Below, in pieces: positions 1 to 64,000 of a DNA stretch of 64,000 nucleotides; position 1 is the stretch's first letter; each line of letters begins with the position of its first letter. The position numbers and the translations under genes are program-made. The notes under the pieces were generated by a model. It searched no databases. It was not told where the DNA came from and saw only the letters and a list, made by a program, of their open reading frames with translations. The stretch is from an uncultured Porphyromonadaceae bacterium (GTDB lineage: Bacteria; Bacteroidota; Bacteroidia; Bacteroidales; Muribaculaceae): assembly GCA_947175495.1 (NCBI GenBank), contig CAMWNB010000002.1:1-64000 (forward strand), written 5' to 3'.

Positions 1-20
1 TGCGGATTTTTCAGCGCGAC

Positions 21-425
21 ATGGCGCCACGGGGCGGCGGGGCCCACGTGTTGCCGGGCCTCGACAAACACCGGCTGGCCCAAGTGGCGGGGGCGGGCGG
101 GCCAGCAGCCGAGCGCGCGATGAGCTATGGCGAAGAGGTGGAAACTGCACCTGCGGTTGCAGCCCCGGCTCCCGCACCATCACGCCGCACACGCAAGCGT
201 CGTGTCAAGGAGGAGGTGGTGGAGCAGGTCGCGCCCAAGATTACGGATGCCGACCTGATGGATGTAGAAGCCGGTTTTGCCGACCACGACTGGTTCGGGG
301 CTCCCGAACCGGATGAATTGTCGGTTCAGCCGACGGAGCCGGCTAACGATGATTTCGGCTACCACGCACCCGAACCCAAGCCGAGACCTTACGATGACGG
401 CATGCAGATGAGCCTTTTCGATTAG
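21..425 (+). CDS. C-terminal part of an unidentified protein (window truncates 5' end); low-complexity basic/acidic tail ending QMSLFD
   Basis: Open frame continues to the window edge; C-terminal QMSLF resembles a beta-clamp-binding motif; family not recognised. Confidence 0.5.
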   Translation: MAPRGGGAHVLPGLDKHRLAQVAGAGGPAAERAMSYGEEVETAPAVAAPAPAPSRRTRKRRVKEEVVEQVAPKITDADLMDVEAGFADHDWFGAPEPDELSVQPTEPANDDFGYHAPEPKPRPYDDGMQMSLFD

Positions 426-643
426 ACCCCGTTCCCCAATATTTGTTAACGCCGGAGAGATGCGATGATAAAGTAACTTTTGTATCATCGCACAATTAAT
501 TGCGCTCTGAATCAGTTATAAGGTTTTAACCGCTTCGTATAGTTCTGCCTAAACCCTAATTCATCACGACAACATATATTCTCTGTTCTCCGTGGCATAA
601 ATTACCATCGCCCCGGCGTTAACAAATATTGGGGAACGGGGTC
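425..643. mobile_element. MITE-like non-coding element, 219 bp, perfect 31-bp terminal inverted repeats, TTA on both sides
   Basis: 425-455 gaccccgttccccaatatttgttaacgccgg is the exact reverse complement of 613-643; flanked by tta at 422-424 and 644-646. Confidence 0.7.
461..492. other. Perfect 10-bp stem hairpin inside the MITE-like element
   Basis: tgcgatgata (461-470) / tatcatcgca (483-492), 12-nt loop. Confidence 0.7.
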
Positions 644-654
644 TTAGCGGCGGT

Positions 655-1737
655 CTATATCGTTTTCAGCATGGCAATTTTTCCCCACTGGTCCTCGTAG
701 GTGAGGCCGCGGGACGCATAGCTTGAAAGTTTGAAGCCGGTTTTAGGACTGACAGAGAGATTACCCGGCCTGACGATTGCGGATGCCATGTCGACGGTGT
801 CGAGAATGTCGGATATCCGTTCGGACAGGGGGCTGTGGGCATCTGTGAGGCCAAGCACAACTTTCTTTCCATCCGGGATGTGGCGCAGTATTTCAATCTG
901 GTAGTCGTTGCCTATGTTGAAGGGCATGAAAAATTTGCCGACATTTACTCGTGAAAGGACTTTCGGCATTATGTTGTCGGGATATTCCAGAAACTCCCAT
1001 TCCGGCACAATGGTGTCGCCTCCCGAGAGGTACAGCGAGAGTTCCATGTCGGACGGAAGGCCGGATATAGAGTTGTTGAAGAGACTTATCAGCCGGTCGT
1101 GAAGGCTGATTAAATCCACGCCTCCCTGCAGCAGCCGTTTGGTGTAATTGTCGTCGCACAGGAGGCCGCATGAGGTGTCGTCGATTTGAATGTGCCGGCA
1201 GCCGATTTTGTAAAAATGGCGGATGGTTTTGTTGTAGGCCTCGGCAATGTCGTCGATGAGCTGATGCGGGACCGGATAGGTCTGTTCCAGTCGCCCGTCG
1301 TTCAAAGCGAGTATCTCAAGATAGAGATTTGCGGGCGAGGGGAGTGTCTGGCGGCAGCTGATGCTTTCATCGGCCGTATTGCGCAAGAATGTAAAATCTT
1401 CGAAGAACGGGTGGGTCGGATTGTAGGCGATGCGTCCTGTAAATTGCATGAGGTCGGTGAAAGGGTCGACAGGTTGATAGAGGTGGCCGCTTTCTACCCT
1501 TTCGCGCTGTATGCCTTCAAGGCCGAACCAGAAGTCCTTATCCCAGTAGGTACGCCGAAATTCGCCGGATGTCACTTCGCTGAGTCCTGCTTCAATCTGC
1601 CTGGCTACGAGTAGCGTGATTGCTTCGTCCTCTGTTTTGCGGAGTTGTTGAATGTCGATTGCGCCTGCCAAGTATTGATTGCGCGCTTCTACCAGGCTTT
1701 CGGGCAGAAGGAAGCTGCCCACGATGTCGTGTTTCAT
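655..1737 (-). CDS. Cobalamin-independent methionine synthase-like protein (MetE C-terminal domain / YxjG-YxjH type)
   Basis: MKHDIVGSFLLPESL..., SEVTSGEFRR, HIQIDDTSCG, VVLGLTDAHSP; cobalamin riboswitch upstream. Confidence 0.85.
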   Translation of the reverse strand: MKHDIVGSFLLPESLVEARNQYLAGAIDIQQLRKTEDEAITLLVARQIEAGLSEVTSGEFRRTYWDKDFWFGLEGIQRERVESGHLYQPVDPFTDLMQFTGRIAYNPTHPFFEDFTFLRNTADESISCRQTLPSPANLYLEILALNDGRLEQTYPVPHQLIDDIAEAYNKTIRHFYKIGCRHIQIDDTSCGLLCDDNYTKRLLQGGVDLISLHDRLISLFNNSISGLPSDMELSLYLSGGDTIVPEWEFLEYPDNIMPKVLSRVNVGKFFMPFNIGNDYQIEILRHIPDGKKVVLGLTDAHSPLSERISDILDTVDMASAIVRPGNLSVSPKTGFKLSSYASRGLTYEDQWGKIAMLKTI

Positions 1738-1907
1738 AATAATGATGCGTTTTTCCACCGGATGTAGTCCATATAATGTGATACACGAGGAAAGTTGTTG
1801 AGGTGGAGAAGACAGAGTGGGGTGCTACATGTTTGCGCTTGCTCCTTGTGCGGAAGGTGCAGACGCTGCGCCAGAGAGTCGGATATGGCTGAATTCGATA
1901 TGTCCAT
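1734..1907 (-). CDS. Possible 57-aa leader ORF between riboswitch and MetE-like gene, ATGA overlap
   Basis: MDISNSAISDSLAQRLHLPHKEQAQTCSTPLCLLHLNNFPRVSHYMDYIRWKNASLL; its TGA overlaps the downstream ATG. Confidence 0.4.
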   Translation of the reverse strand: MDISNSAISDSLAQRLHLPHKEQAQTCSTPLCLLHLNNFPRVSHYMDYIRWKNASLL

Positions 1908-1941
1908 CTCAAAATCTAATCCACGAGATTTATGAAATTTA

Positions 1942-2118
1942 GTCGCATGGCAGGTCTCCTGACTTGTTCCCTCTTCCGGACGGTCTTCCCGACAACCGAA
2001 GCTGTCAGTGACACTGTGCTGTGTCCGGCGGGTTGGATGGAACATACAGTAGCGGGTCTGTTCAGGCCTTTCACCTGATTCCCTTTTAATCGCTTTTTGC
2101 TATAAAGCATCCGGCGAA
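1942..2118 (-). ncRNA. Cobalamin (B12) riboswitch
   Basis: Minus strand reads AAAAGGGAATCAGGTGAAA...ACAGACCCGCTACTGTA...CGGGAAGACCG...AAGTCAGGAGACCTGCCATGCG, the standard cobalamin-riboswitch motif order. Confidence 0.93.
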
Positions 2119-2129
2119 CCAATGCGCGG

Positions 2130-2160
2130 CAAAGTTACAAATAAATGTTGTATTGACAAA
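2130..2160 (-). promoter_or_regulatory. Bacteroidetes-type promoter for riboswitch/MetE-like transcript
   Basis: Minus strand TTTG (2160-2157), 19 nt, TAACTTTG (2137-2130). Confidence 0.7.
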
Positions 2161-2186
2161 ATCAGAGTGTGGAGGCCGGAGGGGCG

Positions 2187-4118
2187 TTACAGCCCGGACG
2201 TGGCATCCCGCTGCTCCTGGCCGGGTTCTACTTCTGCGGTTGCGGATGCTTCTTCCACATCGCTTTCTGCCGGGGACACCGTTTCTGCCGTGTCCGCAGC
2301 TTCCGCAGCAATCTGTTCTTCACTCTCGGCTTCTGTCGGAGCCTCCTTGACGGGTGTTCCGGCTGGCTGGGCGGGCATCGGCTGAATGGCTGCTTTGGGC
2401 TTGGTGGGTTCCTCGGGCTTGGGGCGCGGGGCTGCAGCCATTATCTGTTCCATCTCGTCGGGGACGACGAAGATGTCGAAGCGGTCGCGGGGACGGATGC
2501 TCTCGAACCATTTGAATTTCGGAAGGAAAAAAAGGCTCTTTTTGGCCAAAAACAGTGGTGTGACAGTGCCGGAGGTCTCGGGCCACATGTGAATGCGCTC
2601 TACGGCCTGGCCTTTGAAGTCGGCGGCAAGGAAGCTGCTTTCGGCGTTCACTATCTTGTTGATGGTGGAGTCCTGTTCTTCGGGATACATTATTATTTCC
2701 ACGTTGCCGTTGATGTCGAGATGGCGCATTTCGCCGTTCTCGAAGAACGCAATCATTTCTTTACCGCTGATCTGGTTGTAGTGCACGTCTTCTATGAGAT
2801 CGGCAGAGAATCCGTTCTGCGGCAGGTGGGCACGGTCGACGGTGGAATCGTTCATGTGCAGCGCTATAATGTCGCCGAATATCTGGCGGTTCTCGCTCCA
2901 CACAACCGGGTTGACGTACATGCGCAACATAGAGTCGCGCTGCGTGAAGCGGATTGAGTCGGCAACGCCTTGCATGTCGGTGCGCCAGAACCGTACGCGC
3001 GGATAGACCACGGCCACATGGCTGGTGTCGGCACGCGTGTATGCCGGCGTGTGCGCCACGGTGTCCTCCGGCACTTCAGTGTGGCGGATGTCGCGCATGC
3101 TCTCGATGTAGCGGCCGTGCATGTAGAGCGTGTCGCCTTGATTGTATTGTCGCAGCTCGGCGTGGCCTGTGATGAATGCGCTGTCGGCGAGCTGGTCGTA
3201 GTAGCCGTAGTCGCCGAGCACTATCGAGCAGTTGGCCGTGTCGGTGAGTTCTACCGATCCGAAGCCCTCGCCGTAACCGGCTTGTTTGTCGTAAAAAATT
3301 GTGTCGGCTGTGAGCTGCTGGCCGCCTTCGGCTCCTACGACGGTGGAGCGGTCGTAGAGGCGGCTGACGTTGGTTTCGGTGTTGTATTCGCCTTCGCGGG
3401 TGTAGATTGTAGCGCGCGCGTTTACCACCCGACTTGGGGAATAAAGTTCGGCGACGTGTGTGTTGGTGTTGTAGTAGAGCGTGTCGGTGTAGATGTCGAG
3501 TGTGTCGTTCTCGGAGCGCGAGTTCAAGTGCACTCGGCCGTAGAAATTCGCCTCTTTTGTGGAAGGCATGTACTCACCTTCTATGCTGCGCAGGCGGTTG
3601 TGGCTGTCGGTGAGTTCGCCTCCGGCTGCGTAGTAGCCTATGTCGGCGCGCAGGTTGTAGGTGAATTCCGGGGTTTCGAGCATTACGTCGCGGTTGATGA
3701 GGCGCACCTGCTTGCCGGCGTCGGAATAGAGGTAGGCTACTTCGGTGGCGCCGTCGTAGTTCAGCTCGTCGGCGTAGACGAAGAGCGTGTCGCCCTGTTC
3801 CATGCTCACGTTGCCGAACGCATCCATCGACTCTGTGTCGGGGTAGAAGTGGGCGCTGTCGCAGCGCATGTACATGGGGCCTTTGGTGAAAAGCACCTGT
3901 CCTTTGACCACCATGTATTCGTCGTTCTGCGACTTGCGCAGCACGTCGGCTCGTTCGAGAAACACTTTGTTGCCTGCCGTGCGATCGGCCGATGGAATCT
4001 GCGGGGCAATCACCGGCGGATGACCGCCGGCCGGCGGAGCGGCCGGCACGCCGAGGCTTACGGCTGCGATGATTGCCAACGCAGCCAACGGGCCGCTGTG
4101 GGAGGCATGCTTGCTCAT
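2187..4118 (-). CDS. OstA/LptA-like protein
   Basis: Signal peptide, repeated OstA-type strands (KGQVLFTKGPMYMRCDSAHFYPDTESMDAFGNV). Confidence 0.85.
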   Translation of the reverse strand: MSKHASHSGPLAALAIIAAVSLGVPAAPPAGGHPPVIAPQIPSADRTAGNKVFLERADVLRKSQNDEYMVVKGQVLFTKGPMYMRCDSAHFYPDTESMDAFGNVSMEQGDTLFVYADELNYDGATEVAYLYSDAGKQVRLINRDVMLETPEFTYNLRADIGYYAAGGELTDSHNRLRSIEGEYMPSTKEANFYGRVHLNSRSENDTLDIYTDTLYYNTNTHVAELYSPSRVVNARATIYTREGEYNTETNVSRLYDRSTVVGAEGGQQLTADTIFYDKQAGYGEGFGSVELTDTANCSIVLGDYGYYDQLADSAFITGHAELRQYNQGDTLYMHGRYIESMRDIRHTEVPEDTVAHTPAYTRADTSHVAVVYPRVRFWRTDMQGVADSIRFTQRDSMLRMYVNPVVWSENRQIFGDIIALHMNDSTVDRAHLPQNGFSADLIEDVHYNQISGKEMIAFFENGEMRHLDINGNVEIIMYPEEQDSTINKIVNAESSFLAADFKGQAVERIHMWPETSGTVTPLFLAKKSLFFLPKFKWFESIRPRDRFDIFVVPDEMEQIMAAAPRPKPEEPTKPKAAIQPMPAQPAGTPVKEAPTEAESEEQIAAEAADTAETVSPAESDVEEASATAEVEPGQEQRDATSGL

Positions 4119-4121
4119 TAT

Positions 4122-5483
4122 TTATTTAGACTTGATCCATCCTTTGTGGCGGAAATCGCAGCCACGCCATCCGTCTTCAATGCGGACGTAGGTGTCGGCG
4201 ATTTTCTTCTCAAGCCACTTGTCGATAATGGCCTGCTTGGTCGACTCCTCGTACATGCCTTTGAGCAGCTGATAGTCGTCGCCCAGGTTGGCCTGATGGG
4301 CGTCTATGCGGTTTGTGAGCTTTACAATGGCCACAATTTCGCGGCTGCTCCTGGTGTCTTTCATTACGAAAGGTTTCGAGACTTCGCCGGGCTGCAGTTC
4401 TGCCACTACGCGTGCCACTTCCTGCGGCAACTGCGACATCTGGAATTGCGTGGTGCCTGTCTCCTGGTTCATCATCACGCCGTTGCTGTAGCGCGTGTCT
4501 TTGTCCTGCGAGATGTAGCGTGCGGCGGTGGCGAAGTCAAATTCGTTGCGGTCCACGATGTCGGTGCGCACGCTGTCGAGGCGGGCGATGGCCTTGTTGA
4601 GGTCCTCGTCGCTCACTTTGGGACGCAGCAGGATGTGTCGGCAGTTGATGCGGTCGCCGCGTTTTTCTATGAGCTGGATGATGTGGAAGCCGAATTCGGT
4701 CTCCACTATTTTCGATACTTTCTTTGGGTCGTTGAGGTTGAACGCTACGGCAGCGAACTCGGGCACAAGCGTGCCGCGGCCCACGAATCCGAGTTCACCT
4801 CCACGCACGCCTTCGGGGGCTTCGCTGTAGAGGATGGCAAGGGTGGAGAAGTCGCTTTCTCCACGGTTGACGCGGTCGGTGTAGTCGCGCAGGCGCGCTT
4901 TCACATTCTCAATTTCTTCGCGGGGCACGGGCGGGTTGATGGTGACAATCTGCACCTCGACCTGCAGGGGCACGAACGGAATGCTGTCCTGCGGCAGGGT
5001 GTTGAAATAGCGGCGCACGTCGCTTGGGGTGACTTTCACGTTTTTGGTGAGCGACTGTTTCACTTGCTGCACGCGGTAGCGGTTGGTCATGTTGGTGGCG
5101 TAATATTCGCGTATCTCGGCAAAAGGCTTGCGGAAGTATTGCTCGACCTTTTCGCGCGAACCGAGGTTGCTGACGAGGAAGTTCATCTGCGCGTCAACTT
5201 GCTGCTGTACCATGCTTTCCGCCACCTCCACGGTGTCGATGTCGGCCTGGTGCAGAAACAGACGTTCGATGGCGATGTCCTCGGGGATTACGCAATAGGG
5301 GTCGCCGTCGATGGGCTGGCGGTCCTGCTGCAGTTCCTGGTAGGTGCGTTCGATGTCCGACTTGTAGATGGGGTCGTCGCCGATGACCCACGCCACCTCT
5401 TCGGCAATATTGTTCTGGGCTGCTGCATAGAGCGCTGCTGCGCCGGCTGCTGCGATGCATAATGCTATGTGTTTCGGCTTCAT
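4122..5483 (-). CDS. Peptidylprolyl isomerase, SurA/PpiC type
   Basis: Signal peptide plus two rotamase-like blocks (GELGFVGRGTLVPEF; HIILIEKRGDRINCRHILLRP). Confidence 0.87.
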   Translation of the reverse strand: MKPKHIALCIAAAGAAALYAAAQNNIAEEVAWVIGDDPIYKSDIERTYQELQQDRQPIDGDPYCVIPEDIAIERLFLHQADIDTVEVAESMVQQQVDAQMNFLVSNLGSREKVEQYFRKPFAEIREYYATNMTNRYRVQQVKQSLTKNVKVTPSDVRRYFNTLPQDSIPFVPLQVEVQIVTINPPVPREEIENVKARLRDYTDRVNRGESDFSTLAILYSEAPEGVRGGELGFVGRGTLVPEFAAVAFNLNDPKKVSKIVETEFGFHIIQLIEKRGDRINCRHILLRPKVSDEDLNKAIARLDSVRTDIVDRNEFDFATAARYISQDKDTRYSNGVMMNQETGTTQFQMSQLPQEVARVVAELQPGEVSKPFVMKDTRSSREIVAIVKLTNRIDAHQANLGDDYQLLKGMYEESTKQAIIDKWLEKKIADTYVRIEDGWRGCDFRHKGWIKSK

Positions 5484-5577
5484 ATGTTGCTTGGTTGCGC
5501 GCGCGGCGCTGTTTCGTTGTGATATATCGTTGCAAAGATACGCAAATTTTGGCATCTTGCCCGCTAATTTATATTTT

Positions 5578-6336
5578 TTAATCCTTTACAAGATGGGCGC
5601 TGAATTCCCATAGGGCATAGATGGGCAGGAACACGGCAAAGAGTGTGAACGGGTCGCCGGTGGGAGTGATGAGGGCGGCCACCACAAGCAAAGCCACAAT
5701 CGCGTGGCGGCGGTAGCGGCGGAAAAAGGAGCGGCGAAGCAGGCCTATGGTGCCGAGAAGCCAAGCGAGCAGAGGCAGCTCAAACACGGCTCCCATCAGC
5801 AGCACGATGGTGAAGAAATTGTCCATGTAGCTGTCGAGCGACACCACCGGGGTGATGTAGTTGCTAAGGCTGTAGGTGGCCAGAAACCGCAGCGCGACGG
5901 GAAATACGAAGGCATAGCCCACGGCAGCGCCGAGATAGAACATGACATTGCCCAGCAGGAATGCGCGCCTCATGCCGCGCTTCTCGTGCTCGTAAAGCGC
6001 CGGTGCCACAAAGCTCCACAGCAGATAGATAATGACCGGAAACGCTACTACGAATGCCGTCCAGCAGGCGGCCGACATGTGGGTGAAGAACTGGCTTGCA
6101 AGCTCTATGCTCACAAGCTCGATGTGCATGGGCACGGCGGCGTCAGTGGCGCCGGCGCGGTCGAGCACGCCGTAGAGCCAGAACTCCGGCGAGCATGGTG
6201 CGAGAATAACGTTGTCGAACACCCACGGCATGACGGCAAAGGCCGCGACGGCACACACAATCATTACCACGGCGATGCGTACGAGCACGCCGCGGAGATC
6301 GTCAAGATGGTCCCAGAATGTCATTTCGCCGCTCAC
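5578..6336 (-). CDS. tatC: Sec-independent protein translocase TatC
   Basis: MTFWDHLDDLRGVLVRI, polytopic, TatC pattern; next to tatA. Confidence 0.93.
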   Translation of the reverse strand: MSGEMTFWDHLDDLRGVLVRIAVVMIVCAVAAFAVMPWVFDNVILAPCSPEFWLYGVLDRAGATDAAVPMHIELVSIELASQFFTHMSAACWTAFVVAFPVIIYLLWSFVAPALYEHEKRGMRRAFLLGNVMFYLGAAVGYAFVFPVALRFLATYSLSNYITPVVSLDSYMDNFFTIVLLMGAVFELPLLAWLLGTIGLLRRSFFRRYRRHAIVALLVVAALITPTGDPFTLFAVFLPIYALWEFSAHLVKD

Positions 6337-6339
6337 GGC

Positions 6340-6570
6340 CTATTTGCTCTCTTCGTCTTTCTTTTCGGAACCGGCTTCGTCGATGGGCTTGTTGATTTCG
6401 CGTTTGGCTTCCTCCATGCCCTGCTTGAAGCTGTGCACGCCCTTGCCGAGGCCGCGCATGAGCTCGGGAATCTTCTTGCCGCCGAACAGCAGCAACACTA
6501 CCAATGCTATTATAATCCATTCCCAACCACGCAGGTTTCCGAGGAAAAGAGGCACTATACTTGCTGTCAT
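6340..6570 (-). CDS. tatA: Twin-arginine translocase TatA/TatE family
   Basis: [44 protein letters not shown]. Confidence 0.92.
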
Positions 6571-6617
6571 ATCTGTGATTTTTGCTGTAAAGTTACTCAC
6601 TTTTCGCGAAAAACCCC

Positions 6618-6625
6618 TAACTTTG
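6618..6625 (+). promoter_or_regulatory. Promoter -7 element (TAACTTTG) for fabD
   Basis: taactttg 34 nt upstream of fabD ATG. Confidence 0.6.
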
Positions 6626-6658
6626 CACCCTAAATACAACCAATTAATTAAATTTCAC

Positions 6659-7537
6659 ATGAAAGCTTACGTTTTTCCGGGCCAGGGTGCTCAGTTCGTA
6701 GGCATGGGCAAGGACCTCTACGACAACAACGCCCAGGCACACGAGCTCTTTGAGCAGGCCAACGATATTCTCGGTTTTCGCATCACCGACCTTATGCACG
6801 CAGGTACCGACGAGGATCTGCGCCAGACCAAGGTGACGCAGCCTGCAATCTTCATCCATTCCGTGCTGCTGGCCAAAAGTCTTGGCGACGATTTCAAGCC
6901 CGACATGGTGGCCGGCCACTCGCTCGGCGAGTTCTCCGCTCTCGTGGCTGCCGGAGCCATGAGTTTTGCCGATGGTCTGAAGCTTGTGTCGGCCCGTGCG
7001 CAGGCCATGCAGCGTGCATGCGAGCTCAAGCCCAGCACCATGGCTGCCGTGCTCGCTCTTCCCGACGAGACAGTTGAGAGCATCTGCGCGGAAGTTCCCG
7101 GTGTAGTGGTGTGCGCCAACTACAACTGCCCCGGTCAGCTCGTGATCTCGGGCGAAATAGAGGCTATCGATGCTGCTTGCGAGCGTCTGCTTGCCGCCGG
7201 CGCAAAGCGTGCGCTGAAGCTCAAGGTGGGCGGTGCTTTCCACTCGCCCTGCATGGAGCCTGCGCGTGCAGAACTCGCCGAGGCTATCGCTGCCACTGAA
7301 ATCCACACTCCCGTGTGCCCCGTGTTCCAGAACGTCGACGCTCTGCCTCATACCGACCCCGCAGAAATCAAGGCCAACCTCATCGCTCAGCTCACCGCTC
7401 CCGTGCGCTGGACGCAGACCGTGCGCAATATGATTGCCGCCGGTGCCACAGAGTTCGTGGAACTTGGTCCCGGCAAGGTGCTCCAGGGCCTCGTTGCCAA
7501 AATCGACCGCAACGTCGCTGTCAGCGGCATGCAGTAA
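6659..7537 (+). CDS. fabD: Malonyl-CoA:ACP transacylase
   Basis: MKAYVFPGQGAQFVGMGKDLY, VAGHSLGEFSALVAAGA. Confidence 0.96.
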   Translation: MKAYVFPGQGAQFVGMGKDLYDNNAQAHELFEQANDILGFRITDLMHAGTDEDLRQTKVTQPAIFIHSVLLAKSLGDDFKPDMVAGHSLGEFSALVAAGAMSFADGLKLVSARAQAMQRACELKPSTMAAVLALPDETVESICAEVPGVVVCANYNCPGQLVISGEIEAIDAACERLLAAGAKRALKLKVGGAFHSPCMEPARAELAEAIAATEIHTPVCPVFQNVDALPHTDPAEIKANLIAQLTAPVRWTQTVRNMIAAGATEFVELGPGKVLQGLVAKIDRNVAVSGMQ

Positions 7538-7562
7538 TCCTGCACGGGTACTGATACTGACG

Positions 7563-7600
7563 ACGCCACCGGGAGAAGCTTCGGCTTCGCCCGGTGGCGT
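7563..7600 (+). terminator. Hairpin terminator after fabD
   Basis: acgccaccggg-a-gaagc-ttcg-gcttc-g-cccggtggcgt, TTCG tetraloop, then tgtctt. Confidence 0.75.
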
Positions 7601-7607
7601 TGTCTTA

Positions 7608-7642
7608 GACCCCGTTCCCCAATATTTGTTAACGCCGGGGTC
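7608..7642 (+). repeat. 35-bp minimal copy of the MITE-like terminal repeat, flanked by TTA
   Basis: gaccccgttccccaatatttgttaacgccggggtc; first 31 nt identical to 425-455; tta at 7605-7607 and 7643-7645. Confidence 0.85.
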
Positions 7643-9961
7643 TTATAATTCAAGGCGCGATTTTTCGGAATTGCCGGCTCCGGTTCCACGGTAGCGGTCG
7701 CGAGAGGTGTTGAAGCGGTATTGCATGGTAAGCATGAACGAGCGGCCGGGAAAGTAGTCTTTCTGAACGATTCGCACAGCATCATTGTACATCATGGCGT
7801 CTCTCTGAGAGGAGTTGAACAGGTCCTTGGCCTCAAACGTAATGCTGAACGCATTGTTGAAAAAACCTTTGTAGACTTTTGCGTCGACATGCCATGGCGT
7901 ATTCGTCAGCTTCATGTTGTTGTCCCAATGATGTGTCATAAACTGAGCATCCACATTCATCCAGATGTCAAATGGCAGATGAATGGCGTTCTGCCATTGA
8001 AGCAGAAAACCCGGAGTGGTCATTCTCATCGGACTGCCGTCGACGGGGAGAGTGAGCCACTGCTTCATTAGGCCGGCATTCAGGCGCGGCTGCCATGCGC
8101 CCACCTTGAATTGGCCACCAGCAAATGCCTGGAAATAGTGGCGGTGGTCGAGGTTGGCGGTTCTGATAATAGTTGCTTCTCCATCGGCTCCGTACGGTTC
8201 GGTGGTGTGGTACACGCCATCCTTGAAATATGTGTACGACAACTGTACGAAGAACTGCCGCCATTGCGCCATGTATTCCACCGTCTGCATTTTCGTGGGT
8301 TTCAGATATGGATTTCCGGTTTCGTAAGTGAGGCGGTTGATATAGCTGACGGCTCCGTCAAGCTGTCCGTAGCCGGGACGCACGGTTTTGCCGGAATAGT
8401 TCAGTCCCATGCGGATTGGGCCGACCGGTGCGGCCACATTCAGCGACGGGAAGATATTGTTGTAGGTTTTGCTTTGGCTGCCGCGCAGTAGTCCGGATTC
8501 GTAATAGTCGAATTTCACATGTTCGTAGCGCAGTCCGGCTACGATGCTGAAAGGGCCGAACTGTTGTGCTATCTCCGCAAACGCGGCGATGTTGGTTTCG
8601 TTCACTCTGTTGTCGGCGTCAGGTACTTCAGGGATGTTGGCTGTGAAAATGTCGGTGGTGCGCGTGTCGGTGTATTCCTCGCCCATCTCTATCTGCCCGT
8701 GCCCCAAAGGATGACATATGATCAGTTTCTCGGCGAACATGCGGTTGTGGTTGACAGAGAGTGTGCTGACTGTGCGGTCTTCGCCCATTTCGCAGAGCTC
8801 GTGGCTGAAGGCGCGCTCCTTGTTTTTATACCATATATAGTCGGCGTTGAAATCAATAGAGAACTTCCCGACTGAACCGTAATAATACAGATTGGCGTAA
8901 TGCCGGGGCTGAGCCGTCGATTCATTGTTGACATCGGAATTGTAGCGGTCAATTAAAATGCCATCCTGCCACACTTCGCTTGGAATCGTCCCGACGAGAG
9001 AGTGTAGGTTCCGGCTGTTTTGATAATAGGCTCCGATGCTGTGCCTGTCGTCAATCATGTATGAGAATCCGATTTTTCCTGTCATGTCGTTGTAGGACTG
9101 CTTGCCTGACGTGCGGAACGTCTGGTCGTATGTGCCGGAAGATGTTGTGGTTGTCATGTCGTTCGTGCGGTCGATGCGGTTGTTGCCATGCCACCATCCG
9201 TAGTTGGCGAACAGTTCGAGACCACGGGTGCGGTACTTCAAGTCGACCGAGTTGCCTGTGCGGAAATAGTGGAGGAAGCCGTTGTCGGAGCGGAGGGTGC
9301 CACTGATGCCGTCGCCTTTGGGCGGTTTTGTGCGAATCAAAATTACGGACTTTACATCTGCAGCGTAAGCCGCCCCGGGATTCGTTATTACCGATACGTT
9401 TTTAATGTCCTGTGAATTGAGTTGCGCGAGTTCTTGAAGATCGTTGACTTTTCGTCCGTTGATGCGGATTTCGGGTGTTCCTTTGCCGAAGACTTCAAGC
9501 GAGCCTCCGTTGTCGACGACCATCGGCACTCGCATGAGCACATCGTTGGCTGTCCCGGCGATGGCGAGCGGGCTATTCTCAACGTTGGTGACAAGCGCGT
9601 TGCCTTTCAGAGTAGTGGTCGGACGCGTGGCGCGGACTACCACCTCGCCGAGTTCCACAGAGGACGGGGTGAGTCTTATCGTGCCCATGTTGCCCGACGG
9701 CGGCACTGAAAGCTCGGAACTTTCGTAGCCGACAAAGGAAACTTTTGCGATAAGGCTGGCCGATGTGTCAGTGGAAATGGAGAACGCGCCGGCTTGGTCG
9801 GTCACTGTGCCCGTGATATAGGTTGAGTCGTGATACAGCACTACATTGACGTAGTCGAGCGGGGTGTCGTTTTCTCCGACTACTTTTCCGGAAATCTCTC
9901 TGCCATGGATTGCAGTCGCGGCCATAAATGCCATTAGAAATGTAAGGATTGTTGTTTTCAT
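7643..9961 (-). CDS. Outer-membrane beta-barrel / TonB-dependent receptor-like protein with N-terminal carboxypeptidase-regulatory-like domain
   Basis: GREISGKVVGENDTPLDYVNVVLYHDS, plug-like region, C-terminal barrel ending FMLTMQYRFNTSRD. Confidence 0.85.
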   Translation of the reverse strand: MKTTILTFLMAFMAATAIHGREISGKVVGENDTPLDYVNVVLYHDSTYITGTVTDQAGAFSISTDTSASLIAKVSFVGYESSELSVPPSGNMGTIRLTPSSVELGEVVVRATRPTTTLKGNALVTNVENSPLAIAGTANDVLMRVPMVVDNGGSLEVFGKGTPEIRINGRKVNDLQELAQLNSQDIKNVSVITNPGAAYAADVKSVILIRTKPPKGDGISGTLRSDNGFLHYFRTGNSVDLKYRTRGLELFANYGWWHGNNRIDRTNDMTTTTSSGTYDQTFRTSGKQSYNDMTGKIGFSYMIDDRHSIGAYYQNSRNLHSLVGTIPSEVWQDGILIDRYNSDVNNESTAQPRHYANLYYYGSVGKFSIDFNADYIWYKNKERAFSHELCEMGEDRTVSTLSVNHNRMFAEKLIICHPLGHGQIEMGEEYTDTRTTDIFTANIPEVPDADNRVNETNIAAFAEIAQQFGPFSIVAGLRYEHVKFDYYESGLLRGSQSKTYNNIFPSLNVAAPVGPIRMGLNYSGKTVRPGYGQLDGAVSYINRLTYETGNPYLKPTKMQTVEYMAQWRQFFVQLSYTYFKDGVYHTTEPYGADGEATIIRTANLDHRHYFQAFAGGQFKVGAWQPRLNAGLMKQWLTLPVDGSPMRMTTPGFLLQWQNAIHLPFDIWMNVDAQFMTHHWDNNMKLTNTPWHVDAKVYKGFFNNAFSITFEAKDLFNSSQRDAMMYNDAVRIVQKDYFPGRSFMLTMQYRFNTSRDRYRGTGAGNSEKSRLEL

Positions 9962-10048
9962 TTTACATCAGAATTTAATGTTTTTCTGATGCAAAATTAG
10001 GTCTGAAAGGATTTTAACTCCAAATGTAAAAGTCTTAATGCGGGATGC

Positions 10049-10074
10049 GCAACCGGCTGAATATCAGCGGTTGC
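10049..10074. other. Intergenic hairpin
   Basis: gcaaccg-g-ctga-ata-tcag-cggttgc. Confidence 0.5.
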
Positions 10075-10120
10075 ATGTTTTGAAAATCTTAATGCTGCGG
10101 TGCGGTGTCTAAATGGTCTC

Positions 10121-11785
10121 TTATCCTCGGGACGGGTTCTTCAAGAATCCGATGATGTCTTCTTTCCCGGGCACTCCGAGTTTCTTCCTTATCGAGGATT
10201 TTCTGACATAGATAGTGGAAGTGGTCTGTCCTGTGATCACGCTGATTTCCTTTGTCGAGAAGCCAGCTACCATCAACACTATTATCTGGACCTCTTTCGG
10301 GTTTAAAAGTTCGCCATGCATTTCAAGGAGTTTGCTGTGGAATCCGGAATAAAGATTGTCGATCATCTCAAAGACCATGTTCCAGTCGACCAGCCCTCCG
10401 TCGGTGTTGCCGTCAAGTGATGTGATTCTGCGCAGCATCTCGCGATTCTGCTCGGTAGGTGCTTCCGCAACCATCTTGATTATGCCGAGCTGTTTGAGCA
10501 TTATGCTGCGCAGGGCTGACGAATCCGCTGCTTCGTTTGTGCGGACATTCGGTGCCGAGCGGTATTCGTCGACCATTTTTTGCAACGCTTCAATGCGCTC
10601 TTCGTTTTCCCGTTCCCTCTGGCGGCGCATAATGATAAGCCATGAGCTTCCGGCTAAGATCAAAAGAGAGGTAAGGCTTATAAGAAGTATAATCACAGTC
10701 TTGTGTTCGCTTTCTGCTTTTAAGGACAATGCGCGGTTGTTCTGTCGCAAGGCGCTGCGTTCGGATTCCCATTGTGAGGCTTTCATGCGGTTGAAGCGCT
10801 CGTTCTGGCGATTGTTCAGTCCGTTGATGTGCATCAGCTTGATACGCCCGGACTGCTTGAAGTCGATTATGGCGTGGAGCAGATTGCTGTAGCTGCGGAA
10901 GTAGGCGTCGTCGTCGCCTCTCAATCCCGCAGCTATGCTGTCGGCCAATGCGAGATGATGTTCCGCACGATCCGCATCTCCGGCATTCAGTGCATTTATC
11001 GCGTATTGAAAATGCAGATAGTCGGCCGCGCCATTGTCGTGGCCGGCTCTGCTGAATATCTCACCGACAAGTCGGTCGCTTTCATCATTGCGTCCCATCT
11101 CAGTCAGCAACTGCGCTTTTTCTATTTCTAACATGAAATGCTTGTCGCCACATCTGTTGTTGCGGGCTTCGCCGATAAGCTCATCAATAATATAAATGGC
11201 AGAGTCGGTTTCGCCTGCATATTCATAAGCGGAAGAAAGCATGTAGCGGGCCTCGGTCTTGCGCAATGGATCCGTCTCGATCCGGTATAGCCTTTTTGCC
11301 AGTGGGACAAGCTGTCGTCCTTGATACTCAGCGGCTCCGAGCAGAGTGCGTACTCTTAATGCCCGGACCATTATCGAATCCGGCACCGCCGACAATCCGG
11401 CAATGGAATCAAGCAGTGCTATTGCACCCGGAGTGTCGCCTACCCAAAACTTATACCAGGCAAATGCTATACCGCTTTGAATGTCTTTCTCAATATCTTT
11501 TCCACGAAAATAATTGTGAGCGAATGAAATCAGAGAATCTCCAATCATGGAGTGGTTGCGGGACATATTGCCGTAGGCTTTCAGATAGTGGTATTTCGCA
11601 CGCATGGAGTCAACGGAGAGCTCGGAGGGGTCGATGGCATCTAAAATAGACAATGCGCTGTCTGTATCGTAGAGCATGACTTTTTCGGCACGGTCTATGT
11701 CTTTGCCATATTGCGAATTTGATTTTGTGCAAGAAGCCGCGTAAAAAGCAATTACCGCAATTATCCCGTATATGATTCGTTTCAT
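10121..11785 (-). CDS. Membrane-anchored TPR-containing regulator with C-terminal LuxR-type HTH
   Basis: Lipobox-like N terminus (FYAASC), helical repeats, TM (TVIILLISLTSLLILAGSSWLIIM), C-terminal LNPKEVQIIVLMVAGFSTKEISVITGQTTSTIYVRKSSIRKKLG. Confidence 0.8.
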   Translation of the reverse strand: MKRIIYGIIAVIAFYAASCTKSNSQYGKDIDRAEKVMLYDTDSALSILDAIDPSELSVDSMRAKYHYLKAYGNMSRNHSMIGDSLISFAHNYFRGKDIEKDIQSGIAFAWYKFWVGDTPGAIALLDSIAGLSAVPDSIMVRALRVRTLLGAAEYQGRQLVPLAKRLYRIETDPLRKTEARYMLSSAYEYAGETDSAIYIIDELIGEARNNRCGDKHFMLEIEKAQLLTEMGRNDESDRLVGEIFSRAGHDNGAADYLHFQYAINALNAGDADRAEHHLALADSIAAGLRGDDDAYFRSYSNLLHAIIDFKQSGRIKLMHINGLNNRQNERFNRMKASQWESERSALRQNNRALSLKAESEHKTVIILLISLTSLLILAGSSWLIIMRRQRERENEERIEALQKMVDEYRSAPNVRTNEAADSSALRSIMLKQLGIIKMVAEAPTEQNREMLRRITSLDGNTDGGLVDWNMVFEMIDNLYSGFHSKLLEMHGELLNPKEVQIIVLMVAGFSTKEISVITGQTTSTIYVRKSSIRKKLGVPGKEDIIGFLKNPSRG

Positions 11786-11958
11786 CAGATCAACTCGTGT
11801 TTATTTTAAGCAAGCTCTTAGTACGATGGACAGGCAGGGGCTATGATCTGCTGATTGCTCCCCGATAATCCAATTTACAAATATAGCACATGTAATCGAA
11901 ACGGGCAATACATATCGTGCTTTTCATGTATATAAAGTCAGTAAGGTCGCAGAAAACG

Positions 11959-12003
11959 AAACTGCACCCTGAAGTCTTGTGCTTGACTTGCAGGGTGCAG
12001 TTT
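11959..12003. terminator. Hairpin terminator downstream of the LEA-like gene
   Basis: aaactgcaccctg / cagggtgcagttt with inner aagtc/gactt. Confidence 0.7.
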
Positions 12004-12027
12004 GTGTTTGTTTTCGTGGAAGGATGC

Positions 12028-12372
12028 TCAGTCGAGTTTGTCGCTGAGGCCATGGAGCTTGTCGGCGATGTTGTCGAGAGCATCGGCTGCGGCGCCTTTT
12101 ACTTTGTCGGTGAGGCCGGCGGCCTTCTCTTTGAGGTTGTCGGTGAGGCCGGCGGCTTTTTCCTTGAGGTCGCCGGCGACGTCGGCGGCTTTGGCTTTAA
12201 GATCGGCGGCGCCGGCCTGTGCGTTGGCTTTTACGTCGGCTGATTCGGCCTTTACATCCTGCTTGACGGCTTCGGTTTCGGCTTCGGTGGCCACCTGCGC
12301 GGCTTCTGCAGCCTGTGTGGCTTTTTCTTTGGCTACGGCTGCGGCCTCGCCTGCGAGTTTCTGATAATCCAT
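12028..12372 (-). CDS. Ala/Lys/Asp-rich 11-mer-repeat protein, LEA/apolipoprotein-like
   Basis: DLKEKAAGLTDNLKEKAAGLTDKVKGAAADALDNIADKLHGLSDKLD. Confidence 0.75.
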   Translation of the reverse strand: MDYQKLAGEAAAVAKEKATQAAEAAQVATEAETEAVKQDVKAESADVKANAQAGAADLKAKAADVAGDLKEKAAGLTDNLKEKAAGLTDKVKGAAADALDNIADKLHGLSDKLD

Positions 12373-12430
12373 AATTCTTGCGTTTTAATTGAGTTTGTTG
12401 TATCAGAAACGCATGGAGCGGGCGGATGGT

Positions 12431-13504
12431 TCAGCGGCGGGCGCGCATGTAAAGCACTATGGCCACGATAGTGAAGATGGTGTTCGGTATCCACATGGCC
12501 ACAAGAGGCGACGTCAGTCCCGACAGGGCGAAGGTCTGCGTGATGGTCATGAACAGGATATAGCTGAAGCTGAGCACCAGGCCGATGCCGATGTTGACTC
12601 CCATGCCGCCTTTCACCTTTCGGCTCGAGAGGGTCATGCCAATGACAGTGAGGATGAATGCTGCTGCGGTCATGGCAAAGCGGCGGTGGTACTCTACCTC
12701 GAAGCTGGCAATGTTGCCCACGCCGCGCCGGCGTTGTCCGTCGATATATTCCGCCAGGTCGGGAGTGGTCATCTTCTCATGGTCATTCTTGGAGATGAGA
12801 AAGTCGCGAGGCTCGAAGGGGATGATGGTGTCGAGGCGCGAGCCGCGTGTGATGATTTCACGGTCGTCGCGGAAGTCGCGTATCACATAGTCGTTGACGC
12901 GCCAGTTGTAGAGGGTGTCCCACACGATGCTCTGTGCTGTGAGGCGCGAGCGCAGGCGCTTCTGCTCGTCGAAACTTTCGAGCGAGAAACGTGCTCCGGT
13001 CTTTGTGATGTTGTCGTAGCGGCTCATGTAGGCAATCTGGCCCGGCTGCACCATCAGCATGATGTTGGAACCATAGTCAACGCGCTTGTTTTTAACGTAG
13101 GTGTTGGTGTAGTTGATGCGCTTGACGTTGGCGGGCGGAATTATGTAGGCGTCGAGGACGAAAGTGGCTGAGGCGATTACGGCCGCTGCCACCAGGTAGG
13201 GCCGCAGGAGACGGCCGAAGCTCATGCCGGTGGACAGCATGGCTATAATCTCGCTGTCGCCGGCCAGCTTGGATGTGAAGAAGATGACGGCGATGAAGGT
13301 GAACAGCGGCGAGAACTGGTTGGCAAAATATGGAAGGAAGTTGACGTAGTACTCAAGTATGGTGGCGCGCAGAGGCGCCTTGAGGAAGGCGTCCAACTTC
13401 TCGTTGATGTCGAACATGACCACGATGGCCAGCAGCAGGATGATGGCGAAAACGTAGGTGCCGAGAAACTTTCGTATTATGTAGCGGTCGAGAATCTTGA
13501 ACAT
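12431..13504 (-). CDS. LptF/LptG (YjgP/YjgQ) family permease
   Basis: ILDRYIIRKFLGTYVFAIILLLAIVVMFDINEKLDAFLK and C-terminal TM helices. Confidence 0.9.
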   Translation of the reverse strand: MFKILDRYIIRKFLGTYVFAIILLLAIVVMFDINEKLDAFLKAPLRATILEYYVNFLPYFANQFSPLFTFIAVIFFTSKLAGDSEIIAMLSTGMSFGRLLRPYLVAAAVIASATFVLDAYIIPPANVKRINYTNTYVKNKRVDYGSNIMLMVQPGQIAYMSRYDNITKTGARFSLESFDEQKRLRSRLTAQSIVWDTLYNWRVNDYVIRDFRDDREIITRGSRLDTIIPFEPRDFLISKNDHEKMTTPDLAEYIDGQRRRGVGNIASFEVEYHRRFAMTAAAFILTVIGMTLSSRKVKGGMGVNIGIGLVLSFSYILFMTITQTFALSGLTSPLVAMWIPNTIFTIVAIVLYMRARR

Positions 13505-13516
13505 GGCATGGTGATG

Positions 13517-14647
13517 CTACAGGCGTCGGTTCACGCGCTCAAGCATGTCGCGTTTCCATGTGGGGAAGTCGCCGGTCTGGATGTGCTTGCGCGCTTCGCC
13601 CGCGAGCCAGAGGTAAAATGCAAGATTATGGATTGAGGCTATCTGCATTGCCAGCAGTTCGTCGGCGATGAAAAGGTGGCGCACATAGGCTTTGGTGTAC
13701 ACATGGTCCACTTCTGCCGGGCCGTCCTCCTGCAGGGGCGAAAAGTCGTCGGCCCACTTGCGGTTGCGCATGTTCATGGTGCCATGGGCAGTGAACAGCA
13801 TGCCGTTGCGGGCGTTGCGGGTGGGCATTACGCAGTCCATCATGTCTACGCCGCGGTCGATGGCCTCCAGGATGTTGGCCGGAGTGCCTACGCCCATGAG
13901 GTAGCGCGGGCGGTCCTTGGGCAGAATGTCGTTGACAACTTCTATCATTTCGTACATCACCTCGGTGGGTTCGCCCACGGCAAGGCCGCCTATGGCATTG
14001 CCCTCGGCGCCCAGGTCGGCGACGTGGCGCGCTGCATCACGGCGCAGGTCGGGATATGTGCAGCCCTGCACAATCGGGAAAAATGCCTGCGAGTGGCCGT
14101 AGAGGGGTTCTGTCTCGCGGAAATGGCGCCATCCGCGTTCCAGCCAGCGCTGCGTGAGCCGCAATGAACGCTCGGCGTAGGTGCGGTCGGCGTCGCCGGG
14201 AGTGCACTCGTCAAGGGCCATCATGATGTCGGAGCCGATGATGCGCTGGGTGTCGACCACGTTTTCCGGTGTGAAAAGGTGGCGCGAGCCGTCGATGTGG
14301 CTGCGGAAATGGGCGCCTTCTTCGGTGAGTTTGCGACGTTCGCTGAGGGAGAACACCTGGAAGCCGCCGCTGTCGGTGAGGATGGGGCGGTCCCAGCCGT
14401 TGAAGCGGTGCAGGCCTCCGGCCCTGCGCATGATGTCCATGCCGGGGCGCAGGTAGAGGTGATAGGTGTTGCCGAGAATTATCTGCGCTTTCACCTGCTC
14501 GCGCAGTTCGCTCATGTGCACGCCTTTGACGGCACCCTGTGTGCCCACGGGCATGAATATCGGCGTTTCGATGGTGCCGTGGTCAGTGTGTATCAGCCCG
14601 GCGCGTGCATCCGTGCCGGAACATGTGGCTTGTATGGTAAAATCCAT
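13517..14647 (-). CDS. tgt: Queuine tRNA-ribosyltransferase
   Basis: TPIFMPVGTQGAVKGV, LTDSGGFQVFSL, GGLAVGEPTEVMYEMI, MDCVMPTRNARNG. Confidence 0.96.
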   Translation of the reverse strand: MDFTIQATCSGTDARAGLIHTDHGTIETPIFMPVGTQGAVKGVHMSELREQVKAQIILGNTYHLYLRPGMDIMRRAGGLHRFNGWDRPILTDSGGFQVFSLSERRKLTEEGAHFRSHIDGSRHLFTPENVVDTQRIIGSDIMMALDECTPGDADRTYAERSLRLTQRWLERGWRHFRETEPLYGHSQAFFPIVQGCTYPDLRRDAARHVADLGAEGNAIGGLAVGEPTEVMYEMIEVVNDILPKDRPRYLMGVGTPANILEAIDRGVDMMDCVMPTRNARNGMLFTAHGTMNMRNRKWADDFSPLQEDGPAEVDHVYTKAYVRHLFIADELLAMQIASIHNLAFYLWLAGEARKHIQTGDFPTWKRDMLERVNRRL

Positions 14648-14715
14648 TTTATGCGTTTTATCCCGCAAAGTTACAAAGAAAATGCGACACTGCGAAACCT
14701 GGCGCTCCGTTTGCC

Positions 14716-15639
14716 TTATATGCCGCCGGTGTTGAGGACCGGCTGGGCGGGTTCGTCGGCGCAGAGCACCACAAGCATGTTGCTGACCATTGCAGCCTTG
14801 CGCTCGTCGTCGAGGCGCACCACATGTTCTTCTTCGAGCTGATGAAGAGCCATTTTCACCATGGATACGGCACCTTCCACGATTTTCTCTCGTGCCGAGA
14901 TGATTGCCGCCGCCTGCTGCCGGCGCAGCATCACTGCCGCGATTTCCGGTGCGTATGCAAGATAGTTGATTCGAGCTTCCACCACATGGATGCCTGCCAT
15001 GGCAAGACGTTCGTTGATTTTCTCTTCGAGCAGGTTGTTGATTTCCTCTCCGCCGCTGCGCAGGGTGATTTCGTCGTGCAGGCCATCGATGTTGTCGTAG
15101 GCGAACTGGCCGGTGACCTCGCGCAGAGCGGCGTCGCTTTGTATGCGCACGAAGGCTTCAAGGGCGGCGCTGTGGTTGGCGGATGTGAGCTGAATGTTGT
15201 TGCCGAATCCCGTCAGGCCGGGCGAGTCCACGTCGAAGATGGCGCGGTAGGTGTCCCTTACTTTCCATACAAGCACCATGCCTATCATAACGGGGTTGCC
15301 TATTTTGTCGTTGACCTTGATGGGCTCCACGTCCATGTTGTGGAGGCGCAGCGACACCTTGCGGCCTGTCATGAAGGGATTAACCCAAAAGAAGCCGGAC
15401 TCTGTGAACGTGCCGCGGTAGTTGCCGAAGAATATCATCACCCGGGCCTGGTTGGGCTGCTGCACGAAGAAGCCACCCCAAAAGAGCACCCACATGAGTG
15501 CGAGTATTCCCGCCGGAAGAGCCGGTGCGCTGAAATTGAGGAGACACAAAGCCATAAGCGCAGGAAGCGCTATTATCTGTATGAGCAGCATGAGAAAGCC
15601 ATTGACAGTGGCGCCGCTGTATTCGTATTCTTCGTTCAT
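14716..15639 (-). CDS. SPFH/Band 7 domain protein
   Basis: GGFFVQQPNQARVMIFFGNYRGTF..., LEEKINERLAMAGIHVVEARINYLAYAPEIAAVMLRRQQAAAIISAREKIVEGAV. Confidence 0.88.
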   Translation of the reverse strand: MNEEYEYSGATVNGFLMLLIQIIALPALMALCLLNFSAPALPAGILALMWVLFWGGFFVQQPNQARVMIFFGNYRGTFTESGFFWVNPFMTGRKVSLRLHNMDVEPIKVNDKIGNPVMIGMVLVWKVRDTYRAIFDVDSPGLTGFGNNIQLTSANHSAALEAFVRIQSDAALREVTGQFAYDNIDGLHDEITLRSGGEEINNLLEEKINERLAMAGIHVVEARINYLAYAPEIAAVMLRRQQAAAIISAREKIVEGAVSMVKMALHQLEEEHVVRLDDERKAAMVSNMLVVLCADEPAQPVLNTGGI

Positions 15640-15664
15640 ATTGCTGTGCGACTGATTGTTGAGG

Positions 15665-17050
15665 TTATATTTTGCTGAGGGTCTCTCGGGCTTTTTCGTG
15701 GCCTTTGTCGGCGGCTGTCCGGAGCCAGCGATGCGCCTCGGAGAGATCTTTAGGTAGGCCTCCCAAACCGTTTTTGTAGAAGACGTAGAGGTTGTAGCAT
15801 GCGGTGGCATTCCCCATGTCGGCCGACTGGCGATATAGACGTGCGGCCTCGCGTTGGTCCTTGGGCACACCTTTGCCTACGTCGTAGCGATAGCCGAGTG
15901 AGCATAGCGCGTCGGCGTCGCCTTTGTCGGCGGCCAGTCGGAACAGACGCACTGCCTCGGCTTCGTTTTGGGCTACGCCTTCACCTTTGGAGTATTTTAG
16001 GGCAAGGTTGTATTGTGATGTTCTGTGGCCGGCGTTTGCCGCGAGTGTGTAAAGACGCACGGCTTCGGCATGGTCGCCCCGGCGGCTCGCGTCCACCCCG
16101 CTGTTGAACAGTCGGGAAAGTTCTACGGAGGTTTGCTTGCGTGCTTCGTTATCTTCGATTTCTTTGAGGAGTCTGCGTGCATCCTCATCGCCTTTGTCTG
16201 CGGCTTTCAGAAACCATTTTCGTGCCTCGTTGATGGATACAGGCAGTCCGCCAGTGCCATTCTTATAGTATAAGCCGAGGTTGTAGCATGCAATCGTGCT
16301 TCCTTGTTCGGCTGCCTTGCGGTAGATGCGCGCAGCCTCGCTCTTGTCCTGTGGCACACCTTTGCCTGTGGCGTAGCGATAGCCGAGCGCGCATTGTGCG
16401 TCGGTGTCGCCTTTGTCGGCCGCCAGTCGGAACAGGCGCGCTGCTTCGGCCTCGTTTTGAGCGACGCCTTCACCTTTGGAGTATTTCAAGGCGAGGTTGT
16501 ATTGTGCTGATGTGTGGCCGGCGTTTGCAGCGAGTGTATAGAAGCGAACGGCCTCGGCATGGTTCCCACGCTTGCTGGCATCAACGCCATCGTTGTACCA
16601 TTTAACGGTTTGGGCATTGGTTGGCTGTGTCGGTTGTGCCACGGGATTATGCGGTCGGCCGAGGAGGGCGCAGAGATCGGATGTCAGCACTTCCAGAGGG
16701 TGCTGGTTGATGTTGCGCCAGTTGATGCTTGAGAACACAAGCTGCATGCCGATGGGCAGTTCCGAATCGTCTATTATATAGGGCAGAATGGTGTTTTTTG
16801 CCTTCTTGTTGAAGGCGAAGGTGATTTCGCTGCCTGTGAATTTCGATTCGTAGGAGTTGCGACTGGCGAGGAGGAGGAAGAGGCGGCTGTTGAGGATGGC
16901 CTCGGCAAGTACGTCGGGAAATTCAAGGCCTCCGGCAATGCCCTGCCGATCGATGAAATAGCTGATTCCGGCGGCATCGAGGGCGGCGCATATGCGGTCG
17001 GCGACAGGAGTGTCTTTTCTGCTGTAGCTTATGAAAACGTCGTAGTTCAT
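15665..17050 (-). CDS. TIR-domain protein with C-terminal Sel1-like repeats
   Basis: MNYDVFISYSRKDTPVADRICAALDAAGISYFIDRQGI...GSEITFAFNKK; Sel1 units such as SAQYNLALKYSKGEGVAQNEAEAARLFRLAADKGD. Confidence 0.9.
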   Translation of the reverse strand: MNYDVFISYSRKDTPVADRICAALDAAGISYFIDRQGIAGGLEFPDVLAEAILNSRLFLLLASRNSYESKFTGSEITFAFNKKAKNTILPYIIDDSELPIGMQLVFSSINWRNINQHPLEVLTSDLCALLGRPHNPVAQPTQPTNAQTVKWYNDGVDASKRGNHAEAVRFYTLAANAGHTSAQYNLALKYSKGEGVAQNEAEAARLFRLAADKGDTDAQCALGYRYATGKGVPQDKSEAARIYRKAAEQGSTIACYNLGLYYKNGTGGLPVSINEARKWFLKAADKGDEDARRLLKEIEDNEARKQTSVELSRLFNSGVDASRRGDHAEAVRLYTLAANAGHRTSQYNLALKYSKGEGVAQNEAEAVRLFRLAADKGDADALCSLGYRYDVGKGVPKDQREAARLYRQSADMGNATACYNLYVFYKNGLGGLPKDLSEAHRWLRTAADKGHEKARETLSKI

Positions 17051-17117
17051 GGCGTCGTGTGTATTTTGTTGCAAATATACCTTATTTAGGTGATATTCGC
17101 AACAAAAACGCACAAAA

Positions 17118-17151
17118 AAGCCCCGGCTGCCGAAATGAGGAGCCGGGGCTT
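17118..17151 (-). terminator. Rho-independent terminator after the M49 peptidase gene
   Basis: aagccccggct / agccggggctt; minus strand continues TTTTTTG. Confidence 0.85.
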
Positions 17152-17176
17152 ATGGCGGGGTGTCGGATGCCGCTTG

Positions 17177-19183
17177 TTATTTCAGCGCGGAGTAGTCGCG
17201 GCTGTAGCGGAGCATCTGGTCGGCATAGTCTTCGCCGTAGCTCACTTTCACGTCGACAATCTTGTCGCCGTCCATGACGGGGGTGTACACGGGGTTGACA
17301 AAGCCGCGATAGGGGGCGATGTTGAGTTTTGCGTAGCGTTCGCACACTTCCTTGTGGAGTTCGGGGTCAACCTTGACGGCATACTGCTCTACGAGCTGGC
17401 GTCCGGCTTCATAGTCGCCGGTGCTGCGGATGCGCTGCACCTCGCCGAGCAGTTCGCCGAACAGTCCGCGCAGGGCCTCATAGTCGTTGATTTTAATAAA
17501 AGTCTTGCCGTCGCGCTTTACCATTTCTATGACGTTGGCGTCCTTGCCGTGCTCATAGGCCCAGCGGGCGATGAGGGCGCGGTTGCGCATGTGGGCTTCC
17601 TCGATGTCCTTGCCCGGCTCTATGCGGTTGAGCTGTGTCATCATGCCGTTGAGAATGTACTTGTAGTATTCGGCTTTGTAGGCTTCGGGATTGTCGAGCA
17701 GGCCGATTTCAAGCAGTTTGGGGTCGGCGAGGTAGTAGAGGGCGAACAGGTCGGCGCGTGCTTCCTCGAGAGTGGAGCCGTGGGCTTTGAGCGCATCGGG
17801 ATCGACACCGGGCAGCAGGCGGCCGGAACCGTGGCCGAGACATTCGTGCAGGTCGGTGTGCAGGTTGTCAGTGATGAAGAGGTAGTCGGCCATGAGCTTG
17901 CGGGTGGGCTCGTCGATTACAAACTCTTCGTCGAAGCCGCTACCGTGGCTGGCTGCATCGTAGGCCTGGGTGATGTTTTCAAGTGTCACGCTCTTGGAGC
18001 CGTGGGCAGCGCGTATCCAGTTGGCGTTGGGGAGGTTGATGCCGATGGGTGTGGCGGGGTATGAGTCGCCGGCGAGAATGGCAGCGGTGATGACCTTGGC
18101 CGACACGCCTTTCACCTCGTCCTTGCGGAAGGAGGGGTCGACGGGCGAATGGTCTTCGAACCATTGTGCATTGGCGCTGAGGGTTTCGGTGCGGTGGCTG
18201 GCGGGGATGTTCTTGAAGTTGACAATGCTCTCCCACGAGCCGGTCATGCCGAGGGGGTCGCCGTAGCTCTCGATGAATCCGTTGATGAAGTCGACCTGCG
18301 ATGCTGTGTCCTCTGCCCATGCGATGGAGTAGTCGTCGAAGGTCTTGAGATCGCCGGTGGTGTAGAATTCCACGAGTTTTTCGATGATGGCGCGCTGGGC
18401 GTCGTTTTCGGCGTAGGCCTTGGCTTTATCGAGATTTTCGACTATGTGGGCAATGGCCTCGCCATAGAGCCCATCGAGTTTGTAGACCTGCTCGTGCACT
18501 TTGCCGTCGGCGCCTTTGACGAGGCGGCTGTTCAGGCCGTAGGAAATGGGGGTGAGGTCGGTGGTGTCCTTCAGAGCGGCGTAGTAGGATTCTATTTCTG
18601 CCTGTGTGAGCCCGGGACCATAGAGGTTGCAGGCGGAAGTGGCGATGAGGTCGGCGTTGTCGGCCTGGTTGACGCGCTTGGCCAGGTAGGAGGGGTCGAA
18701 CACGACTTTGACGAGTTCGGCTTTAGCGTCGGCGTCAGTGCCGATGCGGTCGAGCTGGGACTCGAAGAAAGTCTGCGAGAACTCGGGGACGAATTTGTCC
18801 ATGGAGTAGTGATGGTGGATGCCGTTGCCGAACCACACCTGTTTCATGTATTGCTCGAATGCTTTGAAATCGGCATTCTCGCGGTCGCCGTCGTAGGTGG
18901 TGTAGATGTTTTCGAGTGCGCGGCGCAGGGGGAGGTTGACGGCGCAGTTCTGATCCCAGAGGATGTCACGGCCCCAGAGGGCTGCTTCGGTGAGGTAGTA
19001 GACGAGCGCCTTCTGGTTGACGCTGAGGCTGTCGAAATCGGGCACCTGGTAGCGGAGCACTTCGATGTCGGCGAAGCGGTCGGCCGTGTAGTCGAAATCG
19101 GCGTCGGTCGCGGCCTGCTCTTTGTGGCAGGATGCGGCCATGATGCCGAGGGCCAATGCTGTCATTGTAATCAGTTTAGTCAT
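17177..19183 (-). CDS. Dipeptidyl peptidase III-like zinc peptidase (M49), lipoprotein
   Basis: HECLGHGSG (HExxGH) and EEARADLFALYYL; lipobox MAASC. Confidence 0.9.
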   Translation of the reverse strand: MTKLITMTALALGIMAASCHKEQAATDADFDYTADRFADIEVLRYQVPDFDSLSVNQKALVYYLTEAALWGRDILWDQNCAVNLPLRRALENIYTTYDGDRENADFKAFEQYMKQVWFGNGIHHHYSMDKFVPEFSQTFFESQLDRIGTDADAKAELVKVVFDPSYLAKRVNQADNADLIATSACNLYGPGLTQAEIESYYAALKDTTDLTPISYGLNSRLVKGADGKVHEQVYKLDGLYGEAIAHIVENLDKAKAYAENDAQRAIIEKLVEFYTTGDLKTFDDYSIAWAEDTASQVDFINGFIESYGDPLGMTGSWESIVNFKNIPASHRTETLSANAQWFEDHSPVDPSFRKDEVKGVSAKVITAAILAGDSYPATPIGINLPNANWIRAAHGSKSVTLENITQAYDAASHGSGFDEEFVIDEPTRKLMADYLFITDNLHTDLHECLGHGSGRLLPGVDPDALKAHGSTLEEARADLFALYYLADPKLLEIGLLDNPEAYKAEYYKYILNGMMTQLNRIEPGKDIEEAHMRNRALIARWAYEHGKDANVIEMVKRDGKTFIKINDYEALRGLFGELLGEVQRIRSTGDYEAGRQLVEQYAVKVDPELHKEVCERYAKLNIAPYRGFVNPVYTPVMDGDKIVDVKVSYGEDYADQMLRYSRDYSALK

Positions 19184-19286
19184 TATGGTTGTTTAGTTGA
19201 GGTTCGTGTTCTGTGTGGTAATACGATTGTTTGATGCTGCGGGAGACGGCACTGCTGACGGTTACTCTTGCAGTGGCAGTCTCATG

Positions 19287-20480
19287 TCACTCGACGTAGA
19301 GGACAAGGCCTTTAAGATATTCGCCTTCGGGGTGGTAGATGCTGACGGGATGGTCGGCGGGCTGTGTGAGCTGGTGCAGGATGCGCACGCGGCGGCGACT
19401 CTGGGCGGCAGCTGAAAATACCGCCACGCGGAACTGCTCGCGCGATACGGCCTGAGAGCACGAGAAGGTGAACAGCACTCCGCCCGGGGCTATCTTCTCG
19501 AAGGCGCGGGCGTTGAGGCGTCGGTAGCCTTGGAGGGCATTGTGGAGCGCGCTGCGGTGCTTGGCGAAAGCCGGAGGGTCAAGCACGATGAGGTCGTAGG
19601 CTCCATGCTCCATGGCATCGAGGTGGCGGAAAGCGTCCTCGGCCACGGCCCGGTGGCGCGTGTCGCCGGGGAAGTTTAGTTCTGCGTTAGCTTCGGTGAG
19701 AGCTACGGCCTTGGCCGACGAGTCGACCGACACCACTTCCTTGGCGCCGCCTGCGAGGGCGTAGACGGAGAAGCCGCCGGTGTAGCAGAACATGTTGAGC
19801 ACGCGGCGTCCTGCGGAATAGCGCCCCAGCAAGGCACGATTGTCGCGCTGGTCGACAAAAAAACCGGTCTTCTGGCCTCTCAGCCAGTCGATGTGGAACT
19901 TAAGGCCGTTTTCGGTGGCCACATTGCCGCTGTACGAGCCGATGATGTAGTCGTTCTGCGGGTCAAGGCGTGCCTTGTATGGCAGTGTAGTCTCGCTCTT
20001 GTAGTAGACGTTGGCGATGCCTGCTCCGGGCAGTTCTGTGAGCGCGCGGGCAATGGTGTCGCGCACGAAGTGCATGCCGGGCGAGTGAGCCTGCACGACG
20101 GCTGTGTCGCCATAGACGTCGACGACGAGGCCGGGCAGGAAGTCGCCTTCGCCGTGCACGAGGCGGAAAGCAGTGTTGTCGGGACGCCGGAGACCCAGCG
20201 TGCGGCGAAGTGCGTAGGCTTCGGCGAGGCGCCTGGCAAAGAAAGCGTCGTCAATGGCTGTGTCGGCGAAATCGAGCATGCGCACGGCGATGCTGCCTAT
20301 CTGGAAGTGTCCCACGCCGATGAGGCGGCCGTCGCTGGCGGCCACTCGCACTACGGTGCCTTCCTCGATGTCGCGGGGCATCTCTGTGAGTGCGCCTGAG
20401 AAAACCCATGGGTGCAGCCTGTCGAGCGACTCTTCTTTGCCGCGGCGCAGCCGCAGGGTGGGGATGTTGTTGTCGGTCAT
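19287..20480 (-). CDS. Class I rRNA large-subunit methyltransferase, RlmI-like (PUA + SAM methyltransferase)
   Basis: HPWVFSGALTEMPRD, QKTGFFVDQRDNRALLGRYSAGRRVLNMFCYTGGFSVYA, VLDPPAFAKH. Confidence 0.92.
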   Translation of the reverse strand: MTDNNIPTLRLRRGKEESLDRLHPWVFSGALTEMPRDIEEGTVVRVAASDGRLIGVGHFQIGSIAVRMLDFADTAIDDAFFARRLAEAYALRRTLGLRRPDNTAFRLVHGEGDFLPGLVVDVYGDTAVVQAHSPGMHFVRDTIARALTELPGAGIANVYYKSETTLPYKARLDPQNDYIIGSYSGNVATENGLKFHIDWLRGQKTGFFVDQRDNRALLGRYSAGRRVLNMFCYTGGFSVYALAGGAKEVVSVDSSAKAVALTEANAELNFPGDTRHRAVAEDAFRHLDAMEHGAYDLIVLDPPAFAKHRSALHNALQGYRRLNARAFEKIAPGGVLFTFSCSQAVSREQFRVAVFSAAAQSRRRVRILHQLTQPADHPVSIYHPEGEYLKGLVLYVE

Positions 20481-21925
20481 TTCAGTAAGAATCGGAAAAT
20501 GTCGTTAGCATTGGCGTAGAACATGAGAAGGATGAGGAAACCCATGCCTATCATGTTGGCTATCTCAAGGAAGCGCTCGGAAGGCTTGCGGCGTGTCACT
20601 ATCTCTACGAGCAGGAACAATGTGTAGCCACCATCGAGAGCGGGGATGGGGATGATGTTCATGAAGGCGAGAATCACCGACAGAAAGGCGGTAATCTGCC
20701 AGAATGCCAGCCAGTTCCATGTATCGGGGAACACGCTGCCGAGCATGCCGAATCCGCCGAGGTTTTGCGCGCCTTCCTTGGTGAAGACCAGTTTGAGCGA
20801 CGACGCGTAGGTGGCGAGCTGGTCGGTGCCCATCTCCCAGCCGCGGGGGAGGGCTTCGAGCAGCGAGTAGGTCTTGGTCTCGACGTCAAACACCTTGTCG
20901 GGCATTTTGAGCTGAATGCCGATTTTCCCAAACTCGTTGATGCCTACATTTTTGATGCGTACCGGCTTGCCGTCGCGGATCACTGTCATGTCTATGTGGC
21001 GGCCTTTGTTGGCGGCGAGTGCCGGATAAAATTCGGTGGCCGAGGGGGTGGTGTCGTTGCCTATGGCCACGATGCGGTCGCCCTCTTTCATCCCGGCCAG
21101 AATGGCGCCTTCGCCGGGCATCAGCTTGTCGATGTGGACAGGCATACGCATGGCCATGAACGATTTGTCCTGGCTCACAAGTTTCTTTACAAGGGTGGGG
21201 GGCACGGTGATGGTCATGGTGTCTCCGTCGCGGAGCACCTGCACGCGTGCGCCGGGTTGCACGAGCTCCCAGCGCTGGGCCACATCCTTGGCGTCCAGCC
21301 GGGCTCCGTTGAGTGCGAGCAGCCGGTCGCCGTCGCGGAATCCGGCTTCGTGCATCTCGGGCACGAAATCAAGGCCTTCGGTCATGGCCTGGTAAGGCAC
21401 CATACGGTCGCCCCAGTGGAAGGCTATGCCTGCGTATATGATGATAGCGAGCACGAAGTTGAGCAGCACGCCGGCCACCATGACGAGCAGCCGCTGCCAT
21501 GCGGCTTTGCTGCGGAATTCCCATGGCTGGGGTTCGGCGGCGAGGTCTTTGCTGCTTTTTGTTTCATCGACCATGCCGGCGATGTCGCAATAACCGCCGA
21601 GTGGAAGCCATCCGAGGCCGTAAATGGTGTCGCGCCAGGTGGGCTTGGCGCCAGGGGCTGCGGGGTGGGGCTTGCCCACGCGTAGCGTCTTCCACGCGTG
21701 TTGCACCTCTTGGCCGTTCTCGTCGCGGGTGTAGCCTATCACCTGGAGCTCGCCTTTGCGCGGGTCGTATTTCAGGAGCGAGAACCAGGGGTTGAAGAAT
21801 AGATAGAAACGATTCACCTTTATGCCGAACATGCGGGCGAATATGTAATGGCCGAATTCATGCACAGTGACGAGAATCACCAGTGCTATGATCAGTTGCA
21901 GTGCTTTAAAAAGAAATGATTCCAC
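20477..21925 (-). CDS. rseP: Site-2 metalloprotease RseP
   Basis: VTVHEFGHYIFARMFGIKVNRFYLFF, PDZ regions, C-terminal NIIPIPALDGGYTLFLLVE. Confidence 0.94.
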   Translation of the reverse strand: MESFLFKALQLIIALVILVTVHEFGHYIFARMFGIKVNRFYLFFNPWFSLLKYDPRKGELQVIGYTRDENGQEVQHAWKTLRVGKPHPAAPGAKPTWRDTIYGLGWLPLGGYCDIAGMVDETKSSKDLAAEPQPWEFRSKAAWQRLLVMVAGVLLNFVLAIIIYAGIAFHWGDRMVPYQAMTEGLDFVPEMHEAGFRDGDRLLALNGARLDAKDVAQRWELVQPGARVQVLRDGDTMTITVPPTLVKKLVSQDKSFMAMRMPVHIDKLMPGEGAILAGMKEGDRIVAIGNDTTPSATEFYPALAANKGRHIDMTVIRDGKPVRIKNVGINEFGKIGIQLKMPDKVFDVETKTYSLLEALPRGWEMGTDQLATYASSLKLVFTKEGAQNLGGFGMLGSVFPDTWNWLAFWQITAFLSVILAFMNIIPIPALDGGYTLFLLVEIVTRRKPSERFLEIANMIGMGFLILLMFYANANDIFRFLLK

Positions 21926-21928
21926 TTG

Positions 21929-23152
21929 TCAGAGACGTTTTTGATTGATGATTTCAGCGGCTATGGCGCGGGCCTCAGCGTTGGAGGCCACATAGTCGGC
22001 ATAGTCCGGCCGGGCCACGAACGACGCTCGCGCCAGCGTGGCTGTAATTGTGTCGTAGATGTCGTAAAAGCCGATGCGGTCGTTAAGGTAGGCTGCCACT
22101 GCTATTTCGTTGGCTGCGTTGATGACGCATGCGGTGTTGCCTGCGCGGCGTATGGCCTCGTCGGCCAGCGTCAGGCAGGGGAAGCGGTCGGTGTCGGGCT
22201 GCTCGAAGGTGAGGACGGCCAGTTGTTCCGGCTGCAACGGACGCTCCGCTCCGGCAAGGCGCTCGGCGCATCCCAGGGCATAGGCTATGGGGAGGCGCAT
22301 GTCGGGAACACCCATCTGCGCCTTGATGGCGCCGTCGGTGAATTCCACCATGGAGTGGATGATGCTTTGCGGGTGTACGATGGCCGAGATGCGCTCCGGC
22401 TCCATGTCGAAGAGCCAACGGGCTTCGATGATTTCAAATGCTTTGTTCATCATCGTGGCCGAGTCGATGGTGATTTTGGCGCCCATGTCCCAGTTGGGGT
22501 GCTTGAGGGCATCGGCAGCGGTTGCGGAGGCGATGTGCTCGCGGCTCCATGTGCGGAACGGACCGCCGGAGGCTGTTATGATGAGGCGGCGCACCTTGTC
22601 GCGGCTTTCGCCTTCGAGACATTGGTAGACTGCGGAGTGTTCCGAGTCGACAGGATATACGCGCGAAGGCGATTCGGCAAGCAGGCGGCGCACATAGTCG
22701 CCTGCCACTACGAGCGTCTCTTTGTTGGCCAATGCAATGTCCTTGCCGGCGCGGATGGCGCGGATGGTGGGTTCCAGGCCGCTGTAGCCAACGGTGGCTG
22801 TGACCACCATGTCAACCTCGGGGAGGGCGACTGCGTCGGCCACGGCCTCGGCTCCGGCGGCGGTGCGTATGCCGAGGGGCTCCAGCGCATCGCGCAGGCG
22901 TCCATATGCGCTCTCGTCGGCTATCACGGCCAGCGTAGGGCGGAATTTGCGGGCTTGCTCTATCAGCTCCTCCACGCGTCGTCCGGCCACAAGCACTGTG
23001 GCCCGGTACATCTCGGGATGTCCGCCTATGATGTCAAGGGTCTGCGTGCCTATCGACCCTGTGCTGCCCAGAATAGCTATGTTTTTGGGTGAATTCACTT
23101 TTGCTTCTGTGTTTAAACACGCAAAGATAACAATAATTTCTCTTTTTTGCAA
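21929..23152 (-). CDS. dxr: 1-deoxy-D-xylulose-5-phosphate reductoisomerase (N-terminal start uncertain)
   Basis: PKNIAILGSTGSIGTQTLDII, LANKETLVVAGDYV, PVDSEHSAVYQCL, TASGGPFR. Confidence 0.95.
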   Translation of the reverse strand: MQKREIIVIFACLNTEAKVNSPKNIAILGSTGSIGTQTLDIIGGHPEMYRATVLVAGRRVEELIEQARKFRPTLAVIADESAYGRLRDALEPLGIRTAAGAEAVADAVALPEVDMVVTATVGYSGLEPTIRAIRAGKDIALANKETLVVAGDYVRRLLAESPSRVYPVDSEHSAVYQCLEGESRDKVRRLIITASGGPFRTWSREHIASATAADALKHPNWDMGAKITIDSATMMNKAFEIIEARWLFDMEPERISAIVHPQSIIHSMVEFTDGAIKAQMGVPDMRLPIAYALGCAERLAGAERPLQPEQLAVLTFEQPDTDRFPCLTLADEAIRRAGNTACVINAANEIAVAAYLNDRIGFYDIYDTITATLARASFVARPDYADYVASNAEARAIAAEIINQKRL

Positions 23153-23230
23153 ACTGATTGACAGCCATGGTTTTATCCCTGGGCTTGAAGCCGGTGGCGT
23201 TTTATGCCATTTACTATGGGTGGCGCGGCG

Positions 23231-25102
23231 CTACGATATCGGCTGTCGGCCGGATGGGACGGGGGATGGACGTTCGGCCACGACGTGCATCTCGCAGGCG
23301 GCGCAGTCGAAGTCGAGACGATAGCGGATGCCGGGCGCGCACAGGTAGAGAGGCGAGGGCAGGCGCTTGGCCGATGATGTGCGCAGGCAGGCGCCGAGTT
23401 CGCGGCGCAGGCAATATCGTGTGGTCATCACGCGGGTCTCGCCGTTGGGGCGCTCTACTTCGGCAGCACGTTCTGCGACGGTGGCTCCGGCGGCAGTGTA
23501 AACCTCGGATGCCAAGGTGTTGGCCACGTTGTCGTGGTAGGTGGTGGTGATGCCCGCCATATCGTCGGACTCAAGCATGCATGGGCGTCGGCGGTCGTAG
23601 CTGTAACGCGCACGCTGTGCGCTGTCGAGAGCATCCAGTGTGTCGCGGCGCAGGGCGGTAAGAGCCGATGCGGCCACGAAGCGGCCGGCAAGACGGTCGT
23701 CCAGGCTTTCGAGGTGATAGATGGTGCCCCCGAGACGTTCGAGGGTGCGCCGTCGCGCGTCGGCCTGCGGGGTGTTGGCTTGCTCGTGCAAAGACTCGGT
23801 CACGCACTCCACGGCGTTGCCGCGTTCGTCGGAAATGCTCAGTGCGATGCGTTTGTCGTCGATGCTGCGAAGTTGCATATGCAGCGCGATTGAGCGCTGT
23901 GGACGCGCCGAGGCCACGGCGTCGGTGTATGCTTTGTCGGCGTTGCGGTAGAGCGGGGTGCCTGGGGCTATGCGCAGCTCGGATGGCGCAAACAGGCGGT
24001 TGCCTTCGATCTTGTTGAGGCGAAATCCGGAGAAGCGTCCGTCGGTGCCGAAATAGCCGAGGCCGTCGCCGTTGTGCAGCGCGGTGTTGAGGCGCGCCGT
24101 GAGCACTTTGCCGCGGCACGAGAGGACGGTGCCGATGCGTTCGCCGGTGTTCTTCGGCGACGCCATGGATGCGATATGCCCAGGCTCGCGACGCGGCGTG
24201 TCAAGAAAATAGGAGGTGTAGCCGCGGTTGAACACCTTGGCCACATCGGGGATGAAGCCGGCGTTGCTACGGCCGTGCGATGCGCGGATATAGCGCCCGG
24301 ACGATGAGGCAGCCACGGAATCGAGGGCCGCACTGTAGGCGGCCACTGTGCTGCGCACATACGCTGCATCCTTCAGGCGTCCCTCTATTTTGAACGATGA
24401 TATGCCCGCATCAGCCATGTCGGCAAGCAGATTGATGCGGTTCATGTCGCGTAGCGACAGATAATGCCGCTCGGGAGCGAGGTCGCGGCCCGACGCGTCG
24501 CAGAGGCGATAGGGCAGGCGGCACATTTGCGGACATTCGCCGCGGTTGGCGCTGCGGCCCATGGCCATAAAACCGGCGTGGCAGTCGCCGCTGTAGCTCA
24601 CACACAGGGCGCCGTGCACGAATGCTTCGAGGGGAGCCGTGGTGGCGGCGCGCACGGCGCGTATCTCGTCGAGGGTGAGTTCGCGGGCAAGCACTATCTG
24701 GGAGAATCCGGCTTTCTCGAGCATGGCGGCGCGTGCCGGCGTGCGGGTGTCGCACTGCGTGCTGGCGTGAAGGGCGATGGGCGGCAGCTGCATGCGCAGG
24801 TAGGCCATGTCCTGCACAATGAGGGCGTCAGCCCCTGCGTCGTACAGCTCGCGCACGAGCGATTCAACTGCAGGAATCTCGTGGTCGTAGACTATGGTGT
24901 TCATAGTCACATAGGTGCGGGCGTCGAAGCGGTGGGCGAACTCGGCCGCGCGTGCGATGTCGGCCACGGAGTTGCCTGCGGCAGCCCGTGCGCCGAAAGA
25001 TGGAGCTCCGATGTACACGGCGTCGGCGCCGCAGAGGATGGCATCTATGGCGATGTCGGCGTTGCGTGCCGGCGCAAGCAGTTCGAGGCGTGTGCTATTC
25101 AT
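23231..25102 (-). CDS. U32 family peptidase (TrhP/RlhA-like)
   Basis: LELLAPARNADIAIDAILCGADAVYIGAPSFGARAAAGN, ELTLDEIRAV, FVHGALCVSYSGDC, GECPQMCRLPYRL. Confidence 0.93.
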   Translation of the reverse strand: MNSTRLELLAPARNADIAIDAILCGADAVYIGAPSFGARAAAGNSVADIARAAEFAHRFDARTYVTMNTIVYDHEIPAVESLVRELYDAGADALIVQDMAYLRMQLPPIALHASTQCDTRTPARAAMLEKAGFSQIVLARELTLDEIRAVRAATTAPLEAFVHGALCVSYSGDCHAGFMAMGRSANRGECPQMCRLPYRLCDASGRDLAPERHYLSLRDMNRINLLADMADAGISSFKIEGRLKDAAYVRSTVAAYSAALDSVAASSSGRYIRASHGRSNAGFIPDVAKVFNRGYTSYFLDTPRREPGHIASMASPKNTGERIGTVLSCRGKVLTARLNTALHNGDGLGYFGTDGRFSGFRLNKIEGNRLFAPSELRIAPGTPLYRNADKAYTDAVASARPQRSIALHMQLRSIDDKRIALSISDERGNAVECVTESLHEQANTPQADARRRTLERLGGTIYHLESLDDRLAGRFVAASALTALRRDTLDALDSAQRARYSYDRRRPCMLESDDMAGITTTYHDNVANTLASEVYTAAGATVAERAAEVERPNGETRVMTTRYCLRRELGACLRTSSAKRLPSPLYLCAPGIRYRLDFDCAACEMHVVAERPSPVPSGRQPIS

Positions 25103-25920
25103 GCCAGGGCGTCGAGCAGAGTGAAGGCTTCGGCACGCGATGCGTCGGTGAGCGCGGGGTCGTGGGCATCGCTGTTGACCACGAGGGGTATGCCTGCGGT
25201 AAGCACTTGCGGCCACCACTGTCGCGCAGGGAAGAAACGTCCGTGGCGCGTGTAGGCCTTGGTGTTGATTTCTGCCGCCACGCCGTGGGCAGCCATGCAG
25301 TCGATAGTGTCGGCGATGTGGCGGGCGTACCATGGTTCGTTCTCAATGTCGGGTTGAATCGACGATGCGTTCAGCCCTATCTTGTCGAAGTGCCCGACGA
25401 TATTGAGGCCGCCGGCCTCTATCATTGCCTGTGTCTGTGCGAAGAATCGGTCGACAACGTAGCGAAGATCGTCGTGGAACACCTCGTGCACATAATGAAC
25501 AAAGCGGTCGGCCGGGCCGTCAGTGTCGGCGTACACGCCATCCTGCGAAGGCACGAAGTGCACGCTTCCTATTATGTAGTCGAGTCCGTAGGCCTGTACT
25601 TCCGGGCTTGCCGGTCCCCATTGCGAACCGAGATAGTCCACTTCCATGGCTGTGTACAGTTCTATGCGGCCGGCGTATTTCCGGCGCAGACGCTCCACTT
25701 CTGCCTTGTAGGCTTCCACGTCGGCGGCCGACATGTTGCATGGAGAAGCTATCACAATGGGGCTGTGCGGCGAGAATCCGTAGCGGGTGAGACCCGCCCG
25801 CACGGCGCCTTCCACCATCTCCTCCATTGGGGCGTGTCCGTCGCAGAACTGTGTGTGGCTGTGCAGGTTGTAGCGCCTGTCGGCGCTTATTGCTGTAAGT
25901 ATATCTTGAAATTGTGTCAT
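25099..25920 (-). CDS. PHP-domain histidinol-phosphatase-like protein
   Basis: NLHSHTQFCDGHAPMEEMVEGAVRAGLTRYGFSPHSPI, IGSVHFVPSQDGVYADTDGP; ATGA overlap with U32 gene. Confidence 0.88.
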   Translation of the reverse strand: MTQFQDILTAISADRRYNLHSHTQFCDGHAPMEEMVEGAVRAGLTRYGFSPHSPIVIASPCNMSAADVEAYKAEVERLRRKYAGRIELYTAMEVDYLGSQWGPASPEVQAYGLDYIIGSVHFVPSQDGVYADTDGPADRFVHYVHEVFHDDLRYVVDRFFAQTQAMIEAGGLNIVGHFDKIGLNASSIQPDIENEPWYARHIADTIDCMAAHGVAAEINTKAYTRHGRFFPARQWWPQVLTAGIPLVVNSDAHDPALTDASRAEAFTLLDALA

Positions 25921-27365
25921 GCGTTATCAATCTCTGCTTTTTCTGCTTTGCCGCCAGCCATCATGCGCGCAAAAATGGCCGTGGCTACGGCGGTGGCGCC
26001 CAGTGCGCACGCTATGGCTGTGGTCCATCCAAGTCCGAAGCCTTCGGGCGACGGCGCGAACAATATGTAGCTGACACACACTGTGGTCATGAACATGGCC
26101 GGGAGTATGGTCACAACATATGCCTTTCCGCCGCGGTAGAGCCATGCCGTGGCAGCCCACAGTGTGAACATGGCGAGCGTCTGGTTGCTCCACGCGAAGT
26201 AGCGCCAGAGCACATTGAAGTCAATCATCATCACTCCTGCCGTGAGGGCGAACAGCGGCAGCGACACCATCAGGCGTCGCGCTATGTGGTGCTGGTCCAG
26301 GTGCAGGAAGTCGGCGGCGATCAGGCGTGCCGAGCGCAGCGCGGTGTCGCCGGTGGTGATGGGCGCGGCCACCACGCCGAGTATGGCCAGCACGCCGCCG
26401 AGTGTGCCGAGCCACCCTATGGATATGTCGTGCACGAGCGATCCGGCGGTGCCGCCGTCGGCCATGTAGCCGCGCAGGGCTTCGTATCCTCCGGTGAAGC
26501 TGATGGCCGCGGCAGCCCAGATGAGCGCGACAAGGCCCTCGGCTACCATGGCACCGTAGAACACCGGGCGCGCGAGGCGCTCGTTCTTAAGGCAACGGGC
26601 CATCATCGGGCTCTGCGTGGCGTGGAAGCCGCTTATGGCTCCGCATGCTATGCTGACGAACATCATGGGAAAAACGGGATGAGCGTCGTCGGCATAGCGA
26701 CTCGAAAGGCCTTCGGCAAAGCCGGCGGGGATGTCGTGTGCGGCGAAAATCAGCACCCCAAGCAGGCCTGCCGCCATGAACAGCAGCGCGAAGCCGAACA
26801 CAGGGTAAATCCTGGCGATGACCTTGTCGACCGGCAGCAACGTGGCCAAAATATAGTAAATGAAAATTGCAGCTATCCAGAAGCCGGTGCCGAGCGATGC
26901 GGGAGTCATGGATGCAAGCAGACCGGCGGGAGTAAGCACAAATACTGCGCCAACAAGCACAAGCAGCACAAGCGAGAATACACGCATGAGCTGTTTTATG
27001 CCCGTGCCGAGTTCGCGGCCAACGAGCTCCGGCAGCGACTGGCCGCCGCTGCGTACGCTCATCATTGCCGACACGAAGTCGTGGACGGCGCCTGCGAAAA
27101 TAGTGCCGAGCACAATCCACAGAAAGGCCGCCGGGCCGAACATTACGCCCATTATGGCGCCAAAGATGGGGCCGAGGCCAGCAATGTTCAGAAACTGGAT
27201 GAGAAACACCCGCCATGTGGGCAACGGCATGAAGTCGACGCCGTCGCGCTTTGTTTCGGCTGGCATGGGGCGCGTGGAGTCGATGCCAATAATACGCTCG
27301 ACAATGGCGCCATAGACGATATAGCCGCCAATAAGCACGGCCAATGCGATGAGAAAAGAGGTCAT
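25917..27365 (-). CDS. cstA: Carbon starvation CstA family transporter
   Basis: VVLGTIFAGAVHDFVSAMMSVRSGGQSLPELVGRELG; FLNIAGLGPIFGAIMGVMFGPAAFLWIVLG. Confidence 0.93.
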   Translation of the reverse strand: MTSFLIALAVLIGGYIVYGAIVERIIGIDSTRPMPAETKRDGVDFMPLPTWRVFLIQFLNIAGLGPIFGAIMGVMFGPAAFLWIVLGTIFAGAVHDFVSAMMSVRSGGQSLPELVGRELGTGIKQLMRVFSLVLLVLVGAVFVLTPAGLLASMTPASLGTGFWIAAIFIYYILATLLPVDKVIARIYPVFGFALLFMAAGLLGVLIFAAHDIPAGFAEGLSSRYADDAHPVFPMMFVSIACGAISGFHATQSPMMARCLKNERLARPVFYGAMVAEGLVALIWAAAAISFTGGYEALRGYMADGGTAGSLVHDISIGWLGTLGGVLAILGVVAAPITTGDTALRSARLIAADFLHLDQHHIARRLMVSLPLFALTAGVMMIDFNVLWRYFAWSNQTLAMFTLWAATAWLYRGGKAYVVTILPAMFMTTVCVSYILFAPSPEGFGLGWTTAIACALGATAVATAIFARMMAGGKAEKAEIDNA

Positions 27366-27375
27366 CCCGGATGTG

Positions 27376-28776
27376 CTATTTTTCGAGCCGTACGACCTTG
27401 TTGGCCGCAGATCGGCGGCGTGCGCGAGCTTTTTCGAGTTCGCTCTCAAGGCCAATGATCCGGCGCTCTACTGATGTGTTGCCGCTGCGGTATTTCTCAC
27501 GCAATGAACTCAAGTCAGAACTGATGGCGGCGATTTCATCGTCGATACCAATGAGGTTCTCCATGGCGCGGCGGGCTTCGGGATTGCGGAACTCGGCGAG
27601 CGAGTGGCGCACGGTGCCGTCGGACATTGCTATGGCGAAGCCGTCCGAAGCCCGGGCACTCTCCTGCGAGGCATTGCGGGCCAGCTCGCTGACGCGGCGG
27701 CGCAGCGCATCGTAGTCTGTGTCGGGATTCTGTGTGGCCGCTATGCTTGTGATGCGTGCACGGGCTGCGATGTCCGGAGCGCCGGGCTCGACGTTGACCC
27801 TTCGTTGCGAAGGAATGAACTCGTAGATGGTTACTTTTCCGTCCGGCGCATTGCGGTCGGTGGCCCACCAGCCTATGCCCGCAGCCTCGTCGATGGCCAG
27901 CAGATAGTCGTTGGCGGGGGAATTGTAGGGCATGCCCACGTTTTGCGGCTGCAGATAGCTGCCGTCGTCGGTGCGCCGGGTCATGTAGATGTCGTAGCCT
28001 CCCAGGCCGTCGGCACTTTCGGCTGCGAAATATAGAGTCACACCGTCGGGCATCAGAAAAGGATAGCCTGAGGCATCGGCTTCTATGTCGATTTCAAGTG
28101 GCGCGGCGTTCTCTACCGTGCCGTCATCGAGTATGTCGGCGCCCATCAGCGTCATGCCGCCGATGCTGTCGGGTTCCGTCGTCCACAGCAGTTCGCGTCC
28201 GCACTGCGGGCGGAACGCGACATACGCGCCGTCAATGCCCGCGGCAGTTCCGTCCATCAGTCTTCCCGCTTCTGGCGAGAGACGGTACTGGCGGAAGAAG
28301 TCGTAGGCGTCGACAGTGAGCGAATCGATGATTTCCACTCGTTCCACTCGTTCCATCATGTTGAGCATGGTTACGGAGCGGCTGCGCATTTCGTCGAGCG
28401 ATTCGGGGATTGCGGCCTTTCGGTTCTTGCGCAGGGCAGTCTCCCATGTGTCGAGATGGTCGGATGCATCGGACGGGCGATATTGGTCGAGGGCTATCTC
28501 CGCCAACAGGCGGGAGGCGTCGGCCACGCCACGGCTTTCTGCCACCTTGAGCGGAGCCACAGCCTCGCCGTTGCGGTCGAGGGCGCAGAGTGTTGCGCCC
28601 AGATAGTAGGCTGCGTTGCCATCGCGCGGCGTTTTTTTGTGCAGGGCCTGCAAGGCGGGGAGAGCCTCCTCGTAGCGGCCGTCAAGGAACAGCTTTTTCG
28701 GCGCGTCAATCGGGGCACCGGCCGAAAACAGCCAGGCGCCGAGGGCGATTGAGCCTATATATAGTCGTTTACGCAT
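27376..28776 (-). CDS. Secreted TPR/PD40-like beta-propeller protein
   Basis: Signal peptide; TPR-like N-terminus; ASGYPFLMPDGVTLYFAAESADGLGGYDIYMTRR. Confidence 0.8.
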   Translation of the reverse strand: MRKRLYIGSIALGAWLFSAGAPIDAPKKLFLDGRYEEALPALQALHKKTPRDGNAAYYLGATLCALDRNGEAVAPLKVAESRGVADASRLLAEIALDQYRPSDASDHLDTWETALRKNRKAAIPESLDEMRSRSVTMLNMMERVERVEIIDSLTVDAYDFFRQYRLSPEAGRLMDGTAAGIDGAYVAFRPQCGRELLWTTEPDSIGGMTLMGADILDDGTVENAAPLEIDIEADASGYPFLMPDGVTLYFAAESADGLGGYDIYMTRRTDDGSYLQPQNVGMPYNSPANDYLLAIDEAAGIGWWATDRNAPDGKVTIYEFIPSQRRVNVEPGAPDIAARARITSIAATQNPDTDYDALRRRVSELARNASQESARASDGFAIAMSDGTVRHSLAEFRNPEARRAMENLIGIDDEIAAISSDLSSLREKYRSGNTSVERRIIGLESELEKARARRRSAANKVVRLEK

Positions 28777-28839
28777 GCTGATTAGTATATAAATCATGCA
28801 AATTTAGCGAAAATCTCCCAAAGTTCGGCTGAAAAGCCG

Positions 28840-28847
28840 TATATTTG
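28840..28847 (+). promoter_or_regulatory. Promoter -7 element (TATATTTG) for the GH2 gene
   Basis: tatatttg 18 nt before ATG at 28866. Confidence 0.5.
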
Positions 28848-28865
28848 CACAAAATTCACGTTTGT

Positions 28866-31310
28866 ATGAAATGTAAGACCGCTATTATCGCCCTGTGCGT
28901 GGCTTCTGCCACGGTTCTTGCAGCTCCAAGAGAGACGCAGCTGCTGGACCATGGATGGCACTTTGCGTTTGGTGACGCATCTTCGCCGGAGAAAGATTTC
29001 GGCAATGCCACAGAGTACTTTACCTATCGCACCAAAGCGGCCTCAATTCACAATGCCGGTCCGTACGCCCCGGGCTACGACATGAGCGCCGACTCTGCGC
29101 GGTGGCGTCCGGTGGACCTTCCGCACGACTGGGTGGTCGACCTGCCGTTCGACAGCACGGCCAGCCATAGTCATGGCTACAAGACGGTGGGCTGGCAATG
29201 GCCAGAAACATCGGTGGGATGGTATCGCAGGACATTCGCGGTCGACAGTGCCGACATGGGCCGCCACATCTATCTGCAATTCGACGGAGTGCACCGCGAC
29301 AGCCATGTTTGGGTCAATGGTTTCTACCTCGGTCATGAGCCGAGCGGCTATGCCACACGCACTTACGACATCACCGACTATCTTGACTACGGCAAGGACA
29401 ACATCGTGGCCGTGCGCGCCGATGCGTCGGTGGAGGAGGGGTGGTTCTATGAAGGTGCAGGCATCTATCGCCATGTGTGGCTCGTAAAGACATCGCCTGT
29501 GCATCTCGAGCCTTTTGGCATCGCCACGCATGCGGAGATGGACGAGACAGACCTCGGCCATGCCACGCTGCACGTGCAGGCTGAAATCCGCAACGACTCG
29601 CGCCTTGACAAGGCAGTCGCACGCCTGCGCCATACGCTGCGCGATGCCGACGGACGCGCTGTGGCGACGGTCGAGAGTCCACGCACGGAAGTGGCTCTTA
29701 AGGCCATAGCCTCGGCGTCTGCGTCCGTGCCTGTGAGTAATCCGCGTCTTTGGGACACCGAGCACCCTTATCTATATCGCCTCACTACCGAACTGCTTGA
29801 CGCCGACGGCGCCGTGCTCGACGAGACCGTCACGCCCATAGGTTTCCGCACCATCCGCTTCGATGCCGACAGCGGTTTCATTCTCAACGGGCGTCGTGTG
29901 CCGCTGCGCGGCGTGAACATGCACCAGGATCATCCCGGCGTGGGCACGGCCATTCCCGACGCCCTGCAGGCCTACCGCCTGCGCGAGCTCAAGAAGATGG
30001 GCGTGAACGCCTATCGCTCAAGTCACAACCCCATGACGCCGGCCATGCTCGATGCATGCGACAGCCTTGGCATACTCGTGGTGGAGGAAAACCGCCTTAT
30101 GGGCATCAACGACGAGCACATCGACTTGCTTGAGCGCATGATCCGCCGCGACCGCAACCATCCTTCCATAATAGCATGGAGCGTGGGCAACGAGGAGTGG
30201 GGACTCGAGTGGCGTCCGCAGGGCGAACGCGTGGTTGCAACCATGCGAGACCATGTGCACCGCATCGACCCTACGCGCCCGGCTACAGCCGCCACCAGCG
30301 GAGGACCTGCCACAATACTCAATGCCGATGTGGCAGGCTACAACTATGTGGTGCAGAATCCTATTGATGACAATCGCATCAGATTTCCGCAACGCACAGC
30401 CATGGGCAGCGAGGAAACCACCGGCTCCGGCACCCGTGGCGTCTACCGTACCGACACTTTGGACGGCCGCATGATGGCGCACAACCGTCGACCGGCAAAT
30501 CCCGACAGCATGCTCAACTGCATAGAGCGCGGCATGCGCTTCTACGCCGAGCGTCCCTGGCTGGCCGGCCTGTTCTACTGGACCGGTTTCGACTACCGCG
30601 GCGAACCCAATCCGATGAAATTTCCGGCTACGGGATCGCAGTTCGGCCTGCTCGACTACTGCGGCTTCCCCAAGGACGAGGCATATTATGTGAAAGCATG
30701 CTGGACGGACGAGCCGGTGCTGCATCTGCTGCCGCACTGGAATCTTGAAGGCTGCGAAGGGGACAGCGTGAGCGTGTGGGCCTATACCAACTGCGATGAG
30801 GTGGAGCTGCGCGTCAATGGCCGCTCCCTCGGCCGACGCAAGGTGGAGCCTCTGAGCCACGCCGAGTGGCACACGGTTTATGCCCCGGGCGAGCTTCGTG
30901 CCATTGGCTGGCGCAACGGCCGCAAGGTGGCCGACACTCGTGTGCGCACTGCCGGCGCTCCCGCGGCGGTGGCGGCGACAGCCGACCGCACTTCGTTGAG
31001 CGCCGACGGCGCGGATGTGGCAGTAGTCAACATCAGTCTGTCGGACCGCAAAGGCAATTTCGCGCCGACAGCATGCGTTCCTGTCACAGTTGAGGTCGAA
31101 GGTCCCGCGCGCATACTCGGCGGCGGAAACGGCGACCCCGCATGGCAGGCCGTAGAGCGACCTGTCGACCCCTCGTCGCGCACCTTCACTCTCCCCTCTT
31201 TCAATGGTCTTGCACAAGTGCTAATTCAGACGACTGACGCTCCCGGCAATATAACGCTGCGCATCAGTGCCGCCGGCGACATCCGTGAGCTGAGTCTGCA
31301 ATCCAGATAA
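28866..31310 (+). CDS. Glycoside hydrolase family 2 beta-galactosidase-like enzyme
   Basis: RRTFAVDSADMGRHIYLQFDGVHRDSHVWVNG, IIAWSVGNEEWGLEW, PWLAGLFYWTGFDYRGEP; signal peptide. Confidence 0.93.
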   Translation: MKCKTAIIALCVASATVLAAPRETQLLDHGWHFAFGDASSPEKDFGNATEYFTYRTKAASIHNAGPYAPGYDMSADSARWRPVDLPHDWVVDLPFDSTASHSHGYKTVGWQWPETSVGWYRRTFAVDSADMGRHIYLQFDGVHRDSHVWVNGFYLGHEPSGYATRTYDITDYLDYGKDNIVAVRADASVEEGWFYEGAGIYRHVWLVKTSPVHLEPFGIATHAEMDETDLGHATLHVQAEIRNDSRLDKAVARLRHTLRDADGRAVATVESPRTEVALKAIASASASVPVSNPRLWDTEHPYLYRLTTELLDADGAVLDETVTPIGFRTIRFDADSGFILNGRRVPLRGVNMHQDHPGVGTAIPDALQAYRLRELKKMGVNAYRSSHNPMTPAMLDACDSLGILVVEENRLMGINDEHIDLLERMIRRDRNHPSIIAWSVGNEEWGLEWRPQGERVVATMRDHVHRIDPTRPATAATSGGPATILNADVAGYNYVVQNPIDDNRIRFPQRTAMGSEETTGSGTRGVYRTDTLDGRMMAHNRRPANPDSMLNCIERGMRFYAERPWLAGLFYWTGFDYRGEPNPMKFPATGSQFGLLDYCGFPKDEAYYVKACWTDEPVLHLLPHWNLEGCEGDSVSVWAYTNCDEVELRVNGRSLGRRKVEPLSHAEWHTVYAPGELRAIGWRNGRKVADTRVRTAGAPAAVAATADRTSLSADGADVAVVNISLSDRKGNFAPTACVPVTVEVEGPARILGGGNGDPAWQAVERPVDPSSRTFTLPSFNGLAQVLIQTTDAPGNITLRISAAGDIRELSLQSR

Positions 31311-31311
31311 C

Positions 31312-32967
31312 ATGAAAGAAGAAAAGGAATCTCTGATCCCCATTATAGAACAAAGTATCCGCGACAATTGGGAACGTCCTGCGCTCACCAACTTCCGCGG
31401 CGTCACATTTCAATATCGTGATCTGGCCCGTAAAGTGGCAAAACTGCATCTGCTGTATGAGCATGCAGGCTTGCAGCCGGGCGAGCGCATCGCCATCTGC
31501 GGACGCAATTCGGCGCAGTGGGCGGTTGCCATGATTTCGGTGGTGACCTATGGGTGTGTGGCTGTGCCCATTCTGCCCGATTTCAAGCCCGACAGTATTC
31601 ATCATCTTGTGAATCATAGCGACGCGCGCTTCATGTTTGCGGATAATTCCATCTGGGAGAATCTCGATCCGGAGCAGTTGCCCGACCTTGTGGGTGTGCT
31701 TCGTCTCGGCGATTTCTCATTGCTGCTCTCGCGCAGCGACGAGCTTGGTGGCGCGCGTTCGCGTCTGAACGAACTTTTCGGCTGCCGCTATCCCGAGCGT
31801 TTTACGCCCGACGACGTGTGCTATGTGCGTCCTGCTGCTCCCGACATGATGCTTATAAACTACACGAGCGGTTCTACCGGCTTCAGCAAAGGAGTTGTGC
31901 TGCCGCACCGTTCGTTGCTCGGCAATGTTGAGTTCTGTCAGCACACCATAGGCTGGCTCGAGCCGGGCGACCGGATGGTGAGCGTGCTGCCGCTTGGTCA
32001 CATGTATGGTCTTGCGATAGAGTTGTTTTATCCGATATGCACGGGATGCCATGTCACATTCCTCACCCGCACGCCGGCGCCGCGTGTGATAATGGAGGCG
32101 ATGGCCGATATTCAGCCAAAACTGGTGACTACGGTTCCGCTCGTCCTTGAGAAAATCATCCGCTCTCGCGTATTGCCGCTTTTCGAGAAGCGACTGATGC
32201 GTCTTCTGCTGCGCACACCCGGGCTCAATGCCCGTCTGATGGCGCGGGCGCGGGCGGAACTTGAGCGTGCGTTCGGCGCAAATGTGCGCGAAGTGATAAT
32301 AGGCGGCGCGCCGCTCAACCGCGAGATAGAGGAATTCCTCGACAAGATACAGTTTCCATATGCCAACGTATACGGCATGACGGAGTGCGGCCCGTTCATA
32401 TCCTATATGTCGTCGCGCAACAGTCGTGTGGCATCGTGCGGGCTTCCTGTGCCCGGCATGGAAGTGCGTGTCGACTCTCCCGACCCGGCTGCTGAGCCCG
32501 GGGTGCTGTGGGTGCGCGGAAAGCACATGATGGACGGATATTTCAAGAATCGTGAGGCTACAGAAGCTGTGATGCGCGATGGCTGGATGAGCACAGGTGA
32601 CATTGCCAACATCGATGCCGAAGGTTTTGTCTATATCCGTGGTCGTAACAAAAACATGATTCTTGGCGCAAACGGTCAGAACATCTACCCCGAAGAGATA
32701 GAATCCAAGCTGAACAACATGCCCTATGTGGCCGAAAGCATAGTGATCGACCGTGGCGGCAAGCTCGTGGCTCTGATATATCCCGACCTTGATGCCGCGC
32801 GCGTGCAGAGTCTTGGCCAGCAGCAACTTCAGCAGACGCTTCGCGAGAATATCACTGTGTTGAATGCAGAGTTGCCGCGCTACAGTCAGATTTCCGACTT
32901 CAATATCTATCAGGAAGAGTTTGAGAAAACCGCCAAGCGCTCCATCAAGCGCTATCTATACAAGTAA
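31312..32967 (+). CDS. AMP-binding long-chain acyl-CoA synthetase-like protein
   Basis: LINYTSGSTGFSKGVVLPHRSLL, YGMTECGPFISY, STGDIANIDAEGFVYIRGRNKNMI. Confidence 0.93.
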   Translation: MKEEKESLIPIIEQSIRDNWERPALTNFRGVTFQYRDLARKVAKLHLLYEHAGLQPGERIAICGRNSAQWAVAMISVVTYGCVAVPILPDFKPDSIHHLVNHSDARFMFADNSIWENLDPEQLPDLVGVLRLGDFSLLLSRSDELGGARSRLNELFGCRYPERFTPDDVCYVRPAAPDMMLINYTSGSTGFSKGVVLPHRSLLGNVEFCQHTIGWLEPGDRMVSVLPLGHMYGLAIELFYPICTGCHVTFLTRTPAPRVIMEAMADIQPKLVTTVPLVLEKIIRSRVLPLFEKRLMRLLLRTPGLNARLMARARAELERAFGANVREVIIGGAPLNREIEEFLDKIQFPYANVYGMTECGPFISYMSSRNSRVASCGLPVPGMEVRVDSPDPAAEPGVLWVRGKHMMDGYFKNREATEAVMRDGWMSTGDIANIDAEGFVYIRGRNKNMILGANGQNIYPEEIESKLNNMPYVAESIVIDRGGKLVALIYPDLDAARVQSLGQQQLQQTLRENITVLNAELPRYSQISDFNIYQEEFEKTAKRSIKRYLYK

Positions 32968-32990
32968 TCTGATTTTTTGCCTGTAATGAA

Positions 32991-33028
32991 ACGCCCGCTC
33001 GGCCACATCGGCCGAGCGGGCGTTTTTT
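32991..33028 (+). terminator. Rho-independent terminator after acyl-CoA synthetase
   Basis: cgcccgctcggcc / ggccgagcgggcg then tttttt. Confidence 0.93.
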
Positions 33029-33050
33029 GTATAGAAGTCAATGTCGCGGC

Positions 33051-34244
33051 TTACTTCACGAGGGCAGCGGTGTCGCGGGCAATCATGAGTTCTTCGTCGG
33101 TGGGCACAACCACCACTTTCACCTTGCTGGCCGGAGTGGAGATGACGACTTCCTCGCCGCGGACCTTGTTGGCCTCGGCGTCGATTTCCACACCCATGAA
33201 GGCGAGGGGCTTGCACACGTCGGCACGCAGGCCGCACTGGTTTTCTCCGACACCGCCGGTGAAGACGATGATGTCGACGCCACCCATTTCGGCTGCGTAA
33301 GCGCCGATATACTTGGTGATGCGCTGCTCGTACATGTCGAGGCCCAGCTTGGCGCGTTCGTCGCCGGCATTGACGGCGGCTTCGATCTCGCGCATGTCGC
33401 TGCTGATGCCGGTGAGCCCGGCGATGCCGCTTTCCTTGTTGATGATGCGCTGGATGTCGGCTGCGCTCAGGCCGTGCTTGGTCATGAGATAAGTGATGGC
33501 TCCGGGGTCGATGTCGCCTACGCGGGTACCCATCATGAGGCCTTCGGTGGGGGTGAGACCCATGGATGTGTCGACGCTGCGGCCGCCGTCGACGGCGGTG
33601 ATGCTGCCACCATTGCCCACGTGGCAAGTGATGATTTTAACGTCGTGTATGTCAACGCCGAGAATCTCGCACACTCGCTGCGACACATAGCGGTGGCTGG
33701 TGCCATGGAAGCCGTAGCGGCGCACGCCGTCCTCTTCATAGTATTTGTAGGGCAGGGCATACATGAAGCTCTTTGCGGGCATTGTCTGATGGAAAGCCGT
33801 GTCGAATACGCCCACCTGCGGGACGCCGGGGAGCAGGGTTTCCATGGCTTCTATGCCGGTCATGTTGGCGGGGTTGTGGAGCGGAGCGATGTCGTAGCAC
33901 TGGCGAATCATCTCCTTCACTGCCTCGTCGATGACCACACTCTTGGCGAATTTTTCGCCTCCGTGCACCACGCGGTGGCCGACGGCATCTATCTCCTTGT
34001 AGCTTTTGATGCAGCCTTCTTTGGGGTCGGTGAGCTGACGGAGCACAGCTTCGATAGCGCCTTTATGGTCGGTGAGACCGAGTTCCACGATGTCTTTCGA
34101 ACCGTCGGGGCGCTTGAACTTGAGGAATCCGTCGCTGAGACCGATTTTTTCGACGCCGCCTTCGGCAAGCACATGTTCGCCGTCGGTGTCGATGAGTTTG
34201 TATTTAACCGAGCTGCTGCCCGAGTTGAGAACAAGTATCTTCAT
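33051..34244 (-). CDS. ackA: Acetate kinase
   Basis: MKILVLNSGSSSVKYKLID, VGHRVVHGGEKF, FDTAFHQTMP, RRYGFHGTSHRYV. Confidence 0.97.
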   Translation of the reverse strand: MKILVLNSGSSSVKYKLIDTDGEHVLAEGGVEKIGLSDGFLKFKRPDGSKDIVELGLTDHKGAIEAVLRQLTDPKEGCIKSYKEIDAVGHRVVHGGEKFAKSVVIDEAVKEMIRQCYDIAPLHNPANMTGIEAMETLLPGVPQVGVFDTAFHQTMPAKSFMYALPYKYYEEDGVRRYGFHGTSHRYVSQRVCEILGVDIHDVKIITCHVGNGGSITAVDGGRSVDTSMGLTPTEGLMMGTRVGDIDPGAITYLMTKHGLSAADIQRIINKESGIAGLTGISSDMREIEAAVNAGDERAKLGLDMYEQRITKYIGAYAAEMGGVDIIVFTGGVGENQCGLRADVCKPLAFMGVEIDAEANKVRGEEVVISTPASKVKVVVVPTDEELMIARDTAALVK

Positions 34245-34248
34245 GGTA

Positions 34249-35265
34249 TTATGCGTTTTCTTTCAAGCCTATGGCCTGATTGGCAGTAATGATGATGGTT
34301 TTGTAGATGTCTTCGGGGAAAGCGCCGCGGCTGAGGTCGTTGACAGGAGCTGCGAGACCCTGGAGCACAGGACCGACGGCCTGCACGTTGCCCAGGCGCT
34401 GCACCAGCTTGTAGGCGATGTTGCCCACCTCGAGCGAGGGGAACACGAGCACATTGGCGCGTCCGTTGAGGGGGCTGTTTGGGGCCTTGGTGTTGGCCAC
34501 GGCAGGAACTATGGCGGCGTCGGCCTGCAGTTCGTCGTCGATGATGAGGCCGGGAGCCATCTCGCGGGCGATGCGTCCGGCCTCCTTTACTTTGTCGACG
34601 CGTTCGTGCTTGGCAGAGCCTTTGGTAGAGAAAGAGAGCAATGCCACGCGCGGCTCAATACCGGCGATGTCGCGGGCAGTCTGTGCAGCGCTCACGGCTA
34701 TCTGTGCGAGCTCTTCGGCGGAGGGGTCGGGCACAACGGCGCAGTCGGCGAACACGAGAATGCCGTTGGTGCCGAACTTGAGGTTGTCGGGCAGCAACAT
34801 GATGAATGCGCCGCTGACCACGCTGATGCCTTTCTGTGTCTTGATCACCTGGAAAGCTGCGCGCAACACGTTGCCTGTCGTGTTCATGGCTCCGGCCACC
34901 TGTCCGTCGGCGTCGCCGGCCTTTACCATGAGGCAGCCCAGATAGAGGGGGTTGGCGGCGGTGAGGCGTGACTCTTCTTCGGTCATGCCTTTGCTGCGGC
35001 GCAGTTCAAGCAGCAGCGGAGCGTAGCGGTCGATGACGGCTTCGTCGGCGGGGTTGACGATAGTGGCTTTGCCGATGTGCTGGAGCTTGAGCTCTGATGC
35101 CAGGCGTATGATTTCGTCGGGGGAGCCTATGAGGATGATTTCGGCCAGACCGTCGGCAAGGATGCGGTCGGCTGCCGAGAGTGTGCGGGGTTCAGTGCCT
35201 TCGGGCAGCACTATGCGCTGAGGCATTGATTTGGCTTTAGCCGATAGTTTTTCAAATAACGTCAT
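34249..35265 (-). CDS. pta: Phosphate acetyltransferase
   Basis: [68 protein letters not shown]. Confidence 0.97.
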
Positions 35266-35417
35266 CGCTATACGTGTTTTGGTTTATGGTTTTATGGTGC
35301 AAAGTTACCATTTTCGGCGCACACCTGCGAAATAAAAAAGCTAAAAATTGAGTGCCACGAACATTAGTGAAACAAGTTTGTTGAAAATTAAAGAACTCAT
35401 CACAACAATGTCATATT

Positions 35418-35570
35418 ATGAACAAGAAGAAAAATAAACGGAACACTTGGCTGGCCATAGGTGCGGTGTTTCTTATCGTGCTGCTTCTGATCTGGCTGAC
35501 ATACGCCGACTTGCTCGGCGACACCGACGTGGCCGCATGGTTGGGCGGAAACGTGGCGGATATGGCTTGA
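35418..35570 (+). CDS. 50-aa single-pass membrane microprotein (not in supplied ORF track)
   Basis: Hand translation: MNKKKNKRNTWLAIGAVFLIVLLLIWLTYADLLGDTDVAAWLGGNVADMA*; followed by hairpin terminator at 35595. Confidence 0.65.
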   Translation: MNKKKNKRNTWLAIGAVFLIVLLLIWLTYADLLGDTDVAAWLGGNVADMA

Positions 35571-35594
35571 AAAACGGGAGATAAACAAAAAGCA

Positions 35595-35623
35595 AAAGGC
35601 ACGGCCCGGAGGGCTGTGCCTTT
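35595..35623. terminator. Bidirectional terminator between the microprotein and rplS
   Basis: aaaggcacggccc-gga-gggctgtgccttt. Confidence 0.8.
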
Positions 35624-35647
35624 GTTGTCTGTTGATAGTGCCGTATC

Positions 35648-36001
35648 TTATTTCACTACGCGGCGCTCCTTGATGCGGGCCTTTTTGCCGGTGAGGTTGC
35701 GGAGGTAGTAAAGTTTTGCGCGACGCACTTTACCATACTTGTTGATGGTGATGCTGTCGATGAAGGGCGATTCGATGGGGAAGATACGCTCCACGCCGAT
35801 GTTGTCGCTCATCTTGCGCACGGTGAAGCGCTTCTTCACGCCTTCGCCGGAGATGCGGATGACTACGCCGCGATACTGCTGGATACGCTCTTTGTTGCCT
35901 TCTTTGATACGGTAAGCCACGGTGATGGTGTCGCCGGGGCCGAATTCGGGATGCTGCTTGCCGGTTGCGAATGCTTCTTCGGCAATTTTAATCAGGTCCA
36001 T
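35648..36001 (-). CDS. rplS: 50S ribosomal protein L19
   Basis: [62 protein letters not shown]. Confidence 0.97.
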
Positions 36002-36156
36002 TGTTTTGATTATTATAATGTTAACATTACTCGCAACATTCGCCGGCTGCATGTCCGTGCCAGAGGTTGCGAAAATTCGGTTGCAAATTTAGTGATTTCT
36101 ACTGATTTATGCAAGCGGTAATGCCAACTTTTTTGCCTGGCGCCTGTTGTTTATGG

Positions 36157-37071
36157 TTATTGCTGCGTGGTTTCGGATTTGAGACCGTAGTTGAACGGCA
36201 TGTCGGCCGCCACATGGTAGTTGCCGCCCATTGCTTCGCAGTTGAAGGAGATGGTTATGCCGCTGAAGATGTTCAAGGTGCAGCTGAGATTGCTTATGGG
36301 GAAGGAGGGATTGGGTGTGTCCTTGTGGTAGGGGTCGAATTCTTCATTTCGCACCAGACGTATGTTGCCGTTGGCATCGAAGGAGTAGGGAATGTCGCGG
36401 AATTCTATTTCGAGATTGAGATTCTCCATTGCTTGTGCGAACACGGCGTTGTACACAGTGATTCTTGCGGTGTGTTTTTCCGTGTCGAGATTTACGAGGT
36501 AGATGGGCTTGGTGCTTTTGAACGAAGTGCCGGTGCTTTGGTCTGTCGCGTATGTGGTGCCGGTGCTCCATGTGGAGGGGCGTGTGATGTAGATCACATA
36601 GTTCGATATTTCCATGCGTATTGCGCGTTCGTATCCAACCACTGTTTGGTCCATCAGGTCGGCGACATGGTTGATGGCGCCTATGCGTACGGAAGAGAAC
36701 ATGGGCATCGTTTCGGCAGCGAAACCTTCTGCTGTCGGCAGGACGTTGGTGTCTTCCGCAAGCATCCAGCCTGTATCGTTCATTTTCAGCGGCAGGTCGG
36801 CGAAGGTGGCTTTAGGCAGGACCTTTCCGTCGGGCAGGGTGAAATTGTTGAGTGTGAATCCCATTGTCAGAGCGGTGTAGTTGGTGAGTATCTCAAGCGA
36901 GATGGACTGCTCCGATACGGTCTGTCCGGTGAGACGGTCGATGGTGTAAGCTATTGCGGAATTGATGTTTTCGGTGGTTTTTTGCTCGGTGTTGTCGCTG
37001 TTGAGGCAGGACGTTGTGAGTGCCATTGCAGCTACGGCCACGGCCCAAAGAATGGTCTTGAATCTGTTCAT
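36157..37071 (-). CDS. Uncharacterised lipoprotein (Bacteroidales type)
   Basis: Lipobox ALTTSC; no domain recognised. Confidence 0.65.
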   Translation of the reverse strand: MNRFKTILWAVAVAAMALTTSCLNSDNTEQKTTENINSAIAYTIDRLTGQTVSEQSISLEILTNYTALTMGFTLNNFTLPDGKVLPKATFADLPLKMNDTGWMLAEDTNVLPTAEGFAAETMPMFSSVRIGAINHVADLMDQTVVGYERAIRMEISNYVIYITRPSTWSTGTTYATDQSTGTSFKSTKPIYLVNLDTEKHTARITVYNAVFAQAMENLNLEIEFRDIPYSFDANGNIRLVRNEEFDPYHKDTPNPSFPISNLSCTLNIFSGITISFNCEAMGGNYHVAADMPFNYGLKSETTQQ

Positions 37072-37147
37072 TATGTATTATGATTATGTTTACTATATTG
37101 CGTCTGCAAATTTACGCCATTTAAGGTGTATGTACAATAAAAATACG

Positions 37148-39388
37148 TTAATAAGCGACATCGAAAGCATAACGAATCGTAATGCCGGCCTGCCATGGAC
37201 GTGCGCGCTGCAGGAAGGCGCGGCCTACGCTCACAAAATAGAAAGTGGAATAGTGCGTGTCGGTGAGGTTTTCGCCCCATAGGCGCAGGCTCCAGCGGTC
37301 GTTGCCGTCGGCGATGGTGATGTGGGCGCCAAGAGTGGCGTAGAACGGCTGGCGCAGTGTGTTGGCATCGTCCCACCATATCGGACCGGCAGCGCGCACA
37401 TTGGCTCCGGCGCTGACTGCTGCGTAAGATAGCTTTAAGGGAAGGGACCATTCGGCTGCGGCGAACAGTGTGTGGGCCGGGGCATAGGGGAGTGTCTTGC
37501 CGCGGTAGCTGATGCCGCCGCTGGTGTAGGAACGGAAAGTGGCGTGGGTGTAGCCGTACGACGCCTGGATGGTGAGATCGTCGACAGGCGTCCATGTGGC
37601 TGATGCTTCAACGCCGCAACTGTGGGCGCGGGCGGCGTTGGTCATGATGCGGCCTGTGGTGCTCCCGGCGGGGAAGGTGGTGAGCTGGCGGTTGCGGGTG
37701 TCGATGAAGAACACGGTGGCATCGGCAGTCCATCGTTTGCCGTGCAGGTGGGCGCCGGCTTCGTAGTTCCAGCTTGTTTCGGGACGATAGCTCACTACAT
37801 CTTCGGGTTTGTAGGCCATGCCGAAGCCCATGAGACGCATTAGTTTCTGTTGCAGCACATCGCTGAACATCTGCACGTTGAAACCTCCGGCTTTATAGCC
37901 TTTGGCCACGTTGAGGTAGATGTCGCCAATGGCTCCGAGGCGATAGCTTACGGCCACTTTTGGCAACAGCTGGCTGAAGTTCATGCTCATGTCCCCGCTT
38001 TCGTCAATGTCGACGGGGGTGGACATGTAGTGCTCGGTGGTGCCGTCGGGCAGCACGTGCAGGGTGTTGTAGCCGGTGGAGCATGTGCTGTGCCAGTGCA
38101 GCGAGTTGTGTTCGAAGTCGTAACGCAAAGCTGCCTCCACGGTCCAGTTGCCGGCAGCATATTTGCTTTCGTGGTAGAGCGCGAAGCCGCCGTTGTGCAT
38201 GCTGAAGTCGCTGCCCAGTGTGAAGCGGCGCGTGTGCCAGGAAATGGGGTAGGACGGGTTGGCCTGATTGCGGTGGTGCTCGATGAGCTGGGCTATGCCC
38301 TGGTCCTTGAAGTCGACAGGAGCATTCATTGTGGAAGGCCGGTAGAAGCCGAACACTCCGCCCAGCCATGAATAGTTGCCGCGTGATCCTCGGGTGAACA
38401 GGTCCTCGGTAAATCCCCATTCGCGTCGTTTCTGGGTGAGGGTGAACATGTCGGCGGTCGTGAAGTCCTGGTCGAGGGTCATGTTGTCGTCGAGATATTG
38501 CACCGACGTAAGCGATGTGGCCACAATTCGGCGTCCGGCCCATGACACGGTGAGGCCGTCGGAAAAAGTGGTGCGCCTGTAAAAGCATGTGTCGTTGCGG
38601 GCTATGGTGCCGGTGGAGGCTTCCGCATACGGGAAGCCTCCCTGGCGCAGCACGCTTGCTGCGGCGGTGTTGGTCAGCGACATGTGGGCGCTGGGGCGCC
38701 ACGATGTTTTCCATCTTGCCGAGCCTTGGCGCTCGGTGTCGATGCGGGCGCCGGTGGCGGCGTTGCGGAAGAAGCCGTCGCTGCTGCGCATGTAAGCGCT
38801 GAGCGATGTTGCCACGGTTTCGCTCAGACGGGTGCGCCACACACCTCCTGCGCGCCAGGTGTTGCCCCGGCCGTAGCCGGCCATTAGGCGCAGCCGCGGT
38901 CCGCTCCATGGCGAGCGCGTGTATATGTTTATCTGGCCGGCCATGGCGTTGCGGCCGTTGAGCACCGATTGTGCGCCGCGCCACACTTCCATGCGGTCGA
39001 TGTTGTCAATGTCGAAGTCGTAGCTGTCTTTATTGAGATAGGGGACACCGTCGATGGTCAGGCCTACCACCGGCTGGTCCATGCGCGAACCGAGGCCGCG
39101 CACATATATAGAGGACGTCATGCGCGAACCATAGTCGGGCATAAAGAAGTTGGGTGCGACTTCGCTGAGTCCTTTTGCCGCGCTGATGCCGAGCTGCTGC
39201 AGGCGCTTGCCTCGCAATTGCGTGACTGCCGCCACGGCAGCTTCCACTTTTGCGTCCTGCTTGACGCCCATGACTTCTATTGCGCGCAGCGTGCGATGGT
39301 GCGCACGGGCGCTGTCCGGTGTCTCGGCAGCCGTAGCCGGCAGCGCAAGAAGTGCCGACAAAAGAGCTATCTGAAATTTATTTGGCAT
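37148..39388 (-). CDS. TonB-dependent receptor
   Basis: SEVAPNFFMPDYGSRMTSSIYVRGLGSRMDQPVVGLTIDGVPYLNKDSYDFDIDNIDRMEVWRGAQSVLNGRNAMAGQINI plug; C-terminal barrel. Confidence 0.93.
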   Translation of the reverse strand: MPNKFQIALLSALLALPATAAETPDSARAHHRTLRAIEVMGVKQDAKVEAAVAAVTQLRGKRLQQLGISAAKGLSEVAPNFFMPDYGSRMTSSIYVRGLGSRMDQPVVGLTIDGVPYLNKDSYDFDIDNIDRMEVWRGAQSVLNGRNAMAGQINIYTRSPWSGPRLRLMAGYGRGNTWRAGGVWRTRLSETVATSLSAYMRSSDGFFRNAATGARIDTERQGSARWKTSWRPSAHMSLTNTAAASVLRQGGFPYAEASTGTIARNDTCFYRRTTFSDGLTVSWAGRRIVATSLTSVQYLDDNMTLDQDFTTADMFTLTQKRREWGFTEDLFTRGSRGNYSWLGGVFGFYRPSTMNAPVDFKDQGIAQLIEHHRNQANPSYPISWHTRRFTLGSDFSMHNGGFALYHESKYAAGNWTVEAALRYDFEHNSLHWHSTCSTGYNTLHVLPDGTTEHYMSTPVDIDESGDMSMNFSQLLPKVAVSYRLGAIGDIYLNVAKGYKAGGFNVQMFSDVLQQKLMRLMGFGMAYKPEDVVSYRPETSWNYEAGAHLHGKRWTADATVFFIDTRNRQLTTFPAGSTTGRIMTNAARAHSCGVEASATWTPVDDLTIQASYGYTHATFRSYTSGGISYRGKTLPYAPAHTLFAAAEWSLPLKLSYAAVSAGANVRAAGPIWWDDANTLRQPFYATLGAHITIADGNDRWSLRLWGENLTDTHYSTFYFVSVGRAFLQRARPWQAGITIRYAFDVAY

Positions 39389-39489
39389 AATCGGGCGTCA
39401 AAGTTACTGATTTTTTCACAATTATTCTTAATATGGAGGTATAATACAAATAAATATTGTAATTTTGACTGGATTTTTAACGCAGATCA

Positions 39490-40047
39490 ATGGCAGATAT
39501 AATGCACGACGACCCACAATTGGTAGAACGCTTGCGCGACCCCGCGACGGTGCGCGAAGCTTTCGGCGACGTCATCGCGCAGTATTCGGAACCGCTTTAT
39601 CGACAGATACGTCGCATGGTGCAGAGCCATGACGATGCCAACGACTTGCTGCAGAATACATTCCTCAAGGCCTGGAGCAATATTGAGAATTTCCGCGGCG
39701 ATGCACGCCTCAGCACATGGCTATATAAAATAGCCGTGAACGAAACTCTTACGCATCTTGAGAAAGAACGCAAGCGTCGCGGATTGTCGCTTGACGACCA
39801 GGAGGCGGCATTGATCAACACAATAGAAGCCGACACCGACATTGACGGTGACGAACTTGCGTGCAGCCTGCGCAAGGCGGTGGCAACTCTTCCCGAGAAG
39901 CAGCGGCTGGTCTTCAACATGCGCTATTATGACGACATGCGCTACGACGATATATCCGCAGTGTTGGGCACCAGTGTCGGAGCTCTAAAGGCTTCTTACC
40001 ATCTTGCTGTAAAGAAAATCGAGCAATTTTTTTCGGATGATGATTAA
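39490..40047 (+). CDS. ECF RNA polymerase sigma factor
   Basis: DANDLLQNTFLKAWSNIENFRGDARLSTWLYKIAVNETL; LPEKQRLVFNMRYYDDMRYDDISAVLGTSVGALKASYHLAVKKIE. Confidence 0.94.
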   Translation: MADIMHDDPQLVERLRDPATVREAFGDVIAQYSEPLYRQIRRMVQSHDDANDLLQNTFLKAWSNIENFRGDARLSTWLYKIAVNETLTHLEKERKRRGLSLDDQEAALINTIEADTDIDGDELACSLRKAVATLPEKQRLVFNMRYYDDMRYDDISAVLGTSVGALKASYHLAVKKIEQFFSDDD

Positions 40048-40100
40048 ACCATCGCGAGTCGGTAGGGTCAAATATGTGTAAAAACTCTCTCTCAACAGAC

Positions 40101-40535
40101 ATGAAAGAAGAAAAAGACATACTCAAAACCATTGGCCGGCGCGACGGCATGACTGTCCCCGACGGTTATTTCGCCGATTTTGCCAGGCGGATGGCTGCCG
40201 AGCTGCCCGAGCGTCCCGAGTTGGCCGCCATGGGAGCGGCGCAGGCTCCCCGCTCAGTGTGGGAACGTGTGCGCCCATATGTTTATATGGCTGCCATGTT
40301 TGCCGGAGTGTGGTGCATGCTCAAGATGTTTACGTCGGTGGCCGGAATGCAGCAGCTCACTCCCATGGAGTTGAATCCTGTGATGGCAGAAGCCTTTGGC
40401 AACGAAGACTTCATGAATACCTATGTGTACGATGAATTCAGCGACCGCGACATCATGGACCAGATGCTTGAGGATGGCCTGGACCCTGCAAGTCTCGATT
40501 TTGACTTTGACGTGGAAAATACCCAACAGCAATGA
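40101..40535 (+). CDS. Small single-TM protein, putative anti-sigma factor
   Basis: Directly downstream of ECF sigma; TM YVYMAAMFAGVWCMLKMF; acidic C-terminus. Confidence 0.65.
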   Translation: MKEEKDILKTIGRRDGMTVPDGYFADFARRMAAELPERPELAAMGAAQAPRSVWERVRPYVYMAAMFAGVWCMLKMFTSVAGMQQLTPMELNPVMAEAFGNEDFMNTYVYDEFSDRDIMDQMLEDGLDPASLDFDFDVENTQQQ

Positions 40536-41011
40536 AGATACTTTCTGTAGCCGTTATATCTTTCGCAATGTGCGCGTCGGCCATTCCGGCTTTCGCTCAA
40601 GGCCCCAGTGAGGAGGACAGACAGCGCTTCCGCGCCGAGGTGCGCAACTACAAACATGAATTTCTTACCCGCGAACTCGAACTTGACCGCGAGCAGCAGC
40701 GCGACTTTTTTCCGCTGTACGACGAGATGGAAGATGAGGTCGACCGCATAAGCACAGAGACTCGTGAGCTTGAACGCAAAGTGGCAGCCAGAGCCGATGC
40801 AACCGACACAGAAGTCGAAGCGGCAGCCCGTGCCGTGTTCCTCCAGAAGAGCGCCGAGGGTCAGATTGAAGAACAGTATTTCGACCGTTTCAAGCAGATT
40901 CTGAACGGGCGGCAGTTGCTCAAACTGCGAAATGCCGAGCGCGAATTCACCCGTCAGCTCATGCGTCAGCACCGCCGCGCCCGTGCGCCCGAACGTTCCC
41001 ACGGAAAATAA
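40532..41011 (+). CDS. Periplasmic Spy/CpxP-like helical protein
   Basis: Signal peptide ...PAFAQG; helical ELDREQQRDFFPLYDEMEDEVDRI; ATGA overlap with upstream gene. Confidence 0.65.
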   Translation: MKILSVAVISFAMCASAIPAFAQGPSEEDRQRFRAEVRNYKHEFLTRELELDREQQRDFFPLYDEMEDEVDRISTETRELERKVAARADATDTEVEAAARAVFLQKSAEGQIEEQYFDRFKQILNGRQLLKLRNAEREFTRQLMRQHRRARAPERSHGK

Positions 41012-41036
41012 AAGAACAGACAAGAGATAAAACAAT

Positions 41037-41066
41037 AAATCCATCGGCCTTCCGGCCGGTGGATTT
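41037..41066 (+). terminator. Terminator after the sigma-factor operon
   Basis: aaatccatcggcc-ttcc-ggccggtggattt. Confidence 0.8.
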
Positions 41067-41074
41067 TCCATTCG

Positions 41075-41155
41075 TGCGCATGAAGGGACTCGAACCCCCA
41101 CGTCCGGAGACATCAGATCCTAAGTCTGACGCGGCTACCATTACGCCACATGCGC
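41075..41155 (-). tRNA. tRNA-Leu(TAG)
   Basis: Minus strand GCGCATGTGGCGTAATGGTAGCCGCGTCAGACTTAGGATCTGA...GGTTCGAGTCCCTTCATGCGCA; anticodon loop CTTAGGA. Confidence 0.92.
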
Positions 41156-41392
41156 GATTTCGCTTGCAAAGTTACTACTTTTTTAGAGAAAGAACAACCC
41201 AGATATGAGAATTGCAAAATAATTTTGGGAATTTTTGGCAGATTTATTAATTTAGCGCTTGATAACTTGCCTGTTTTCGCACGCTAACGACGGGCTTGCC
41301 AGCCGACCAACGCAAAAGCCAGTCATGATAAATGGACGGGCCTTGGACAGAGGGTTCGGCAATTGTGACATGACTACTTTTAAAACATTCCG

Positions 41393-42490
41393 ATGGCCAG
41401 ACTTCGTAAAAGAACAACAGAGACCCGCGTTTATTTCGTTCTGTGGCTGATTGTCATAGCCCTTTATCTTCTCGACACAATGAGGGTGAGGTCGCAGATG
41501 CAGGAGACGCTTTTCGATATATCCATATTCGGAGGCATGGCTCATAAACTGTTGCCTTTCGCCACCCTGTTCATTGTCAACAACTATTTGCTGATTCCGA
41601 GACTGCTGCTTAAAAACAGATGGCGTCTTTATATCGGCGCGACGGCCATTGTGATGGTATTGGTTTTTGCGTACCAGTGTCTTGACTTTCTGAATATCAT
41701 TCGCGCTATTCCCGATGGAGAGAGAATGTCTCATGCGCATGTGAGGCCATTGATTCCGCTACCTGTGTTGCTTGATTTTGTGTATGATCTTCTTGTGGTT
41801 GGCTGTAATCTTGCCATCGCTCTTACGTTTCAGCGGTTCGACGACAGACTTGAGAAGGAAAGCCTTATGAAAGCCAACGCCGAGAGCCAGCTGGCATATC
41901 TGAAGGCGCAGATTAATCCGCATTTCTACATGAATATGCTCAACAATATTCATGGTCTCATAGATATTGATCCCGAAAAAGCGCAGTTGATGCTTGTGGA
42001 TATGTCCAGGCTGATGCGCTTTATGCTTTACGACAGCTCAAAGCCTTTGATTCCGCTTGCTGAAGAAATTGCGTTTCTAAATAAATATCTCAATCTTATA
42101 AGGCAGCGCTATCCGGACGACAAAGTGAGCATCACATCCGATTTTCCGTCGGCGGCCGACACACAAGGCATATATGTGCCTCCGCTTTTGTTTCTGGTGT
42201 TTATAGAAAACGCCTTCAAGCATGGAGTAAGCTATCAGCGGTCGTCGTACGTAGCGGTGAATATAGAGCTTGCCGACGGTTTTATCCGTTTCCATTGTAT
42301 GAACAGTGTGCACAGCCGCTCCGATGCCATGTCTGCTGAAAAATCAGGCATAGGATTGAAAAATATCAAGCGCCGGCTCGAATTGCTGTATGACAGTTCG
42401 GCTGTCCTCGAGTTCAGCCATAGTGCGTCATCCTATATTGTTAATCTCTCTATCCCTATTTGCGATGTTAAGAACTGTGATAATCGATGA
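41393..42490 (+). CDS. LytS-type sensor histidine kinase
   Basis: N-terminal TM helices; AYLKAQINPHFYMNMLNNIHGLI; ATPase G-box GIGLKNIKRRLELLY. Confidence 0.92.
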   Translation: MARLRKRTTETRVYFVLWLIVIALYLLDTMRVRSQMQETLFDISIFGGMAHKLLPFATLFIVNNYLLIPRLLLKNRWRLYIGATAIVMVLVFAYQCLDFLNIIRAIPDGERMSHAHVRPLIPLPVLLDFVYDLLVVGCNLAIALTFQRFDDRLEKESLMKANAESQLAYLKAQINPHFYMNMLNNIHGLIDIDPEKAQLMLVDMSRLMRFMLYDSSKPLIPLAEEIAFLNKYLNLIRQRYPDDKVSITSDFPSAADTQGIYVPPLLFLVFIENAFKHGVSYQRSSYVAVNIELADGFIRFHCMNSVHSRSDAMSAEKSGIGLKNIKRRLELLYDSSAVLEFSHSASSYIVNLSIPICDVKNCDNR

Positions 42491-43199
42491 TGAGCCGATA
42501 GCTCTTGAAAAGCTCCGCAGCTATGTGGAAAAGACGCCGTCGTTGACTCTCGCGGCGGTTTGCCGAAGCGGATTCGAGGCTATCGGGTTTCTTGACGCCA
42601 ACGAGGTCGACCTTATTATCACCGACATCGACATGCCCGACCTCAATGGGCTTGACATGGTGAAAGCTCTGCCGGAGCCGCCAATCGTCATATTTACCAC
42701 GGCCTACTCTGAGTATGCTGTCGATAGCTACAAGGTGTCGGCCGTAGACTATCTGCTGAAACCTTACGGATTTGTGGAGTTTTCGCGTGCGGTGAACAAG
42801 GCTGTCGAATCGTATGCTCTCCGCAACAACGTTTCCGGGCAGAGCCGTAGCGGGCATCGCAGCGATTCATTGTTTGTAAAGGCCGACTACAGATACGTCC
42901 GCGTCGCCCTGTCAGACATACGGTTCATTAAAGGCTATGGAGAATATCTTCAGATATATATTGTGGGAAAGGCGAGTCCGCTGCTCACACTGAGCTCATT
43001 TGCCGCCATAATGGAGTGTCTTTCCGGCAGCTTTCTGCAGGTGCATAGGTCCTTTATCGTAAACATGGACCATGTAGAGCAGATAGAACGCAACCGTCTT
43101 ATTATGGATCCGGACAATTACATACCGGTAAGCGACAGTTACAAGGCAGCTTTCCAGGAATATCTCGGCAGTCACTCGGTGGGCAAAAGCAATAAATAG
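42465..43199 (+). CDS. LytTR-family response regulator
   Basis: MLRTVIIDDEPIALEKLRSYVEK receiver; LytTR C-terminus SLFVKADYRYVRVALSDIRFIKGYGEYLQIYI. Confidence 0.94.
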   Translation: MLRTVIIDDEPIALEKLRSYVEKTPSLTLAAVCRSGFEAIGFLDANEVDLIITDIDMPDLNGLDMVKALPEPPIVIFTTAYSEYAVDSYKVSAVDYLLKPYGFVEFSRAVNKAVESYALRNNVSGQSRSGHRSDSLFVKADYRYVRVALSDIRFIKGYGEYLQIYIVGKASPLLTLSSFAAIMECLSGSFLQVHRSFIVNMDHVEQIERNRLIMDPDNYIPVSDSYKAAFQEYLGSHSVGKSNK

Positions 43200-43234
43200 C
43201 CACATCGAGCCACGCAGTTCGTCGGATAAATCAG

Positions 43235-43270
43235 GCCATTGGTTGAATTAATTCTGCCAATGGTCTTTTT
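43235..43270 (+). terminator. Terminator after LytTR regulator
   Basis: ccattgg / ccaatgg followed by tctttttt. Confidence 0.75.
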
Positions 43271-43317
43271 TATAATAATATTGTGGTGTCATATGTAACA
43301 CCCAAAAACGATATACA

Positions 43318-44616
43318 ATGTTTAAACGCTTGACTGCTGCAATCATGCTGCTCGTTCCTATAGCCTGCTTGGCTCAAGAGGTGTGGACCTATTCCGATTG
43401 TCTCGACTATGCCCGCGACCACAACATCTCGCTGATGAAGTCGCGGCTTAATGAAAAAACGTCGGAGTATAACCTCGAGGAGGCAAAGGCGCAGTGGCAG
43501 CCCACGCTCGACTTTGCGACGACACACGGGCTTGCGAATTATCCGTGGGGCGAGGGAGACAAGACTTCTTACAGTAGTTCGTATGGACTTAATGCCGCCT
43601 GGACAGTGTGGAATGGCGGACAGCGCGAAAACACTATCAGACAGAACAAATTGCGAGTGGACATCGAGCGCCTCAACACCGGCGATTTGCTCCGCTCGCT
43701 TGAAACCGACCTGCTGCAAGTCTATTTCAACATCCTATACGCCAGGGAGGCAATAGGCATTTACGAAGAGGCAGTTAAGGTCAGCCGTGCACAGGCAGAG
43801 AGGGCGCACCAACTGATGGAAGCCGGCAGGATATCGCGCGTGGACTACGCTCAATTGAATTCCCAGTACGAGCAAGACAAATACTCTCTGGTCAATGCCC
43901 AAAGCACTTACGACACGCGGCGCATGGAGCTTAAAAAGATTCTTGAACTCGGCATTGACGCGGATATCACTCTTGCCGATGTGGAATGGACAGCAGCTCA
44001 GGTGCTTGCACAACTGCCGCCTGTGGAGGAAAGCTATGCGCTGGCCATGGAGACAGATCTCAAGCTTCAAGGCCTGGATCTTGAAAAATCCGCTTCAAGA
44101 CTTGACATCGCCATCGCCAAAGCCGGACGCCTGCCAAAAATCGCTCTCAGTGCGGGCGTGGGCACAGGATACTACGCCCCCGGCAATGCATTCGGCACAT
44201 CCATGAAGCAGAACTGGAGCGAGAGCATCGGACTTACGCTCTCCATCCCAATCTTCGACAATAAGAAGACCAAGATGGCAGTGGCGCGTGCGGAGGTGGC
44301 AGAGCTTGACGCACAGCTCGATATAGACCAGCGGCAGACAGAGCTTGCACAGATTGTGGAGAACTGGTACATCGACACCCGTTCGGCGCAATCCCGATAC
44401 AAGGCGGCTGAAAGCCAGCTCGAATCGGCCATGCTGAGCGACCAACTCACCAATGAGCGTTTCGAACTGGGATATGTCAACACCGTGGAGCTTCTGACAG
44501 CCCACAATGCCTACGTTGAAGCGCGTCATACGCTCCTGCAAGCAAAATATATGGCAATGCTCGGGCAAAAAATGATTGAATTTTACAGGAACGCTGAAGT
44601 TAAATTTTCTGAATGA
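43318..44616 (+). CDS. TolC-family outer membrane efflux protein
   Basis: Signal peptide; ARDHNISLMKSRLNEKTSEYNLEEAKAQWQPTLDF; VAEAELDAQLDIDQRQTEL type helices. Confidence 0.93.
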   Translation: MFKRLTAAIMLLVPIACLAQEVWTYSDCLDYARDHNISLMKSRLNEKTSEYNLEEAKAQWQPTLDFATTHGLANYPWGEGDKTSYSSSYGLNAAWTVWNGGQRENTIRQNKLRVDIERLNTGDLLRSLETDLLQVYFNILYAREAIGIYEEAVKVSRAQAERAHQLMEAGRISRVDYAQLNSQYEQDKYSLVNAQSTYDTRRMELKKILELGIDADITLADVEWTAAQVLAQLPPVEESYALAMETDLKLQGLDLEKSASRLDIAIAKAGRLPKIALSAGVGTGYYAPGNAFGTSMKQNWSESIGLTLSIPIFDNKKTKMAVARAEVAELDAQLDIDQRQTELAQIVENWYIDTRSAQSRYKAAESQLESAMLSDQLTNERFELGYVNTVELLTAHNAYVEARHTLLQAKYMAMLGQKMIEFYRNAEVKFSE

Positions 44617-45788
44617 CAATGAAATATTCCGTACAACTTCTATTAGCTGCAGCAGTAGCATTTTCAAGCGGCTGCACCCAACAGCAGAAAACGTCTCTCG
44701 AGACTGTCAGGGTGGAGAAAGGCGAACTCACCGAGACCGTTACGGCCACCGGCACGATCGAATCCGTCACGCAGGTGGATGTGGGCACACAAGTCACCGG
44801 CATTATCGATAAACTTTATGCAGACTACAACTCCGTAGTGTCTAAGGGTGAATTGATTGCCGAAATCGAAAAAACGCTGCTCCAGAGCGACCTGGCCAGT
44901 GCGGAAGCCAATGTGGAGTCGGCCAGGCTGACCTATGAATACAACCTCACCAACTATGAGCGCGACAAGGCGCTGCACGACAAACAGCTCATCAGCGACT
45001 ATGAATTTCAGACATCGGCAAAGGACCTGAAAGTGTCTAAGACCGCGTACGACAAAGCGCAGGCCGACAAGGTGAGGGCGGCGAAAAATCTCAATTATGC
45101 CGAAATATATTCGCCTATCGACGGCATCGTTATCTCGCGAGAGGTGGAGGTGGGCCAGACTGTCGTTTCCAATATGAACGTGGCCAACCTCTACACCATT
45201 GCAGACCTCGACAACATGCAGGTGATAGGCAACGTGGATGAAGCGGATATAGGCAGTGTGAAAGTCGGGCAACCTGTGACTTTTTCGGTAGATGCATATC
45301 CCGATATCCTTTTCGAAGGCACTGTGACGCAGGTGCGGCTCAATCCAACCACAGAAAGCAATGTCGTGACCTACGAAGTGGTGGTGAATGCCCCCAATCC
45401 CGAGCATAAGCTCATACCGGGCCTCACTGCCAATCTCACCATCTACACCCTGCGTAAGGAAAACATTCTTTTACTGCCTGACAAGGCTTTCACATTCGAG
45501 CCGCGCTCATCCGACGACAAGAACCTGCCCCGGCAGGCCGGCGATGCCGATGAACTCAGACTTGAGGACAATCAAAAGTGCGTGTGGCTTGTGAAGGATG
45601 GCAAACTTGTGCCTGTCGCTGTCACCATTGGCGCGACAAACGGCATAAAGACACAGATACTTGCCGGCCTGGCCGAAAATGATGTGGTTGCCGCAGACTA
45701 CAGCACTGTCGTGTCTCAGGGCAACATGCCCCACGACGAGCAGAGCCCGTTCGCGCCGCAGCCTCCGGGGCGCAACAAAAAGAAATAA
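44613..45788 (+). CDS. Periplasmic adaptor subunit (MacA/HlyD type)
   Basis: Lipobox FSSGC; VTATGTIESVTQVDVGTQVTGIIDKLYADYNSVVSKGELIAEI. Confidence 0.93.
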   Translation: MTMKYSVQLLLAAAVAFSSGCTQQQKTSLETVRVEKGELTETVTATGTIESVTQVDVGTQVTGIIDKLYADYNSVVSKGELIAEIEKTLLQSDLASAEANVESARLTYEYNLTNYERDKALHDKQLISDYEFQTSAKDLKVSKTAYDKAQADKVRAAKNLNYAEIYSPIDGIVISREVEVGQTVVSNMNVANLYTIADLDNMQVIGNVDEADIGSVKVGQPVTFSVDAYPDILFEGTVTQVRLNPTTESNVVTYEVVVNAPNPEHKLIPGLTANLTIYTLRKENILLLPDKAFTFEPRSSDDKNLPRQAGDADELRLEDNQKCVWLVKDGKLVPVAVTIGATNGIKTQILAGLAENDVVAADYSTVVSQGNMPHDEQSPFAPQPPGRNKKK

Positions 45789-45808
45789 ACTGAAACTGAA
45801 CGGTTCAA

Positions 45809-46558
45809 ATGAGCGAGAATAAAGAAATCATCCGTATCGACAATTTGCGCAGAGAGTTTGTCGTCGGAAATGAAAAGGTGAAGGCCTTGCGTGGTGTTTC
45901 GTTCACCATCCATGAAGGAGAATTTGTGACCATAATGGGCACATCGGGTTCCGGCAAGTCCACTTTGCTGAATCTGCTGGGATGTCTTGACACGCCCACC
46001 TCGGGCGAATATCTCCTTGATGGCGTTTCGGTGCAGTCGATGAGCAAGAACCAGCGGGCGGTGATGCGCAACCGAAAAATCGGATTTGTGTTTCAGAACT
46101 ACAATCTGCTGCCCAAAACCACCGCTGTCGAAAACGTGGAGCTGCCTCTGCTCTACAATTCTGCCGTAGGCGCAAAAGAGCGTCGCGAACGGGCAGTCGC
46201 CGCTCTTAAAGCCGTGGATCTGGAGTCGAGACTCAACCATAAGAGCAATCAGATGTCGGGCGGTCAGCAACAGCGCGTGGCCATAGCGCGCGCGTTGGTC
46301 AACAATCCTGTGATAATCCTTGCCGACGAGGCTACGGGCAATCTTGACACGCGCACGTCGTTCAGCATACTGATGCTTTTTCAGCAGCTGCATGCGCAAG
46401 GCAAAACCATCATTTTTGTGACTCACAATCCGGAACTCGCGGAATATTCGTCGCGCAACATCGTGCTGAGAGACGGCAAAATAATATCGGACACAATCAA
46501 CGAGCATCCGGCCTCGGCCCGTGAGGCTTTTGAAAAACTCCCTAAAGACACTGATTGA
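45809..46558 (+). CDS. ABC transporter ATP-binding protein (MacB/LolD type)
   Basis: [51 protein letters not shown]. Confidence 0.96.
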
Positions 46559-47778
46559 CCATGAATATCGCCAACCTGCTTAAAATAGCTCTGAAAGCTC
46601 TTTCCAACAATAAGTTGAGATGCTTTCTCACAATGTTGGGCATCATCATAGGTGTCGCTTCTGTCATCACTATGCTGGCCATTGGCCAGGGATCAAAGAA
46701 CAGCATCAAGAAGCAGATTTCCGAGATGGGGTCAAACATGATAATGATCCATCCCGGAAATATGCAGCGCGGCGGCGTGCGACAGAGTGCCGACGACATG
46801 CAGACCATAAAAGTGGCCGATTATGAAGCAATCCGGCACATCCCCGGCGTAGCTGCCGTGTCGCCGTCGGTCAACTCCGGCGGACAGCTTGTCAACGGCA
46901 ACAACAACTATCCTTCCACAATCTATGGTGTCACTCCGGAATACCTCGATATCAGAAAGTTCAAGGTGAAGGACGGGGCGATGTTCACCGACAACGACAT
47001 AAAGTCGGCCGCCAAGGTGTGTGTGCTCGGCAAGACCGTAGTCGACAATCTTTTTCCCGGCGGCGACGACCCGGTGGGGCGTGTAATCCGGTTCGGAAAG
47101 ATTCCGATGACCGTTGTTGGCGTGCTTGAGTCGAAAGGCACCAACTCTATGGGCCAGGACCAGGACGATGTGGTGATTGCTCCATACACGACGGTGATGA
47201 AGCGAATACTTGCAATCGACTACATACAAGGCATATTCGCAAGTGCCGTGGATGAATCGCACACCGATGAGACAATAGACCGTATCACGAATCTGCTGCG
47301 GGCCCAGCATAAACTCAAAGAAGAGGACGACAACGATTTCGAGATTCGCTCGCAGCAGGAACTGAGCGAGATGATGAACTCCACAAGCGACATGATGACG
47401 GTGCTTCTTGCGTGCATAGCCGGAATCTCTCTCCTCGTTGGCGGCATCGGCATCATGAACATAATGTATGTGTCGGTCACAGAGCGAACCCGCGAGATTG
47501 GACTGCGAATGTCGATCGGTGCGCGTGGCGTCGACATCCTGTCTCAGTTTCTCATTGAGGCTGTCATAATCAGCGTAAGCGGCGGTGTCATAGGAATTCT
47601 TCTGGGCGTAATGGCCACATGGCTTGTCAATCTTATCGCACATTGGCCCGTGTATATCCAGGTCTATTCTGTTGTGCTGTCGTTCGCGGTGTGCACCATT
47701 ACCGGCGTGTTCTTCGGATGGTATCCGGCAAAAAAAGCGGCCGGTCTCGATCCTATCGAGGCCATCCGATATGAGTGA
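46555..47778 (+). CDS. ABC transporter permease (MacB/FtsX type)
   Basis: LRCFLTMLGIIIGVASVITMLAIGQGSKNSI; IAGISLLVGGIGIMNIMYVSVTERTREIGLRMSIGAR. Confidence 0.95.
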   Translation: MTMNIANLLKIALKALSNNKLRCFLTMLGIIIGVASVITMLAIGQGSKNSIKKQISEMGSNMIMIHPGNMQRGGVRQSADDMQTIKVADYEAIRHIPGVAAVSPSVNSGGQLVNGNNNYPSTIYGVTPEYLDIRKFKVKDGAMFTDNDIKSAAKVCVLGKTVVDNLFPGGDDPVGRVIRFGKIPMTVVGVLESKGTNSMGQDQDDVVIAPYTTVMKRILAIDYIQGIFASAVDESHTDETIDRITNLLRAQHKLKEEDDNDFEIRSQQELSEMMNSTSDMMTVLLACIAGISLLVGGIGIMNIMYVSVTERTREIGLRMSIGARGVDILSQFLIEAVIISVSGGVIGILLGVMATWLVNLIAHWPVYIQVYSVVLSFAVCTITGVFFGWYPAKKAAGLDPIEAIRYE

Positions 47779-47789
47779 CCGCACAAAGG

Positions 47790-47815
47790 GGCGGAGCGGC
47801 AATTGCCGCTCCGCC
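47790..47815. terminator. 26-bp perfect palindrome between convergent genes
   Basis: ggcggagcggcaa/ttgccgctccgcc. Confidence 0.6.
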
Positions 47816-47820
47816 ATGTA

Positions 47821-48651
47821 TTATCGTCCGAAAGACAGGGTGGTGTAATAGTTGAGGCCTCCTCCGGCGGCGTAACCGCTACCGAAACTAAGGGTGATGT
47901 ATTGCCCGTCGTTGCCCCACCACACGGCACGTCGGCCGCCACCGGCGAGATTCTGCACGGCATACGGACGTCCGTATGCCGATGTCAGGCTGTTGTAGAC
48001 GGCGTTGTAGCGTCCGAGATTGTAGCCCGATGTATAGTAGACAAATTCCGAGCCGTCAAGACCGGCGTTTCCGTAGTGCAGGTTGGCTACAGGCCAGCTG
48101 TAGTTGAGCATAGGCACATTGGCGAGATACACCACGTTGTTGTCATAGCCGCTCACGTTGTAGCCGTTGTTGATGAGCGCATTTATGCTGAGGTTCACAG
48201 TCGTGCCTAATGCCACTCCGAGAATGCTGCGGAACGGGCGCCAGCTGTGTGGGTGCCATGACGGAGGCGGCGGAGCCGGGCGATGATAGGGGCGTGGGGG
48301 CGGCATGTTGGGCCGGTGCGGACGTCCGTAGTTCACATGATGGTGGTGGTGTGGTGTTGCCTGTGGTCCGGGCTTTGGCCTCTGCGGGGGACGCTGCGGC
48401 TGCCCGTGGTGATTGCCTTGCGGGGGACGCTGAGGCCCGTGCGGTTTTTTATTGTCCGGACGCCCGGGTTGCTGCGGGCGGTTGTTGCCCGGACGGCTTC
48501 CATGCTTTTTGCCGTTGCGGCTCTGAGTGGGGCGTGTCTGGTGCTGTTCGGGTTTGTCCTGGCCGTTGTTGCGTCCGCGTGCTTCTGTGCAGGGGGCGCA
48601 CAATGCTCCGCAGAGGAGCAGGATGGCGATTGTGCGGTATATCTTCTGCAT
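47821..48651 (-). CDS. Secreted protein with long His/Pro/Gln-rich region
   Basis: Signal peptide MQKIYRTIAILLLCGALCAPCTEA; QATPHHHHHVNYGRPHRPNMPPPRPYHRPAPPPPSWHPHSW. Confidence 0.75.
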   Translation of the reverse strand: MQKIYRTIAILLLCGALCAPCTEARGRNNGQDKPEQHQTRPTQSRNGKKHGSRPGNNRPQQPGRPDNKKPHGPQRPPQGNHHGQPQRPPQRPKPGPQATPHHHHHVNYGRPHRPNMPPPRPYHRPAPPPPSWHPHSWRPFRSILGVALGTTVNLSINALINNGYNVSGYDNNVVYLANVPMLNYSWPVANLHYGNAGLDGSEFVYYTSGYNLGRYNAVYNSLTSAYGRPYAVQNLAGGGRRAVWWGNDGQYITLSFGSGYAAGGGLNYYTTLSFGR

Positions 48652-48738
48652 GGTCGTGGATTTTTGTTGGGGTGTATACAAATATGATGTCAAATGGCCG
48701 AAAAAGTTTAAAGTCGCGCTAAAAAAAGCGTCAGACGT

Positions 48739-48768
48739 TTTGCAAATCTGTACTTTTTTGTACCTTTG
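48739..48768 (+). promoter_or_regulatory. Promoter for pyrE
   Basis: TTTG (48739-48742), 18 nt, TACCTTTG (48761-48768); ATG at 48800. Confidence 0.6.
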
Positions 48769-48799
48769 CATTGGAAACAATTCAAGTGTAAAGAAGAAT

Positions 48800-49450
48800 A
48801 TGGAACATGTGGCCCGTTTGCTTGCAGGCAAACTGTTGAAAATCAGCGCAATCAATCTTCAGCCCGATAATTCGTTCATCTGGGCCAACGGCTGGAATGC
48901 GCCAATGTACACCGACATGCGCAAGACGCTGTCGTACCCCGCTTTACGCACATTCATAAAGATACAGCTTGCACGCCTGATAATGGAGCATTTCGGTGAG
49001 GCCGATGCCGTGGCCGGAGTAGCGACGGGTGCCATCGCCTATTCTGCTATGGTGGCTGATGAGCTGGGTCTTCCCTATGCATATGTCCGCACAACGCCAA
49101 AAGACCATGGCCTTGAGAATCTGATAGAAGGCAATCTCAAGCCTGGACAGAAAGTGGTGGTTGTCAACGACCTGCTCACCAACGGCTCGCGTTCGCTCCG
49201 CGTGGCCCGCACGCTGTCCGATGCCGGCTGCGATGTCATCGGCATGGTGGCTATGCTCGACTTCGGCTTTGATGCCGCAGTGGATATGCTCGATGAGTTC
49301 GGCATAAAGGTCAAGGCGTTGAGCAATTACAGCGATATGCTTGATGTGGCGCTTGCCGAAGGAGTGATTCTGCCCTCGGATGTGACCGCATTCAAGGAAT
49401 GGCACGACGATCCGGAATCGTGGACGCCCGGCTCCGGCGACAATGAATAA
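48800..49450 (+). CDS. pyrE: Orotate phosphoribosyltransferase
   Basis: WANGWNAPMYTDMRKTLSYPALR; VVVVNDLLTNGSRSLRVARTL. Confidence 0.94.
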   Translation: MEHVARLLAGKLLKISAINLQPDNSFIWANGWNAPMYTDMRKTLSYPALRTFIKIQLARLIMEHFGEADAVAGVATGAIAYSAMVADELGLPYAYVRTTPKDHGLENLIEGNLKPGQKVVVVNDLLTNGSRSLRVARTLSDAGCDVIGMVAMLDFGFDAAVDMLDEFGIKVKALSNYSDMLDVALAEGVILPSDVTAFKEWHDDPESWTPGSGDNE

Positions 49451-49462
49451 CAGACAAAAGAT

Positions 49463-49879
49463 ATGGCAACATATAAAGCAAAAGCAGTAACTATCAATAA
49501 ATCGGCAGAGGCCATTGCCGAGCAGTTCGCCGACCTCACCCGTCTGCAGACGCAGCTCGACAATCTGCCCCCGGAGGAGCGTGCGAAGGTGGGAGATGCC
49601 CACTTCACCTCCGACGCAATCATCATCAATTCGCCACAAGTGGGCGAAATCAAATTCCAGGTGACCGAGCGCACTCCCGGACGCGTGGCCTTTCAGGCAG
49701 GCGGCCTGCCGATGCCTGTGATTATGGCTGTGGACATGACGCCGCTTGGCGCTGATTCCACGGAGGTGCTTGCCTCGCTCGACATTGACATTCCCGCGGT
49801 GTTGCGTCCTATGGTTGGCGGCACTATGCAGAAGGCTGTCGACCAGTTCGGTCAGCTGATCACCCGTCTCAATCAGTGA
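49463..49879 (+). CDS. SRPBCC-like (START/Bet v1-fold) protein
   Basis: SAEAIAEQFADLTRLQTQLDNLPPEERAKVGD; DMTPLGADSTEVLASLDIDIPAVLRPMVGGTMQKAVDQFGQLI. Confidence 0.65.
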   Translation: MATYKAKAVTINKSAEAIAEQFADLTRLQTQLDNLPPEERAKVGDAHFTSDAIIINSPQVGEIKFQVTERTPGRVAFQAGGLPMPVIMAVDMTPLGADSTEVLASLDIDIPAVLRPMVGGTMQKAVDQFGQLITRLNQ

Positions 49880-50367
49880 AGCTGAGGCTTTCGGCCATAG
49901 CGTTTGCCCTTGCGGCTGCGGCTGCTTCGGGATGTCATCATCTCGACGACGACCGTGTGCCGTTGATGCCGGTGTGGCTTAGTTTCAACACGCAGGCCGA
50001 CTGGACCCTGTACGGCACACCCGCTGCTACGGATTACAAGCTGTTTGTCAAATCCGAACGCATGCCGGCAAATTACCCTTATACCGCGCTTGATGAAACC
50101 GGCTATGGTGGCATATTGCTCGTGTGCGATGTCATGGGCTATCCCAAGGCCTATGATGCCGCTTGCCCGGTGGAGGTGAAGCGTGATGTGCGTGTGCGCG
50201 TCAACGCCGATTTGAAAGCAGAGTGTCCAGTGTGTCACAGCACTTTTGATGTGTTCTCGCTTGACGGACATCCGCTTTCCGGCCGTGCGGCCGACGAGGG
50301 GTGGGGGCTTCGTCGTTTCAGTGTAGGCCCAGGCACGCGCGGCGAAACTATGGTGGTGCGCCAATAG
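49876..50367 (+). CDS. Lipoprotein with degenerate Rieske-like motif (GTG start)
   Basis: Lipobox AAASGC; YDAACPVEVK...AECPVCHSTFDVFSLDGHPLSGRA; GTGA overlap with upstream gene. Confidence 0.6.
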   Translation: MKLRLSAIAFALAAAAASGCHHLDDDRVPLMPVWLSFNTQADWTLYGTPAATDYKLFVKSERMPANYPYTALDETGYGGILLVCDVMGYPKAYDAACPVEVKRDVRVRVNADLKAECPVCHSTFDVFSLDGHPLSGRAADEGWGLRRFSVGPGTRGETMVVRQ

Positions 50368-50378
50368 CGCCATGACGA

Positions 50379-50429
50379 TAAACAACAAGGCAGCCATCGG
50401 CATCGGGCCGATGGCTGCCTTGTTGTTTA
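50379..50429. terminator. 22-bp perfect-stem bidirectional terminator
   Basis: taaacaacaaggcagccatcgg-catcggg-ccgatggctgccttgttgttta. Confidence 0.88.
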
Positions 50430-50442
50430 CAGAATATCTTTG

Positions 50443-51774
50443 CTATTTTTTGACAGGGCATTCGCTGCCTTCGTTGAGCATGAGCTCGGACATATAGCGG
50501 TTCTCGCGGTCGATGAGCGTGGAGAGATAGCGCTCGTAGGCGTTGAGGTCGGCAAGCGGATGGCGTGCGACGCCGCTTGTGGCCGCAGCTTCGGCCACGG
50601 CGCGAGATACGCGCGGAAGCAGGCGCTTGTCGAATGGCTTCGGCAGGATGTATTTGGGACCGAACTCAAGCGATTTGTCCGGATACAGACGGCGTAGACT
50701 TTCGGTAGCCGGCTCGTGTGCCAGCGCGGCCACGGCGCGGGCGGCAGCCAGCTTCATGTCCTCGTTTATCTCACTGGCGTCGCAGTCGAGGGCACCGCGG
50801 AATATGTAGGGGAAACCGAGCACATTGTTGATCTGGTTGGAGAAGTCGCTTCGGCCGGTGGCGAAAATGAGGTCGTCGCGTGTGGCAAGTGCCAGGTCGT
50901 GGTCTATCTCGGGATCGGGATTGGCCAACGCGAACACGATGGGTTTGGGTGCCATGCTCAGCAGCATTTCGGGCGACATCACGTTTGCCACAGACAGGCC
51001 GAGGAACACATCGGCTCCCACAAGTGCGTCGGCCAGGGTGTGAAGGTCGCGTGTGGTGGCGAATTCTTTTTTTGCTCCTGACAGACCGTCGCGGTCGGCG
51101 CGTATCACGCCTTTGCTGTCGCACATGACGATGTTGTCGTGCTTTACTCCCAGGGCCATATACAGGCGTGTGCAGGCGATGGCTGCAGCTCCTGCGCCGT
51201 TGACCACAAGCTTCACCTCCCCGATGTTTTTACCCTGTATGGTGAGTGCGTTGAGCAGTGCGGCCGCCGAGATTATGGCAGTGCCGTGCTGGTCGTCGTG
51301 CATGACGGGGATATCGCATTCTTCGCGCAGCCGGCGTTCTATTTCAAAGCATTCGGGAGCCTTGATGTCTTCCAGGTTGATGCCACCGAAGGTGGGCGTC
51401 ATGGCCTTTACGGCAGCGATGAAGGCTTCGGGGTCGGCTGCGTCAAGCTCGATGTCGTAGGCGTCGAGGCCGGCGTAGATTTTAAACAGCAGAGCCTTTC
51501 CTTCCATCACCGGCTTTGCGGCGAGCGGGCCGATGTTGCCGAGTCCGAGCACTGCTGTGCCGTTGCTGATTACGGCCACGAGGTTGGAACGGCCGGTGTA
51601 GCGTCGCACCGCTGTCGGGTTGTCCTTGATGGCAAGACACGGGTAGGCGACACCGGGCGAATAGGCCAGCGAAAGGTCGCCGGGGCAGCTGTAGGGTTTG
51701 GTCGGCACCACGGCTATTTTGCCGGGTTGCGGGTGCTCGTGATAGGAGAGGGCTTTTTCTTTGAGGTTGTTCAT
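50443..51774 (-). CDS. Malic enzyme, no C-terminal phosphotransacetylase domain
   Basis: [65 protein letters not shown]. Confidence 0.93.
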
Positions 51775-51924
51775 CTTGAGGTGTAAATCATAAGCTGTCG
51801 GCGATGGAGGGATATACGCGGCAGGCCATTCAACAATTCTATTTTTTCTTTTTCCGTAAAACACAAAAATCGTGCCATGGGTTGGTTTTGTCACGCAACT
51901 GTTTGCTTAAATTTTGTAAAAAAA

Positions 51925-51952
51925 AGAGAGGCGACCCGCGGGTCGCCTCTCT
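51925..51952 (-). terminator. Terminator after the lipoprotein/TonB receptor operon
   Basis: agagaggcgacccgcgggtcgcctctct; minus strand continues into a T-run. Confidence 0.88.
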
Positions 51953-51977
51953 TGTGGGGTATGTTCTTGAGCTTTAT

Positions 51978-54020
51978 TTATTCGGCGTCATTCCATGTGC
52001 AGTCGAGGAATGTGAATGTGCCGGGGGCAGTCACCTCGAAACGGATAGTGTGGGCGGTGGTTGCACCGTCATAGACGTAGAAGTTGATGGTGTAGGTCAC
52101 CTGCACGCCGTCCATGGGCATTGCGTCGGGATGAATCTGCGCGAGGACGCCGGGCATTACTTCGGTTTCAAAGCGCTTTTTCATAGTGGCGACCACTTCT
52201 GCGTCGGACATGCCCTCGTAGCCGGCGGGATACTGGGCGCGAGCCTTGTCGGCACGGAGGTCTACGTTGTTCTGGTAGGCAGTGGTGCCGCAGTAGTACT
52301 CGTTGTTGCCGAAGGAGGTTACATAGCCGAAGCCGCTGGTGATGCTTGTGGAGCCCAGAGGCACGTCGATGTTCTCGTAGACCCAGTCGGTGCATGCCTG
52401 GTAGTAGGTGGCGCTGAACTCAATGTTGCGGCCTGCGGGCAGCGTGATTACCACGCTGGGATCGGCCTTCCACTGGCCATTGTTGCGCACGAACTGGAGG
52501 GTGGTCTCCTCAATGCCGTCGTTTTCGGCCCATTCGCCGTTGCTGAAGATATACTGGCGGGCGATATAGCCGTTGGCCTCATAATTGTAGAACACTACGA
52601 ACTCCTGTTCGCCTTCCTGGGCGTAGGGGAATGTCTGCTTAAGGAAGATGGGCAGTCCGAAGTTGGCCTGGGCGGTGGTGAGGTTGCCGAAGGTCTTGCC
52701 GGTGATTTCGTTGCACTGGTCGGCACTGAGGGCGGTCACGTCGTTGGGCTTGCTCCAGCGGCTGCCGTTGTAGTAGTACACCTCGGATGCTTTTACCGAA
52801 GCGACCTTGGCTACATGGCGCGGTGCGGCTGCGGCCGCTCCGTCCTTGATTTCTGTGACAACGGTGCTCATGTAGCGGCCGCCGGCGATTGCGATGAAAT
52901 AGCCGTTGACGGTGACATTTGCGCCGTCGGTCAGCTGGGCCTTGAGAGCCTCGGGTGTGAAGTAGGCGCTGCCCTTTGCGGTCTCGGCTCCGTCCACAAC
53001 GATGTTGATGTTGTTGCCGCTGACGGCCACGGTGCCGGTCATCTGCACATACTGGGCAACTTCGTTGTCGGTGCGGGTGATGAGCGCGTCCATGTCGGCG
53101 CCTGTGAGCACCTTGGGCGCGGGATACTCGTAGGTGGTGGCGGTGGGGTCGGTCACCTTGGTGATGGTGGCAGTGGCGAGGTCAAGCTGGAAGCCCTTGT
53201 TGTAGGCTCCTACTGTGGCTGTGACTTCGTAGGCGTCGCCGATGGTGTAGGCCGAAGCATCGATGCCTGCGCCATCGTAGGCGAAAACCGAGCCGCTGGC
53301 GTCGGTGACGATGATGCCGCGGTCGCAGAAGCCGGTGATCCAGCCCTGGATGGTCACCTGCTGGTCAAGAGCCATGGTGGCTACGACAGAGCTGGGCTTC
53401 CATGTTTCAGGCTCTGCAGTGGAGTTGAACACGGGATCTGTGGTGCTCCAGTTGTAGTTGACCACTACATAGTCGCCTTGCTCGGCATCGGGGAATTTCT
53501 CGGCAAGAATGCCGGGCACCGATGCGGCAGCAGTGTGGGAGGGAGCGAGCGCTTCTGCGTAGTTCTCGTCGCTTTCGTAGATGGCCTGATAGTCCTCGGT
53601 GGTGAGAGTATAGGAGGACGACGCGTTCAGCAGCTCGAGCTCTTCGGGCAGTGCGTCGGCCACGTTGTAGGTCACCTTTACGGCCGAGCCGTCGCTGAGC
53701 GAGAAATAGGAGAAGCTCGTCGACGCCAGGAAGGAGGGCAGATAGTCCTCGGCAGTGATTTTGTCGGTGAAGCGGTGGAGCTTGCCCACGTTGGCGAGTT
53801 CGGCGGCGAGTTCGTCGCCGGCGAGAGCCTTGTTGGAGGAGTTGGCGGCGATGGCGGCGTAGTCGGCATCGGTGAGGGTGTATTCCACGGTCTGCACGTC
53901 AGTGTTGTCGGGCGTGGTGAAACCGTCGAGATAGTCCTCGTTCCAGCTGTTGTCGTCGCAGGCTGCGAGTGCGAGCACGGCGGCGGCTGCGATGAGAGGC
54001 TTTACGATATATTGTTTCAT
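51978..54020 (-). CDS. Surface lipoprotein with OB-fold/DUF5689-like region, partner of upstream TonB receptor
   Basis: Lipobox LALAAC; VTIQGWITGFCDRGIIVTDASGSVFAYDGAGIDASAYTIGDAYEVTATVGAYNKGFQL. Confidence 0.75.
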   Translation of the reverse strand: MKQYIVKPLIAAAAVLALAACDDNSWNEDYLDGFTTPDNTDVQTVEYTLTDADYAAIAANSSNKALAGDELAAELANVGKLHRFTDKITAEDYLPSFLASTSFSYFSLSDGSAVKVTYNVADALPEELELLNASSSYTLTTEDYQAIYESDENYAEALAPSHTAAASVPGILAEKFPDAEQGDYVVVNYNWSTTDPVFNSTAEPETWKPSSVVATMALDQQVTIQGWITGFCDRGIIVTDASGSVFAYDGAGIDASAYTIGDAYEVTATVGAYNKGFQLDLATATITKVTDPTATTYEYPAPKVLTGADMDALITRTDNEVAQYVQMTGTVAVSGNNINIVVDGAETAKGSAYFTPEALKAQLTDGANVTVNGYFIAIAGGRYMSTVVTEIKDGAAAAAPRHVAKVASVKASEVYYYNGSRWSKPNDVTALSADQCNEITGKTFGNLTTAQANFGLPIFLKQTFPYAQEGEQEFVVFYNYEANGYIARQYIFSNGEWAENDGIEETTLQFVRNNGQWKADPSVVITLPAGRNIEFSATYYQACTDWVYENIDVPLGSTSITSGFGYVTSFGNNEYYCGTTAYQNNVDLRADKARAQYPAGYEGMSDAEVVATMKKRFETEVMPGVLAQIHPDAMPMDGVQVTYTINFYVYDGATTAHTIRFEVTAPGTFTFLDCTWNDAE

Positions 54021-54041
54021 TATGTAGTCGGATTGAGAGGA

Positions 54042-56771
54042 TTAGAAGTTAAGACGCAGTTTCATCGAGTAAGTGCGGCCGAAGGAGTAGAACACGAACT
54101 GCGCGTTGCGCCAGTTTCCGTCGGTCGTCAGCGGGCTCTGACCGTGGGTGATGTAGTTGTAGTTGAAGAGGTTGTTCACGCTGCCCGAGAGGGTGGCGTC
54201 GAGGCCGCCGAAGTTGAAGCGGTAGCTTGCGTGCAGGTCGGTGGTGTGGCCCCAGGGCATTTTCCAGGGCTGGGCCACGTCGAGGGGCTTGGTGAAGCTG
54301 AGGTCGCTGGTGTTCAGATACTGGTCGGTGTAGTTGCGGGCTTCAAACACCCAGTCGGCGCCCACGCGCAGGCCGTTGAAGGGTTTGAAGGTGACGCCCA
54401 GAGCGCCGGTGGTTTGAGGCGAACCGTCCACCTTGATGCCCTTGTAGTTGAGCGTCGAGCTTGCGTGGTCGGGAGCGTAGATGCCGCTGGCGATGGTGCC
54501 GTCAAGGCTGCCTTTCACGACGGCGAGGGGCTGGCCCTGCGAGTCGTAGTAGTAGCCGGTGGCGTTGCTCACCCATTCCCAGTTGCCCATGGAGAGCATG
54601 CCGTTGAGCTCAAACCAGGTGGCGGGCTTGTAGGTGAAATCAAGTTCCACGCCCATGTGGCGTGCGTCGATGCCCTGAAGGTTGAGGACGTAGCGGTCGT
54701 TGGTGGCCTGCATGTAGCCCGAGCGCATGATGGCGCGGTCGATCCACTTGGTGTAGTAGGCGTTCAAGGTGAGGGCGAACACGCGGTTGGAGAAGCCGTA
54801 GCCGATTTCGGCCGAGAAGGTCTTCTCGTTCACGGCGTTCTTGTTGAGGATGTTGCTTACGTTGTAGGCTGCGAAAGCGTTCGAGAAGAAGGGAGCGCGG
54901 CTGATGAAGCCCACGTTGAAGAACACGTTGTTGTGGCGGTTGATGTTGTAGTTGGCGCCGCCTTTGATCTGGCCGCCCAGGAAGTTCACTTTGTCGGACT
55001 TGCTGTGGGCGTCGTCATAGTAGAAGTGGTCGTCGCGCCAGTAGGTGGTGTGCGAGAGCGCGCCGGACAGAACCATGTTGAGTTTCTTTTCGAGCATGGT
55101 GTATTCCACCTGGCCGTACACGCCGCCCTGGAGGGTGAAGCCCTTGAAATTGCGATACACGATGTCGCCCACGCCGAGGTGCTCGTATTTCCAGTTGGGG
55201 TCGGCGGCCGCTGCGTTGTTGGCGGCGTTCACGCTTGCGCGGTCGGCGTCGTCCATGTAGTACGAGCCGCCGTACAGGTCGATGATTTTGTTGTTGTGGT
55301 CGCCCACATAGTAGCGGAAGTCAACACCGCCGGTCACAGCCAGGCGGTTGCCGTTTTTCTGATCCCAGAACTTTTTGTAGTTCGACACGAGGCCGTACCA
55401 CTGGTGGCTGTTGTTGCTTTTGCTCATCACCATTTCCGAGCCGGTGGTGCTGGCGGCGTTCATGTCCTGGATTGCGCCGTAGTCGAAGGTGCCGTCGGGG
55501 CGGCGGAACTGCATGTTGAGGACACCGTTGGTGGCACCGTTCCACCACGAGCGGATGGTGCTCGTGCGGCCCTGGCCGGAGTAGCCGTAGCCCGACGAAA
55601 CGGACGCATATACGGAGGTAGCCCACGATGAGGTGTTGTCAATCTGCCACATGTGGCGCAGAGTGAACTGGGGCTTGTGGTAGACGTTGCGGAATGCTGT
55701 GCGCTGGCGGCCTTCGTTGTCGAAGCCGTAGTTGGCGTTGTAGCGGTAGGGGCTTTCGCCGTTCATGTAGTTGCGGACGTTCTGCCAGCCTTCGACGTTG
55801 AGGCCGTCATAGAGGTTGTTGCGCTGGTTGTGGCTCTGGGGTGCGCCCATGCCGGTGAGAGAGATTTCGTGCTTCTCGTTGATGCGCTTCGACACGTTGA
55901 AGAACCAGTTGTAGCCGCTGTACTGCGTGCCCTGGATGTAGCCGTCGCCCCAGCGGTGTGCGCCGAGCACGGTAACGGCCCAGCCGTTTTTCATTACACC
56001 GGTGGAGAGCTTGATGCCGTACTGGTTCATGCCGTCGTTGCCCATGCCGTACCAGATGCTGCCGCCCTTGTCCACGTCGAGCGTGCGGGTGGTGATGGCG
56101 ATGGTGCCGCCGATAGAGGGCGTGGAAAGAATGCTGGCGCCGAGACCGCGCTGTGTCTGCATGCTGCTGGTGACGTCGCTGAGGCCGGCCCAGTTGCTCC
56201 AATACACGTTGCCGTTCTCCATGTCGTTGACGGGAACGCCGTTCACGGTCACGGCCACCCACTGGCTCTTGAAGCCGCGCATGCGGGTTTCGGCATCGCC
56301 GTAGCCGCCGCCCTGCTTGTTGGTGTACACGCCGGGAGTGGTCTTGAGGATTTCGGGGAATTCCTGGCCGCCGAGTTTCACGTCGATGGTTGCCTGGTCA
56401 ACGTTGCTCATGGCCACGGGGGTGACGCGTGTCTTACCGATGGCCTGTGTGACGATTACGTCGTTGAGCACGGTGTTGTCGGGCATAAGTTTCACCACAC
56501 CGAGTTCCTTGGCGGGCTTCAGCTCTACGGATTTGAATCCGATGTAGCTGATTTTTACAGCTTTTGCCTTGTCGGGAACGCTGATTTTGAAATTGCCGTC
56601 GTAGTCGGTCACCGCTGTGGCGTTGTGGCCGGGTACGGTGATGGATGCACCGATGACAGGCTCGTCTTGGTCGTCGACAACTTGGCCGGTGACTGTCACC
56701 GCCGCATAAGCGCTCATAGCGCTCATGCAGGAAATCCAAATTGTGCAAGCTAAGAGAAGTAGTCTCTTCAT
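54042..56771 (-). CDS. TonB-dependent receptor with CarboxypepD_reg-like domain
   Basis: VTVTGQVVDDQDEPVIGASITVPGHNATAVTDYDGNFKISVPDKAKAVKISYIGFKSVEL; plug and C-terminal barrel. Confidence 0.95.
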   Translation of the reverse strand: MKRLLLLACTIWISCMSAMSAYAAVTVTGQVVDDQDEPVIGASITVPGHNATAVTDYDGNFKISVPDKAKAVKISYIGFKSVELKPAKELGVVKLMPDNTVLNDVIVTQAIGKTRVTPVAMSNVDQATIDVKLGGQEFPEILKTTPGVYTNKQGGGYGDAETRMRGFKSQWVAVTVNGVPVNDMENGNVYWSNWAGLSDVTSSMQTQRGLGASILSTPSIGGTIAITTRTLDVDKGGSIWYGMGNDGMNQYGIKLSTGVMKNGWAVTVLGAHRWGDGYIQGTQYSGYNWFFNVSKRINEKHEISLTGMGAPQSHNQRNNLYDGLNVEGWQNVRNYMNGESPYRYNANYGFDNEGRQRTAFRNVYHKPQFTLRHMWQIDNTSSWATSVYASVSSGYGYSGQGRTSTIRSWWNGATNGVLNMQFRRPDGTFDYGAIQDMNAASTTGSEMVMSKSNNSHQWYGLVSNYKKFWDQKNGNRLAVTGGVDFRYYVGDHNNKIIDLYGGSYYMDDADRASVNAANNAAAADPNWKYEHLGVGDIVYRNFKGFTLQGGVYGQVEYTMLEKKLNMVLSGALSHTTYWRDDHFYYDDAHSKSDKVNFLGGQIKGGANYNINRHNNVFFNVGFISRAPFFSNAFAAYNVSNILNKNAVNEKTFSAEIGYGFSNRVFALTLNAYYTKWIDRAIMRSGYMQATNDRYVLNLQGIDARHMGVELDFTYKPATWFELNGMLSMGNWEWVSNATGYYYDSQGQPLAVVKGSLDGTIASGIYAPDHASSTLNYKGIKVDGSPQTTGALGVTFKPFNGLRVGADWVFEARNYTDQYLNTSDLSFTKPLDVAQPWKMPWGHTTDLHASYRFNFGGLDATLSGSVNNLFNYNYITHGQSPLTTDGNWRNAQFVFYSFGRTYSMKLRLNF

Positions 56772-56949
56772 ACTGAGTTGCTTGGGATTAGAAATGTGAT
56801 AATATTAGGGTTGGTTGTAAAGAAATTGCACCTGTGTTTTCGTCGCCAAACCCGTGGCGGATGTCTAAATCCTTGTCTGCAACAAAGTGTTAGAGTTGTG
56901 GCACAAAGTGTCGTGCGCTATTTGTGGGTAAATGACCCTTTTCTGCGTG

Positions 56950-56957
56950 CAAAGGTA
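56950..56957 (-). promoter_or_regulatory. Possible promoter -7 element (TACCTTTG) for the TonB receptor operon
   Basis: caaaggta on + strand, about 180 bp upstream of start. Confidence 0.45.
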
Positions 56958-57073
56958 GTGATTTTTTTATGATAATAAAACTTTTTTAACTGTTTTGTGT
57001 TTGTGCTTGTCCCTTTGGGAAGCATTATTTTGTTAATTTTGTGATGTCAATAGTTCCATTTTATAAATAACAT

Positions 57074-58165
57074 ATGTGCAAAATCTTTCTGTTTGTGGCT
57101 TTCGCGGCGTTCGCTCTGAGTGCGGGAGCGCGCACGGTTGTGGTTGACGGCAGCGACAGATCGCCGCTAATTGCGGCGTCGGTGTTCGATGCCGGCGGCA
57201 CTATTGTGTCCCTTACCGACACCTGCGGCGCATTCTCGGCGCGCTTGCCGGTGACGGTGCGTTGCATGGGCTACGAGGCCGCCACGCTCGACCACGAAGC
57301 CGACACGCTTGCGCTCGAGCCCGCGTCGTACGGACTGCCGGAAATGACCGTCAGCCTCGCCGACCGCGACGTGTTGCGTCTGATCTGCTATGTGCGCGAA
57401 TACACCGGCTATTTGGGTGGCAACGACACCACGACGATGTTTGGAGAATATATGGTCGACTACATGTTTCCCGTGAAGAAGCTCAAGGGATTCAAGGGTA
57501 GGGGAAGGCCTCGCGTCCTTTCGCAGCGCAGAGTGGTCCGCATCCTTGATTCGCACGCCGGCAGCGACAGTATAATTGTAAATCCCGACGACACATACTC
57601 TTGGGCGATGTTGCTGTCCTCTTTGCAGGCAGAGAGCGACGGCGAGTACGACAGTTTTCCCGACAGTGTGCTGACCGTTGGCGAACATGTGGTTTCCGGC
57701 AGATACGGCCCGCGTGTGGTGTTTCGCACCACGGCGGAGTCTATAAGCTGTTCGGCCGACGGCCTCGCCGACCATAAGGACCATCGCTGGACGCCGTGGT
57801 TCACAAAGCTGCTTGGTATGACGATGGAGTTTGCCGAACTGCGCATATCGCAAGCCTTCGCGCGCGATGTCAGCGGAAGCATGAGGCCGGAGAATCTGCT
57901 GATGTCCACGTTGAGCATTGAGGCGGTCGGCCGCGGCAAATTGCTGCGCAAAGCCCTCGACAGCAAGTCGCCTGTAGATATAAAGGTATATACGGAAATT
58001 TACCCGGTCGACCGCGAGTATCTCACCGTTGCCGAGGCCAAGGAGTGCGAGAAGGATAAGGCCGCCACATGGCCCATGACAGAGTCTTCGGCAGCTCCGT
58101 CGCTCGACGCCGCCACCGCCCGCCTCGTGGAGCAGGCGCGCGAAATTCAGCAAAATAAGCAATAA
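57074..58165 (+). CDS. Secreted carboxypeptidase-regulatory-like domain protein, function unknown
   Basis: Signal peptide; VVVDGSDRSPLIAASVFDAGGTIVSLTDTCGAFSARLPVTVRCMGYEAAT. Confidence 0.75.
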   Translation: MCKIFLFVAFAAFALSAGARTVVVDGSDRSPLIAASVFDAGGTIVSLTDTCGAFSARLPVTVRCMGYEAATLDHEADTLALEPASYGLPEMTVSLADRDVLRLICYVREYTGYLGGNDTTTMFGEYMVDYMFPVKKLKGFKGRGRPRVLSQRRVVRILDSHAGSDSIIVNPDDTYSWAMLLSSLQAESDGEYDSFPDSVLTVGEHVVSGRYGPRVVFRTTAESISCSADGLADHKDHRWTPWFTKLLGMTMEFAELRISQAFARDVSGSMRPENLLMSTLSIEAVGRGKLLRKALDSKSPVDIKVYTEIYPVDREYLTVAEAKECEKDKAATWPMTESSAAPSLDAATARLVEQAREIQQNKQ

Positions 58166-58180
58166 TTGCGCGAAAATTGC

Positions 58181-58188
58181 TAACTTTG
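58181..58188 (+). promoter_or_regulatory. Promoter -7 element (TAACTTTG) for lepA
   Basis: taactttg 22 nt before ATG. Confidence 0.55.
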
Positions 58189-58210
58189 CACTCCAAATGC
58201 AATCCACAGA

Positions 58211-59998
58211 ATGAAACGTATACGCAATTTCTGCATAATAGCACATATCGACCACGGCAAAAGCACGCTTGCCGACCGTCTGCTCGAATACACCGACACC
58301 ATCTCGGCCAAGGACATGGAAGCACAGGTGCTTGACGACATGGAGCTGGAAAAAGAACGCGGCATCACCATCAAGAGCCACGCCATACAGATGGCCTACA
58401 AGCTTGACGGCGAGGATTACACGCTCAATCTCATCGACACTCCCGGACACGTCGACTTCTCCTATGAGGTGTCGCGCAGCATCGCCGCCTGCGAGGGTGC
58501 GCTGCTCATCGTCGACGCCTCCCAGGGCATACAGGCGCAGACCATCTCCAACCTCTATATGGCCATCGACAACAACCTGGAGATTATTCCCATAATCAAC
58601 AAATGCGACCTCGACTCGGCCAATCCCGACGAGGTGGAGGACCAGATTGTCGATTTGCTGGGATGCGACCGCGAGGACATAATCCGTGCCAGCGGCAAGA
58701 CCGGAATGGGTGTTCCCGACATTCTGCGAGCCATTGTAGAGCGCGTGCCCGCGCCCGAGGGCGACCCTGACGCTCCGCTCCAGGCGCTCATATTCGACTC
58801 TGTGTTCAATCCGTTCCGCGGCATCATCGCATATTTCAAGATTGTGAACGGCACTATCCGCACCGGCGACGATGTGAAGTTTGTGGCCACAGGCAAGGAA
58901 TATGATGCCGACGAGATAGGAGTGCTCAAGCTCGACATGTCGCCCCGCAAGGAGCTGTCGGCCGGAAATGTCGGATACATCATTTCCGGCATCAAGACTT
59001 CGCGTGAGGTAAAGGTGGGCGACACCATCACACATGTGTCCCGTCCTTGCTCCGAGGCCATCGACGGATTTGAGGAGGTCAAGCCTATGGTGTTTGCCGG
59101 TGTGTATCCGATTGAGACCGAGGATTTCGAGAATCTGCGCGCATCGCTTGAGAAACTGCAGCTGAACGACGCGTCGCTGACGTTCTCGCCGGAATCATCG
59201 GCCGCCCTCGGCTTCGGCTTCAGATGCGGATTCCTCGGCCTGCTCCATATGGAAATCATACAGGAGCGTCTTGGCCGCGAGTTCGACATGGACGTGATCA
59301 CCACCGTGCCCAACGTGTCGTATCTCGTGCACGACAAGAAGGGCAACGTTTCAGAGGTGCACAATCCTTCCGGCCTGCCCGATGCCACTCTCATCGACTA
59401 TATCGAGGAGCCGTACATCCGTGCCACCGTCATCACCACGGCCGAGTTCATCGGTCCCATCATGACACTCTGCCTCGGCAAACGCGGCGAGCTCGTGCGC
59501 CAGGAATATATCAGCGGCAACCGCATGGAGATGACATTCGACATGCCTTTGGGCGAGATTGTGATTGACTTCTACGACAAGCTCAAGAGCATCAGCAAAG
59601 GCTATGCATCGTTCGACTACCACATCCAGGACTTCCGCGAGAGCAAGCTCGTGAAACTCGACATTCTGCTCAACGGCGAAAGCGTGGATGCGCTCAGCAC
59701 ACTCACACACGCCGACAACGCTCTCACCTTCGGACGCCGCATGTGCGAGAAGCTCAAGGAACTGATACCCCGCCAGCAGTTCGACATCGCCATCCAGGCT
59801 GCCATCGGTGCAAAAATCATTGCCCGCGAAACCATAAAGGCCGTGCGCAAGGATGTGACGGCCAAGTGCTACGGCGGCGATATCTCCCGCAAACGCAAAC
59901 TTCTTGAGAAACAGAAAAAAGGCAAAAAACGCATGAAGCAGATTGGCTCTGTAGAGGTGCCGCAGAAAGCGTTTCTTGCCGTGCTCAAGCTTGATTGA
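58211..59998 (+). CDS. lepA: Elongation factor 4 / LepA
   Basis: [43 protein letters not shown]-terminal [29 protein letters not shown]. Confidence 0.98.
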
Positions 59999-60013
59999 GC
60001 CACATCCCCCGCC

Positions 60014-60040
60014 GCGCCTTTTGGATAACAAAAGGCGCTT
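60014..60040 (+). terminator. Terminator between lepA and nhaA
   Basis: gcgcctttt-ggataac-aaaaggcgc then ttt. Confidence 0.75.
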
Positions 60041-60086
60041 TCAATTTGTTATAAAAGTGCTCTCTTCCTGTTCAATCGCAACCAAA

Positions 60087-61499
60087 ATGAAAAGACTATC
60101 CCCTAACGCCGATCTGCCCGACTTCGCGAGCAATGTGTTCTATGCGGCGCGTCAGGCCCTGCGGCGCCATGCCAGCGGTGGCAATGTGCTGATAGCGGCC
60201 ACAGTGCTTGCGCTGGCCGTGGCAAATATCCCGGCTCTCAACGGCTATTATTTCGACTTCTGGACACAAGAGGTGCGCCTGCAACTCGGCGACTTCAACT
60301 TTTTCAGCCACCACGGCGAACCCATGACGCTGCTGGCGTTCATCAATGATGCCCTCATGGCTGTGTTTTTCTTCTCCATAGGGCTGGAAATCAAGCGAGA
60401 GATACTCGTCGGCGAGCTGGCCTCGTTCAAGCAGGCGCTCTTGCCCATCCTTGCCGCTGTGGGCGGTATGGTGGTGCCTGTGTGCATATTCCATGCGTTG
60501 AGTTCCGGCACGGAGTATGCCGGCGGCGCAGCCATCCCCATGGCCACTGACATCGCTTTTTCCCTGGGTGTGCTGGCCATGCTCGGCAGTCGCGTGCCGG
60601 TGTCGCTAAAGATATTCCTGACCACGCTGGCCGTGGTCGACGACATCGGCGGCATCATTGTCATAGCCGCATTCTACAGCACCCACATCGAACTGTCGCT
60701 GCTGCTTGTCGCAGCCTGCCTGTTCGTGGTGCTTCTTCTCGGCTCGCGGATGCGCATCAAGAGTAAAATTTTCTACATCGGCATCGGCGGCATCATATGG
60801 TTCCTGTTCCTCAACTCGGGCATCCATCCTACCATCGCAGGTGTGCTCGTGGCCTTCTGTGTGCCCGCCACTCCGGTGTTCGAGCCAAAGAAGTACATAA
60901 AGCAGATACGCCGCGCCATATCCAACTTCCGTGGCGACGACGTGGAACTGCTCACCCGCAAATCCATCCTCAACAAAGAACAGATGGACTGGCTGAAAGA
61001 GGTGGAGTCGGCATCTGACAAGGTGATTTCTCCCCTGCAGGATCTTGAAGACTCGCTCCATCCCATAGTCAACTTCTTTATCGTGCCTCTCTTTGCATTC
61101 GCCAATGCCGGCATTTTTCTGCTCGACACCAATCCGGCGAGCGTATTCGAGGGGATATCGCTGGCGGTCATAGCAGGTCTTGTCATCGGTAAGTTCGTGG
61201 GCATTTTCAGCTTCTCGTGGCTCACGGTGAGGCTGGGACTTGCTCCCATGCCGGCCCACAGCAACTGGAAGATGATGGCCTCCATATCGATGCTCGGCGG
61301 CATTGGCTTCACAGTGTCGCTGTTCATCGCCACTCTCACATTCGGCGGCGGCGACATGCACTCGCTCGAACTGCTGGACCACGCCAAACTCGGCATCGTG
61401 GTGGGTTCGCTGCTCGCGGGCGTGCTCGGTTTTGTGGCGTTGCACTATACCTTGCCAAGGACAGCATCGCCCGACGCTGTTGCCCCGGCTGAAGATTGA
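60087..61499 (+). CDS. nhaA: Na+/H+ antiporter NhaA
   Basis: SIGLEIKREILVGELASFKQALLPILAAVGGMVVPV; AIPMATDIAFSLGVLAMLGSRVP; LGGIGFTVSLFIATLTFG. Confidence 0.96.
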   Translation: MKRLSPNADLPDFASNVFYAARQALRRHASGGNVLIAATVLALAVANIPALNGYYFDFWTQEVRLQLGDFNFFSHHGEPMTLLAFINDALMAVFFFSIGLEIKREILVGELASFKQALLPILAAVGGMVVPVCIFHALSSGTEYAGGAAIPMATDIAFSLGVLAMLGSRVPVSLKIFLTTLAVVDDIGGIIVIAAFYSTHIELSLLLVAACLFVVLLLGSRMRIKSKIFYIGIGGIIWFLFLNSGIHPTIAGVLVAFCVPATPVFEPKKYIKQIRRAISNFRGDDVELLTRKSILNKEQMDWLKEVESASDKVISPLQDLEDSLHPIVNFFIVPLFAFANAGIFLLDTNPASVFEGISLAVIAGLVIGKFVGIFSFSWLTVRLGLAPMPAHSNWKMMASISMLGGIGFTVSLFIATLTFGGGDMHSLELLDHAKLGIVVGSLLAGVLGFVALHYTLPRTASPDAVAPAED

Positions 61500-61500
61500 T

Positions 61501-61531
61501 TTTGGCGTTTAGACGATTTTTGATATATTTG
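61501..61531 (+). promoter_or_regulatory. Promoter for the DUF4492-like-cydAB operon
   Basis: TTTG (61501-61504), 19 nt, TATATTTG (61524-61531); ATG at 61540. Confidence 0.7.
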
Positions 61532-61539
61532 CGGGATAA

Positions 61540-61770
61540 ATGACAGAGAAAGCCAACATATTTTCCCGTGTCGTACGCTTCTATGCCGACGGATTCCGCC
61601 ACATGACTATAGGACGCACCCTCTGGGCGATTATCATCATCAAGCTGGTGGTGATTTTTGCCGTGCTCAAACTCTTCTTTTTCCCCGATATCTTAGGCAC
61701 ACGCTACGACAACGACGCCGACCGCGCCGATGCCGTGCGCGAGGCGCTTGCCGCGCCGCCACAGCCGTAG
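61540..61770 (+). CDS. DUF4492-like small membrane protein upstream of cydA
   Basis: FSRVVRFYADGFRHMTIGRTLWAIIIIKLVVIFAVLKLFFFPDIL. Confidence 0.8.
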   Translation: MTEKANIFSRVVRFYADGFRHMTIGRTLWAIIIIKLVVIFAVLKLFFFPDILGTRYDNDADRADAVREALAAPPQP

Positions 61771-61792
61771 CAATCACATAATCCAAAATATC

Positions 61793-63361
61793 ATGAACGA
61801 CTTAATGACAGTAGTGGACTGGTCGCGCGCTCAATTCGCGCTCACCGCCATGTATCATTGGCTATTCGTGCCTCTGACTATTGGCCTGTCGGTGATTGTC
61901 GCCGTCATGGAGACCATCTACTTCCGCACAGGCAACGAGCGCTGGAAGGCGCTGACAAAGTTCTGGATGACACTGTTTGGCATCAACTTCGCCATAGGCG
62001 TGGCCACCGGTATTATCCTTGAGTTTGAGTTCGGCACCAACTGGAGCAACTACAGCTGGTTTGTGGGCGACATTTTCGGCGCTCCGCTTGCCATCGAGGG
62101 TTTGCTTGCGTTCTTTATGGAGGCGACGTTTGTGGCTGTGATGTTCTTTGGCTGGAACAAGGTCAGCCGTGGCTTTCATCTTGCCTCCACATGGCTTACG
62201 GCGCTTGGCGTCAGCCTGTCGGCCCTGTGGATTCTTGTGGCAAACGCGTGGATGCAGAATCCCGTAGGCATGGAGTTCGATCCCGAGCAGATGCGCAATG
62301 TCATGAGCGACTTCCGGGCCGTGGCTTTCAATGCCGTGTCGATGAACAAGTTCTTCCACGCCGTGTTCTCCGGCTGGGCACTCGCCGGAATCTTCGTGGT
62401 GGGTGTGAGCAGTTGGCTGCTGTGGCGTCGCAGCAATGTGGCTGCTGCGCGCAGTTCGCTCAAGATAGGAGCGTGGTTCGGTCTCGCAGGCATGCTGCTC
62501 ACGTTCATGACGGGCGACGGCTCGGCTGTGCAGGTGGCCCGTGTGCAGCCTATGAAACTTGCCGCGATGGAGGGGCTCTACGATGGTTCCGTAGGCCAGG
62601 ATCTCGTGGGCTTCGGCATCCTTAATACTGACAAGCGCCCCGGCGACGACGCAGAGCCGATGCACTTTGAAATATCGATTCCTTATGGCCTCAGTCTGCT
62701 TGCCAACCACGATGCCAATAGTTTCGTGCCGGGCATAAACGACCTTATAAACGGTATAGAACTGACACCTGCCGGCGACACCGTGCACACAGTCAGCTAT
62801 GCCGAACGCATAGAGACAGGACGCCGCGCACAAGCCGCCCTGCGCGCCTACAACAACGCTAAAAAGACCGGCGACAAGGCCGCTATGGATGCGGCTGCAG
62901 CCGATGTGGCCCGCGATTTCCGCTACTTTGGCTATGGCTATCTCGACAATGCCGAGCAGGCCGTGCCGCCGGTAGCTCTTACCTTCTACGCTTTCCGTGT
63001 CATGGTGATGTTGGGATCCTTTCTGCTGTTTGTGCTCGTGGTGATGGCTTTTGCCTCGCTGTTGCGCCCGCGGGCGCTTGAGAACAGGTGGGTGCTTTGG
63101 GCCGGCATGGTTTCGCTTCCGTTGGTGTGGATATGCAGCCAGGCCGGTTGGGTTGTGGCCGAGGTTGGCCGCCAGCCCTGGACCATTCAGGACCTTTTGC
63201 CTGTGTGTGCCGGCATCAGCGACGTGCCGGCATCGTCCGTGCAGACCACCTTCTGGATGTTTGCCGTAATCTTCACGCTGCTGCTCGTTGCCGAGGTCAG
63301 CATCATGGTGCGTTTCATCGTGCGCAGTTCACGTTCTGATATCGAAAAATCCAATAATTGA
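61793..63361 (+). CDS. cydA: Cytochrome bd ubiquinol oxidase subunit I
   Basis: DWSRAQFALTAMYHWLFVPLTIGLSVIVAVMETIYFRTG; GWALAGIFVVGVSSWLLWR; WVVAEVGRQPWTIQDLLPV. Confidence 0.97.
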   Translation: MNDLMTVVDWSRAQFALTAMYHWLFVPLTIGLSVIVAVMETIYFRTGNERWKALTKFWMTLFGINFAIGVATGIILEFEFGTNWSNYSWFVGDIFGAPLAIEGLLAFFMEATFVAVMFFGWNKVSRGFHLASTWLTALGVSLSALWILVANAWMQNPVGMEFDPEQMRNVMSDFRAVAFNAVSMNKFFHAVFSGWALAGIFVVGVSSWLLWRRSNVAAARSSLKIGAWFGLAGMLLTFMTGDGSAVQVARVQPMKLAAMEGLYDGSVGQDLVGFGILNTDKRPGDDAEPMHFEISIPYGLSLLANHDANSFVPGINDLINGIELTPAGDTVHTVSYAERIETGRRAQAALRAYNNAKKTGDKAAMDAAAADVARDFRYFGYGYLDNAEQAVPPVALTFYAFRVMVMLGSFLLFVLVVMAFASLLRPRALENRWVLWAGMVSLPLVWICSQAGWVVAEVGRQPWTIQDLLPVCAGISDVPASSVQTTFWMFAVIFTLLLVAEVSIMVRFIVRSSRSDIEKSNN

Positions 63362-63369
63362 TTCGCCTT

Positions 63370-64000
63370 ATGACACAACTTGGAATCCTGCAGGCCTATT
63401 GGTGGCTGCTTATAGCCGTGCTTGGAGCGGCTCTGGTGTTTCTGCTTTTCGTGCAGGGCGGTCAGACGTTGCTGTGCGGTGCGCGCACAGAGACGGAGCG
63501 CCAGTTGATGGTCAATTCGCTCGGTCGCAAATGGGAGCTCACGTTCACTACGCTTGTCGTGTTCGGCGGCGCATTCTTCGCCTCCTTTCCGCTGTTCTAC
63601 TCTACGAGTTTCGGCGGCGCCTACTGGCTGTGGATGCTCATTCTTGTCAGCTTTGTGGTGCAGGCCGTCAGCTACGAGTACCGCCGCAAAAGCGGCAATG
63701 TGTTCGGCACTCGTTTCTACGACGCGTTGCTTATGTTCAATGGTGTTTTTGGCTGTGTGCTGCTTGGTGTGGCCGTGGCCATGATGTTCTTCGGCGCGGA
63801 GTTCACCATCGCCAAGGGCAACTTGCTCGACGGCTCCGATCCGGTGATTTCGCGCTGGTCGTCCACTCATGGCCTTGAGGCTATTGCCAACTGGCGCAAT
63901 CTGCTGTTGGGTGCGGCGGTTTTCTTTCTTGCACGCACTCAGGCGGCTCTCTATTTTGTCAACAACATTTGCGGCGACGGCTCTTTTTCGGCGCGCATGC
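63370..64000 (+). CDS. cydB: Cytochrome bd ubiquinol oxidase subunit II (3' truncated by window)
   Basis: MTQLGILQAYWWLLIAVLGAALVFLLFVQGGQTLL...TLVVFGGAFFASFPLFYSTSFGGAYWLWMLILVSFVVQAVSYEYRRKSGN. Confidence 0.95.
   Translation, partial: MTQLGILQAYWWLLIAVLGAALVFLLFVQGGQTLLCGARTETERQLMVNSLGRKWELTFTTLVVFGGAFFASFPLFYSTSFGGAYWLWMLILVSFVVQAVSYEYRRKSGNVFGTRFYDALLMFNGVFGCVLLGVAVAMMFFGAEFTIAKGNLLDGSDPVISRWSSTHGLEAIANWRNLLLGAAVFFLARTQAALYFVNNICGDGSFSARM

Follow-up and report, generated by a model that had tools for sequence, protein, structure and literature searches.

A 219-bp inverted-repeat element between convergent Muribaculaceae genes, very probably a MITE derived from an IS5-family insertion sequence

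The window analyzed here, a 64-kb stretch of DNA from an uncultured Muribaculaceae bacterium, begins with two convergent genes separated by a 219-bp non-coding element (425-643) bounded by perfect 31-bp terminal inverted repeats (TIRs; Table 1). The chance expectation for such repeats in the window is 0.00, even when three mismatches are allowed, as estimated from dinucleotide shuffles. On the minus strand at 1932-2139, upstream of the right-hand gene, lies a cobalamin riboswitch (RF00174, E = 2.7e-24). An earlier note on this DNA had described the two arms as exact reverse complements with TTA outside both, enclosing a hairpin; we confirmed the arms and their borders, and the hairpin is real, its arms at 461-470 and 483-492 pairing perfectly over 10 bp. 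The accompanying claim that the interior is non-coding stands save for 12 nucleotides retained from a transposase gene (531-542), with no other identifiable coding sequence; a 102-aa antisense ORF runs through the element and the left gene alike. The 64-kb window yielded no transposase with such ends, again in agreement with the note, whose list was correct for 425-643 and lacked a third exact TIR at 7608-7638 that belongs to a 35-bp relative.

Table 1. Features of the element, its neighbors and its 35-bp relative in the window.
Feature	Coordinates	Strand	Supporting comparison or context
Upstream gene, 3' part, ending ...MQMSLFD	3..425	+	Orthologues in G008, G039 and G040
Left target-site duplication, TTA	422..424	.	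Compare the TNA duplications of 47/69 non-redundant elements
Left 31-bp TIR, GACCCCGTTCCCCAATATTTGTTAACGCCGG	425..455	+	Ends shared with L196 201-1260, an IS bearing a transposase gene
Left deletion junction, CGCCGG	450..455	.	Alignment of the 219-bp and 405-bp forms
Perfect 10-bp stem with 12-nt loop, from the 5' non-coding region of the IS	461..492	+	Corresponding region in L221-L223
12-nt relic from the 3' end of the transposase gene, CGC TTC GTA TAG (R F V stop)	531..542	+	Identical to the C24 transposase end
Right deletion junction, CGCC	609..612	.	Alignment of the 219-bp and 405-bp forms
Right 31-bp TIR	613..643	-	Exact reverse complement of 425-455
Right target-site duplication, TTA	644..646	.	
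Downstream convergent gene, cobalamin-independent methionine synthase-like	655..1758	-	
35-bp minimal relative, left TIR + GGTC (7608-7642), TTA on each side	7605..7645	+	Between fabD-like and TonB-receptor-like genes

Excision of 425-646 in silico yields GATTAGCGGCGGTCTATATCG, in which the left stop codon (TAG) and the right stop codon (CTA, 655-657) lie 7 bp apart. Both reading frames are intact with or without the element, as had been proposed. The TAG of the left gene is composed of the TA of the duplication and the first base of the element, G, and because the base after TTA is also G once the flanks are joined, this stop is identical whether or not the insert is present.

The earlier suggestion that empty sites be sought in relatives was followed up in congeners. 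The left-gene orthologues of species G039 and G040 are not followed by the element, the next gene in G039 being the OstA-like one found farther to the right in the window; the right neighbor differs, with no methionine-synthase-like gene at the corresponding place in G039, G040 or G008. An exact empty allele did not emerge: when 49 genomes of the genus were searched with flanks joined across 422-646 and across the 7608 site, none had both neighbors adjacent, the joined flanks of all elements matched only themselves among all loci collected, and no exact empty allele or strain-level polymorphism was seen among genomes sampled at one per species. In G008 (contig C12, L254 700-1060), a decayed, independent and differently built family copy starts some 30 bp (approximate) beyond the stop of the left-gene orthologue; the end of this gene has therefore taken at least two insertions within the genus.

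The BLASTN comparison proposed in the earlier note revealed a large family. In the window's own genome, a 2.34-Mb draft of 90 contigs (G000), the ends of the element were found at about 35 sites, a count based on 81 BLAST pieces of which many lie at contig ends. Among the 49 sampled congeners, 29 match the long form, and an exact scan of a public genome collection matched at least 104 contigs, all titled Bacteroidales and largely metagenome-assembled genomes of Muribaculaceae. Family members range from 35 to 1060 bp with variable interiors, only the ends being constant; the forms in the window's genome include 405 bp (C20), 299 bp and 161 bp (both C44), 219 bp, a 60-bp palindrome (C29) and several 35-mers. 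A perfect 3-bp target-site duplication (TSD) accompanies 47 of the 69 non-redundant elements and is always TNA (TAA 30, TTA 14, TCA 2, TGA 1), with the other 22 lacking a perfect one. Separate amplification of the 219-bp form as a subfamily of its own was considered and rejected, no second complete copy having been found: C88 has its left junction and stops at a contig edge, and C14 has its right junction.

Two side observations concern individual copies. Near-pure palindromes, in which two TIRs stand back to back, were seen at 60 bp (L045 1321-1380, G000:C29) and about 44 bp (L054 ~1040-1085, G000:C7), one of the two flanked by TAA on both sides; these are extreme deletion products of the family. 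Elsewhere in the genome, a discrete insert about 4.7 kb long (L032 1100-5816; G000:C6 ~72300-77015) splits a copy and has inverted ends of its own, AAAACGAAACGAGCACA. It encodes a repressor-like protein together with a phage head maturation protease, a major head protein and a neck/tail-completion protein (PHROGs), with no further ORF of at least 120 aa seen in it, and nearly the whole insert recurs with the same ends at G007:C50 594-4831 (80-96% identity). The insert may represent a small satellite or mobile element that carries a capsid.

The earlier note had advised seeking a full-length insertion sequence (IS) with such ends; a transposase-bearing IS with the same ends was located in a congener (species G032, L196 201-1260). 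This 1,060-bp IS shares both the ends and the flanking arms of the 219-bp element and carries a 239-aa ORF for an IS5-family transposase (NF033580, E = 2.9e-50; 171 bits, far above the family cut-off of 110 bits) with matches to PF01609 (E = 4.9e-24) and PF13340 (E = 1e-13), although this best copy of the parent appears to be without the first part of the transposase gene. Pieces of the transposase were detected in 18 of the 49 congeners. The window's own genome, a draft that breaks at these repeats, yielded no certainly intact full-length transposase, only an internally deleted copy with the same ends at a contig end (C24) and an N-terminal stub at a contig start (C14). The layout of the parent, about 1.06 kb in all, comprises a 5' non-coding arm of about 190 nt, a DDE transposase gene and a 3' arm of about 200 nt.

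The relationship between the IS and the shorter forms can be traced through alignments. IS copies from three congeners (L221-L223, from G022, G040 and G013) match the 405-bp form over its nucleotides 1-192 before entering the transposase gene, while the end of the C24 transposase gene, CGCTTCGTATAG, is identical to the relic at 531-542, with the same 12 nt present in the 405-bp form; the MITE thus corresponds to the IS minus its transposase gene. Specifically, the comparison shows the 405-bp form to match an IS whose transposase gene has been deleted but for the last three codons and the stop, and the 219-bp element to match the 405-bp form minus two further deletions at the short direct repeats CGCCGG and CGCC. 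Global alignment of the 405-bp and 219-bp forms leaves two clean gaps, one of about 87 bp in the left arm that extends from the CGCCGG of the TIR to the second CGCCGG of the arm (ACCGG in the C20 copy), and one of about 97-99 bp in the right arm from CGCC to CGCC. We infer from these junctions that the deletions arose by slipped-strand or short-repeat recombination.

Collectively, multiple copies, a non-coding interior, TIR boundaries, matched TSDs at unrelated sites, together with the shared ends of a parent IS, support the interpretation of 422-646 as a MITE insertion that the earlier note had advanced. We consider it very probable that the element at 425-643 is a non-autonomous MITE that arose by internal deletion from an IS5-family IS inserting at TNA with a 3-bp duplication. 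An IS5-type transposase acting in trans would have recognized both 31-bp ends, cut out the element and inserted it at the TTA that overlaps the stop codon of the left gene.

The shortest relatives appear to extend this deletion series. The 35-bp form at 7608 reads GACCCC-GTTCCCCAATATTTGTTAACGCC-GGGGTC; its neighbor was labeled fabD-like from reading the translation. Such forms are most likely relics, in which the GGGGTC at nucleotides 30-35 and the right terminus would have recombined or slipped across the hairpin, and 7608-7642 was probably left by a near-precise deletion of this kind. The "nearly precise excision" of Tn10 is an analogue of the short-repeat loss proposed here. It is rather unlikely that the 35-bp forms, 7608-7642 among them, are themselves mobile mini-MITEs: 14 of the 19 detected have a perfect TSD, they are found in several species, and the ends GACCCC/GGGGTC give the 35-mer a short inverted repeat of its own. 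However, the TSD would be kept under either origin, and one full 31-bp end followed by 6 bp of the other is exactly the product expected from recombination at GGGGTC, which favors the deletion relic. Separately, we observed that the copy at 7608 directly follows a strong GC-rich hairpin (GCCACCGGG...CCCGGTGGC, 7568-7607) behind the fabD-like gene, likely an intrinsic terminator, and that another family copy, in C14, sits beside a similar GC-rich hairpin.

The insertions spare ORF interiors and show a 7- to 10-fold enrichment at stop codons. Using a crude ORF caller, and with the TWA sites in the same flanks as background, only 5 of 35 TWA insertions fall within ORF interiors compared to 1104 of 1685 background sites, and among extragenic sites, a stop codon is touched by 12 of 30 insertions compared to 48 of 581 background sites. 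This enrichment at stop codons corresponds to an odds ratio of 7.4 (p = 6e-6), rising to about 10 with stricter ORF thresholds. It must be due in part to the survival of harmless insertions, because the duplication and the outer G of the element rebuild TAA or TAG. Because G is the first base of the element on both strands, stop codons on either side are restored when it enters T[TA]G or C[TAA], and insertion between convergent genes should therefore be nearly neutral. That the family is in addition adapted to land on stop codons, the enrichment reflecting target choice beyond survival, is a doubtful proposition. If true, the TNA target and the terminal G at both ends, by rebuilding TAA or TAG in both directions, would let the element enter overlapping convergent stops without a scar in either protein, and its hairpin would then keep the two transcripts apart.

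A related question is whether 425-643 has been kept as a bidirectional terminator, its hairpin (arms at about 425-462 and 606-643) stopping transcription from both sides. The element does separate two convergent genes that, in its absence, would have their stops 7 bp from each other, its RNA is predicted to fold into a single long stem-loop (-86 kcal/mol), and 21 of 58 classified sites are convergent. Yet a hairpin comes with any TIR element and is no sign of function, no U-tract is found 3' of the stem, G039 and G040 manage without the element after the left gene, and no conservation of this copy was seen. Moreover, the same family occupies tandem (20), divergent (7) and ORF-internal (10) sites, the convergent setting being common and no rule. 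A host function as a terminator is thus possible but unsupported, and retention for this purpose strikes us as very unlikely. Weaker still, to the point of being extremely improbable, is the reading of the repeats as part of a riboswitch or of a conserved family of structured RNAs or terminators, the latter two held up by the earlier note against its own interpretation, a reading to which the strong predicted stem could be credited: it is refuted by the TSDs and the transposase-bearing parent IS, lengths run from tens of bases to a kilobase with constant ends only, and Rfam gave no match over 422-646.

The MITE interpretation has consequences beyond this locus. Copies are numerous in Muribaculaceae and contribute to the fragmentation of their assemblies, with many contigs ending inside them; the family has a named parent and clear deletion steps from the IS to 405 bp, 219 bp and 35 bp; and stop-codon enrichment together with the rebuilding of stops offers a simple explanation for high copy number in compact genomes. 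The present family did not appear in the literature searched and is apparently undescribed, the kind itself (an IS-derived MITE) being well known.

The parent resembles the IS5 family (NF033580, DUF4096 + DDE_Tnp_1) in its size of about 1 kb, DDE transposase and short TSD, but differs in its long 31-bp TIRs and long non-coding arms. A TNA target, as in the perfect duplications of the family, may recall the IS1031 group of IS5. The best plasmid relatives share no more than about 42% identity (Bacteroides fragilis CP103159). Within the Bacteroidales, the MITEs of Porphyromonas gingivalis (MITE239, MITE464/PgRS and BrickBuilt) have TIRs that match IS5-family ISPg elements (PMC4596501), although their TIR sequences differ from ours (GAGACCTTTGCA for BrickBuilt). 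BrickBuilt is exclusively intergenic and contains 23-nt tandem repeats with no transposase remnant (PMC4596501), whereas in the present family 12 nt of the transposase gene survive, as does the complete series of deletions. MITEAba12 of Acinetobacter is presumed to be mobilized in trans by ISAba12, an IS with the same TIRs (PMC6382973); in contrast to the 3-bp TNA duplication and many lengths described here, it has a 9-bp TSD and a uniform length of 111-114 bp. Similarly, RUP of the pneumococcus is a small non-autonomous element whose TIRs are common with those of an IS (PMC2229807), but there the parent is IS630-Spn1 and the targets are TA, while the present family has an IS5-family parent and TNA targets.
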